From Echinostoma caproni (taxonomy: Eukaryota; Platyhelminthes; Trematoda; Plagiorchiida; Echinostomatidae): a stretch of DNA of 64,000 nt. The translations under genes were made by a program, and so were the position numbers. Of the stretch, positions 1 through 64,000 are shown one piece after another (position 1 is the first letter of the stretch; every line of letters begins with the position of its first letter). The notes below the pieces were generated by a model, which saw nothing but the letters and a program-made list of their open reading frames with translations, was not told where the DNA came from and searched no databases. The stretch covers positions 1-64,000 of the forward strand of contig UZAN01039967.1 of the NCBI GenBank assembly GCA_900618425.1, given 5' to 3'.

Positions 1-89
1 AAAAAGCGGGGGAAAAAACAGTCAGCTTCGGGAGTAACATTTCTTTTGTTTGTTTACCGTACGCCATTTTGAGATTTTTTCCATTTTTG

Positions 90-665
90 TTTATTTGTGG
101 GATTGCAGACAAGACAGAATGCTTTTACGCTACTTACTTCGGTTCGATGCCATATCCCGCAGTGTATCCAGCCACAGTCAATCTGAATCTTTGGGGCCCC
201 AGCCGAAGAGCCGAGAAACCCCAACGGAAGCCAGATCCGAGCACAGTCCCTTTAACCCTCTGCGCCATGCATAGCCTGACCACCTCGTTGTTTCTTCCAG
301 CCTGGACCGATGTCTGCGAATAGTGTACGGTGTGGTAGACGGTGCTTAGGCATTCGTAGGACGTGCCCTAGACACCTAAGACGATACTGTGAAATTATTT
401 TGCTCTAAGAAAGACTATCTGATTCTAGCACCCGTCGTCTGACTTCATCGTTATTCAAGCGATGCTCCCACCATACGCGGGCGATGTTGCGCAGACAGCG
501 GTTGTCGAAGACCGATAGTCGCTGAATGTGATCTGCTCGGAGAGGCCAGGTTTCGCAACCATAGAGCAACACGGTGCGTACCGTTGCGTAATACACACGC
601 TTTGCAGTCAATCATGAAAAAGTGTACAGATGCATGCCGAAGAGTGCACGGTACACACATTTGAT
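90..665 (-). mobile_element. RTE-like non-LTR retrotransposon, 3'-terminal relic
   Basis: Read on the minus strand, this is the C-terminal part of a non-LTR reverse transcriptase polyprotein, broken by frameshifts and stops. From about 611 down to 405 one frame gives [19 protein letters not shown] and then [24 protein letters not shown]. After a frame change, about 380-150 gives LGCLGHVLRMPKHRLPHRT, a GPGWKK-RGGQ stretch and LFGWGPKD. These blocks, in this order, are the familiar C-terminal signature of RTE-like elements abundant in trematodes. An AATAAA lies on the minus strand near 90, in the expected 3' UTR. The catalytic palm and the endonuclease are absent, so this is a 5'-truncated dead copy. 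The same family appears nearly complete at 47.6-51.4 kb. Confidence 0.85.
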
Positions 666-1682
666 TGAGACGTCAACTTAGACTTGTTTTTTCCCTCATG
701 TCTAAGAGTCCATAGAAGGGTGCTATTCCAGAGAATCAGTAATAAAAGATTTGCAGGAATGGTATACCTTTCACGGATCGTTTCTTCTCACCAGTAAAAG
801 TACCCATTTTCAGGAAAGACGGGAAATAAATATAATTAGCGAATGGGAGCTGCAGATTTTTCTGAAATGACGGCAGATTATATTCTGTTTTTGAATGGAA
901 TAACCCAATCAGTCTTACACGGAATGTTATGGACTGTGGTCTTTTCCTCACGTCTGTGATTTCACACAAAGACTGTGGGTAAGTGGTGGTTGTGATGCAT
1001 TCAGACCAGCTATATGACATGGTGTTTACAGCACTGAAAGTCAGATACAGAGAGCTACCAGTACCTTTTCCCTGACGTTTGACAAGCTGTTGGTGACTCG
1101 TGCGTATAACCAACCTCGTCACTGCCACATACTAACAACCGATGTTTGTCCACTTTTTGAAGTCGGAGTTGATTCAGTTTGAGCCCGTGCTAAAAGGGTT
1201 CTGTTAGAACAGTCGTATATTGCCTTACAGTACTTTTATTGGTAGGTCACATATTCCACTTGTATGATTATTGCTAATCTCATAAACGATTCCCTTTATA
1301 TTTCAAACATCTACTCAACACACTCGAAAACTGGGAGAAAATCATCACACGTTTCCATTTACATTTTCAGACGGAGATAAACAGTGGGTGAATCCAATCC
1401 TTATGTAGATGTCTCAGAATGTAGTTTTCAAGCATATTTGATTTGAAGCAACATCTTTGCCTATGGTGATTTAACGTCGGCTTGAACTGCAGACTGAAGC
1501 TCACCTTTGATAATGGTATATCATTTTTCGAACGACCTCCCTCATGACAGCGCTGGGGTCCATCGTGGTAAGTGTGCAACCCATTTGAGATGACGGTTTC
1601 TTATGCTGACCGAGAATCACTGGAAGATAAGTTGGCTTCTGTGGACCTCATGTTTGTTGTTTGACCGCCCCGTGTCTTTTAT

Positions 1683-1738
1683 GGTCCATGTGGGATCAAA
1701 CGCCTCAAGTATCTTGACATTTATCGATCCCATGGACC
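1683..1738. repeat. Hairpin-forming inverted repeat
   Basis: GGTCCATG-TG-GGATC (1,683-1,697) is complementary to GATCCCATGGACC (1,726-1,738), apart from a 2-nt bulge. That gives 13 base pairs closing a loop of 28 nt. The loop itself contains TCAAG-TAT-CTTGA, which could add a small inner stem. No flanking element or gene was recognised, so function is unknown. Confidence 0.6.
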
Positions 1739-4700
1739 AGATTTTACGGTCATAACTTACCCCTACGTAGATAGCTGTCTCAAAGCGGGTACATTTTCTA
1801 CATTTTATTTTTTTAGATTCCNTTCCAAATCTTCCGGAGAAGCGTTATTTAGTTGAGAGGCTCATCCGTAGCCTGACAGGTGAGTTGAATTCTTGACCTG
1901 AGGAAGTGCTGTGTTCTAGTGTCTTTCCACTGATTGTCAGAGGTAACAATTATTCGGTGTGCTGGTAGTCACCGACACCTTTATTTTTAATGCATTGACC
2001 TATAGTCCAACCGTCTTGTCGGTCGAGTGAGGGAAGAGATTCCATGGACTGTTGATAAAAAATGTATATTTTCCACTAAAACTGAGTTGGAAATATCAAC
2101 TTTGATTATCATCATAATGCAACCGATATCCCTGACGTGTTCACTATAGTCAATAGCTAAGAAAAGCTAGTAAAAGTGGACTAATGTCAACAGGTCGTTT
2201 TTTTGATGTGAATGATGAATGAAGATATCACACATCAGCTGCGTTTGCATGCAGATTGCCAAGTTTGGCGAAAAGTCGAAAATGAATTCAGTTGACACGA
2301 GCTAATATAAGTGATTTTCATATATGTCAAACTCATATGTGCGCAATCGAAAATTTTATGCAATTAAAACGCTCTCAACATACAATTATGAAAATCCAGC
2401 AACACTCATAATTTGATTCAAGCGTATTTTATGCCCATTTCGGGGGCAGAATAACGTACTTCCTGTTGAGGTTTCTGTAGTAAACCGGAGCGTTTTATTT
2501 TTTCCCACTTTTATGTGACTTGTTCATAGGCCACATTAGGTCGGCTTGGTGAGTGGAGTCAAAATGCTTTCCGGATAAAGTATCCAGTGACATTTCTGGT
2601 ATCAACTGGTTTTTCCTTTGAGGATGAAACTCTGGCTTTTGAACAGCTTAAATAATTTTGTACTGCAATAAGGAAAACACAATGGTCCTACTGAATGGCC
2701 GTCTACACAAGTATATGTTACCGTATACTCCACTGATATATAGGGTTCCTCGTTGCAGATAAAAAGATTTTGATACCAAAACACTAGGGTCCCGAAATAT
2801 CACTACTGGCGTTACGCTTTTCGCAATGGTTGAGTAAAATGCATATATACACGATTGGTCTCTTTATAAATCGTTTTGCTGTCCGCGATTAGAAGACACG
2901 CGAAGTACAGCTTCGCTGTTGGTAGACTTCAGACAAACTTCCAAAACTATGGCTTTAACAGGACAAAAGAATCCAATCATACGATCTTGATGAATTCACG
3001 AATAACTACGTGAAATGACGAACAGAACTTGTGAGTATGAGGGAACGAACAATGAGATCAATCTGTAGGATAAAGGTGCTGAGTACCCTCTAACCTTCTT
3101 CTCTGCGATCATTTGTAATGCTTCGTTGTCAGAATTAGGGAGTGATAGAAAAGGACACTTTCAGTTAGTGCAAAATATCTGCCAAAACAGAAGTGTGACA
3201 AAATCGTAACTGAGGGCAACATCCCTTCTACGAGAAGTGAAAAACTCCATAAATGCACAGACTAGATGAAATATCTTTGTGACAGTTGTTGCAAGTGATC
3301 AATCAGTGTGATTTTGAGGGACATGCATATGGTTTGTAAATCAAAAGCTCCCATATGCATTTCACGTTTTGTTTGACTGTTTCAGAGTTTTGCACGATTC
3401 AAGTAAATATTGAGTGAATCGATCGAAGAAATTTATCCCAAGGCGAGCGGATCGATAGCCGGTTAGATTAGTTACGGAACAGCCTGCATACACTTTGTCA
3501 ACCGTTGGATCATTTGCTTTTGTTTATTTGGCAGCATGGATGCTTTATAAGCTGAGTTCGTAATCCATGGGTTTTGAGGTTGTCCATTGACCGGTTAATC
3601 TCTTTTCCTACTGTCCACCACACCGGACGATAATAAAACACGTGGGTTGAGCTACCATCTGAGCTGGAGAGTGAGGATGAGATGCAGTGTCGGGGGAGGA
3701 AAAGTAGTGGTGCATGATATTTGGGACGCAAACTGTCCATGGGGAAGAGGAGAAAAGTGAGCTAATGTGAATTCGAAGTTCTGCTAAAGCCAACTAGACC
3801 CGTGAAAGAATTAAGCGCCAGTGAGCGAGTTCCAGAGAGAAAAAGTGTTTTTAGGCAACTGAGCGACCGATCAAACTAACTCGACTTAATCCTCCCAACC
3901 AACTAATTAGCGTCAAATTCGAATTCGTTATACCCCCACCTCCGCACGAATATCCACAGGACTATGAACAGGTTCATCGAAATATGACGGGGACAGAAAG
4001 CCAGGTGCGGGGGTTGGCGTATGTTTTGACAGAACAAGAAACGTTGATTTAGTCAAGGCTGGTGCTAGCAGACTGGTGGTTCGACGGATCTGTTCGATTT
4101 ACTCCCGTAGGTATTGATTAATCAATGAGCTTTGATCCCAGATTTCAGTTTGCACTTGACGAAAAGAATCGGCATTTTGACGACCGATAGGTCTGGAATA
4201 AACTAGTAGTCATCGATGTGGCCGTTACCAGACTCAATTACGACGTCGCAATTCTATTTATCAGGATTCAACTATTAGGATGGATTGTATAGGAGAATAA
4301 GCAAATTTACTAATTGTGAGTTTGGAAGAACTGCTTATGGATGAAAGTTTTATCGCTTTGCTTATGTTAAGGAACGCTTTCACTGGTTTAATATACATCT
4401 AACCTATTTCTTCAGTGGTAGACAAATCAGAATCTCCAAAATTAGAGCATGTTTTGGGAGTTCTTCGAATTGGACGTGCCATCGCAATTGATCTTCATTA
4501 AAAGTCCGATCATCCTCGTCAGTTTCACCGACGGGATTTTCGTCCTTGATTCAATACCACTCCGTATTTACGGCTAAACGCAAAGGACACCATCGGAGTA
4601 ATGCCCACTTTTGACGTGTATCCAAACAGCGAGCTCAATGAAACAAGCTGTTTCCGAACAAAAAGAATCAGGAAAAGGATGCTCAAAGTCTAAAACCACA

Positions 4701-6652
4701 CAAAAGGGGAATCAACTTAATCAAAAAGTCATTACTTAACCGTCGCTTTTAGTCAATCGATTTATTGAGACAACTGTACCTCTAGTATGTTTGAATGAAA
4801 AAAGTCAGCTGAGGTGTAACCTGGAATCACCTTGTTGGTGGTGAGTGTCGATAGACGCAATCGTGTGAGTGTTTCGTGTTCAAGTACTGAATAACCACTT
4901 CGTGACCATTTTTTCTAGTTACCTAGGTTTTGCTTCAATTTTTTATAAATGACGTTGTGCTCTGTGAGTAGGAAATCCTTCTAGAGCATACAGTCAATGC
5001 AGCTGTCGTTCAACTTACGCCTAGGTGTTAGCTGAATTTTAGAGTGTATCACATGGTACTCCTTTACAGTAGAAATGAGGGGGACGAAAATCTTTCTACA
5101 GATAGCAACTTTTGTTGCGAATATTATGAGGGACTAGATAGAAATAGGCCACCAGTCGATTGTCTTAGCCATTAAGCTGATTTATTTAATTGAATGCCAT
5201 GGAAAAAGCTAAATAGTTTTTTATTTGTAAAAAGTAGATTGGGATGCTCCAGTTCCAAAGAGAAGGTTCCCAGGGGTACATTATCGACTTTTACAGTCTC
5301 ACTTATCGAATCTGGCTTTAGCTTTGATAAGTTCCCCGTCATGGATTGTGAGACACCAAATCTATCTCTATATCAGATATGGACATGGAAACATACACAT
5401 AAATATGCGCAGTGAGTTTACTACCACATCGAGAAAAACTGCCGGTGTTATAGGAGACGTCGGCTTATTCTTAATTCTACTGAAAACAAAATGTGATTGA
5501 CAAACACACGTCTATATGACATGGCTTGTTGTTATTGCTATTCACTAAGTCTTCATTTGATTGTGCTGTATTGTGAACTTTATTTTATTTATGCCTTTCT
5601 TATTCATTATTGATTGGTCTACTATTCTATTGGTTCTTGAGCAGGAGTGTAATTAAAAGTGAACTACCGCAATCCAGTTGGAGGACCTAACTTAGTGACT
5701 AAACGTAGCCCGTAATCATAACAACATCCAAGTTCTCATGGTTTAGTTTACCGAAAATGAGTCCAGTGATTGCAATGTCTCAGTTTGTCTAATCAATTCT
5801 ATACAATCAATATATGATAACGATGGTTTCACAATGAGGCTTGAACGTTGGTCGGACGTAGCATTTCAGTTTTGTTGCTGTTGTTCTTGATATATTCCAT
5901 GCTCTCAAACATCATTTTATTAGTCCTCGGATTATTCTTTCGTACTTGCTTTTTGAGTGCACGGAATGTGTTCATCAGGCTGGAAAATAACGGTGGAACC
6001 GTAAATCTAAGCAAGTGATTGAATGTTTTTTAAATGTGGATTATCCATCATCGGAAGGGATTACAACAGGTGTAAATTGTTGAGACAGAAGTCAATGAAT
6101 CGTGGGAAGTCGACTAGACCGATAACCTTATTACTGTTATTGTCGAAACAGGAGTGAACGAACCTAGGTGTGAATTACACTCACACCCTTCAGCATGCAC
6201 TTTACCTGCGCTCCGGATTTGTGCCCACTGTTAATAGTGTCGCGAGAGTGAGCACAAATTGTTTCTCTATTATTTTTACATAAATTACCTTATTGCCGTT
6301 TTAACTAATGAGTGACCCCATGTGTCAGAGTTGCGCACAACAGTGTATTTTTGGGGCAACAAATCGAAAGGTTGGTTCAGCAGCGGCGTTGGTAAATACC
6401 AGGCATTAACCTAAAATCCCAAGCGACGGCTGCCTATGATCATATCTCATGAGTTGCCACAGTTTACTCACCAGGTGTGTAAATGGGACTATTTGTCTGC
6501 TGTTTCAAACTGGAATACAGACGCACTGTCGGAAACAATACACTTTCTGCAAGTATCATAGTGAAATCTCCTCTGAATTTATCATTTGTTATGTTTTAGC
6601 ATCAAGGCCTTGTATATATGATTCTGGGTTCTATCACGAGTAACCCTTCAGA

Positions 6653-6672
6653 TGTTGTTATTGTTGTTGTTG
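6653..6672 (+). repeat. Short GTT-rich microsatellite
   Basis: A short imperfect run of GTT/ATT trinucleotides visible directly in the sequence. Confidence 0.8.
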
Positions 6673-7859
6673 ACGGGGATCAGACAGTATCAGGAACAGA
6701 ATAAATACAGACTAAAATGTCCTGATTTCGCTCAACACAACGCAGCTAAACTCAACTCAACAGATCAGCTTTCCATATAAAATCTCACTGAAAAACGTGC
6801 TGTTTGTTTGAAGTGTACTTGCATTTGAAAAATCACAAAAATTGAGTAAATCACTCTATGGCATATCCCTATACAGTCCATTGACTCTAGTCAACGAACG
6901 CGCTGCCATATGACACATCCCTAGTAGTAGACAAAATCATTCATTCAAGATCAAAGACAGCGTCCAGAGGGTGAAAATCGGCCATTCTTGTTTTGCTTTA
7001 GACAGATCAAAGTGAATATGAAATAACAATATCCGTGTGTGTGAAAATCTGCGTAGATTTACAAACGTTGTGGATTCCATCGACTATATAGGCACCTATA
7101 GATCAATAGCAATAAATGAGGATTGTTTGTATTCGGAAGTTCATAAGCTGAATAACGATTTGCAAAGTCAGCCTCCGAGCATCAGAATAAAGTGTTTTTG
7201 CGACTGTTTACAGTGTGTAAGTTGGATTTTATTTCACAATGAAAAGGTTAGGAATACCTCACAAAATGTGCTCATCTGAAGCGTTTAAATGTTTTAAGAC
7301 ACAAACGTTTTATCCCCAATTTAATCAGAGGAAACTAGAACACTCAACCACTGTGGCAAAAGTAGCACAAGAAACTTATTACCAACAAAAGCACGAAAAA
7401 TGTCCGTAACTACGTGTTATTTGTGTTGAATGGTAATGAAGATCTATTTTCAGTGAGCGATTAAACACAACGATTGTATTTTGCTTGTCGGTTTCGGTTC
7501 TCAGTACGACGGTTTCTCGTAGCTATTGCATTTAAAATCGTCTGAAACCGCTGTCTTTTTATCTTACGAAATTGGGCTGAAGATTACGATTAAGGTTTAC
7601 CTACTTAACAGTGAATCTAACATACTAACTTTGTGCCCAGTTATAACATTTAAAACAAAATGAAGTTCATTAATCAGTGGGTAAGTTTAGCTTACAATCA
7701 TTTTACCTGATTGTCAAAAAATTGTTGTCTTGCACAGATCAATATTATTATTACGCAGACTATTAGCCTTACGCTTATCCATTAGACATGTGCATATTCA
7801 GCCAGATCGATGAACGTGCGCAGATGTCGATGGGATACAATGCCTACCGGAAGCCATTA

Positions 7860-8330
7860 GTGTGGATTGCTGCTTAAAATGGGTGCAACGCACGCAGACA
7901 CAGAGAGAGAGAGAAACGCACAGGAAACTTAGACAGTGTATTGTTCACATGGCTGACCAATTAAGCCACGGTGTCTCGCTCTCTATCTCCCAACTAAATT
8001 GTTGAGTTGTAGGGTAGCAGCGGTAAAACCGCGGGGTTTGTTCGGTTCCGCGTGCTCTTATGCAGTTGGTGGAAATACGACATCCGGTAGGGTATTGGTA
8101 GACGCCGGTATGCACCCGCATTGGAATATCAACTTTTACATCGACCTCGTGTGATTGATTCGCCGAACAACAGTATCGGTTATGCTAGCCAATTAGGTTC
8201 ACATAATCCGATAGAATCTTGGCAACGCGATTGCAGTTTGTTGGGCATGTGTAAGAGCCAAAATATATATCTTACCACTTTGATCCTGTATAAGTACGGT
8301 ATTTGTCACATGAAGAAGAAGTGAGATGAT
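7860..8330. other. Unclassified GC-richer segment, possible mobile-element fragment
   Basis: This segment is noticeably GC-richer than its surroundings. It contains a GA run at 7,901-7,914, a small hairpin GCGGT-AAA-ACCGC near 8,019-8,031, and an open frame of 67 codons (8,121-8,324, plus) with no recognised motif. The composition shift and structure suggest an interspersed repeat. I could not match it to a named family, and no second copy was seen in the window. Confidence 0.2.
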
Positions 8331-8836
8331 GCTAGTTATTCGTTAATTACCTAAACATAATGCATTAAAAAACAGTTTCGAATCGGTATTGGTTGCCTTT
8401 TAATTCGTTCAAACCTTTTTCCCAGTGGGGATGAAGTCTGATGTTGATGGCCTGCAAGAAAGCCAGCCAAACCAAATCTGTTTGTAAAATAGAACGGGAG
8501 ATTTGTTAGTTCGAAAGCATTTTATTCGCAGATGACGGAAGTACCAGCTAAATATTATGAGCTTGAATGAATTTATACTACAAACGAATGACACGATTGG
8601 AGCTACGTTTTACACTATTATCGGTGACAGGGAAAGTTTCTTATATTCATGGGACTGCATAGAAACGCCAAACACAAGTCGCTCCCGAGGCACTTAGGAG
8701 AAGTCCGAAATATTTGGGGGTAGATCGGGAAATAGTACGAAAGAACTGTGAACCTAATAGGGTACTGTGCATCCAGAAGAAAACCATTCATTAAAATGTA
8801 AAACGGTGTAAGAGCAGCAATAGAATCAGGTTTGTT

Positions 8837-8890
8837 TTAGCCACAACGTGAGTACCAAAACACAAGATTTCGGTGACAACGCCCAAATTT
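8837..8890 (-). mobile_element. Possible PLE 3'-tail relic
   Basis: The plus strand here reads AGCCACAACG, then ACCAAAACACAAGATTTCGG and TGACAACG. It aligns over about 50 bases with 14,888-14,941, the outer 3' region of the minus-strand PLE (GGCCACGACG, then CCAAAACACAAGGCTTTGA and TGACAAGG). Orientation is the same, so this would be the tail of a minus-strand copy. No PLE coding sequence was recognised next to it. Similarity is roughly 70% by eye, so the call is tentative. Confidence 0.35.
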
Positions 8891-11800
8891 TTCGAAACGA
8901 TCCGGAACACCTATGGATTATTAACGGTTTAAGAGCAGCTTGAGGCAGGAAACTTAGAACGAGGTTGTTCTGAGTATGTTACATATTCAAGCGGTGTGAT
9001 AGAACTATATATGAATCTGGTTAAATGTTGCATCAAGGTCTTTAACAGCAGAGCCGGTTCGACGTGAATGAAGAAGCCGAAGTTAACTTTAGATTGGTTG
9101 TGTCTATTGTGACCTTGAAGAAGAAGAGAACAGAAAATGAAGCACATAAACAAATTAAACACAGCCATGGATGCTTATGGGCAATAGTTTACCGCTGAAC
9201 CAAGTTGCTAACAAATTGGTGTCATTGAAATGAATGTAATCTCAATACCTTGGGTTTTTTTCAGCCTTAGTCTTTAACACTGATTAATTGACGGACGTCG
9301 ATTCTTTGCTCGTCGTTCCCGTGTTTTCCTGTTTCGCTACACCCGTGAATTCCAACCATGAAAGACTTACCCTATGTGCTGTAGTGTGCACGCTAATAAT
9401 GGTTGCAAAACCACGATTATCTCAAACAGTCCCTAGGTTAACGATGGTTAACTGGACGGAGTCACAAGCACTAGTAGGAATGAATTAGAAAGAATGCTAA
9501 TAAAAAGTTGAAAATGCCATCGAAGGTTGACCAATCTAAACTATTGAGGTTTCACTTTGCTCACTGTTCCAGTGTATAAGGTGTATAGGGTGTAGACTGT
9601 TAATTTCCATAAGCAAACAGTAAATGCCCCGGGGATCATAAAGTTCCCAGCTTCTACTTCTATTCGAAATTTGTCAGGATAGAAAACATTATTAGAGCAA
9701 AAAGCTACATAGGACGAGTATGGGATTCAGTAATATCCCGAAAGCTGTGTCAAGAAAGGGCATCGGAAATGCTGACCAGCAGGCTGCATCCGTGCTGAAA
9801 CCTTACCGTAGTTCTAACGGATTTGAAGATCTAGATTTCTTAAAGTAAATGCAAGGATCTGTTAAAGTGGACTTCGGCCACCGATATATCTGCTTGCACT
9901 GTTTGACTTAATTCATGCAAGAAATTTTCAGGTACTAGTGCGTGACCACGGTTTTCGGAAATACGTATTGCGACGGAAACACATATATGCAATTCACCAA
10001 GCTTAGGATCTGAGAAGCGGTAGCAAGTGACAAATATGCACGTTAAAGGTTTTTTGAAATTTCATCAACGCATTCATATGAAGAAACATCATATATTAGG
10101 GTGAGGTTTCAGGATTGCTTTAACTCACTAACTTGCAATGGAGCAGATCCATGTGCGATCTCTGGAAAAAATAATAAGGCACGGACAGTCGTGATTTTGA
10201 TAAACTCTTTATTATCTAATAAATTTTTAGTAGTTATCGTAAGTAGTCATTTTTCAAACAGCTTATTGACACTAAATACGGTCTTACAGTGTATGCATCT
10301 ATGGATATGATTTGTCTTTGGTTGTTCCTTTCCGCATAACTCACTGAGTAGTTTGTCAGTTAAGGAAACGTTTTTAACTGACACATTGGATGGAAAGTGA
10401 ACACCAAACTGCATAAAAAGGAACTGAGAAAATATTGATATTTTTTGAACGTGGTATGCTCGCAACTACTCTTATTGACCGAGACCGATTTGCATGATCA
10501 GTGAAATAAGCTGTCTCATTATATGCCCACTAATTGCCCAATTTTAAATTATCCGCCCGTTTTAAGGCGTTACATTGATTTAAATTAATTTTGTTCTGTT
10601 GTATTATTCATATTAATTCAAGGAGCACCAAAAACAACACTCACATGTGTGTTCATATGCCGATATTCAGGCATCAATTGTTGCGATCGTCATCGCATTG
10701 CATTCAATTAACTGATATTCGATTGACGGTAAAACCTGCCGGTGATCATTGCAAACAACAATTACCCCTAAACAAAGCCACATGAATAAAGTCTATGGCC
10801 GATTGAAACGCATTGACAGTTTCCTACAGCAACATTAGATTTCTATTTTCGATCATTCTGTGCAGTAAAAGTTCTTTTACCCTGAATAAGACTCTTGAAG
10901 TATTTCACACAAACCGAACGTGATTTCATTGGAAGTAATAGGCCAATAGCTGAACTGTTATTGTAGATCATTCTTTAATGAGTATCGGTGGTCATAATTT
11001 GGTAACACAAGTCAACAGAATTTTAGGAGAACAAGACGGATAAAAAAACAATGACTTCGATTCAGATGTGGATATGAAGTGATTTAGTTCAGTAAGGCCG
11101 ATTTGAACAAAATGGTTTTGTGCTGCAGACGCATGTGTGCTTCAGAACTCATGCTTATCTATTGCTCTAATGATGTTATGGGTTCCTAAGAAATCCAATC
11201 TTGGAAATCCAACTTGTTTTAATTAGCAATAATCCAAGGCCATTTTCAGAAAAAGCAATTCATGAAAGTTGATACGTACGAATGAATGAATAAGATTTGT
11301 TTGTTTTATGCTTTCGGGTGAAAAAGTGTATCTGCATGTCTGCGTCTCAGACATTGGAGGATGACTTTACGGGTGTTGTTACCTGAGTTAAAATCAGAGC
11401 GTTCGAAAGCTAAGCAGAGAAATACTGGATTGGTGTAGCCAAACAGGTAGTTATTTCATTCACTCGTTCAGTTCAAGGTATACGGAGATTCAGAATCCTA
11501 ATAATCAAGGACTTTTTTTACAAACTAAGCCATAGTTAATGAAGTGTGAATTCAATCAATTGATCAATAACTGTATTATTATTTTGAGTTTTTAACCCAG
11601 CAATTTGAAAAGAAACCGTACTTAATAACAAGTGCCATGTGATTTGCTCCACGAGTATTTGCTGCGTTCGGTGATTCTGTTTTTTACATGAACCATACTG
11701 AAAACAGCCTACATGTAATGACATTCAGTTATTTAGTTATTTGAATTGTCAAAGAATGGCGTAAGAACGTTTGTGATACGTATTTTTCAATTCAATGTTT

Positions 11801-13917
11801 GTAAAAATACATACAATACCAAACTAATTTGTATTTTGACAACATCAGTAGTTACAGTATGATTCAAACCACATGCGTGTACGCCATCATCGCTTTTGTG
11901 TTGTGTACGACAAGTATTTATGTAGTAATCTTAGAACGCAGTGTTCAGAATAGCATTCATGTGTTTACGTGGAATAAATGCTACTGCAACAAATTATGAA
12001 TACATTTTAGCTTTCTCATAAATTCTTATGCGTGCACATACGTAATAAATACAATAACCTAAAGGAATAGAGTTTCACGCAGTCCCAACGAACGATCCAG
12101 GCTAAATCAAGCCAAGATAACAGAAACATTGGTTTTAATGTAGACCAGAGTTGAATTAGTGCTTAGTCCTATATTGCAAAGCGGGATCAATCTATCAGTG
12201 GATCACAGTAGCTAGTGATCGATGTGACGAACATTAACTCACAATCACGAACAGGTCAAGGCAGCTGACTCCACGTCATGAAGCGCCCCACGAAGAATAA
12301 AAAGGAGACTGACAGTGCAACGCCTTTGTGGAAAAAGACTGACGTTCAACTGAATAAAGATAATTCACTTTGAGTTGACAAATGAATATTTATGGAAGGA
12401 GCTCGAACAGATACTGAGAGCAAGGGTTACGTGAGTATTGCATTCGTTCGAAAGACAGTAGAGTGGACGGCGAAAGTATACGTTCACCGAAAAGGACATA
12501 TCACAGTGACCTGTCTTAAATTGTCTGTTTTTGGTCACATCGTTGCCTGCAATATTGTGATCGTAATAACAATTGGTTTTGGTTGAAATGCCATCAAATT
12601 TAGCTGACTCTTGAATCACATACCGATTCCCAGCCAAGCACTTTGTGACACCAAAATGCATTCTCCCTACCAGATGACAAGGTCGATTGCATACTAGCAA
12701 GGAAATTTTCAGAAGTTTACACAAGTAATATTAAAATGCATTAGTGCAATAAATTTCTTCTTTGATTCGCCAAGAGAGAAAGAGATTACTTATTCAGCTG
12801 ACTGAATCCTATTTAAACAACTAAATAGTTGTTTCCAATAGTTATGCCTAGTAAGAAGTAGTGTCTGATTCTTTTTGATAACATAAGTGATAGAAAAGAG
12901 TCCCTAGCAAGGTTATACTTCTGGTTTAGCTAAGATTCAAAACCGATGATTGATGATACCATATTGCACAAGAACATCTGTGTGAAAAACGAACTGAGGT
13001 CAGAATTCAAGTGATATCCGTATGCTCGTTGTTCTACTCATCCCCGTCAAACCTCTTTCTGCCCAACTCTATTCATGTGGTTTTGTTATTTGCTCGCCAA
13101 AACGATAAGATAAACACAGAGATACCTTATGGGTTATGGTTTACATCTGGATGCACACAAGTGCTATTCACGTATGACGGTAAAACTAACATCCATCACA
13201 GAAACATTGAGTTTTTTTCCTTGTCCCGGTAACCTCTTTGCTTTTTGCGTTTATCGGCTCTCGAAAAGCAAGACATTACAAAAGCAACTATTGGTTGTAC
13301 ACGTTGTTAAAAATGGGAGTATTTCTGTCACAAACTGTTCCAGTTGTCGGATATCCTTATTTTGGGACTTTACGGGGCTCGAGACAATCCAAAAGAACAG
13401 GTGTTGTCAGTTGAGGTCATGGGAGAGGAAACGCGTTTCCGCTTTCCATCTGTACCGTTCCCGTTGGGTGAAAACCGAGTACTATGAAATGTGCACACTC
13501 GCAAACGTAGGGAAACGTGATGCGCAATTCCATTTCATTTTAAAGTGATTCGGGAAAACCGTGTGTAATCATGCTTTGTTGTCCCAAGACCCACTAGCAG
13601 GAACAAGGTTTAGACGGAATGACAAACCAAAGATTCATACAACAAAACAGACAATAATTAAGGAAAAAGAAGGAAGATGACTTGGGGGACGTTTTTATTG
13701 GAAAAATATTAACTTCATTTTGATAAATTTTCCGGAAACGGTGTATCAATGGATAGCATGTGTATTTCATTCAGTCAGATGCAAAGTTGGTCCTTCCATT
13801 TTTTTTTCTGTATTTATAGATTTATAAACAGGATGAAGATGACCAATATTATTCGTTGAAGGAATTTGATATGTTGTATTGAGCGGTAGAGAACTCAGTG
13901 TAATTGGATACACAAGT
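8891..13917. other. No gene recognised; AT-rich non-coding stretch
   Basis: Nothing supportable as a gene or classified repeat. The longest open frames (12,365-12,724 minus, 119 codons; 13,129-13,548 plus, 139 codons) show no known motif and no convincing splice context, and are consistent with chance. Confidence 0.5.
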
Positions 13918-14045
13918 TATCATAGATGACCGAGCGGGTTGCGTTTGCTGTTTAGCAGGACAGTGTAACTCGAATTTCAGTTGTTGCATCTCCCTGCACG
14001 GTTCGCTTGGTCGGGAATTTTAACTCTGACAGATTTTTCAAAAAG
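13918..14045 (+). mobile_element. tRNA-derived SINE relic (Leu/Ser-like head)
   Basis: TGACCGAGCGGGTTGCG at 13,927-13,943 closely resembles the A-box region of class II tRNAs such as tRNA-Leu/Ser. AACTCGAATTTCAG at 13,967-13,980 resembles a mutated B box. The distance between them fits a pol III internal promoter, but the cloverleaf does not close, so this is not a tRNA gene. The following CAGTTGTTGCATCTCCC stretch would be the element body. This family differs from the hammerhead-bearing family at 47 and 58 kb. Confidence 0.45.
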
Positions 14046-14212
14046 TACTTAAGGGTAGAGATCATTTGCACCCCGTCATTTATTCAACCCGAAGTCATTT
14101 ACTGATATTGTGGATATTACAAGCCGAAGGATGTCATACTGAGAATTCGCATGTCACTCACTGAGCTTTGTATTACAGACTGGCTAGCATCTGTTTCATG
14201 GTTTTTCGTTCC

Positions 14213-14229
14213 GCCTTCAGTCTGAAGGC
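14213..14229. repeat. Perfect palindrome with 1-nt spacer
   Basis: GCCTTCAG-T-CTGAAGGC, an 8-bp perfect inverted repeat. No gene context was recognised. It could be a protein-binding site, a hairpin, or chance. Confidence 0.7.
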
Positions 14230-14869
14230 ATAATCCACGAATGGTTTTTTTTCGTATCTCTCATTATTTGCATTATCACAATAATGAGTACCTTCCACAG
14301 TTGTCGAATAAATGAATTCCATGGCAATCGCAGAAAAATAATGAACTAAAACAACTCATCTGAGCCAGTCCAGAATAAATCTAGCTTTGTACTCAGCTCG
14401 ATGTTTGTTACTTAAGTTAGGCTAATGAACCCAGTTCCCATTCATGTTTTGAACTCCAGTGCATCGACAATAGTGACTGACTACTGACGAGAACTAACAA
14501 GTACGAAGAGGTTAAACTTTGCCTTTTCTCAGTCGCTGGGGAAATCCAATGAAACGTTTTGGAATTACTTTTTGGACCCACTGAATTTCTACGGTTTCTG
14601 TTTTAGCATTCTTAGTATGAGCAAAAATTGGAAAAAAGTCACCACAATATGTGTGCAAGCCCAATTTCAAGTTGATGAAAGATTGAAACTCACTACAATT
14701 TCAAAGAGGTCAGCTCATCAGTTGCTTTATTGACCTTGATGAATGAATATTTGCGTCAATGTTGCTTAGGCCGTCGTTCAAGCATAATTTTAGATTATTT
14801 TGCTTATCACACGAGATCCATGGCTGGAACAGATCTCACTGAAAATCTTGGGCGTGGTACTCATGATTA

Positions 14870-15757
14870 CTGAGGCACTTAGCTAGTCTTGGCCACGACG
14901 AATGAAAAACCAAAACACAAGGCTTTGATGACAAGGTTCGACCCTCTTGGAAGGCCTTTCTCAAGTCGTCCAATCGGTTAATCTCACGTTACAAGCAATT
15001 ATAGGGCAATGGGATGATGACATTCTATAGAACTCGAATGTGGTTCGAACATACGTGTATGTGTGCGTGTATTGGTGATTGTTCGACAGGTGATTGGGAC
15101 GAGTGAAATTGGTTTGACCTTTGGGTTAAAAAGTTTGAATTGGTCATTTGACATTGGGGGTGGGTACGAGACTACTTTGTATGCCCAAGTTTTATTGTTC
15201 CCAAAACTGTGGAATGACTGCCCAATCGGATCGATTGATTGTCGTATGTTCAGCGTTGATCAGGAGCGCCTTGGCTACCAAACATTCCTTGTGACTTCTG
15301 AACTCATGCCTTAGAATATGCGATTTTTGAAAGCAACCACGTGTCCTTCGCACATTGCGTGGGCAGCGATTGCGGGATCACGTTCCATTCGACTCCAACA
15401 TGTTGCATCATTTGGAATCTTCTTCGTTAGACGCATCTGCTCAGTCATTCGTTTTGTCAGGCTTCGGGACGTTTGAACAACATATGTTACAGGACAGTCC
15501 AGACAATGTATTCTATAGACTACGTCAGAAGTATCACTTTTTGCATGCGGGTCTTTGAGGTTAACTAGTTTTGAGTAAAGTATGTTGATGCTTTTGAGCA
15601 CAACCCTCATGGTAACACGGCTAAGTATCTGTCGTATGTCTTCGGACGTGTTTTTGCGACATGGAACCACAACAGTTGACAACCAATCGTTTTTCAGCGT
15701 AGTTGACTGTATTGAGTTGATATTCCGACGTTGGATTTTTTCGATGAACTCCTTCAC
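14870..15757 (-). mobile_element. Penelope-like element, 5'-truncated relic with GIY-YIG endonuclease
   Basis: The minus strand carries an open frame of 148 codons (15,757-15,311) covering the connector and GIY-YIG nuclease region typical of PLEs. Visible blocks are VVYRIHCLDCPVTYVVQTSR, in which the cysteine pair precedes the nuclease core and the usual YIG has become YVV, then LTKRMTEQM, and AIAAHAMCEGHVVAFKNR. Downstream, in other frames, come blocks matching the usual PLE C-terminus down to about 15,190. The 3' region (15,190-14,870) includes a 78-bp block shared with the neighbouring plus-strand PLE. The reverse transcriptase domain is missing, the nuclease motif is altered, and stops interrupt the C-terminus, so the copy is dead. 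Its upstream end meets the 5' end of the next element head-to-head near 15,750. Confidence 0.8.
14942..15019 (-). repeat. 78-bp block, left arm of an inverted pair (PLE 3' region)
   Basis: Reverse complement of 16,611-16,688 with 74 of 78 positions identical. It contains the palindromic AAGGCCTT inside CTTGAGAAAGGCCTTCCAAG. Similarity falls off sharply at both edges. In each of the two PLE relics it lies downstream of the nuclease in sense orientation, so it is best read as shared 3' UTR or terminal repeat. Confidence 0.9.
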
Positions 15758-16700
15758 TCCTGTGGCTCACAAAAGAGGTCTGGTGAAGACTCTTTTCCAT
15801 CGTGCCAGGAACATTTGCTCGCCTGACACTGTCCAAGAAGAAGAAAACCTTCTGCGAAGGACTCTATTGGATAACGGTTATCCAGAGAAATTTATTGGTG
15901 TGCGTAGCAGACGAAAGACACCTGTAGATCCCGTCTGTGAAATACCGAAGAAGAACTTCCTCCTCCGACTCGCCTTTAAAGGTGATTAAATAATGAACGA
16001 CGTGTGTCAAAAGCTCAAGGCGGCATTGTGCCGAACGTTTCCTGCCGCACAGTTTCAATTTGCTACCGTATACCAAAGGACTACGCTTAGACAATGGAAA
16101 ACATAACCAGCCGAACATATCGTCTAGCAGTTCACCTGCAGCTGCGGTGAAACTTACAGTTGCAGAACGAATCGGCCCCTGGCACAACGGATGTCTGAAC
16201 ACGTTCCCAAGAGGGTTGGTACAGTCAATAACGCAACAAAGTCTTACAGGTCAAACTCTTAAGAGAAATCCGGGGTGATCAATCGCAAAACATACCATAG
16301 CAATTGGAAAAATCGTTGATCCACGAATGTCGTTCAGGCCGTTATTACGTAACATGAACCCCAGTATTTTGGCATTTGGAGAGGCGATGCTAATCAAGCT
16401 ACGCAAACCAACCTTGTGAGCACAAAAGTTTCTTACACAATCACTGAAACTGCCATGGAACTGATTTTCCACCCCTTTCTCTCCCCCATTTATCCTTTTA
16501 GTTGGTTACTGGTTTTCGAGCTCGAATAATTTGGCTGACATACTGACATCTTGATATTGGTCGAGTGGTCAGAATGGAAGTTGAGGTATCGTCCTGTATC
16601 TATACGATTTCATCATCCCATCGCCTTATAGTTGCTTGTAAAGTGAGATTAACCGATTGGACGACTTGAGAAAGGCCTTCCAAGAGGGATGGAAAGTTGT
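15745..16700 (+). mobile_element. Penelope-like element, 5'-truncated relic (second family)
   Basis: The plus strand starts inside a PLE ORF: SFTPVAHKRGLVKTLFHRAR, then NICSPDTV and RRTLLDNGYPEKFIG, the usual connector between reverse transcriptase and nuclease. The nuclease region follows after frame changes: FTCSCGETYSCRTNRPLAQR and MSEHV from 16,131, with the YIG tyrosine kept but its glycine replaced by cysteine. The C-terminus reads GEAMLIKLRKPTL, AQKFLTQSLKLPWN and a stop near 16,465. A 3' UTR follows with the 78-bp shared block. The nuclease sequence belongs to a different PLE family from the minus-strand neighbour (CSCG-type rather than CLDC-type). The reverse transcriptase core is missing and several stops are present, so this copy is not functional. 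Confidence 0.85.
16611..16688 (+). repeat. 78-bp block, right arm of an inverted pair (PLE 3' region)
   Basis: Partner of 14,942-15,019, with only four substitutions. It lies about 150 bp after the stop codon of the plus-strand PLE. Confidence 0.9.
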
Positions 16701-17924
16701 TACCAACACCTTGATTTTTCTTTCATTGTGGATAAGATAAGCCAATTTCCTCAGGTTATTTTGCTGTTCGATAAGTAACTGTAACTCTGGGATACCTGTT
16801 TGTATATGCAATGGAAAGGTAAATACTGGAAGCAGAGACCGCTATAGGCATTTGAGGACATCATGATCTTAAATTTCTTGCGTTATCTACGTCAGATTTC
16901 AACTTGAGTCGTCAAAAAATGCGGTAACATTATCCACGCGTTATGAGCCAATAAATCTGAATCCAACAAAAACGCATCCAGACAAAAGCAATCAAGTGCC
17001 TCTAAAGTTGCTCATCCTAAATTTTCTGATATCTGGCTTAGTCCAATGCTGCAGGATTTAGCTGTTCAAACATACTTCACAGTTCTTGATCTCCTGTTTC
17101 TAATTGTTTTTCAATAAGTGCTCCCGTTGCGTTCAGTGGTGATATCAGCCATATTCCTTCCAACCTTTAATTTTCAGCGTTCAGGTGGAATCGCATAGCC
17201 ACTGAGCAAATTGTCATTCAATGCTTCATTGAGAGATGTGCCATTAGAAGGGGTTGGCTTCACCAAACGTTGACGTATGTCGTCGGTACATGGGTTTTTG
17301 ATATGATTTTAAAATAGATTTATCAGAAGGAATTGCTTTTTTGAAGGCGGGAAGTAACTCCAGCTACCTTTCTCTCTCTCTGTCTGTCACTCGGTCGTGT
17401 GCAGCGATTGGGTGGATTTCAGGAAGTCCCTCTCACGCGCGCTCCCTTGCTCTATCAACCTTCTAATGTTGATTGTCAGACTGACACTATAGACAAGATT
17501 GTTTACATCTGATATCCCGGGGTGACGTGGTTTCTATCTCGAAACGGGGGAGGGGATTGGTTTTGATCAGTCGTCCGAAAAACGCCGAAGTCAATTTGAA
17601 CAACAACAATTCAACTCGGCAAAGGACGGCAATACAAACGTCCCGATTAATGAGAACAGGAAAGAACTTGAATTTTTGTCAATAGAAAAAGGTTTAAGCA
17701 AGGGATTCGGGAAAAACGAAAAATAGGAATAAAAGGACTTATACCTGATATTGACGCCGATGAAGGAAACACTTTTTTGAAAAGTACATTCCAAGTCCCA
17801 AGCTTGTGTTCCACCCATTTAAAAAGAACTGTTTTATATTTTGAGTTATTTACAGGTAAGTTGATTCTCTCTCATCACTGTTCACTGCTGTTTTTCATTG
17901 CCAAAGGGTGACCGAATCCAGCTC

Positions 17925-17965
17925 ACCATCATCATCGTCATTATCATCATTTTTATCATCATCAA
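17925..17965 (+). repeat. Imperfect ATC microsatellite
   Basis: Repeated ATC/ATT units visible directly (CATCATCATCG, TTATCATCATTTTTATCATC). Confidence 0.85.
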
Positions 17966-20688
17966 AGAACGTGTATACTTCGTTGAAAGAGTTTTATGAA
18001 TTTTCTGCATAGTTACTATTAATTTCTTTTTATCAACAATTTTCGCTGATTTCACGAAAAATAAAATATAAAAGTGTTGAGGATAAATACAAAGACATGA
18101 CTGCCGAGCAGGTGCGTGTGGATGTTATTCTTTTGTTCTTTACCATGCCACGAAAATACTCCTGCATTTTCAAAGAAAACAGTAACCAAATGAGAATCAA
18201 GGCTTTCCTTGCAGAATTGAACCTCAGAGTAGCTAATGATATACAATTTTTCAATTAAGTCAGATTGGAGATGTAATTTTGCTATGAGTAAACTTATGAG
18301 AGCTTTACACCTTATGCACCAGTAATCCGGGTTTATTTTGAACACAGAGGTGAGCAGAGCACATGTAATGACACTAAAGACATATGAATTGGTTGAATGT
18401 TAGAAATATGTGGTAATTTGGGGCTTTTTTATCCATCCAACTCTATCACATTTACTGACGGACAACAATACTTCCTTATTGGTTGCTTCTTTATTTTGGA
18501 ACCAAAAATGAATACGGAATAATTGTTTATTAGGGATGCTCAAAAGAGTATCCTATCTGAACGGAGTGATTCGCTTTTATGAGATTGCAAATCGAATATG
18601 GCTCTGAGTGTATTATGTTGGATTCGCCCGTACTACGTGTAGTGAACCATATTCCATGTTCAAATAATAGTTGTATTAAATTTCTATTTGTTCTCTCAAG
18701 TAAGACGCGAAAATTCAATAATTTGGTTTGGAAAGGTCTTTTTTTATATTTCCCTTGTCAACGAGGGTCCTCCATTTGCATAACTTATAGTTCACTTGAT
18801 GTTGTGTCACCCAAAAATAATGCAATCATATTTTCAAGATAAAACGTTGAATAATTCGAGTTATCACGAACTAATGACCAACGGTTGTGGGAAACCAAAT
18901 ATTTTAGTTGTTCTCAACTTCTGTAATTAGTGGTCACTGGAGAAACAGGAAAACGTTTGAAAGAACCTGAACTTTCAGTAGTGCAAACTTTCAGTTGATA
19001 AGTAGTTTTGCCACATAAATACTAAAAATTGTTTGCTTTCCTCGCCTAACACAGCAAACAAGTCAGAAGTATTTCGTATACGATGCGATACATGCTGTGT
19101 TATTTTGCCACTAATACCATTCCATACCGTTGCATATTACACCTTTATTTTATACGTTGACTGGTTTTTATAAACCACTTGAATGAGCTGAAATACAAAA
19201 GGTGCTGGGAGTTCCACTGATGAACTTTCACACGAACGATCTCTTAGAAAAGACCATTTGAGGAGCACAAGTATGCAGCCGTAAAGTTGGCTCTATCCTA
19301 GTAATGAACAAATAACAGACCTGTGAAATATTCGATTCATGATTTTATCTGCATTCTCAACATAGAGACGTGTATTTAAAGATTGACGGAGCACGAGTAA
19401 ATCTACTCATGACGATGTTTACTCATTACAAAAGTGTAAAACGAAGCCATCGCTATGTACCCTATTATTACTAACTAAATAGATAGATTGTACCAAGGGG
19501 TTTACAACTGAAGTGCCATGGAAGCAGCTTCGTCGCAACACACCATACCTATTGCGGATTAGATTCAATTGATCTTCAAATACTACACCGGGGTTTCTCA
19601 TTAGGTCATCGTTTAGGAATTCCCCATCATTACACACATGATAGTGAGTATACTGGGTTTGATAGAGGATGGAAAAAACAAGGCCCGGTTTCGATTTCAC
19701 ATGTATACGTAGTCCTCATTTTCATAGCGTAGGCACAATGGATTCGATTTTGCACTACCAACTTTTCTTCTTCAACAATCGCGTTCAGACGCTATCGCGT
19801 TTAATTTGCAGTTTTTGTGAATTTACTAAAAGCGTCCAATTCACAATATTTTTGTTTCATTCCAGATCGTTCAAATTCTCATCCCAGTATTTAACCAGAA
19901 GAACCTACTCAACAAACATGGAACTGGACAAACTGTATTAAGCCTACCCTAATTCTGACCATATAAAGACCATTGAGACAGTCTAAAAAAGATTTGCATC
20001 TTCGACATTATTTGGGGCTGTGTATTGAGACAACGTTTTATCTATCTGATATTCGTAGAATACTTCAATCTATGATGTGCAAATGAAAGTTTTCCTAGAC
20101 AGATAATCCTTTGTAAAGTTTTCAGCTACTTCATATTTGTTCATAATAGTGGTCAGTTGATAATATATATATTCAGCGTAGAACAACAACTAATGAATTA
20201 AACGGTACTTTCCTCCTGTTTTCAGGGAAACCGGTAAACTGTGAGGCCAATGACCCAAAGTCAAGTGAAAGAGGAAACGTCTTGATAAAAATTGATTGTG
20301 TTTACTTCGGGACTGGGTCTCTCAAAAGCAAAATGAAAACCGTGCTCTTATAAAGTCACCGTAAACTAATGATTGTCCTTGAACTGTAACAAACAAGAAG
20401 TGCTATTCCAACTAGCACTTGACAGTACAAATTAGGAGTGTGGTCAGTTGAATTCTAGTTCAATTATCACTGCACTTACGTACACGAAGACAGAGAATAT
20501 GGGCAGTAACCGTGAACTAATTTTGTAACATTTTGGGGTTAGTTAAAGCTGTTCCAGGCAGGAGTTTATTTGATTAGTGAATCAACATTGATGGTCAACA
20601 TTTATGGCACGTAGGAAGACGTACATGACAATATAAGCAGTTCATATGCAGTTAAATTAATCTGTAGAGTCCATTGTAACGTTCCGAT

Positions 20689-20722
20689 TATATATATATA
20701 TATATAACAATAATAATAATAT
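20689..20722 (+). repeat. Compound AT and AAT microsatellite
   Basis: An AT run of about 18 bases followed directly by an AAT run of about 15 bases. Confidence 0.95.
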
Positions 20723-23029
20723 TGAAAAGACCTATAATCGGTTCTTAGACTGTACAAAAATAACCAATATATGTTTCTCAGGCCCAGAAATGCACAGTGT
20801 TTGTCATCACGGTGGATGCACAAAACATCGTCATCGTCTTATACCAAACAATGAGAGACAGCTACCGATAGAACCTTCTCTGCAGCTAGGTTGAGTTGAA
20901 TTAGCGTTTAAGATTGCTACAGTCTACCTTCTCTGTGTGTTTACCATAAATGACGGAACTGACCATTCTAAAACGCACAACTTTTTGTTTCGATGATCCC
21001 AGAGACATCTTTCAACATGCTTATAGAGCTAACGGATTCTTTTCCGATGCTGTTGCTTTCCTAGTTTATCAAGTAATCAAATATGTATCGAGGATTATTA
21101 ACTACGTTTTGACTCTGTTCGGTGACCCGTATGCTGTTCGAGTTCCCAAGAGTAAGTTGTTCCATGCATCAACTGAAATTACCAGTTGATAACGTTACGA
21201 ATAACTTGGGGATCATCTGAATGGCACGCATATAATCCAGGAGTGCTTCAAGAAGTGGCCTGCTACTTATGCCTGAGATTTGTCCCTCATTATGGACTTT
21301 TGTGTTTCATTCAGTTTGAACCTGAATTTATCAGTGCTTTAAATTCATATTTAACCCTCACTCACTATGTGTGATCAACTTCCTCATAGACATTTTCCCA
21401 TGTGTTACGTTGGTTGATGATGTATGTATAGAGATCCTGCCTGCGGACAAAGGACAATTAATCATTTTTATGGTAGATTCTGTCACAATTTTAGAAGAAC
21501 CCATTGAAGTAAAATTAGGATGGACTTTTCACTCTTATGTTTGTGTGAAACGGATTTAGGGGATTACATTTTCAAAAACAATGGTTCAGCTAGATCAGCA
21601 ACAAACAAGATGTAATTGGGGTTTTTGTCTGACAGCCTTTTTTCAGTCTCCTCTATTGATTCCGTAAAATTTCTACCAATCATTTCAAGGATTTATAAAT
21701 TCTTTGGATTTCATCGCTGAATGTCATTGGTGTTCCCTTGGTAAACTACTTACAAAACGGTGTGAACTGAACGTGTGAGCATACGGAAAATCTTTTCTTA
21801 CCCACAAACGACTTTCTATTCGTTGATCACTCTCTCCGGATTCCGGATTTGGCGCCACATTCCTTTTGTTTTCTTCCTTCTTTGCCAGTTAAGGGAATTC
21901 CATTGTTCCTTATTTGAATCATCGCCAAGCAAATGAAGCTCTAAGCTGGATACTTCAGTGCTTTTCTGAGGATCATCTGAAATGCACACATAATTCAATT
22001 ATTTTCACATGACAAAGTGTGATCGTTGATTTTGATGGTAACATCTGTTTACATAATGTAGAAACACATTCTGAGTCCGTTGCAGCAGAATTCAGTTTTG
22101 CATGAACAAAATGTTTCAAAGAATTAAATTACATGGATGAACGTAGAATAATCCGTATACCATCTGGTAACCCAATTCACAGATGTATCCCACAATGATT
22201 CTGGACGTGCGGTGCCCTACGACAAGGTACACACATTGCTTTGTCTGGATCGTTTTCTACTCGTGGCCTGCAGGCTGCTTTAAGATTTCTGTGGCTCTGA
22301 ATGCTATTGCTCGCGTACGATAAAGTGCATTTTGACTCACTTTCAGAACTATAAATCGTAATCTTCCGGTGGCGTTTTCATTCCAGAAACAAATGTTGTG
22401 CGCATTTTTCAAGAATAAACGTTCTGACAATGAAGGAGTCAACTATTATTTGATGAATTTATGTACTTATTCCATTTTTTGAATACATCTTTTACAGATA
22501 ATCTTAATTATTTGAGATGCGAGCAATAAGTTCAATAAGAACGATGAGTATAATAGATGCAATTCTGGTAGATCAACCTCTCGATCATTTTAACGCCCTA
22601 CGGTGACCACTTGCCCGCGGGAACATGTAAGACATTGCAGAAGATGACTTTTGATGAATTCAAACCCCTGGTCTATTGTGATATGCAAAGCTGATTACAA
22701 ACACTTCAATTACGTTGCACTTGCCCAGCCATCTGTGCAAACCATACGCGAAGATTCTTTCATGCTGTGCAAGTGTTAAAGGCGGTATATAACTGGAATC
22801 TTAAAGTAAGTATTTTAAGTATTATAGAAATTAGCTTCTGCCTGTGAACAGTGTTCATTCGTTCGCATACGTTCGTATTGATGGTCAATTCCCATTTTGC
22901 TGTTAGTAGAAACTATAGTGCTACAGGCTCCATTGGGTTGATACTTCCAATTGTTTCACTTCTTAATAAGTAAATAAATAAAAATCTGACTACTAGACAA
23001 GAAATGCATTGTTTTGGGCACGGGCTAAT

Positions 23030-23076
23030 TAAATCCTTTAAGTAGAGTTTATAATATATGGTCTTTAAAGGATTTA
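23030..23076. repeat. Perfect 12-bp inverted repeat (hairpin)
   Basis: TAAATCCTTTAA at 23,030-23,041 and TTAAAGGATTTA at 23,065-23,076 are exact reverse complements around a 23-nt AT-rich loop. No flanking element was recognised. Confidence 0.75.
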
Positions 23077-23169
23077 GTCATGGAAGCGTTGTAAGATTAT
23101 GCTACTATTGATAGCACATAATTGTCTATTACAGGCGAATGGTATCCTTTCTCAGACAGAACCATGGGC

Positions 23170-23193
23170 TTGGTGAAACAGCTGTTTCATCAA
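23170..23193. repeat. 24-bp near-perfect palindrome around CAGCTG
   Basis: TTGGTGAAACAG and CTGTTTCATCAA form twelve-base arms with a single G:T mismatch. The centre GAAACAGCTGTTTC recalls the GAAA plus zero-loop stem III of the hammerheads in this window, but CTGANGA and stem II are absent, so it is not called a ribozyme. Confidence 0.7.
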
Positions 23194-24896
23194 ACAAACG
23201 CGTACACCTGTTGTCGTTTTTTAGGGGGAGAGGGAAACAATTGCATTAAGTATGATAAATTACTTTCCCCATCGTTCCCATCGTCCGTCGCGTTCGTTTT
23301 AATTCGTGGGAATTGACCAATGACTGGGTTAGTTTTCGTCAAATCAGTACATTTACGAAAAACACCCTTTTTATTAGGCACCAATAAGCAAGCTAAAATA
23401 TCAAGCTTTACAAAGTTAAATTTTATTGTGACAAAGCCTAGTGATGTTCCCTTTTCATTTGTTTCTAATCTGAAAAATGAACTCGGTTAAGTAACACAGA
23501 AAATTGTTGTTCGCGGAAAAAGGTGTGCGTAGTACTGGGCAAACGTGGACATTGTAAGGCATGGATATGTTATCCAGTGATCCGCTGGATTTTGGTGAAT
23601 GTGGTTTAGGGGAATACTATTCCATGGTTTACAGTGGTCAAAAGAAAGGTACCCGACGCTCTCCTTTATCTTTCCAGTTGTCTGTTACTCAAACGTATTC
23701 TATTGGTTTTTATGTCACATCCGTTGCAGACAAGTATCAAGTGGAGTTAAATTGCCATGGATTTATTTTTGTGAATACAGATAGTCGATAAGCAACACTG
23801 TCCCTTGTTTCGCAAATCATTTGTAGTGTGAGGAACACCTGAAAAGTTTTGAAGTGAATATTTAGCCGCTCCACCGAAATTGGAAATCATTCGAATTGAC
23901 GAACTAAGACTGCACGCTCACTGGTAAGCCACACACCTTACTGGGGTATAATCAGATTACTCGTAATGGTAACAATCTCGGCTTCTGTCAATTGTTGTAT
24001 ATTAGATGGTAGAGATTGGATTGATTTTAAGTATTTGGCCATGCTGATATGGATTTGATCGGTAGTTTTAGTAGTACCATGCTAGATGCATAACAGGGCA
24101 GCTCTGCTTTTAATTGTCGGCTCTTGTTTGTCATTACGCCAACGAGTGTACATCCATCCGTAATAGATCATCATAGCTTAATTCTGATTTGTTTTTGTAC
24201 AGTTAACACGGAGTAGCGTTAGATAACTGTGGATAGAACACTAAGATCAATCATAAAACGGTGATTGATAGTACTGGCTAGATGCAACGTTTCTTCATGA
24301 TGAATTATATGCACTATTATATGCACTACCCGATTGGAATAATCGTAAATGAATTCTGATACCCTATACGTGTCTTGAGATGTCTATACATCCACACTAC
24401 TGAGATCCTTTTCTTTTTCTGAATCCGTTCCCGTCATTTATCGATTGAATCAATTGTTTTCGGTTAGATGACTTGGTTCCACGTGTTCTTTGTTAGGGAG
24501 CAACTGAAACAAATCGACCTACACCAATTGCTTCAGTTGGAAAGTTTGCTAAGATAATACATCAAGTTGGACAGACGGTCCACATATGCCATGATTTGAT
24601 TTTATGCCCTAAGCTCACTGTCACGCTGCTGTGATATATTTGGACTGAGTAGTTCAGGTTGTACGTTTAAAAGCATTCGTCTGTAGCAGTACTCGAAGTC
24701 AGTTCGTTAAGTTGACTTACGCCGATTGATCAGGACATGGAATAACCAAATCTCAGACCTCTGGAAGCATTCTCTTTGGTTTTATTCCATAGCGGCAAAA
24801 TAAGCCAAAACTTTTCCCATCATAAACCCCATTTTTATAGTTAAAAAGCGGTAATCACCGGTCACTTCTCTATTTGCTTGCTCGCGTTTCCGTGAT

Positions 24897-25811
24897 NNNN
24901 NNNNNNNNNNNNNNNNNNNNNNNNNNNNNNNNNNNNNNNNNNNNNNNNNNNNNNNNNNNNNNNNNNNNNNNNNNNNNNNNNNNNNNNNNNNNNNNNNNNN
25001 NNNNNNNNNNNNNNNNNNNNNNNNNNNNNNNNNNNNNNNNNNNNNNNNNNNNNNNNNNNNNNNNNNNNNNNNNNNNNNNNNNNNNNNNNNNNNNNNNNNN
25101 NNNNNNNNNNNNNNNNNNNNNNNNNNNNNNNNNNNNNNNNNNNNNNNNNNNNNNNNNNNNNNNNNNNNNNNNNNNNNNNNNNNNNNNNNNNNNNNNNNNN
25201 NNNNNNNNNNNNNNNNNNNNNNNNNNNNNNNNNNNNNNNNNNNNNNNNNNNNNNNNNNNNNNNNNNNNNNNNNNNNNNNNNNNNNNNNNNNNNNNNNNNN
25301 NNNNNNNNNNNNNNNNNNNNNNNNNNNNNNNNNNNNNNNNNNNNNNNNNNNNNNNNNNNNNNNNNNNNNNNNNNNNNNNNNNNNNNNNNNNNNNNNNNNN
25401 NNNNNNNNNNNNNNNNNNNNNNNNNNNNNNNNNNNNNNNNNNNNNNNNNNNNNNNNNNNNNNNNNNNNNNNNNNNNNNNNNNNNNNNNNNNNNNNNNNNN
25501 NNNNNNNNNNNNNNNNNNNNNNNNNNNNNNNNNNNNNNNNNNNNNNNNNNNNNNNNNNNNNNNNNNNNNNNNNNNNNNNNNNNNNNNNNNNNNNNNNNNN
25601 NNNNNNNNNNNNNNNNNNNNNNNNNNNNNNNNNNNNNNNNNNNNNNNNNNNNNNNNNNNNNNNNNNNNNNNNNNNNNNNNNNNNNNNNNNNNNNNNNNNN
25701 NNNNNNNNNNNNNNNNNNNNNNNNNNNNNNNNNNNNNNNNNNNNNNNNNNNNNNNNNNNNNNNNNNNNNNNNNNNNNNNNNNNNNNNNNNNNNNNNNNNN
25801 NNNNNNNNNNN
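24897..25811. other. Assembly gap (915 undetermined bases)
   Basis: A continuous run of N. Reading frames spanning it are artefacts. The true length and content are unknown. Confidence 1.
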
Positions 25812-26534
25812 CAAGCACAAGTCAGGACAGGGAGTTAGAGGAAACTGAAGTATTTGCGAAGCCGAGAGTCTGATCTATGATCGTTCAAACTGATTTGATT
25901 GACTGCTGGGGCTGTTAGAGCACAGGAGCAACCTAGTGGAGAAGAAAAAGACGGAAATAGCGTCAATCTGTCTTGTTTTGTGGGACGAAGAGCAACTGAG
26001 GCTAGGTAATCTTCTGACTGAATTAGAATATCACACTGTTACCTATGTTGCAGGTGAATACAAACATCATAACTGTTCTTTAAACGACAAAGGAGGGCAT
26101 CGAATATGCAGTTACGTTTTTAGAAATGCATAGTATAGGAACAGGTTACGGATGCTCTGTTTCCTGTCGCATTCAATATAAGCTCATGTGAAGGATCTCA
26201 TTTAAGAGAAACATTAGCTTTTGACCGAACTATAATAATTGAGATGAATTGAATATACCTGGTAAACAAGGTGAACACGTACCATTTAACAGTACATGGA
26301 TTCACTAATGCTCTGGACATGCTTCATTTAACATGTGTACGCACGTATTCATCAATCCAAAGTTAAATGCTTTTGGGAACGATGTTCCCAGAAGCCGAAG
26401 CTAAAGCGCATCTCAACAATTATATAAGAAACCTGAACACGTTTTAAAAACAATGATCCATTGATGCGGAAAATAGTTATATAATCACCAACACCGAAAA
26501 ATTGATAGCTCCTTCGTCCTCGTTGAAACTTACA
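25812..26534. other. No gene recognised
   Basis: Nothing identifiable. Short open frames at 25,936-26,133 (plus) and 26,352-26,546 (minus) show no motifs. Confidence 0.5.
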
Positions 26535-26660
26535 GGCAGTTCCCAACAGCTGTTCGTTCCTGTCGGTATCTGAATAGGGAACCTCTTAGCTGGGAATCGC
26601 AACACCCGTTAGGGATAACCTTACCTTAGGAGTTCATTCGGTGGACTCCAGTGACTTTTG
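26535..26660 (-). mobile_element. Possible decayed copy of the tRNA/hammerhead short element
   Basis: The plus strand shows ACAGCTGTTCGTTCCTGT (26,545-26,562), close to the ACAGCTGTTTCGTTCTGT of the copy at 47.3 kb, that is, the stem III and GAAA side of the ribozyme on the minus strand with one A lost. About 40 bases later AGCTGGGAATCGCAACACCC resembles the inverted B-box segment of the 58.5-kb copy (ACTGGGGATCGAACCCGGG). No recognisable CTGANGA remains, so the ribozyme would be dead. The call rests on two short matches in the right order. Confidence 0.25.
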
Positions 26661-26850
26661 AGCAAAACCTGTCGGGCAGTCAGCTTACATGCTACCTGTT
26701 GGATACAATACGCTTCTGCAAGTTGAATGGGTGATTTGGTGTGGCCACGTAGCACCGTTAGTAACGCCCGTGCTATCCAAAATCATAGGCGGCGTCCATG
26801 TGTGGGTTTGAATCCAATTGAGGCTACTGAAATTTCCACAATTTTGCCAT
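26661..26850 (+). mobile_element. tRNA-derived SINE-like relic
   Basis: TGGCCACGTAGCACCG (about 26,741-26,756) resembles an A box, and GTGGGTTTGAATCC (about 26,802-26,815) is a good B box. GAGGCTACTGA follows. The spacing is longer than in a normal tRNA, and the arms do not pair into a cloverleaf, which argues for a tRNA-derived SINE rather than a tRNA gene. A composite with the preceding relic is possible. Confidence 0.4.
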
Positions 26851-28711
26851 AAGAGAATGATACTCAAAACTAAGGAGTACCAACGTTCACTTTCAACTTG
26901 TTTCCAAACTACTGTTATGCCGCTTTATGGGTATGAGAGAAAATTAACTGAAAGAATAAAATTATTCGCGTGATCATTTAAATGCGGTGCGATATGCCCT
27001 TGATGCTGAATACAAATACAATGTATGATTCAGGAAAACAAGAAAATTCAATTCCAAAAGAATGAACCCTGATAATTGGTAAAGTATAAGAGTATTAATC
27101 TATAGTGTGCCGTACTACCGGTTTACTAACTCATGATCATTCTCCAAGAATGAAAAGAAATCTTTTAATGTAAGCTCCATGCGGAGTATTAGGGGATTTT
27201 TTCTAATTTTCATATTAATTGATACTCTTAAGGTTTTGTTAATGCTGATTGTTCTTGCACTCGAGGCGTTCGGAACTGGGCAACTTCACATTACCTGGTG
27301 AAGAAAATGCGTGATTTGGTGGAAGTATGTGTTGATCATACGCTTCAGCAATAAGGATTTGATTCACAAAATAGGGTTTGCGTTTTGGGACCCTGCAGAA
27401 GGACCGAAGTAGTTAGTAGTATTTTCATGCCCTAACAAGAAAGAAGTAGAATATCTGTATGTCTTTGTTGGCCATTATCCGGTTCTATCTTAAGAAGTTT
27501 ATGGTTTACTTTAGAATTAGTGAGACCATGGAGAACAAGTCCACAGAATAATATTTATATTCCAGGTATCTTTTCATCCCAAACTAGCGGTCAGTTTCGC
27601 AGCGGGTAGTCATTTATTACGGATATATATGCCACCAGTGATATTTGATTTTCAAAGAACTACCACAAATCTCGCCTTGGTAGGCGTGGCCAGGCACGAA
27701 TTAACAGGAACAGCTGGTGGTTAGGGTAAATGCGAAGGCGGGATGTTTCCTGCCTTCCTATCGATTAGGAGTCATCCATCCCCGTGAATGCATCGCAGTC
27801 ATTGGAAAGAAGACGTTTTGCAGTATGCAAATATCTGCAATTGACTGTCAAAAGGATAATTCAATGTGCAGAATCAGAGAAGCAAAAATAAAGCGACGAG
27901 ATATTCATCCGCCTCAGTGAAGGTATCATGAAATTAGGACAGAAGCAGATTTGTATGGTGTTTCTAGGTCTCTCTGAGGTAAACTCCCTGCAGGATCATA
28001 TCTGAGAGTTGAATGATGACTGCAATAGTTCGATGTGTTTTCTATACGATAGGACCAGCCATGTGAATTTGCGAGAATTGACCTAAAAGAGGATTTTGCT
28101 TTTAGTATTAATCCTTAGAATGGTAATTTCTGAAGACATTTTTGCGTGATCAGTCGTTAGTGAGTTTCGACCAATCAGTATTGTGGCTGATGTTTTCCTA
28201 CCAAATATGATGTGTTTGGTGTGGTGCGACAGATAAGTAAAGACTCTAGATGGCCTTCCCTCACATGTATACCTGTGGTGATCAACTTATACATGACTAA
28301 CACTATGGTACAGCGTTTCGGTTTGTGTTTTCATAGTTGCACACCAAGTGTCATGGGCAAAGATCATTTGGTCCTAATTATATCTTCTCGTGCAATGCTA
28401 ATAATTCTCTTTTTTATCAAACCAGCGAGACATTGATTATCGATATGAAATTCGTAGTAGTTGGAAAAATGCAGTTTATAATATAAACAAATGTGATGAA
28501 ATGAAGCAAAATAAATCCTTCTTTTTAGTAAATGATGATTGTTAATTGGGAATGTTTTTCCGCTCAATCCCAGTCTTGTAAGTAGCATATATTTTCCCCA
28601 ACGATGTACAGTAATTCAGCCTCTAAATGATAATTTGGTATTATAATAAACTAGAAAAAATACTGGGCTTAAAACTGCTTATTTCCCAGTTAAGATATCA
28701 GATAGAGGAAG

Positions 28712-28749
28712 ATAATAATAATAATAATAGTAATAATAATAATAATAAC
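28712..28749 (+). repeat. AAT microsatellite
   Basis: About twelve AAT units with one TAG interruption. Confidence 0.95.
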
Positions 28750-31700
28750 AAACGTAACTAAAGTGTCAAGAAAACAATTTCACCGGTCACAATGATTACA
28801 CATCTGTTCCTCCTAATACTTCGGGTAGAAATTATTTACCGATCCTCTCTTTATGAGGCACAAAATAGTACAGATATAATAACGGATCCACCATGCACCT
28901 TTATACCCTAGGGATTTGTCTGTGATAAATATGCACTTACGAAAGTGGACGATAAATAAATGCTCACAAAATGGGTTACATTCCGATAGTCTGTGATACA
29001 GATCGACACTTTTAAAGGTATCAGTAATCCTTAGTTCCAGTGTAAAAGCATTGAGTAGTTGGTGATAATGACACAGCTAAAAGAGTTGTTGCACATTGGG
29101 AAAATGAAATGTATGTTTTTGGAGATCAACATGGAGAGAGAAGATAATAGTGCTGGGTTGCATGGTCTATTCCAGGACAGTTTTTGCTGCTTCTCATTTG
29201 GCACAATGCAACAGAAAATAACAGAATATTGTTTGATAGTACCACAGTTTTACGCAAATATGACAGGATCGAATGATCACAATTTTCATCCTTGTTATGA
29301 TTGTAACAGTGTGACTGACAGTTCTTCTTACAACCGGATGTATTTTTCCAGTTGCAAAACGAACCTGAGAAACCGGGTTTTGATGTTAGCACATATAATC
29401 CTAAATCGCCTTGTCGGGTCGGGATTCGGCACCGATTGATGTCGACCGACAGGTTGTTTGTGTGTGCCGATAATCGTGGAATGTGGTTGAGTGTGCCTAT
29501 GTGAGAGTTAGGTGATGTGTGTGCGGCATTTAAAGAGAATGATCACGTGACTGGATACAATTTTGTCTAATACAAAAAGGAATGTACTGATTGATCCGTG
29601 ATTCATGATGCAACTGGCTGCCCGTTCCGCCAATGCAAGACGCTGTGCATCCAAATTAGAATTAGTGCATTGTATTCAGACGCAGACCAGGCTGATATCG
29701 TGAGGTAAATGTCAACCTTCTTCTTAGGTGCTTCATATACTACGGGTTTCTGCTCCGGTATCCGGTTGAGCTTTGTAATAAAGCTACCCGGTTAACTGTA
29801 CTCTATAAGAATCGCCTGGAGTTTGTTTAACTAGGATTGTAAGTTATCCTTGGTGTAGGTACTACGTGCTTCATGTTTCCCTTTACAGCGCTTGCCGTTG
29901 CTTAACAAAAATTGGAGATACATATATCCGGTTCAGAATCTCTTATGACGTACAGCTTTATAAATAGTTCTTTCTTGATTCTTTGTCATCGAAATGCCCC
30001 CTTGAGGGCTCAGTATTGCCATTCCAACGGTGAGATTTGCCTTGGAAATTGAGGCTGATTTCAGCATAATAGAAGGATACGTTGCATCCCCGTTGCCAAC
30101 TTTCAGCATATGCCGTTCACTAAAATGTAGAGTGTATTCGATTTTCCCATGCAGTGACACATGAGCACAGAGTGATTCACTGTCCACTGCAGCCCGGAAT
30201 TTATTTTTGATATTCAATTAGTCTATTGGCCGAACTAGTTTGACTCTACTCTTCACGTTGTATTGAAATACACGATTTCAATCTGGTTTTATCAGCTGTG
30301 CAAACTGTTTTTCCAGCGTGTGTTATGGAGAACCGACGATCAACCAATTATGCCTAAGAGCATTTCATGGCTTATATGTCTCGGAGACTTCATAAAACTA
30401 ACATTTTATTCCTGTGGGTCTGAGAAACTGGAGGATGTTATCAGCAATGAATCTATATACCAGCAGTGGTTTAAACTCGTTTGTAATCCGCTTTCTATTA
30501 TTTGTTGTTTGTCAGTCTTTAGTTCAGCTTGAAATTTATTAGCACCTTAGAAAATAGGCGACATTGTCTCATTGTATTCCTCCCGTTTCATGACTACGAC
30601 CTCAGTTTGCTATTTACCTTTTAAATCTACGGGCTTGTTTGTTAAATGTCATTCGTTTTATTCCCCGGCCCTTTTAACGTAGATTACTTGACTAATAAAA
30701 CCCCCAAACTGTGTCTGCCTCGTGATTACAACACCTACGTCATGAAAACAGCACTTTGATCTATATTTTTGCTACAGTAACCTGCCACAGGTTTGAAAGT
30801 TGTTCAAGCGTATCCAAATGAAGGGATGACTAACTCATTCCACTTTCGAGAGATTGGTGTAATAGACTTAGCATACCTTAATTACCTTTGTCCAATGCGC
30901 TATGACAAAATTTATTTGACTTCATTCGGAAAATAAATGGAAATTATGCAGGATAAACCGACTCCTTGAGAATAAAACCAATCAATCTCCTCGTTGTAAC
31001 TAACACGTATCCTTTTTATCGAATAACTTCTCTAGCAGCGATGTTCCAGACACCACAAAATAGTTGCTGTCCACAAACGGAGTTAGATACTCACTAGATT
31101 TATGAAAGATATTATTTATTGTGTTTAACTGGCAGTTAATTGCATCATATATAGAGGAATAGTATTAGTAATTGCCTGGTATAGGAAACAGATCAGCAAA
31201 CGATCAATTCTGCCTGTATAATTAGTAGTATATGAAAGACTAAACGAATTTTCCCAGGAGGAAGAATAATTTTCACGATCCTTGCCGCTTGTAAGGTACC
31301 CTTATCCGGTTCAAGTATAAGAATGGCCAGACAAAAGATTACCGGATACGCATTCCTGACTAGCGGCCATGAGCGCAAAACTGGTCGTGTGCTTCTGGGA
31401 AATTTTTTTCCAGTCATGCATATACGAAAACACTAAAAATCGGCCCTGGCGTCCAGCTGGCTCAAGTTGGACGCATCTAACCCAGAACACCTAACACGGA
31501 ATCATCGTTATCACTCTTCTAGACTTGCTTGTTTCAAAATCAGCTCCTCAAGCTGTAAACGAGAGTTGCATTGCCAGGTCCTGCCTTGCTGTGTTCACCA
31601 CAGAGAGAGATAAATTGATAATAAAATCTGATTCATTAGTCCTCTCAAATTCGTTTCATCCTCCAAAGTGAAAACGCAATCTCTCAATCAGTTGCACAGC

Positions 31701-32097
31701 ACGATTGGACAATGAACGTTGTAGGTAGATCACAATCCAATTTGTACTACCGTATGGAACACATGGTGATTCAGATTGAACGGGCATGGAATTAGCCTCA
31801 AGAATTTGAGCGCACAAAGTTTGCCTTACATCGGTCAACTATGTCGAATTTATTAACGAAAATCTGCGCAGTTTTCTCAATCTACCGGCCTAATCGTTTT
31901 TCATGCCGTGGGATCCATCTCTCTCATTCACTGCTTTTCGTATGACTTGGACTCTCACGTGCAGAGCTATTTTGAGCTATCGAGATAGATGCGGAATGGA
32001 TGTGTGGTGAAAATGCCACGTACTTAACCCCCAACAAACCTAAAGGGTGAGTTTTGGTTCATAAACCTCTTGTGATTTGATGAATTGTGTTACCATC

Positions 32098-32133
32098 CAT
32101 ATGCACATACATATACATATACAAATATGTATG
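32098..32133 (+). repeat. Imperfect ACATAT repeat
   Basis: Alternating ACATAT/GCACAT units directly visible, with an AAATATGTAT end. Confidence 0.75.
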
Positions 32134-32226
32134 GAAGGCATACTTCTAGATTAAAATGTAGTAGGCATGCGTGTGTGTGCATAAAAACTCTCCCATACGA
32201 AGCTTAATTTACCGCTCTTCCCGCAG

Positions 32227-32293
32227 GGCTTATCGCTGCACTACCGTCAGCTATAAAACCATGGAGGAGCGTCCATCTTATCGGGTGAACAAG
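32227..32293 (+). other. Candidate internal exon (67 nt), unrecognised product
   Basis: A GC-richer block sits between a good 3' splice site (CGCTCTTCCCGCAG, ending at 32,226) and a good 5' splice site (AAG|GTAAGG at 32,294). With the first base completing a split codon, the remaining 22 codons are open and read AYRCTTVSYKTM then EERPSYRVNK. I do not recognise the peptide. It also lies just upstream of a reverse-transcriptase linker relic, so it could be part of that element. Without transcript data this is only a candidate. Confidence 0.15.
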
Positions 32294-32339
32294 GTAAGGT
32301 GAGAAGACTAGTGAGTGTATCACGTGAGCCTATGAGGTG

Positions 32340-32450
32340 ACCGGTAGTGCTCCGTGTAGTTTTGAGTGAGAAAAGGAGAGAGCGAACGGACAGGATTGAG
32401 CGGTGGGCAGAGTACTACAGGTCACTCGAACGGCCAACCTAAAGTGCTGA
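32340..32450 (+). mobile_element. RTE-like retrotransposon fragment (linker between endonuclease and RT)
   Basis: One plus-strand frame reads PVVLRVVLSEKRRER, then TDRIERWAEYYRSLERPT and a stop. The DRIERWAEYYRSL-RPT pattern is characteristic of the linker just before the reverse transcriptase in RTE-like elements. The flanking endonuclease and palm motifs are not visible, so this is a small internal fragment. Confidence is limited by the short length. Confidence 0.45.
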
Positions 32451-32459
32451 GAGTTTTAC

Positions 32460-35400
32460 AGGAAAGCCGTAAAGTTGAATTAAAATATTGCACGAGTTAT
32501 CCACGGGTCGTTTGCGCCTTCTTTTTTCACAACTCACCTCGCTATTCCCTCTGCACTTCGATCTGTTCGTATTGCTCATGATAGCCCAGGTTGTGGTGTG
32601 TGTTGTGTTGCCTGGTCAATTGATTGCAGCAGTCATAAATCTGGTTCACTCCAACGGAGGTGAGAATGTTCAAAGTAGAAAAACGGAAATTACTGAAACA
32701 AATGATGATTTGATAGCATACTTTGCGGATTAGATTGTAGGCTGACTGACAGGAAAAACTTGATGCTGGTTGTTGAGTGGTGAAATTGGAGAACGTTTGC
32801 GTTTGGGTTGGGTGCACAGACACGGTTGACAGTTCCAATTGGTAAGTTCGATTTCAAAATGAGTATGAGAAGTGACAACAGTTAGTCCTCTATATAGGGA
32901 TTATAATTCCACACGCGTTTTGATACAACCGAGGAAACCGATTTTCTTTTCCTGTATTAGGAAATTTCCGTGAGGGTTTTTTACTCTTACAAAAACCTTT
33001 TTGTTACCCAACAATAATCCATCGAAAGCTAATTGCCAAGTATATACTCCTTTTTGCGGTTTTATTTTGTTGTCAACTCCGTGAAAGTTTATCCGCAAAC
33101 GCTTTGGGTTGAGTTTGAATTATTATTCATTTTGTTTCTGCAATATCTCCCGGACAGTACTGGAAAAAATAGATTGTAACTATAAACATCTGAAAGTTAT
33201 ATTTTTGAATGTGGGAAGAAAAAATTATACTAACTGAGAGCGTTGGCGAATTTACTACTAGTACGCCGTGAATTTGGCTCCTTTCACTGCAGTGTACACG
33301 ACGCTTCCACTGTGACGAATGAGGTGGCACAACCGTAACAAAATGAAAAAAACCGGTTTGATCACCTGTTTGGTGATAAAATGTCCGTTTTTTAACCAAT
33401 GTTATATACCGTTTCCTTCTTCTTCATGTTTGCTTGTAGTAGAATGGGTGTTAGTCGAAATACACAGAACATTCACAGCTTGTTTTTTGGGTCTAATCGA
33501 CAAGCCAAATGTGTCCACCAGGTGACCTCGAATGTAGAATTCTTTTTAATGCACATTCCCGTGCGCAGCGCAAGACACAATGGATCACTTAATAGAGTCA
33601 AATAATTTCGTACCTCGCTATCACATTAGAGTAAACACTTCGAATTGCTGAGATCTTTTTGTGTTCGTATTGGCATTGCGTGTTTAAAAGCCAAAGATTT
33701 ACGAATATTCTAACGGATTATTTTTGTGGCAGATCAGTGCAAAACATGACCTGGTCATTCTTTCTCTCTGTCTTGCATCATGGAACTACCACCACACGGC
33801 GTTTTCCGTTTTTCGTGATTCCTGTCTCGCCGTAGAACTGTTTCTCGCGTTTATGCCAACAGTTAAGTATCACCAAGAGAAATAACTGAGTTCTGTCTTT
33901 TATGATTTGAAGCATTTATCTCTGAATAACTAACGTTTTAATTATGATCATCATTCGGGTAGGCACCTAATTCATCCAGAACTTCAATAACAACCAACAA
34001 GTCAAAGTGACTTGAACCATTGAACAAGAAGAAATTCTCACATTTTGCTTTGCTGCCAATCCTTGGTTGTGACCTACTGGCTCACAATATGAAGTCTTGG
34101 TAAATTTGATGCTCCTTGAGTGGGTGGACTTTTAGCTGTATTCACAAATTACACTGTAGATTAAAAACGATAAGTTCGGGGAGACGAAGGAGAAATAAGA
34201 AAGTTTCTTTAAAGGCTGTCTAAAAGGCTAGCCAGGATTGATATGCATTTCACTAAGATTTGAGCTAAAGGCCAAATGTTGCTTTGCTTATAGCTAGATA
34301 TCGAGATGAAATTAGAAATCAAGAATTGGAGAAATCGTAGGATTTCATTCTGCGAACAGCGGTAGTCTTAAAGCAAAATACAGTCAACATACAATAGTAT
34401 GAACAAAATACATTCGAAAAAAACTGGTCTCGTGCATCAACTTGTTTGCAACAGGATCATTTTGGGTGAAATCGCAGCATGTGGGAACGAATTTAGGAAA
34501 CCTCAAAACAAGCTACGAGCTTCATTTTATAGGCTCAGAAAAATATAGGAACGATGGAAGAAAACGCTTATGCATTAGGGTTCGAATGACAACAAGATTT
34601 TGAAGTCTGTTATTGCGAGAAGAAAACCGATGAAATTCACTGAGACACGTTCAGCATAAACGCTTATAAAGTAAAACAACTGCCTAATATGTCACATGCA
34701 GAGCCTTGGGGATAGTTTGGCCGTAAGCAGAGAGTGACAGGAAACTGTGAAAAACAGATCGGTATGGATATTAAGGGCTATGGGCACATCTGGAAACCTT
34801 TAACTGCATAGAGTGCGATGCCGATTAGTTACCAAGATAATTCCAAAATTCCTGAATGGGCCTGATTGGATCAAGTTTAGTGTATGAAAATCCAATAATG
34901 ATATCATGCCTATACTTGGAAAAATGAAAATATTTTAAATAAGAACATCCTTCGGGCACAGAAACAACGAAATGAGACAGCATCACCCCTTGACTGAGAG
35001 TAGAATTACATTTTGGACTGAAGGAAGAGATCTGTGTGAAAACAGGACTTGTTTTGAGGTCAACATATCTCTTGTAAGCTCCTGGATTCACTATATATAA
35101 CTGATTGAGCCTAAGTATCACATTCGTGACAAGTAAAGATACAACAGCAGTTAAAAAGAGTTGTGTAACAAGATACTGACAGTCTTTCCTAACACGGAGT
35201 ACCAAACGCGAAAAATAACAAGAATAATATATTTTAATTCCTTTTTTGAATACACCAATGAATGTATTTCAGAAACAGAATGGGCCGTAGCTCTCAGAGC
35301 AGTGCCTGGGGAAATATAAAAAAGAAATTTTGAACGGCGGTAGAAGAATTCGAATATCTCTTAGGCGGTAAATTGGCGAGTTAAATGACGTGACCAAATT

Positions 35401-38400
35401 CACCCAAGGAAAATTAAGTAAAATGATGTATACTGTTTCATGGGGACGACAAAGAGCGATAGAAAATTGGCGACAATCAAAAAGATCCTCAGAGTATGCG
35501 GAACAGTCGGATTGGAAGAAACAGAAACATTTTTGAAAGAAACGTCTGTATAAGTGCCCATCATTCTCAGGGATGACGGTGGACGTTGAGTGTGTTTGGT
35601 GTGCATTTAGCAGTAGATCTTGGGGTGTTATGTAGTAATACAGTGGTGACAAACTCAATGGAGAGGTTCTTATATACAGAAAGATTCGTCAGATTGGCTC
35701 ACGAAGTAAAGATGACTTTAAGTGTACAGGCAATGATTGCAAATCTTTCTGGCACAAGCAGATTGAAACATAAGCATTAAGGCGGTTGGAATCTCCAGCA
35801 AAATGCCTAGGTTTTACTGCAGATCAATAGTTGTCAAGAGAGGGAAACAGAAGTTACCGCAGTATCAGATGCAGGGTATGTCGGCCCCAAAGAAAACACT
35901 CAGTGCAAATAGACAAGGGAATCCTACTACGGAAACGGTGATTTCAAAGAATTTGGGTTGAATTTTAGTTTTAAGTTGTAAATAAAAGATAAAATGAAAT
36001 TTTCACCAGGATTAAAACTCCACCACTGCAGTTGCGGAACTTGCTAGATGACAGATTCAGAAGACCTGCAACCACTAAGTCTAACCAAGTTGTTCTCCAT
36101 ACTCGAGAGTAATTAACTTTTCACAGCAAAATGACAACAATAATAGTATATAATGAACGAAAGTGTTTGCGGACAATATAAAACATTTTCAGGAGCGAGC
36201 AAGCATTGTTAAAAATTACTGCTAAAGCAACGATTAGATTTTCATGTGGTCCTCTACGGACAGCCATTCAACCAGCACGATGCTTGGCTTTTCAGTAGCG
36301 ATCTCAGTGAAAAATAATTTTTGCTGTTCATAGTGTTGTAAATCCACATGATAGTGGCGGGACGAGGAGAATTATTTCTTACAAGTAACGTTTAGAGTGT
36401 CGGTAAATAGGCTGAGTTGGAACAATTCTTCACAATTGCCACAGGCATGCAAGATAATTACTGGAACGGTTCTTCAGCAGATCCGCAATTTTTGTAGTTA
36501 CAAAAGAAAATATTTTAACTCACTCACGAACTCCGTGGGACTCCAATAACCGATTCTTACTGCGTACAAACTACTCACAAGTGTTAGCATTACGTCACAA
36601 CAACAAAAACAGCAACAATAGTAATTTGCAAGGATGTAATAGCATACGGTAGTAAGGCAGCATCTAACCTCTGAAGTGAAAAGTGGACCGGTTGATACTG
36701 ATAGTTCACTAGAATTAATGAGAGCTCTGTCGGATAAGCTGGAGAATGGAGGAAATTGGAAATCCTCGCCGCATCATTACCAACTTTTATTTGTATTCTT
36801 GAGTGAAATGAAGTTTCAGAAATAAAAAAATGTTCGGACTATGGTTGGCATGATTGAAACTGAAGAATGGTCGTGCTTCGTATTGCAAATAGAGCAGGTT
36901 TTACCAACGCTTAAGATGACAATGTATTGATATTCAGTAGGAAATTTTTCCGTTGAATTGATACAGACAAAAGCTTAAAATAAAGTAGCAATGTCATCAC
37001 CATCAAGAGGTGTTTTATTGACTCTATCTCCTCGAAAATGATCACGATCCAAATTCACAGAGCACTCCACGTATCTCAACTTAGGTATTTATTTAAATAT
37101 TTTACTCATTTATGTTTATATATATGCTATTCAAGCCACTCAAATGTTTGTCATGACCGTAGGTGTGCATCTACCCCTTTGTTACTTTGGTTCTGTTTTC
37201 GTTGTATAACGTCAATCTTGCGAGAATTGTGCTCCATTGTTGGCGCAGCGTTTGACCCCAAAGTTGTTTTCTGAAAATTTGTGCTTTATACCTTAAAATA
37301 TGACTGAATGATTGCTCCCAAGAACAAAATAATGTTGGTCTCAAGTAAATGGTGAGAGAGGCTGGATTTTGCTTGAGCATAAAAGCCATGCGAATTCACT
37401 AGACCACTTGTAGGTGTTCCTATTCGGTTCGGCAGAGGGAAACCAAAGAAACCATTTCTTGCTCATTTTGACGCCACTGCATAATATTTCACACCGTGAT
37501 ATTGCGCATTCAGGCATAATCGACTTCCGGGAAATTTGTGAATTATTTTTGGAATGCTACTGTATCCACTGGTATAATGAATCGGGTCAAAAAGTATGTT
37601 AATCATTCGTACCATTTCCTCCCTCTGACCGATAGAAAAATGAAGTGGTATGGAATCACATTTTTTACGAGTGCCGAACAAATATGCACTGGTGTTTCGC
37701 ATTTTATTTCCTTCTATGATTTAGAGAACAGCGAAGATAAAAATATCTCACTTGAACCAATTATTTGAGGTAACAGGGTATTACAGACCTCTCACTCATT
37801 TTAAAGGGTAAGCCAGCTCCATGATTATGATGGAGTTTCGTGAGAGTTTGAGACGAGATATGTCTCCTGGGTGCTTTGCTTTGAGGGCACGACTCTAGTT
37901 TTAACACAACCAAAAGCGGAATGCAGACAGCAGCGTGCTTGTGCATGGTTACCGATGGTTCCCTAGAAGCTCTTTCAACATCCGGTGCATGTGGATATAA
38001 CCCAGAGGTCCATTTATGGCTTTCTGTGAAGCCCTGGAGTCAATTAGTATATTTGGTTCGCCCATTCAGATGTATTTCGATTACCTTCAGCTTGGTTTAA
38101 CCCACCTATCGATCGATTTGCCGGAATGGAGTCGTTGACCCATACTAAAGCCTAGTAGAGCCACAGATAAGAGTCAGTAGACCACAAAACGAGGAGAATG
38201 CCCCCAGGGGGACACGAATGTCTGCCCCACTGAGATTTGTTACTCTCTTCAGATAACCCTTGTGAACTACGGAACAGTTATGGGAAATTTATCGCGTTCA
38301 TACTAAGAAGTTATTCTAAGTAGTTAAATCGGTCTCCAAATAATTTCTATCGGTATACACAGCAGAAAAAGCAAAGAAAAAGCAAAATTTTTCGTTATAG

Positions 38401-40385
38401 AATCTATCACAGAAGATTGCGTTTACAAACAAAATAAGACGAACCTAGGTGGACGAAATAAACGAGGAAATTCAAGCGACAGTGAGAGAGAGAGCGAAGA
38501 AAGCTGAAAGGTTCCGATGTGTGAAAAACAGTTTCTGTTGAAAGTCGAAACGATCAGTCCGTGTACGGTGCCAATGTGTAAAAAGTGCAACCACAAATCA
38601 ATAAATTGTCTAACTGCATCAACCACCTTACTCTCTATTGTATCCAGTCAGCATAAAGTAAATTATTCACAAGTCTAATTCACTTTAAACAGATTTTTCA
38701 AAAAGTATCAGTTTTGGATTATAATCTGGGTCCAACCGGAGTGATTACATCAAATGGATCCCCCTCCCCAAAAGGTACTTTGTTCTCACTTGGTGAAACA
38801 TGTGCTCAGTAAATTGTTTTAGTGCTTTTAAACTTTCATTGTTGTAAAACCGCTTCTTTTCTGTTGAATTTCGTCAATGAAAAGAGAGTCCAAGTTCTCT
38901 AGGTACGTTTGTTGCAGCCGAGTGTGTCGTCCGATCTACTTTTCTGTAAAAGGCGAAGACGGTACTTCCACAATAGTTAGTTTCCTGAAAGCTTGAATAA
39001 ACAAGTTGATCGTGAAAGCGACGCTCTTTGATAATCAGACAAAACTGTTCATTTTGGTGTAAGTAAATTGAAACACAATATTTAAAAACGAAGCCCCCAA
39101 ACGGCCTCATCCTAGTCATTTACATACATTTTTACGGACTGTTTAACCATTCGCGTATTACGCATCGCTCAGATTTGATGTTTAAGGCTTTATCCGACAA
39201 GGTTCTTATCTATTAACCAGGATCACTTTTAAAACGAAGTGTAAATGAATAATCCTCTATTGCATGTATCTCCTGATCACTATACTTGCTTAAGTACAAT
39301 GAAGAGAAATTCGTTAATTATTACCAAACTCGGAATGTATGCCAGTTATTTAAAAATATTTAAGATGGTTCGAAAATGGATTTGTTTTTAAGAAAAGGGA
39401 ACAAACAGCAACCACGATGAAGTAGACGTGCATTATACAGTGTAGCTGTTCATACACAGAAACCCACCCGTTTCAACATTACAACCTCATAAGAAGTGAC
39501 AACAACAAGGCCACTGTTATCGGTTTGCTGTCCTATTCATTGAGTGTTACCAGCCAACCAGTTACGGAATCTTACTTTCCATAATCTCAGGGACAAGAGA
39601 CTCCTAGTCTTCCCACGTTTTCAGCATGCTTCTTTATGCCTCGTTTACACGTCGTCTGTTGACCTCCACTTGGCTTCCTTCGCTATATATACAGAAATGG
39701 TTAGGGTCAGTAGACTACCGTTTCGTATTAAATTTAAAACCAGTGGGTCCATTAAAGTTTCATAAACTGAGTATTGACGAATTTATGAGTTGTGAATAAT
39801 TTCTTTTAGGGGTGAACAATAATAAATTGATATGCATCGTACGCGTGTATTGACATTGTTTTAAAAACAATCTTTAAATAGGTTATTGTTTGAGTTTATT
39901 CAAAAACGTGAGGAATTTTGCCATATATTGTTCAAGGAACACATGAACTGAAAGTGATAAGCAATCTAAATCCGTATTCGGAATTAGTTTGTCCAGTGCT
40001 TCAATGTGCATTTTGGTGACGGACTCCGATGTTTGGGGTTGAGCTCTGTGATATAAACAACAAGCTCTAACGAGCATTTAGCATCAATAACTCTCACGAA
40101 AGAAGTTTTTGACTCATTGTTATTAATTTCCAGCAACAAACTTTGGTTTTAAAGAAAAAACGTCGATTTCAGTGAACACTAGATAGGCTGTGGACGTATC
40201 TCTTAGGTTGACTGAAAAAACTGCATTGCGGTATCTGTTTGTTTAATGTTTGGCTCAAGCAGGATCGTTTCTTCTCTTTTCTTGATTGAGCTGTGTTGCG
40301 CACACGATTGAGATATTTCATTTCCAAGTCATTATTGCCAATAACCCATGGAATGTTGAGGCTTTGATGTATTCCGTTCATCGTG
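32460..40385. other. No gene recognised; AT-rich non-coding stretch
   Basis: No gene or classified element was seen. Two successive minus-strand open frames (35,658-35,269, 129 codons; 35,205-34,825, 126 codons, the second with a hydrophobic N-terminal stretch) were considered. They show no known motif, and frames of this length are expected by chance. A short run of G and C (GCCCCCAGGGGGAC) lies near 38,200. The rest is featureless AT-rich sequence. Confidence 0.45.
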
Positions 40386-40389
40386 CTCT

Positions 40390-41190
40390 TTTAGAGTGGA
40401 TAGTGTCATATTCATCTGCGTGGTTAGAAGGTCTGTTTACCAAACTCACTTTGATTCGGCAAGACCCTAATATTGCCAGTTTTGTGACATCGAAACTCAA
40501 AAGAACCCAGGATTAAACCCTTGTTTATCGAGCAAGGAGAATTTTTTCACGAGATTGTTTACTTCATGAATTGTATATTATAACGCAAACACTCCTCGAA
40601 ACCGTTTATCCGGAACGATTCGTTCTGAGGAGTTTGAAAGAACGGCCGCCGAGAGCACCATTGGCGACAATTGAAAAAAATCTCTTCGTACGATTTCCTT
40701 TTAAAAGAGATTTTAAGTCTAAGTAACTGAACCACCCATTAGAAAAGGCAATTGCTCTTACTTTCCCTGTTGCAACACTACGTACATAATTAAACAACTG
40801 ACAAATGGTTTCCGTCAATCTTAAATATACAGCCTATCCTCTCATCATATACTATCATGTACCCTTTTCTTTGCTCATGTTCGATAAGTTATGCAGAAGA
40901 ACGATCAGACAGTTGTGGCAAGGATCAAGAAGTACAAGTCGGACTGGATGAGTGCGGGCATAAGAAAAATGATTACAAGTGCAGTGGTAGAACACCTTGC
41001 AGACACGGGCCATTAAGCAAAGGACGATCCATTCAAGGTGATCTACAAAGTACCAGAACCCCCCTCCAAAACGGTCTGTCAGCGGCACCCTGCAATAGCT
41101 GAGGCGGTGGCTACTCGCCTACTCAATCAATCCTCAAATGCGATTCGTTCAGTCAATTTACTTACACCGGCCTCAATCTGACTCAGCAGA
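40390..41190 (+). mobile_element. Penelope-like element, 5'-truncated relic
   Basis: The plus strand follows a PLE from the end of the reverse transcriptase to the C-terminus, through stops and frameshifts. Visible blocks in order are WLEGLFTKLTLI and SFVTSKLKRTQ; YRARRIF-SRDCLLHELYII; TQTLLETVYPERFVLRSLK; ERPPRAPLATIEKNLFVRF; FKRDF; a CSCSISYAE remnant of the cysteine-pair/YIG core near 40,875; AVVEHLADTGH; FKVIYKVPEPPSKTV; and HPAIAEAVATRLL. The AVVEHLADTGH and AEAVA-RLL blocks are hallmarks of the PLE nuclease C-terminus. The copy is dead because the YIG glycine is gone and stops are frequent. Its 3' end meets the 3' end of the CR1-like relic on the other strand. Confidence 0.8.
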
Positions 41191-41339
41191 CCGAAAATAC
41201 CATGACCTTTTGCATGACCCAGAGGTCCAGACCGAATAGGGAACATCTCACTCATTCCAACGACTTTGGGCATTTACAATCTACACAACAACATTAACGA
41301 CAAAACCCTGCCCTTTGTCGTTTCCAAACCAAGATCAAG

Positions 41340-42550
41340 ATCAGAAAAAAATTCCAATTCCAATTTTTTATTATCGGTAAATTACAAAGCTGATGCTTGT
41401 TGAATCCCATAGGATCTGTACACATTGGGTTTGGTTAGTAGTAGAATTAAACTGCAAATTATAACGTTTACTCACCGGTGTTGAAACGTTAGATGCTTCA
41501 ATGCTACATCGAGACGCGACTTGAATGAAACGATGGTTGGTGCACGCACAACGTGAGGTGGAAGAGAGTTCCAGGTGTTACAAACACTGAGGCTGAAAAA
41601 ATAAGGTCTGCAGTATAAACTCTTTTGGATGTCTGAGGTGACAATTCCTAGATAGTGTTAGTAAAGTATTACACGGGTGGTTCGATTCATGTAGTATTTG
41701 ATAAACAAGAATCATGTCTCTCCGTACTCAACGACATTCGGACGAATAGAGTCTGAGAATACGCCGCCCTTCATCGTAGGTTTTAGATTGTAACGCTTTT
41801 ACCAATTTAGTTGCTGTTTTCTGTGGACGTTCTTGTGCATTTTGATCGCGAATTAGCCGTGGATTCTGAGCCTGTATAGCATACTTCGTGTGTGATCTAA
41901 TGTATGCTGATCGTAAACAGGGCAGTAGGTCTGCTTCAAATGATCCGAAGATACGTTTTAGCAATCCAACGTGCTTTATGGGCTTTGATGTTGTTCTTGC
42001 GCAATGTGTAGAACATCCTAGATCCTCAATAACTCTCAGATCATTCTCGTTTGAAGAACGCGGCAATGACTGATTTCCAAGTAGTACAAAAAGCGACATT
42101 TGTGACGCATCGATACAATCTTGCATTTCTCAAAGTTGAAATTGATGTAATTAGTGATAGATCATTGGGAAGCTGAGTCAAGTGCTTCCTGCAGGGTTTC
42201 ATAATCTTCACGATGTTGCTCCGTCCTACATGTTTTAGCGTCGTTAGCGAATAATAATGCATCTTTTCTGAGGACAGCTGGTGATTCGTTTATGAATGCT
42301 AGGAAAAGATACAGACCAAGTAAGGATCCCAATGGAATTTCACGGACAGCCTCAATTGGTTCCGATGGAGATCCAATAACTCGAACCGATGCTGTTCGTT
42401 GCCGAAGAAATTCCTCAATCCAGACAAGGAGCAGTCCTTGAACATCAATCATATGCATCACATCAAACCATTGTACTAGTTTGACAATTTTAAACCCTAT
42501 ATATAACTGTATTAGTTTGGGGAAGATGTTATCGAAAACAAACATTGTTT
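41340..42550 (-). mobile_element. CR1-like non-LTR retrotransposon, 5'-truncated relic
   Basis: On the minus strand, 42,545-42,162 carries the middle of a CR1-type reverse transcriptase: LLLVWIEEFLRQRTASVRV, then REIPLGSLLGLYLFLAFINE (ancestral pattern PQGSVLGP) and ALLFANDAKTC (42,240-42,251 encode FAND, where the catalytic motif should be FADD). After a frame change, 42,126-41,728 gives the thumb and C-terminal region: NENDLRVIEDLG, STHCARTTSKPIKHVGLLKR, IFGSFEADLLPCLRSAYIRS and HTKYAIQAQNPRLI. The last block, FFSLSVCNTWNSLPPHVVRA near 41,600, is typical of CR1 C-termini. The 3' end shows GATCAAGATCAG, consistent with the short tandem tail of CR1. Loss of the first catalytic-pair aspartate and several stops make it inactive. 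Confidence 0.85.
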
Positions 42551-42559
42551 GCTACAGTG

Positions 42560-45500
42560 TTTTCCTAATTTTTGAATTCAAACCCATCAAGAACCGAAGT
42601 TGGTCGGTATCTGATGAAAAGCCACAGTCCAAGTTTTATTCACCGTTATATTCATTGATTTTTTTTCTAAAATTGCATCCTCAATTTCCTTACTTCAGAT
42701 GCGTACAGTTGTGTGAAGCAAGAAACCAATAATCTAACTTGCCTCTCATTGACATTTAACACATCTGAAGTCATTCTCCGTTGTCCGAAATAAACCGTGA
42801 TTGAAAGAAAATCCAGTCACGCTCAGTTTGAAACTTCAACCGAGAAATTCTTATCCGGAATGAGAAATATCATTTCAACATGCACTGCAGATTATGATAA
42901 TCGGTCTGTATGCTTATTCACACGTCTGGGCAGTGACGAATTCTGCTGTTTTCGTTTACACCCACTGGTACTATTGCAGCAGGTACGGTGTTCGTACGGT
43001 CTACGAGGTTATTCCATTAAAAGATTTGTGGTAATTTATTAGTTATTATAGATGATGATTTTTAATGAATGTACGACACTTGATTAGGACTTCGCTGAAA
43101 AAACGATTAAAATTAGCATGTAGCAGATTACAAAACATCCGAATGGATTCAACGACGTGTGACAGCACGAATATTGACACAGAAAAAATCGGATTGGGAG
43201 ACCGAGTCGAATAGGTTGAAAGTCCTTGTCCTTGGATTTCAATTCACGGAATCCATAGAAGATATAGTGCCCATATCTCATATCGGTACAGTATTTTAAA
43301 CTTCATAATGTTTGCGTGCAATCAAACGCAACCACTTTTTGTGGTCGCAACCGATACAAATTAGAAACAAGGGAATTCAGCTTAGGAATTTTTCTGAAAA
43401 AATAATTTCTGCACATGATACCAGCATAGACTGAATTTTTTCACCAACTTAGGGAGACATCACATGTCTTCACAGATTCACAACATTGTCTTTTTCCTCA
43501 TTCTACTACGATTTCCTTTGTCCAGACATCTTCAATTATATATTGATCGTGGAAGCGGTGTCAATTAATATTCCACGTGATGTTTAGACACGTCCGTTGT
43601 CCGTGTCACTTTTGATCTTGCTGCCAACAACTTCACCGGAATTACGTGTTCCTATCTGTGTCACTCGAAATGCGTTTGAACGGACTTGCTCAAGTGGGCA
43701 CATGAATAGTTGCATTCCAGTGAGATCTTAATCCAGAGCTAGAAATTCGTTTTACTACAAAACCATTTTCGAATTATGTATCGAAATTATGGTAGAACGT
43801 TTCGTAATTATCTTCTCTTTGTCTAGAGTTTTCACGCCCTTGGTTTAACTGGAATGTCGTTTGGATTGATCTGTGATCCAGCAGGTGAACCTTATATAGT
43901 TCTTCTGCGCTCATGGATGTACCGGACTCTCCCGTCCAGTGCAAAAAGACAAGAGAACAGATGATAGCACCGTGTTGGCAAAGGAACTAGGAAAAACACT
44001 GTACCAGAACAATGACTAAGTGCAAGTCGTGAAAAGAAATTGAGGGACAGATGTATTCATTGATATTCCTGCAAATGACGACCCCAACGTGCTTTACCAA
44101 AGTTGTTTCCAAACGGGTGTCTTTCCATGGCTTTGTTTTTATCATCAGCGAAATTGGTTGATCTCCAAAACAATCTGTAATGAGCACACTTTCAACCCCT
44201 TGTCTTGGTAATTTAGGCCGCAAACTTTTCAATCTATGCTCTTCGCTACACGGGCTTGAATCAATTCTAAGTGGAATATTCAGACAGTCATTGCAGAAAA
44301 GGAGTCACGTGATGCAGTCAGCTGAGCGGTTGGTTCCGGTAGTCATGTATACACGTGTATATCAATAAAGGCGTACTTAGTCATCAGTATTTGAGTCAAG
44401 CACCATATAATTACTTGATAGATGAAAACCAACTTGTCTAGTGGTAAAGGCCTTAAAATAACCACTGGGTGATCGTGAACTTTAACCACGCTACCGCCAC
44501 CTGTCCTACTGTTTCATGCAATTACCCCAGTCAGCCTTTGAATGGCAAGGTGTCCATTTCCCAGTAGTTTATGCAAATTGCTCTAATCCATACACAAAAC
44601 AGAAAAGAAAACCAAGTTATTCATCTTTACACGAGTGTTTCAAGTGGTATGTATACCACCTGACACGTGGCAGGTAGGATGTAGGTTAGCAACAATGATT
44701 CCATTATTTCAAGAATTACGGTTTGTACACTTCATCCGTCAGCAAATAACAACATATCATATACTCGATCGATCATATTGCGTGGAGTCAAATGAAAACT
44801 TCACAATTGATTAACGTATTCTCAATAAATATGTGCAAATGTATCTTAGAAATCTAACATGCATAATTAGAACTGATCGCTTTCCTCTGCGTCTATCGAG
44901 ATGGGAAGTTGCTGGATTCGATCAGAGTGATCTGGAGATGTTACGCTGAGGTATGTCACACACACTGAATTTTTATGTTTAGCTAATAAAATAAATGTTT
45001 GCTTTATTAAAGACATTATAAAATGTTCATTGAACTCCGGAATCTGATTGCAGGTGGACAATTTCGCATATATTGATTTTCTTCCCTAAACGATTTTTAT
45101 ATATGGATGTATTTCAAGCACATCAGACTGTGGGTCAAACAAGTCTTTATAAATCCTTATAAAAAGAAAAACATTCACCAAACCAACTGAAGATATATTA
45201 CGAAAACCAGACAGACCGGCACTGAACAAAATTAAATGATTTGCCAAATAGATCACTGAATACCGTCCCATATGTTTGAAAACGATAAATCGATTGGGTT
45301 ACTTACGAATAGTATCACTCCACACCTAGTGGAAACTTGCACCAAAGCGAGTGGACAAAACAGTTATGTTTTTGTCTGGTTGACAATCGGAGCAGGTTCA
45401 CTTTTGTCTGCCAGCCACAGCCGATGCCGTGGATATTCTGTTCTGATCCAAAAAAAACTGTTTGAACTTCCGCATGATCCACCACCACCGACCTACCACA

Positions 45501-46355
45501 CACAACTGAGAACCGGGTTAATTTCAACAAACGGTGAAACAGACAACCGTGTAACCGTTTCGAAAATATTACATCCGGTTACTTGACAGAGTTCACACCT
45601 CAATGATGCGGTTTTACGTCTCTGCTAGAATCATTTCGTTTGATTACTGCCATGCTTTTCAACTTATCAGCGAGACTACTGGTTATATTACACATTCTTG
45701 TCAAGAATTTTCTGTTCTCTATGAAATCTATTACGTAATTTGTCTTCAAAGTAGTATAATCTATTGCCAGTAGGTAACCTTATAAGCGACCCACCACATA
45801 AATTCGAGAAAAAGCAGAACATAAACATTAGTAGTGATGTACTTTGAGGACACCAGGGAAATCGATGGGCAAGCTGGTCGAGCCGTATGTCCATGGTGTT
45901 TGGCTACCAGTTCTATCCTGATTTCTAATGTTTTCGGAATGTAATTGCATAACAAACTTAACAAAAGCTATGAAACCAAAAGAATATGAACAATCTCGAA
46001 GAATCAATGGCAAAATTGGCAGGATTCCTAAGGTCATCTGTCAGTTGGGTTCAATTTCATGCAGGCATATGGTGTGCACTAAAGGCAGTTTGTAGGGAAT
46101 GAGTTTTAAAGTGCCCTTGATTTGACTGAATTGATACTATGTCACGAAACTGCTTGAGATCAGTAAAACTTGAATTATCCGAAATAGCGGAGGTAACAGC
46201 TTGCATAGATTGTATGTGAGGTTTTCCGTCGAAATGAGATTGTTTCACCATGAAGGCCTGCAGTCTTCTGCCTATTATTGCTGAAATTGGTGAAGTCTTC
46301 AACTGCTATAATTTTTTACGCGATCTAATAGAAACCATATAAAAACAAACCTGGT
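42560..46355. other. No gene recognised
   Basis: Apart from the SINE-like relic at 44.43 kb, nothing was identified. A minus-strand GILIDTAST peptide near 43,560 recalls a retroviral-type protease motif, but no flanking gag or RT supports it. Confidence 0.4.
44425..44500 (+). mobile_element. Possible tRNA-derived SINE relic
   Basis: TTGTCTAGTGGTAAAGGC (about 44,432-44,449) resembles an A box, and GTGAACTTTAACCAC (about 44,475-44,489) looks like a mutated B box with flanking complementarity. The sequence does not fold as a complete tRNA. It is a weak call from two degenerate boxes at plausible spacing. Confidence 0.3.
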
Positions 46356-46450
46356 GATACAATAAAAAGCGGTCTTTATTTTGTTTTAAATTGCAAACAT
46401 TTCGGCTTGATGAAGGCTCACTAATCATCACTAGCTGAGGGCCTTGGAAA
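46356..46450 (-). mobile_element. Possible PLE 3'-end motif
   Basis: The minus strand reads GAGCCTTCATCAAGCCGAAA then TGTTTGC, followed by AATAAAGACCGC. Many PLE 3' ends carry a GATGAAGGC...GCCGAAACG-type motif just before a poly(A)-signal-like AATAAA. No PLE coding sequence was identified upstream, so the call is tentative. Confidence 0.3.
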
Positions 46451-47249
46451 TGGAGATGCAAACTGAAAGACTAAGCTCATCTTCAACCGATTGCCGGCGC
46501 CGAGCGATTAATGGGTATGAAAAAATCTGAAGTTTTGTGTTTGGTTGATACGACAGCGTAGTATTACATTTTTTGGAAACAGAACAGAAGTATTGTGGTA
46601 ATTGTTTTCCAGTGAAGTTAAAGCGAGGTGCATTATTACAACCATGGACTGTTGTTTCGGTTTACTCTATCCAGGATGAGGAGTTTATTACTTTTAGGAG
46701 CATTAGTCAAACCTTAGGTAGCATCGTTATAAATTCCAGAATAAGCTTATTATAAAGCTAGTGTCGTAAGATAATACTCACTTGTGAATAGTATGCAAAA
46801 TAGTGCGGTTGGCAGTTTTCTTCAACGACCAAAAATTAAGCAAGACCACTGAGGGTGAATGGCTGTGCTCTAAAGAATAACTACGGACTGCTCCATTCAC
46901 TACCCGTTGTGCTGGGGGGAACTGCGATGACATGTTACAAATGAGGTATCCGTTATATGTATGCCAAATTATTGATACCACAACTGTAATCTGCAATAAA
47001 CATATACCCTTAACCAGGTACTAAAACACTGGTCCGAAAACGAACAATTGTTTTCGAATGATTCATAATCCTGCGTGTACATATAAGAACTAGTTGTTAC
47101 ATTTTCACGCTGGGTCAAAGGTCATTCGGGATTCGGAGAGCGGAGGGGTGGGGTGATCCTTGTGTCTGTGTTTGGGTGGGTGGATTGTGATTGGAGTGAT
47201 GGAGATGGTGGTTATGCTGGTGATAAATTTGGGGGCAGGGAAATTATAG

Positions 47250-47258
47250 AGCTTGAAC
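47250..47258 (+). repeat. Target-site duplication, left copy
   Basis: AGCTTGAAC, repeated exactly at 47,545-47,553 on the other side of the inserted short element. Confidence 0.75.
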
Positions 47259-47544
47259 TGGTAGTTTCAATGCAATGGAAATGTTTGTGATAACCGAGAA
47301 AAAGCATTGGACAGCTGTTTCGTTCTGTATGGGACTCGTCAGCAGTGCGCACTTGTTGTGCCCTTGTCGGGACTCGAACCGTCAACCTTCGGGTTGGGAT
47401 TTCAAACCCTTACTCCTGAGTTACACGTTAGACAGTCATCACTTTGTGCGCATGGCTCAATCAATTCTGAGGGCCTTGGGTGTGGGTTTCACTCGCTGAT
47501 GCCTCTGAACAATTGAATGGGCTAATCCAAGCTTGATTCTCTAA
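47259..47544 (-). mobile_element. tRNA-headed short element with hammerhead (copy C), full insertion
   Basis: A 286-bp insertion inside an older repeat, flanked by 9-bp duplications. On the minus strand the order is a 5' segment, a tRNA-like region with TAACTCAGGAGTAAGG and a canonical B box GGTTCGAGTCCC (about 47,354-47,365 on the plus strand), then the hammerhead at 47,348-47,304, then a short 3' tail (CTCGGTTATC...). The internal pol III-type B box and the ribozyme mark it as non-autonomous. Its 5' segment differs from that of the 58.5-kb copy, so it represents a related subfamily. No ORF is expected. Confidence 0.75.
47304..47348 (-). ncRNA. Type I hammerhead ribozyme (copy C), core intact
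   Basis: Minus strand, 5' to 3': stem I strand GCACTG (47,348-47,343), core CTGACGA with G closing stem II (47,342-47,335), stem/loop II TCC-CATACA-GAA, C plus core GAAA (47,322-47,318), stem III CAG/CTG with no loop, cleavage triplet GTC ending at 47,310, and stem I strand CAATGC (47,309-47,304). All invariant positions (CUGANGA, GAAA, UH) are present. Stem I and stem II each have one A:C mismatch. Cleavage is predicted between 47,310 and 47,309. The zero-loop stem III suggests dimer-dependent activity. Confidence 0.85.
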
Positions 47545-47553
47545 AGCTTGAAC
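47545..47553 (+). repeat. Target-site duplication, right copy
   Basis: AGCTTGAAC, the exact copy of 47,250-47,258. The uninterrupted counterpart is GGCTTGAAC on the minus strand of the partner repeat near 52,358. Confidence 0.75.
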
Positions 47554-47604
47554 AAATCTTTTTGAGCGCATTGTTCTGATGTGAAAAGGCGAATATTTAT
47601 CATC

Positions 47605-50600
47605 ACCAGGTTTGGTTTCATCAGCAATGCAACTCAATTGGTTTCAGATTTTACCACATTAAAAAAGCACTTTCATGAGCCGGTTTTGGTTGACGTCTTT
47701 TGACCACCCAGTTGAATAAAAAAGTAGATGGAAGATTGGAATGTTGAGAAGCAAAGGAGTCAAGGAATTCATATAGATTGCGGTTGCAAGAATAATTATT
47801 GGATGCACAAGCGCCACTGTTTGCCATACTCGACCACATCATCAGCGATTACTTTGACCTCGAGGCCCCATTTAGGCAGCCTAACGGCAACTTTGTGACC
47901 AAGTGTCCTGGTTAGGGGTTTTATACTCTCATGTCAGGTCTTTCTTTGACCGCTCTTGAGCGTTTTCCAAATGCTACCTGCTTCGGCAAACATCGATCGC
48001 CTTGGCAACCTGTTTGGTGACATGCGCAGCACATGTCCCAACCATCGTAATCTATGGAGGTCGACCACTTGTTCCAGTGGACGACCGTGATTGCCTAGAA
48101 CTTTACGAATAACCTCAGCATTCGGTTTGATCACCGGACTCGTGCAATGTGGCGTAGACAGTGGTATTCGAACACCGATAATCTACTTTTATCCTGTTCC
48201 CGTAATGACCAGGTCTTGACACCGAATAGCCACACTGGCCGAGCTGTTGCAGCATACACTCGAGAGAGGGGTGTTGCAACGGCGCCACAAATGTCTCAAG
48301 TTGGCAAATGCCACCCGAGCCTCCTATATGCGTTCCAACACTTCATCGGTGACGTGTCCGCCAGATGAGATATAGCTACCCAGATAGCAAACTTTATCTG
48401 TTTACAATCCTACTTCCCGAGTCAGTATGAGGTTTGGCGCTGAAATAACCCAACCTTGAAGCAACCTTTGACACTTTGAAGGTGCAAATCGCGTAGCAAA
48501 CATGGCTACACTAGCACTAAAACTATCCAGAAAAACTTGCAACTTACCTAGGTCTTCATTTAATAGCACAATGTTTTCTGCATATTCCAGATCAGACAGT
48601 TTGCCACCAAGAAGTAAATCGATGTCATTATCCTCGACGAGAGCAGAGCTATTTCAAGAATTTACTCTGTAACAAAGTTAAATAGAAACGAAGACATAGA
48701 GGCCATCTCTGAAGAGCACCACGTTCTGTAGTGACTTCGGGCGAAAAATTGCTGTAGGTTCGGGCTAGGCTTCGGCTGTATCCATAAAGTGATTGCAAAA
48801 TTGAAATGAACATCTCGGGTACATCCTTTAGAGCGAGGAAGCACCAGAGATTGGAGCGATCGACTGAGTCGAAAGCCGCTTTCAGATCGAGGAAGACAAA
48901 ATTGATGGGTCTACGTAAAGTATGTCGCTGCTCTAGAATTTGGCGAACAGTGAAGCTATGGTTTATATAACTCAGATCTTCTCCAAAACCAACCTGATTC
49001 TCACGCGTTCACTCTTCACACGCGGCAGACAATCGAGAGAGTATCGTTCCATAGGGAAGTTTAGAACCAATATTGAAAACCTTATTCCTCTGTGGTTTTC
49101 ACAAGAGGGTCTGTTACCTTTTTGGAAATCGGTAAAATGACCGACTCATGCCATTCAGTTGGAACCTGTTCTTTTTCCCATATTGAGCCCAGGAGTCCCA
49201 TCAACTCCAACACTAATACTGAACCTCCATCTTCAAACGTTGATGAAAACAGCCCATCTGAACAGGAGGTCTTATGTCTTTTGAGATAACTTATTTCCTG
49301 GGAAATCTCCATTTCAAATGGAGGACTAGCATCAACCGGGATAAATTTGCCTTGTCGAAAAGTGGCGGAGGTGGGGTGGTGAAAGTTCAACTGTCGACGG
49401 GGGCCAGTCGTTCTGAGCCTAGAAATGTTCAACTCATGAATAAATATAGCGGTACTGATGATGAATCAGTGTTCCACTGGATTCTGGATATGCCTCAACC
49501 CAATTTCATGGGTTCCGCATCCCTAATCAGACGAAAAAGGTTGCTACTGTTACCGATAACCGTAACTTTCTCCAGCTCTCTACACTATCCTACCCACCAT
49601 TTCTCGCAGTCATTCGTCAGACTCTTGATGAGGTGACTTTTAAAGGATTTACGCGCTGTCATATGTGCAGCAGGGGGAAGGGTTCTGCTGACATCCAGAA
49701 AGGCAGCCGAGGTTGACGAGATACATCGTTTGTGTTTTAAGCCTGCACCAGACTCCGCCGTTGATTCTGTTGATATTCGCATGGCTTCTTTGATTTGATT
49801 CCAGTATTTATTGAGTCCTTCGGCTAGCCGTTGAACTAATTGTTGAGCGGAGAGCTCCGCTTGGAAGGATTATTTACAACTATTTCTGACGTTGTATCGT
49901 CGATATCCAATTCCGGTGGCCTTACTGCGATTGTTTGTCAGTTATAGGGAGAATTTAGCTCGTATCAAAGCCCCTCTTCAATGATAGCTGATGGCGCTGC
50001 GTTTTATTGGAGTCCATTGTGGTGAAGAGGTTGGTGATGTTCAATTAAGACGGTGTTGTTTCTTGTGCAAGATGTTGGTGCTGGATAGGAACAATCTGTG
50101 GTCAGCGCAAAGTTGAAGTGGGTGCTCTCCGTTGTTGGTCCAGTTGGCTAGTATTGCATGTGATTCACCAAGAAACCTTTCCGACTCGTCCAAGGATCCC
50201 ACTTGTTTGTTTAAACTCCGGTAAATACTACGACGTCCGTTGATCGAGCACTTCCTAGTGTTATAATTCCAAAAAGCGGTGCTAGTTCAGGATATTTGTT
50301 TATTGAGGATTTCAGTTGGGATATCACCAATTTGCCATATAGAACACAAAACATCTCATCAGAAACATACCATGGCCGTTCCAGGCGGCACATCAAATAA
50401 TGCACGGGGCAGTCGGTAGTTATTCTTTCAGACACATCACTTGGCCCTTGATGGTCTTGTTATGTTTTTGATCATTAAAAATTACCTAATACTCAGAAGT
50501 GATTAGCATCTCACAACACTAGTGATTAAGAAACATTCTTGTAGAATTCATCTCTGGTTTCAAGTTTACAGAAATCGGGATACGAGGAATGAGCATCGAC

Positions 50601-51370
50601 GCTTCGTTCTGTTCTTGTTCACCCCTACCGAACCGTAGAGATGTACAGCGCACAGTCAGCTGCTAACTGGTATTCAGTCAAGAAGCGAGCGCTCAGCCTT
50701 GACAATTAGCGCCATCCCAACACCGGCATTACTGCCAGCTTTGGATGTCAAATCGCCTGACACAACGAGAGTGAAGCAAGAGAATGAGGTCGAATCAGGA
50801 AATCGCAAGTTGATGATTGAAGTAAGATATTGTATGCGTGTTTCGGAGACAGCGGGAATTTTCGGGTTTTTCTTTGTAAACCTTAACCGAAGCCTTGGAC
50901 TCAAACGTCTGACCCACATTGTGTAGACCCATTGCAGGAGCGTGACCGAAGCACCCTTTTGGGAGCCTCTGGAGACCTGTCACGCAAGACTTTTAAATTT
51001 CGGTACAGTGTGTTGTTAGCTGGTGCGTTGGTTGATGTTTCGCTTTTCGGGATCGGTCGTTAGCCTTATGTACCCAATGAGACAAGCGGAACGTGGAGGA
51101 AACAGCACCTTATTTCCCTGGGGGCTTCCCAGTTCGGGCAGTAACTGCCCAGTGAAGTGCGAAGTCTTTCCTCACTGTCCGGAGGAAGTCCCAGGTATCC
51201 AACCCCTACGTTTATATAACGGGGTTTTTACCAGTAAACTGCCATTTACCGGGTTAATCTGCTGAGTGATCTCCCCAGTGGCAAGAGTGGATAGTCAAAG
51301 GAAGCCAGGAGGTGCAAAACAGCTAGAATTCTGAGAGTTAGCTTCGTCTGACCCCTACCTTTTAACTTTC
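47605..51370 (-). mobile_element. RTE-like non-LTR retrotransposon, nearly full length but dead
   Basis: The minus strand carries an entire RTE-like polyprotein in fragments. The APE-type endonuclease lies at about 50,930-49,870: VSETRIQYLTSI, SNAGVGMALIVKAERSLLD, SARSTDVVVFTGV, KQVGSLDESERFLGE, HPLQLCADHRLFL and SPQWTPIKRSAISYHWRG (the W is a stop codon in this copy). The linker follows at 49,790-49,430. The RT has KRHKTSCSDGLFSSTFEDGG, WHESVILPISKK, motif A FLDLKAAFDSVDR (near 48,860-48,900) and motif C altered from YADD to YAEN (48,572-48,583). Next come NLRHLWRRCNTPLSS and RLRWLGHVLRMSPNRLPRRS. A GC-rich 5' UTR-like stretch extends to about 51,370 and a 3' UTR to about 47,605. Multiple stops and frameshifts and the loss of both motif C aspartates show it is inactive. 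It belongs to the same family as the relic at 90-665. Confidence 0.88.
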
Positions 51371-51429
51371 CAAGCATGATTGGATCTTTGAATGTGAGCA
51401 GCCATTCTAAATATCTCTTGGGGTCTAGA

Positions 51430-51665
51430 AAGCACGCAAGATATCACATCACGTCAAGGTGCAATCTCGTTGTGACCCAACTGGGGACCGAACATGGGAC
51501 TTCATGGGTGAAATGCAGGCGTAGTACCCACTAGACTGACGGGTAGTTGATCCAACCGTTTCTCATTTGGAACAATAGCAAAACCGATTTTTGCGAGCTT
51601 ATTGCGGGCAGTGGATCTCGCTCATCTCAGCACTATCCCCCAGGGTTGGAAACCTAGTTGGAATA
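51430..51665 (-). mobile_element. tRNA-headed short element (copy D), ribozyme decayed
   Basis: On the minus strand the order matches the 58.5-kb copy: a 5' segment (GGGGGATAGTGCTGAGATGA, CCGCAATAAGC), an A-box-like GTCTAGTGGGTACTACGCC, a B-box-like TGTTCGGTCCCC and CAGTTGGGTC. Where the hammerhead should begin there is only GCACCTTGACGTGATG, with the CTGANGAG core broken and the GAAA side absent. Its 5' segment is shared with 58,570-58,695, which shows the family's 5' part extends beyond the tRNA-like head. It lies just 5' of the RTE-like element in the same orientation. Confidence 0.65.
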
Positions 51666-51669
51666 CCCA

Positions 51670-52291
51670 GTCTATGAAAGGAATGAAGGATTTGATTTGA
51701 TTACATGACGAATTGGTCGTTCAAAACATCCAATCAAATCATATCCACCACTCCTCTCATATATAAAATAATAAATATGAATATATAAATAATAAAATGA
51801 ATGAATAACTAACAAACATTTAGGACTTTCTCGGAGAAACCCCTTATCCTGAATGGTCCACCGATAAAAACTTTCAGGAAAGGTCACTTTCCGAACAGGC
51901 TCATGAGGCTCAAAGGAAGGAAATATTCCTCCGTATACCTTTTCAAGGAGGTGTAATATCTCCGGACCTACAACGCAGCTCGATTATCGTGTGTTCACAG
52001 GCTCGCCCTTCAACCCAATCTTCAACGAGGATAGGCTGCCTACGCTGGCAACTCCTATGGTTATTTACTCCTTCGCGTGCGTTTGTAATGTAACGTACAC
52101 GTCAAGGGAACAATCCCAATGAATGAAGGAACTACTGCCCACGCTAGTTAGAGCAAATAGGCACAGGGAACATAGGAAGCGCCACTCTTGGTCATTTAGG
52201 GGACACCGGTCATCANCATTTACGTTCAGTGTGGCCTATCCTGTGCCCCCCAACCCCTCTAAGGCAGTTCGCTTACACAAACTGACTACCG
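51670..52291. other. No gene recognised between short element and repeat copy
   Basis: An AT-rich patch of TAAATAATAAA-type sequence at about 51,765-51,805, then GC-richer sequence with one undetermined base at 52,216. An open frame at 52,123-52,452 (plus, 109 codons) runs antisense into the repeat copy and has no recognised motif. Confidence 0.45.
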
Positions 52292-52574
52292 CTGAGGAGA
52301 TAATTATTCGTCTTTTCACAACAGAAATATGCGCAAAAAGGCGACGGGTTCAAGCCGTACATTTTCCCTGTCGCGAAGTAGATGCCCAACATAACCGCCG
52401 CCACCACCAACGCTCCAATCATAATCCATCCCACCCAAACACGGACACATAGGGCTCACCCGCCCCCCTCTCCCCATCCCGAATGATCTTTCGACCCAGC
52501 GTGAAAATGTGATCTCATATGACCTGTTCAGGCACGATTATGAATCATTCGAAAACAATTGCTCGTCTTCGGAC
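52292..52574 (+). repeat. Unclassified interspersed repeat, right inverted copy
   Basis: Reverse complement of the interrupted copy at 47,032-47,603. Because it lacks the short element, it preserves the pre-insertion state (GCTTGAAC directly followed, on the minus strand, by CCGTCGCCTTTTTGCGCA). Together the two copies form an inverted pair about 4.7 kb apart. Confidence 0.85.
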
Positions 52575-52746
52575 TTGTGTTCTTGTCATCTGTAGTTTAG
52601 CAGGTTCAACTCAGTGGATGAGGATGAAGCGGATGATAATCCGACGAAGATCAGTTCGATGCACTGCAATCTAATGCAGTGGAACGATAAACCATCCAAT
52701 CATCACCTCTAGAGGAATCCCTAAATTAGTGGATGAACCGCATTAA

Positions 52747-53510
52747 ATGGAATTTCTTTATTCAGGTTATTCGGTACATGGAATGCTTAAAACCTACACT
52801 TTCCAGCTTTCCGCCATGACCTCCGAACGTGGTTTTATGATAACCCTGTTTAATTGGGCGAGAAGCATCTGTTCTCCAGGTACATTAAGGAAGATGAGAT
52901 TTCCTGAGAACAACATTGCTAAGCCATTGCTAGGCAGAAAAGTCTATAGTCATTCTCATCAGATCATTCCCAAAATATAACCCAACCGAAAAAGTTAGAA
53001 AAAAGGCCATCTACATAAAGATTGCCTTCAAAATGACCACACATATAGCAACGCGCACCATAAGTTGAGACCGTAAATTACCAGCTACTAAAGTCACATT
53101 CATTGCCTCTACTCCTCGAATTGATTTAGACAAACGTAAACATCGCTAGCAAACCGTTTCTTTCTCATACACTGTACAGTAGATCACCTGCAATTGGACT
53201 GGACATTCGCAGGCCGAACAAACCGTTAGCTCTCAATGTTCTGCCGAACATATTCGGAAGTGGTTGGTGAAATGGATGATGCAACCGATAGCTGATGGTC
53301 AAATCGTCACAAGACATCCAGGATCATTTGTTGAAAAACTTCTAATGACAATGAGACGCACGGTTGACCCAAAGTTGTCTTTTAAATCACTATAACTTAA
53401 TCACAATACCAAACTTCTGGCGATTAGTGAAGTGTTGCTTATTCGATGATATCACCCGACGTTATGTGCACAAACCTTTTAGATAAAATCAATCCACTTA
53501 CCGTGGAGTT
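52747..53510 (+). mobile_element. Penelope-like element, 5'-truncated relic
   Basis: The plus strand starts within the PLE connector: MTSERGFMITLFNWARSICS then PGTL, followed by NNIAKPLLGRKVYS. After frame changes come KKATYIKIAFK, HIRKWLVKWMMQPIADGQIV, TVDPKLSFKSL, TKLLAISEVLLIR and a terminal IKSIHLPWS near 53,500. These match, in order, the usual blocks of the PLE nuclease region and C-terminal tail. The cysteine pair and YIG core are unrecognisable and several stops are present, so it is inactive. The reverse transcriptase is absent upstream; the preceding sequence is the repeat copy and unclassified DNA. Confidence 0.75.
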
Positions 53511-53514
53511 GACC

Positions 53515-56500
53515 TTCTTCTTCCATATTTAGTAATCCTTTTATGCCTGTACACTTTCATCCACCATAATTGATGAACTCACATGTGCCACGTGTGCTTG
53601 TTCGTTTAAAGTCCACGATTCCGGAGTATCAATAAAATGGGTTGAGGGGACTCAATGTTTCAATCAAAATTGGCTAATTACCTGTTAGAGTTTTATCGGC
53701 GATCATAATTTTCCATATTACCATCTACGACTTCCTTACATTTTGTTACCTGTGAAATTAAGCGAAATTTTGAGATCGATCCGGCTTCCGTGCATGAGAT
53801 TTGCAAAAGTTGTACAGTTGGTTACATAATTCCTAATGTAAAACTGAACTGTATTGTCCGTTGCCAGTGATCATCTTTAATTTAACAAATATTATTATTG
53901 CTGGATGATAGCAAGTGTTGTAAGACACAGTTACATATTGGTTCTTTTCAAGGCGATTGGTGAAGGAGTGTGCCAAATGTATAATGGGTAGTTCACGCTA
54001 ATTTCTGGTTGATATATTGGAGAAAATAGTTTTCTTTCGGTGTAGATCAGTACAACCCGAAGGGGACAACAAGGGATCACGAGAGGGCACATGAGGCTAA
54101 TGGTACCGTTTTTTAAAGAAATGTCTGCTGGTACACTTTCTTTCGTCGGTCGGTATAATTTGTGATCAAATTCCTGTTCCGTGGTATTAAAGAAGACACT
54201 TATCTGGTAGGCTATGCATTAGAACAATTTATGGATACACAGTGGAAACGAAGGAGTTCGTATTCATTGTGATGAGCATAAACTACCTGAAATGTTTTCA
54301 ACGTAACTCATCTTACTTTCCTTTTGGGCCTTCATTATATATATTCTTGATGTTAGAGATCAAGAAAAATACTAACTAAATGAATATATTCGGTGGCACA
54401 TACACAATGAAAAGCCAAAGACTGTCACTAAGAAGCATGCAGTATGGAGCCTTTATGGTCAACCAAAAATGACTATTATTTTGGGAGACAACGTTCAATT
54501 ATATAAATATCAAGCGAAATTTGCAGCTGTTTTTTGTTTTTAGTTTATCAACTACAATATTTCCCAATGCATGCAGTCCTGGATTAACAGCATTAGAATA
54601 AAATCGTTTGCTTTCGCAATTATACTGGCTGATTATCTCAAAATTAGTGCATAATGAGTGAATGAATATATTCGAATAAAATCTAGTTTGCGGCGATAAA
54701 ATCCTATTACGGCATTCTCCATCTGCGCAATCCATTTTCTATTTCAGCAAAATGTTTTCTGAGGTATATAAATTCTACGCATACATTTTCGACGGAGAAA
54801 CGTGAATGCAGAGATTTTTTAATTAACCGCTTTGTCCCCTTTCATTTCATCTTATCGGACTTTCTTAAGGTTAAACTCCATACAGACGGAGTATAGCTAT
54901 CGGTGCAAATGTGGGTGGTCGATTCAATAAATAAAGTCGCCTGTTGCAGACACCCATTTGTGTTGTAGGGTGCACACAAACATCACTTCCACGCATTGAG
55001 CACTCCAACTAACATTGTTCGCGATTAAAATTGTCTGAACGGTAACAATTTTCAATTTTCAAAAGTGGGTGATTAGTTTATTGAACGGATTAGAAATGTA
55101 ATAAAAATGTACAAAACAGCATCACACTTTAATTCCACAATAATTCTTTTTATTTTCTTGTGATTATGCGGGGATGCATTCAACCAAGGCGAACTCGGCT
55201 ACTCTGAGGAAAAATAGCAAACGCGTCAGTTGGTTTGATGTAATCGGTTTCCTTGCACACGCGCGAGTCGTAGAACACATGTGCAATGTGGTATTTACTC
55301 TGCCATCGGAATTATCTAAACAAATATTGTAATTAGTCGGTATTGGAAAGACGCAAACAGCTTGCATTGTCAATTGAAATTCCGCTGATTGATAAAACTT
55401 AATTTATTTTTGTGACATTAAAAATAACGAGAAAGAGTTATTCCACTATACGGCACCTGAAGCTACTTTGCTCCAATCAACGTAACCCAGGGATCGGTTG
55501 ACAAAATTTGGCGGAATTCACAATTAGGTTAACGAATACTTGAATAAAAAATGCCATTGTGGTTTGTGGATTTCATTGTGCGCTGGGTTTGGTGAAATTA
55601 ACAACTCACATCCCATCAGCAAAACAAATCAATTTTAATTGACATTGTGAGCACTATAGATTATCGCGTTTTCATCGACGGACCCCCGGTTTAGGTTGTT
55701 TCACTGATTTGTATGCCGCGAATATCAGAACGATGTATGCAACGTTTATTATGAGTTACAGATTTTATGTTACTCCATTTGCCGAAACCTCGAGCGTTCA
55801 AATAACCACTTACATTTTTCAATATATATATATTTTCAACTGCTTGTTTTGTTTCTAAAGTCTAACTTATACGAAATCAATCTGTCTTTACTGAGAATCA
55901 TTTACAACACACACTAGGTGCTCAACTCAGTCCGTACTCGAATTATAATTTTTGGGGGTTAGAATCGGAGTAGTTACCCGAATTAACATTAATCGAGCTT
56001 TGGTACTCCCAGTGTGGCACACAGCTGCAATCTATCTGGCTTGTCCCAAATGTTGGATGAGAGCAAATGGTGGTTTTAACTCACTGACTAAGAGGTAGCT
56101 GACTTTGACCAAAAATATTCACGGACGTGATGGTGTTTTGCCTACCGTGCGTCTTTAAAAAGAAAAAGTACATTAATAAGTTAAATATTGCGATATTTTA
56201 TTCTTGTCATGTTCAGTTTGCACAAAATGAGTCATCAAACTAAATGAAATTAGTCGTCCAAATGTATAGCCTTAAATGGACATTAACCGCTTTCCAACTG
56301 ATGAATAGTAATTTAGACCAGCAAATAATAATATTTTTGTATTTCCATCTTTATTTTCCATCATACAGCTTGTTTAAAGGTGAGAACTATAGAAAACCAC
56401 ATGTGATTTGACACATACGAAATAAGGAGACTTAGAAGGGATGAAACGGGGTGTAACTTGAAATCATCATCTCCAGACTGATTTGTGTCAAACGGGGTTT

Positions 56501-58345
56501 TGCGTTTTGCAACATATTTAAGGAACGTTCCGTGTGTTTAGAACCCGTGTATTTTTAAAATTTACAGTATCCAATTTTTGGAATAGGGTTGTCGACTAAT
56601 CCGCCACGTCACAGATTAGTATAGCATGTACTGGAAATGCATTTTTTCACAAATAATCTTGCAGGTAGATAAAAACTGAACAAGAAATACCAACAAATTT
56701 CTGTTTTCTTCATTTTCTTCTCATTGGTTACAAAACGATTTTATTCAATGCCTTAGCAATACATAAAAATCGCAATCATATGTTTTTCCTTAGACGCCAA
56801 ATAGAAGTAAACATATTCAACTGAACTGTAAATTTGATTTCGTTGGCTCCTAATGGATTGGAAGGATTCATCTTAAACTTTATAGTCAAATGGTTAACTG
56901 TTTTATATTGGAGTTGATGAAAAACAGCCTTTGTACATCTGGATTGGAAAGCAATCACATGCTAGAACGAATGGCGGAATTTCCACAAAAATCAATACCT
57001 GACTACCGGTTGCAGTCATCAGTCTTGAAAACTAGAAATTGATTAATCACCCCTGTTTGACAAAATCAAACCTCCCTTGTGATTGCGAACATGCAGTTAA
57101 TTGAACTTGGTTGTCATTTAACTGGATACGGCATTTCTCAGTCTTGTTATGAGCACAGATATGATTGTAAAACTAGTTTTCATCAAGTTACAACAAAGTA
57201 AATTCTAGGAGCGATCACATTTTCCGTAATGTGAACAGTTTAATACTTTTTCAGTACACCTGATTATTGCCTTATTGGTTTACCAAAGGGTGCAACAATG
57301 TCATGCTTTTTTCTCTCTCCCTCTCTTTCATTTTCCTTCATTTCCTCAAGTAACGTTGCCCCAGAAAATAGCACCGAAAATTGCGGAAGTGCACTATTGT
57401 GCATTTTTCACACTTTGTCGCTCTCTCTCTCTCTTGCCAGGATAGCTTAAAATAGCACACAGTCGTTCAACCCACACGTGTCTCTTTACCTGTATCCCGT
57501 CAACAGTACTTTGCCGGTCGATCATTGCCCAGTGTGGTCGATAGAGTTGCACCAGTGATGATTTCACATCTTTCCGAAAATACCGACAACAAGCAATCCG
57601 GTAGCAAAGAATAAGAGAGTAATATTTACACACGCCCAATTAGATTAGAGCAGCTGAAGAAAATAACAGTTTGCGGGTTGAAATCGTGTCATAAATCTAA
57701 TATGAAATAGGGCCTGTAGTGTTATGCAAGATGTCTGCTGCAGCGATATTTCTTTTGCATATCATCAGTTGCTTCAGGCGAATTACAAATGGACGTTATA
57801 TATGTTTATGGGGTATGGTGACAAATAGATTTAAATAGATTCAAATACTATCTATCTATCTGTCTTTCTCTCTGAGTGTCCATTTATAAAGCTTTATTTC
57901 CTTTCACTTTATTGTGAACTAGTTCCGAAAAACAATACGCTTTATGAAATGTGACATGCATACGCTAGTTATTCGATCATACAGCTTTGTCGGTAGGCTT
58001 AGTAATTTTTCTAAAGACCAGTTTGGAATTGTTGATCCGTGTGAAACCCTTAGACGGTAAAAAGAGCCTGTTTGCTTATTTTATAGTGTTTAAGTTGTGA
58101 AATCACCTGGTGACTCTTTATTTTCCTTATCGTTGGTATTTGCAGCTGGACCGTAATATAGGTCATATGGAGGTTTATCAACCGGTGTTTTTACTCCTTC
58201 CATACTGACAGTCGGAAGGATTGGGTTTATTTGAAAACCTTACCAATGCGCATCCGAATATATAGCTAGTCACCGAATATAAAAGCATTAGAATTAACAA
58301 TATAGAAGCCCAAATCTCGCTAAAACCTTCTTGTTCAACAGTTTT
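53515..58345. other. No gene recognised; AT-rich non-coding stretch
   Basis: No gene or classified mobile element was seen. The stretch contains CT-rich microsatellites at 57,311-57,330 and 57,421-57,434 and a short TATC run near 57,848. Its open frames are short and unrecognisable. Confidence 0.5.
57421..57434 (+). repeat. CT microsatellite
   Basis: Seven CT units. Confidence 0.9.
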
Positions 58346-58348
58346 CAT

Positions 58349-58374
58349 TTTCATGTGGGTAATGGAGGATTTGG
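58349..58374 (+). repeat. 26-bp direct repeat, left copy (possible long target-site duplication)
   Basis: TTTCATGTGGGTAATGG plus AGGATTTGG; 24 of 26 bases match 58,708-58,733. The pair brackets copy A of the short element. Confidence 0.7.
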
Positions 58375-58707
58375 TTAAATTTCAAATGGGAATTAGTCGT
58401 GTATATAGCAAATGAAGCGTGAACTGAAAAGCTCGGAAGCACTGGACAGCTGTTTCGACCTGGTTGGGTCTCATCAGCAGTGCGAATCCATCGACCCGAC
58501 TGGGGATCGAACCCGGGACTAGGCAGAACGCAAGCGTGCTACTCACTACGCCACCGGGCAGCTGATCAGACGGTTTTTTATTTTCCATTTACACGATGTA
58601 GCACAACCCATCTTTGAAAGTTTGTTGCGGGCCACGGACCCTGCTCAACTCAGCACTAGCCTCCCGGGTTATGACTCGGTTGTAAACATTCACAACCTGA
58701 CTGATTA
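58375..58707 (-). mobile_element. tRNA-headed short element with hammerhead (copy A)
   Basis: On the minus strand, 5' to 3': a 5' segment (GGGAGGCTAGTGCTGAGTTG, CCCGCAAC) shared with copy D; a tRNA-like head with A box TGGCGTAGTGAGTAGC (about 58,554-58,539) and B box GGGTTCGATCCCC (58,513-58,501); CAGTCGGGTCGATGGATTC; the hammerhead at 58,483-58,439; and a 3' tail ending AATTCCCATTT. Both pol III promoter boxes look canonical, so transcription from within is plausible. Near-identical 26-bp direct repeats flank the copy. No ORF is present, as expected of a non-autonomous element. Mobilisation by a PLE or another retrotransposon is inference. Confidence 0.75.
58439..58483 (-). ncRNA. Type I hammerhead ribozyme (copy A), canonical core and stems
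   Basis: Minus strand: stem I GCACTG (58,483-58,478); core CTGATGA plus G (58,477-58,470); stem II GACC/GGTC with loop CAACCA; core GAAA after C (58,457-58,453); stem III CAG/CTG without loop; cleavage triplet GTC ending at 58,445; stem I CAGTGC (58,444-58,439), a perfect 6-bp partner. Every invariant hammerhead nucleotide is present. Outer bases GGA (58,490-58,488 region) and TCC (58,437-58,435 region) could extend stem I across an internal loop. Predicted cleavage lies between 58,445 and 58,444. Confidence 0.92.
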
Positions 58708-58733
58708 TTTCATGTAGGTAATGGGGGATTTGG
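58708..58733 (+). repeat. 26-bp direct repeat, right copy
   Basis: Partner of 58,349-58,374; two substitutions. It directly precedes copy B. Confidence 0.7.
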
Positions 58734-58840
58734 ATTTGCACTGCTGTTGAGACCCAACCAGGTCGAAACAGCTGTCCAGTGCTTCCGAGCTTTTCAGTTC
58801 ACGCTTCCTTTGCTATATGCACGACGAATTCCCATTTTCA
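58731..58840 (+). mobile_element. Short-element fragment in inverse orientation (copy B), ribozyme plus tail only
   Basis: Positions 58,738-58,837 are the reverse complement of 58,384-58,483 with 96 of 100 bases identical. The fragment carries the hammerhead and the 3' tail but no tRNA-like head: similarity starts only about seven bases before stem I. Copies A and B therefore form an inverted pair with 100-bp arms and a 254-bp spacer, able to fold into a long hairpin if co-transcribed. Confidence 0.85.
58738..58782 (+). ncRNA. Hammerhead ribozyme (copy B), core mutated
   Basis: Same architecture as copy A on the plus strand: GCACTG, CTGTTGAG, ACC-CAACCA-GGT, CGAAA, CAG/CTG, GTC, CAGTGC. The core reads CTGTTGA instead of CTGATGA, changing the invariant A at position 6 to U. 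Loss of that base is known to cripple hammerheads, so this copy is probably inactive despite perfect stems. Confidence 0.85.
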
Positions 58841-58844
58841 TTTT

Positions 58845-61800
58845 ACTTTCGGTTTTTGAGACCTTGGATGCTGATTATAAGATGCATGCGCTTTTTCAAT
58901 GTATTGCAATTAAATGTTCTTATCTTGTTAATATCAAACAGCTTTTGGTCACTGTGACTAAATATTACCTCACGGTGTTTTGTTGGAAACAATATATACA
59001 GCTTAACCAATCGATTCAGCGGCGGTAGCCCAGACGTTCACATAAGACCATTCCCGAATTTTACGCAAACCCGTAACTGTATTGCATAACCAAAGTGTCT
59101 TTTCATAAATATCACGTCAAATGATGGATACGAATTGAGAAAGTCCGCTCTGTGACCGGATTCAAGAAACAGTCGTCCTATTACATGCTACTCATGTCAT
59201 GTGACTGCAATGAACTGAAACAATACCATTATATACTTTTTAAACTGCGATTTTTGGAGAAACAACCACATTTAATATGCTGGATGAAACAAATGTTGGA
59301 TTATTAAAGGTATATCACATGTCGTATCGCATCTAAGTAAATAGCGTTTTGCTCTCTTTCATTTTGTTCTATATTGAATCTGCTCGAATCTCACTGACTT
59401 CAGTCCAATCATGCTACTTTTTTTAATCGCAGGCTCCAAATGACTGCGTTCTGTCTGGACACGTCCAGTATTGTTGTCACAATTATTTAACTTTATTCGG
59501 CAATAGGTTCACGTCTGGGNTGGGAGTCGGATCACTTATTAATTTGATTTACCGCCTTACAGACACGTTCAATGGCTCACTGTCGGTTGAAACATTTGTT
59601 CGACACGAGTTGCGTTGGAGCGGTAAAACAGTAGCGGTGTTTGATATGTTCCCTAACCAGTAGTATCAAGAAACTGATTGCTTTAGAAAGCTGACCATGA
59701 CACAAGCAGGTAAAATGGTGCAAAGCTTTTGCGCATTTTTCACTGCGTCCACCCAGAAAAACTTCTTTTGAAAAAGAATCAACTGTAAGGCGTACTTACT
59801 CCTGGCTCTCTCAGCCCAGCAAAGTAGACAGAAACGTGCGATAGAATATCTCCAGGATCGTGTTAACAAAAACGGAGACTATACGAGGATTAGCGGGTGC
59901 TAGATGACTGTGAGGGAATGACGGTACGGGAAATGGATCGATTACAGTACCGGTTTACGAGGAGACCTCGGTAGACAATTCTTTTGTGGGTTGCAGTTAA
60001 AGATGCACTTGTAAGACAAAGTAAACCGAAAACCATCAACCCAAAGGGACAAGTGAAGTACACGCAAAAACGAATAAATACTACGGAAACAGTTCCCAAA
60101 TATTGCAAAGTGTCAAGGACGTTTTGTGGGTTAACTTGTCTAATAGGTGTTGCTAATATTGTGGAATATTGCACTTCTCACGGGAATAATTCACATAGAT
60201 TATACAGAGCAAATTAAACATGAATCGTTAAATTGGGAGGCACTGTACAATTTTTTCAATCGTTTTGGGTCTTATAACTGGTCTCCATCTATCGATCAAA
60301 CTGAACACAAGACCTCACACGCACAATACAAGCATAGTGACCACCCGATTGCCGCTTCAACCGTATAGCACTTAGTTTCTTGGGTAATCTAACTAATCTG
60401 GCGATGGTGGTTTACCCAATTGAAACGCTCAAGAATACTCATATATGCGTGGAATAGTGATTACCTGCGTGGATTTACTTTCAACGTTACTCATCCGTTT
60501 CTTCTACCGAGGATTTTATTTAAAATGTATGAAGGAAATTTGGTTATGATAACGAAAGCAATTAGGAAAAGTGCATTATTTAATAAGATTATTCATTTCA
60601 TACTTAATAATATCTAGCAAATAATGGCTTCGATACCTATAAACGATTGCTGTCCAACAATATATATATATATATATATATATTTACAACTCAGAATAAT
60701 ATTCGTGTCGTGCAATAGCATGCAATTGAAAAAGGTTTCTCTTTTTCGTTTGACATTTACTGAACTGCACAAAATAGACGACCAGAAAGTATTTCAACTT
60801 CATCGAACACGTTTTACACAGTTTTATTGTATCTCATACCATTGTTTCTTGTTCGTTCTAACAGGAGATCTAGTTAATCCTTTGAATCAGGAAAACATAG
60901 CTACTGAAAAACTGACATTAGCGTGAACGTTTTTGACTCCAACAAAATCAGTGCTCATGAATAACATTCAGCGAATTTTCCGTTTGACACCCAACGTCAT
61001 AATGCGTGGCTGTCAGGTGTCTCGTCCAATGCAATCACTTGCCCGTTGGAAAATCACTTGTCGATGCTCCAGATTGATTGATAACTGTCAGTCAAGGGAT
61101 TGGACGCCAATGTTTTTCTTCTGTGCGAGATTCCTGATAAAGCGGCCGTTTGTGTCGAAACACCTATTTGTGTTTGCCTGCAGAGCACAAGCCCATTCTA
61201 GTCGTTATCAAATTGACGGTAACAGTAAAGTAGAGACTTTCATTACTAAACGTCGAGAATATTTCTTACTGTTTACGGAAATGTTCGTAAACATGAATAC
61301 TTCCAATACCCTCTGCCAATCAGATAGTTTCGATTCTCATTTATAGGAAAATAATGCCATTTGGATTCTTCGCATATATCAGATGGATTTCTCTAGTATT
61401 TATTATAGTTTTTATTAGGGTCATCGAAAACACAGTAAGGAGAGTTTTTTATCAGCTTATCAAAACCGTGATCCGGTAGGACTGAATTCAAATCCCGAAA
61501 CCACTACGAATCTTCCCATTTGATAGATATAAATATGACACTGATAATTTATTCAAAGTTGACTGTAGATTTGTGACCGGAGTGAAACAAACAAAAAAGA
61601 ATTTAAGTATTTATTATTATTAGGGAGGCGTTAATAAAGAGAGAGTCAACATGTAACCAATTAGTGAACGTTATTGAATCTAAATAAGGCGGTATTTTAT
61701 GTATGTGATGGATAACGAAGAACACTGGATACATGTTTCAGCTAATTTTACGATTCATCATACTAATGCCAACTGTTTTCTCGTTGCCTACCAGACCTCG

Positions 61801-64000
61801 AGCGGCCAGCATTCAGGTGGAGAATCGACACTTTTATGCGAGGGTTACACAACCGATGGAAAACATGTTGAGCACAGGAACGCACGAAGTGAACAACTTT
61901 CTTTGCATTATTCATTATTATTTAACCGATGTCGCGACCTGAACGCCATACACAGACGATAGTGCCTATGAATCCACGTCTACTGTGAAAGAAAATGTTA
62001 CTCCGGTTTAACGAATTTATTTTCAAAATGGCAATAGTTATTCACAAACGCGTCGACTTTGTTGTCCTTACGCATACTTCGAAACCGTCGATGTTGTATA
62101 CTGCCGTGCAACCAAACTCGGGAATTTTCAACCGTGCAGCTTCACTGTAAATAGGGTTAATCCAGTTGTGTTTGTAAAGTCATTATTAACTGTAAGGAAC
62201 AAAAATAACAGCGGTGAATAATCTCCGAAGCTTTCATTCGATCTCCATGACTTGCTGGTGGTTTATTTCCAGCCAGGCAAACACACCTATTAGTGCAAGT
62301 TGGATCTTATTGGGCGAAACCGAAGTGTTCTTTGGTAAAAACGTACAAAGTTGAGCTACTTTTCACAGCCAAACACTAGGCACAAGACACAATGAATTAT
62401 TTTGAAAGTGTTTACAAGACGGCAGGTATGCAATGAAACAAGTGACAGACGGTAACGTTTTGTGGGATGTGCATAGTTTACGTGCAATAAATTGACTCTC
62501 GTCGGCCTTTCGTATTACCTGTCACAGCTCTGCGACATAAAGCCTGCAATAACTGTATGTTCAAAAGCAACCATCTCTGTCTGCACGATCTCTCCCATTC
62601 CATTACCTTATCATCGTAAATAATAGGTAAAAAGCAAGTTTTCTTTATTCTCAAAAAAGGACTTATTACTAACATCTGGTGTTTTACTTACTAGAAATAA
62701 TTCACTTTGCAGACTCCCGACGTACACGCTTAGAGTCGCTGCATCAAACATCCATTTTACGGAATCCGCGTGGTTCTGAGTAACACAGCTAGTCGGCGGA
62801 ATTTTACAGAATTTTTTTCCCAAACAGAATAAACACATTAAATATGTACGCTTTTATTTGACAGAACAACCTGACCAAATCGAACATCAGGAACGACAGG
62901 AATGTTCAGTGAAAGTTGAAAATTTGGCGGTGATTCAAAAGCAAGTGAATGCAAAGCCACACAGGCAATCATTGCACGATTAACGTAATCGCGCACTGAA
63001 ACTTACGTTGAAAATCTCACTTTAATTACCGTGTGACCTCTTTTCTAGCTTAATCTCATACTTCATCCAGTAACTGCATACGAACTATCACTACGTGAAA
63101 TACAGAAGTCACCACTTATGCGTTAATCGATTTAGGAAAATGGTTGATTTGTCAAGTGGATTTTCTCTAACAGGTCAACGTGTCATTCACCACCGAAAAG
63201 TGAAAAAAACTGCGTTTTGAATTCTTTCTAATGATATGAGGGATTAGGACCTTGATGGACGAATATATGAATAAAAAACTAGTTTGTCATCACTGATTTA
63301 CCAATAAATCACATTTACTCCGACATTTTACAAGTTACACTAAAACAGCTCTATCTTTTGTTAATACATTGCGGTTCAGTGGAAAAAGCCACCGAATTAA
63401 ATTGTTTTCGGGATTTTGGCTATTTGGGACACTGTGGTACTACTTGAGAAACACATTGAACTTTGACTGAAATATAGTGACTAAAATCAGTGCCGAAGCA
63501 AAACGTTTTTTTATCAGAACAGGTTACCAGTATTTTCATAAGCTACACACACAAACATGAGGAACTTCTGATTCTGAACCTCTTTTTAATAAGATTATTA
63601 TCAGAATTTTGGCTGATTTCAATAAACAAATAAAGGGTCATATACTTACTCTACACCTCATTTAAAGTGGAAGTTAATAACATGGTAGTGCACTAAGAAC
63701 CACTGCATGAGAACCACCATCATTAGGAATACTACTATTACTAATGCTACCAATACTGCCACTAGTAACAAAAACCACAAGAGATCATTAGATATTGTAA
63801 CGTGGTGGTGAATATATTTCGTCGTAGGTGATCAAATCCATAGAATTGCGACTGCGTCAATCGAATTAGTTACATTTTTCGGGTAGACCCAAATTACAAA
63901 CCTTCACAACCTGTTATCTGTCAACTCTGGTACAACCAAAGCACAGGGTACCCTTCCATTTGTGCTATTTATTGCATGTCGTACGAATGTAATTCAGTCA
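58845..64000. other. No gene recognised; AT-rich non-coding stretch
   Basis: No gene or classified element was supported. The stretch has one undetermined base at 59,520 and an AT microsatellite at 60,660-60,684. GGACTGAATTCAAATCCCGA near 61,480 resembles a lone B box. A degenerate ACT/AAT-rich patch lies near 63,728-63,770. The longest open frame (60,933-61,346, plus, 137 codons) shows no known motif. Confidence 0.45.
60660..60684 (+). repeat. AT microsatellite
   Basis: About twelve uninterrupted AT units. Confidence 0.95.

Follow-up and report, generated by a model that had tools for sequence, protein, structure and literature searches.

Short retroposons that encode hammerhead ribozymes have been on record since 1998 (Ferbeyre and others, as cited in PMC2770079). 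Two schistosome examples, Sm-alpha and Sj-alpha, are characterized as SINE-like retrotransposons of this kind, and the Sm-alpha-like elements of S. mansoni have been traced to tRNA-Gln (PMC2770079). The activity of the Sm-alpha hammerhead is reported to have been confirmed, and the source of that report also lists W36.2_W001, a sequence similar to Sm-alpha with a unit of 335 bp (PMC8490949). In S. haematobium, 16 hammerhead-like clusters have been reported, of which seven overlap SINE/tRNA repeats and two overlap LINE/RTE-BovB repeats (PMC5993326). Animal retrozymes are described as tandem repeats with type I hammerheads (PMC7229834) and are said to be devoid of promoters (PMC7761336). Penelope-like elements have been named as the likely mobilizers of these retrozymes on the grounds that the two coexist in genomes and have type I hammerheads in common; the hammerheads of Penelope are characterized in the same review as lacking helix III or the loop-loop contacts (PMC7761336). 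For Penelope insertions, the reported features are a terminal repeat in inverted orientation, a tail of 31 bp and, in some insertions but not in others, a target duplication of 8, 9 or 10 bp (PMC3846280). According to a further source, reverse transcription of Penelope RNA starts internally, AT-rich targets have been proposed, and for one Penelope protein tested in vitro, insertion did not need hammerhead cleavage (PMC11167929).

We analyzed a 64,000-nucleotide stretch of contig UZAN01039967.1 of the trematode Echinostoma caproni (the window), in which a tRNA-like sequence and a hammerhead adjoin each other on the minus strand near 58 kb. This element is probably a short retroposon of the Sm-alpha/Sj-alpha kind that combines a tRNA-like head, likely a pol III promoter, with a hammerhead that is predicted to cut, and that was likely reverse-transcribed from an RNA longer than one 359-base unit. 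The sequence evidence for this assignment includes the boxes and their spacing to the hammerhead, the presence in the window of two copies with intact hammerhead cores, and the insertion structures at 47 and 58 kb described below. An earlier note on this DNA had suggested a distinct, little-described class; the Sm-alpha and Sj-alpha elements (PMC2770079) and the SINE/tRNA hammerheads of S. haematobium (PMC5993326) had already been described.

The type I hammerhead motif of the 58-kb element occupies positions 58483-58439 of the minus strand. In a covariance-model search of the window, which the earlier note had proposed, this motif matches Rfam RF00163 with a significant score of 49.9 bits (E 5.9e-10, threshold 34). 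The pair check recovered six of the six pairs of helix I and four of the four pairs of helix II, and all core letters are present (CTGATGA / GAAA / GTC), in full agreement with the initial description of a complete type I hammerhead with perfect stems I and II and an invariant core. The predicted cut falls between 58445 and 58444, exactly where that description had placed it. The window was originally thought to contain a single hammerhead; the Rfam search yields three matches (49.9, 45.5 and 45.4 bits). Helix III of the 58-kb motif is formed by ACAGCUGU, in which two pairs (A-U and C-G) close a palindromic AGCU tetraloop; alternatively, the same letters could serve as an 8-base palindrome pairing between two RNAs. 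Given that helix III can form these two pairs, the motif is not strictly zero-loop, and the earlier assignment to a Penelope-type stem III of that form is not supported. In the predicted fold, the extended helix I contains an internal loop followed by an outer GGA/UCC pairing, and natural hammerheads in which an internal loop in helix I engages in loop contacts resemble this fold. In this same minimum-energy fold, predicted for the lone hammerhead, core letters pair with letters of helix III instead of adopting the active fold, which counts against the explanation that invokes a working ribozyme. Searches for hammerhead patterns in viral contigs and prokaryote genomes, collections unlikely to hold an animal element, returned none.

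Upstream of the hammerhead, on the same strand, are an A box, TGGCGTAGTGAG (58553-58542), and a B box, GGTTCGATCCC (58513-58503), which match 11 of 12 and 10 of 11 of the consensus letters used for scoring, respectively. The A box begins 40 bases upstream of the B box, and the hammerhead begins 19 nt downstream of the latter; the previously reported order and strand are thus retained, and the spacing, given as about 18 bases, is corrected to 19 nt. By dedicated tools, the tRNA-likeness of the head is weak: ARAGORN found no tRNA, and the Rfam tRNA model, which aligns with the head from its first to its last position, scores 13.5 bits (E 2) against a threshold of 29. The tRNA-like pol III head proposed in the earlier note thus has both boxes but is not recovered by tRNA detection tools; it is a likely driver of pol III transcription. 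On both strands of the window, there are five B-box matches with at least 10 of 11 letters, compared with a mean of 2.21 per sequence, at any position, in a set of 100 randomized sequences whose dinucleotide composition was that of the window. Two of the five sites stand 19 and 21 nt upstream of a hammerhead on the same strand. An A box with at least 10 matching letters accompanies two of the five (random mean 0.27, maximum 3); one of these two A-plus-B-box sites, at 26805, has no hammerhead, and the second element of the window, at 47 kb, is not among them.

This second element is a 286-bp insert at 47544-47259 of the minus strand, delimited by alignment with an empty site (283 bp if the target duplication is taken as 12 bp). 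Its B box, GGTTCGAGTCC (47380-47370), matches all 11 consensus letters, and its best A box matches 9 of 12. The hammerhead (47348-47304, minus strand; 45.5 bits in Rfam; predicted cut at 47310/47309), which follows the B box by 21 nt, has an intact core, and helices I and II each contain a single C-A mismatch; the helix II pair 14-25 is A-U at 58 kb and U-A at 47 kb. The insert is bordered by two copies of GTTCAAGCT, at 47553-47545 on the 5' side and at 47258-47250 on the 3' side, which are identical in 9 of 9 letters, or in 11 of 12 when extended to 47542 and 47247, respectively. When joined, the flanks align through the junction with positions 52270-52620 of the plus strand (258 identities in 317 aligned letters), and a word like GTTCAAGCT stands once at the junction in this relative, which lacks the insert. 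The target duplication together with the empty site shows that head and hammerhead entered the 47-kb site as one unit. The proposal that the two form one retroposed element is borne out by this single insertion, and the possibility that they are unrelated adjacent insertions, which the earlier note had named as a potential refutation, is excluded for the 47-kb copy by the empty site. The source of the empty site is an unnamed repeat with two copies, at 52299-52581 (plus strand) and 47601-47025 (minus strand), which are 76% and 84% alike in two blocks.

No similarity between the 47- and 58-kb elements was found outside the B box and the hammerhead: the scores for body and head are reached by 726 and 722 of 1000 random sequences, and that for the tails by 415 of 1000. 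Accordingly, the two elements represent either different subfamilies or different families. The 47-kb insert contains one hammerhead, with no second one inside it, so that the interpretation in terms of more than one unit depends on the 58-kb copy and on a junction at 51 kb that is described below. A direct dimer with a period of 282 bases, composed of a fragment at 47630-47605 and the hammerhead starting at 47348, was considered and rejected because the fragment lies outside the insert, within the target repeat. The fragment itself (minus strand) retains 22 of 26 hammerhead letters, a score reached by none of 1000 random sequences, and gives no hammerhead match in Rfam.

The 58-kb insertion has a more complex structure. 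Its limits had been set at 58707-58375; the flanking 10-mer and the inverted and direct repeats show instead that the inserted DNA encompasses 483 bp, 58834-58352 on the minus strand. The order of its parts is an inverted hammerhead arm, the start, the body, the tRNA-like head, the hammerhead, the tail and a partial second start. The inverted arm (58731-58834, plus strand) lacks the head and is identical in 99 of 104 letters to 58387-58490. It includes the third Rfam match (58738-58782, plus strand; 45.4 bits), in which the core is altered to CTGTTGA, so that this hammerhead is probably inactive. The unit start word occurs twice on the minus strand, at 58733-58708, where its first three letters overlap the inverted arm, and at 58374-58349, where it resembles a Penelope "tail" and its last three letters overlap the flanking 10-mer; the two copies are identical in 24 of 26 letters and are separated by a period of 359. 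The entire insertion is bracketed by the 10-bp sequence AAAATGAAAA, on the left at 58844-58835 and on the right at 58351-58342, the only two sites of this word on the minus strand of the window, which likely represent a target-site duplication. In 4 of 4000 draws, a random pair of stretches had 10 letters in common (pairs containing N were skipped), and 96 of 6000 A-rich matched pairs had a 10-mer in common, so that the duplication is only moderately supported. The 483-bp insertion contains no stop-to-stop ORF of at least 150 aa and no ORF for a telomerase-like reverse transcriptase with a GIY-YIG endonuclease.

A complete direct dimer was not seen at 58 kb, where the second hammerhead is inverted. 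Read in the order of the RNA, the insertion would comprise the hammerhead arm of one unit (inverted), followed by start, body, head, hammerhead and tail, and then the first 22-26 bases of the next unit. Provided that the start word is part of the unit, this order requires either an RNA of more than one unit or a circle. The inverted arm and the repeated start thus suggest, without proving it, that the RNA copied at 58 kb exceeded one unit. The resulting footprint resembles Penelope-like insertions or the products of twin priming.

The body and tRNA-like head of the 58-kb element have a diverged counterpart at 51647-51474 of the minus strand (68% over 182 columns). No hammerhead is recognizable behind this head, and there is no Rfam hammerhead match; candidate relics at this position were discarded because their scores are reached by 470, 405 and 57 of 1000 random sequences. 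When the stretch of the 47-kb element that extends from the B box into the hammerhead is aligned behind the 51-kb head, its score is reached by 2 of 1000 random sequences. In front of the head, there is a start-like word (11 and 13 of 1000 random sequences for the two 58-kb words), as well as a tail-to-start junction like that at 58 kb (3 of 1000 reach the joint score); the tail alone was not found there (182 of 1000, or 402 of 1000 for the tail of the outer arm). An AT-rich, imperfect palindrome (69% over 91 columns) is present at 51673-51761, just before this SINE relative, and the tail-to-start stretch overlaps it, which somewhat weakens the support for the latter.

The region between the 51- and 47-kb copies is occupied by a decayed LINE (50979-47797, minus strand) with pieces of reverse transcriptase in several frames, flanked by the diverged SINE head immediately upstream and the hammerhead SINE immediately downstream. 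One of these pieces, 49008-48655, matches RVT_1 with an E of 0.00044, below Pfam's cut-off; for the LINE, PDB gave an R2-type reverse transcriptase with an E of 0.022. Farther along the minus strand, 42551-41734 presumably contains pieces of a second LINE-like reading frame; it has no Pfam match, and a protein search with 42129-41734 was also empty. The LINE reading frames look trematode-like and, together with the type of the hammerhead, suggest a flatworm. A 151-aa ORF at 15766-15314 (minus strand), the motifs of which we took to resemble the GIY-YIG region of Penelope, was rejected as a Penelope ORF given the lack of support from Pfam, PDB or the protein collection. The Pfam sample consisted of 10 of the 114 ORF pieces of at least 75 aa, nine of them minus the last codon.

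Several other explanations of these observations have to be weighed. It is a serious possibility, if short of a probable one, that the two copies are relics of an ancient SINE family and are at present neither transcribed nor cleaved. The changed core of the inverted arm, the decay of the 51-kb head copy and the two mismatches in the helices of the 47-kb hammerhead would all fit such relics, whereas the 58-kb hammerhead has kept every core letter and every pair that was checked.

That the 58-kb structure is the product of a nested insertion seems unlikely. Under this scenario, a 5'-truncated, headless copy would have been inserted first, on the plus strand, and a complete minus-strand copy would have followed at its 5' edge; the idea that the two 26-bp words are the target duplication of that second copy is equally unlikely. 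The words do directly flank the minus-strand copy, and there are 5 differences between the arms in 104 letters. However, a start-like word followed by the same body, and joined to part of the tail, also precedes the 51-kb head at the scores given above, which makes the 26-bp word look like a part of the element; after this comparison, the words, which had been taken for a target duplication, were re-read as unit starts. Furthermore, the second copy would have had to land exactly on the edge of the first, and the outer 10-mer would have to be assigned to the first copy, which would leave a start-like piece stranded in between.

Runs of T bear on the length of the putative transcripts. A T4 run, a possible pol III terminator, lies 8 nt after the 58-kb hammerhead (58430-58427, minus strand), and a T5 run lies 0 nt after the 47-kb hammerhead (47303-47299, minus strand); on this strand, 9.8% of the sampled positions are followed within 12 nt by the start of a run of at least four T, and 0.5% are followed within 0-1 nt by the start of a run of at least five. 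These runs make short transcripts ending just behind the hammerheads plausible and speak against long products of pol III; read-through would be required for multimers. A distinctly unlikely alternative is, accordingly, that the pol III RNA comprises the head and the hammerhead only and ends at the T run. The hammerhead would then trim the U-tailed 3' end, and what would be left, with a probability that we put just as low, is a head RNA of about 120 nt with a cyclic phosphate, with no multimer or circle formed. Apart from the T runs, this scheme has the merit that initiation at the head excludes the inverted arm from the transcript. In an RNA that reads through from upstream, the two arms are predicted to pair as a long hairpin; such a hairpin would hide the 58-kb hammerhead, which would stay accessible in a transcript initiated at the head. 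Against this alternative, the T-run pattern was picked after looking and involves two copies only, and an RNA devoid of tail and body could not alone give rise to inserted units that carry both. That a B-box-like word merely adjoins the hammerhead by chance is highly improbable: the tRNA scores under the tool thresholds and the A-plus-B-box site without a hammerhead would be compatible with unrelated neighbors, but the order and spacing are seen twice, once within a single insertion with an empty site, which contradicts this explanation for the 47-kb copy.

We return to the proposed retroposon, transcribed from its own head and copied from RNA of more than one unit. In the proposed mechanism, pol III would initiate upstream of or near the A box and transcribe the hammerhead, in many cases terminating at the T run. 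Where joined units were read through, the resulting multimers would be cut at 58445/58444 into units, and a host ligase could close the cut units into circles. A reverse transcriptase acting in trans, either Penelope-like or from a LINE, would then integrate the product. The inverted arm at 58 kb is compatible both with a head-to-head, Penelope-type insertion and with twin priming, in which a LINE enzyme acting on multimeric RNA would give the same arm; the AAA end of the target would anneal to UUU within the upstream unit's tail. The specific proposal that Penelope-type machinery inserts a tRNA-headed hammerhead SINE from circular or multimeric RNA is doubtful. We found no report of a Penelope footprint on a hammerhead SINE in the open-licence literature. 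If the proposal is true, the 58-kb combination of an inverted arm, a unit-start tail and a short, AT-rich target duplication would constitute the first structural footprint to tie hammerhead SINEs and retrozymes to Penelope, and pol III would provide the driver presumed missing from animal retrozymes. Should the 58-kb architecture recur genome-wide, insertion footprints alone would suffice to name the enzyme that mobilizes hammerhead SINEs and retrozymes. Otherwise, the element is an ordinary addition to the kind reported since 1998; the 47-kb copy and its empty site show that head and ribozyme travel together.

Compared with the known systems, the 58-kb element shares with Penelope insertions, as described (PMC3846280, PMC11167929), a head-to-head inverted terminal repeat, a short tail extension, a short target duplication, a hammerhead and an AT-rich target. 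It differs in that the extension is 22-26 bp, as opposed to 30-40 bp, and in that the hammerhead can form helix III. All three traits of the Penelope footprint are seen, the duplication being moderately supported and the arm being equally expected from twin priming. The metazoan non-LTR retrozymes, as characterized in PMC7229834 and PMC7761336, have in common with it a hammerhead of type I, a unit length of a few hundred bp and a short helix III with a tetraloop; they are tandem dimers to multimers and are described as promoterless, whereas the 58-kb element has a pol III-like head. At least two direct hammerheads one unit apart, which define retrozymes, are found at neither locus, the second hammerhead being inverted at 58 kb and the 47-kb insert having one. 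The S. haematobium clusters likewise place an RF00163 hammerhead inside repeats annotated as SINE/tRNA; in PMC5993326, they are reported as small-RNA clusters. With respect to Sm-alpha and Sj-alpha, with which the comparison is by description only, the 58-kb copy differs by its additional parts, the inverted hammerhead arm and the incomplete second start, and its head has not been traced to a tRNA, in contrast to the derivation of the S. mansoni Sm-alpha-like elements from tRNA-Gln given in PMC2770079. The resemblance to this kind nevertheless extends to the SINE-like organization, the type I hammerhead with an intact core, the close unit size (335 bp in W36.2_W001 and 359 at 58 kb) and retroposition as one unit with a target duplication, which is apparent at 47 kb and moderately supported at 58 kb.
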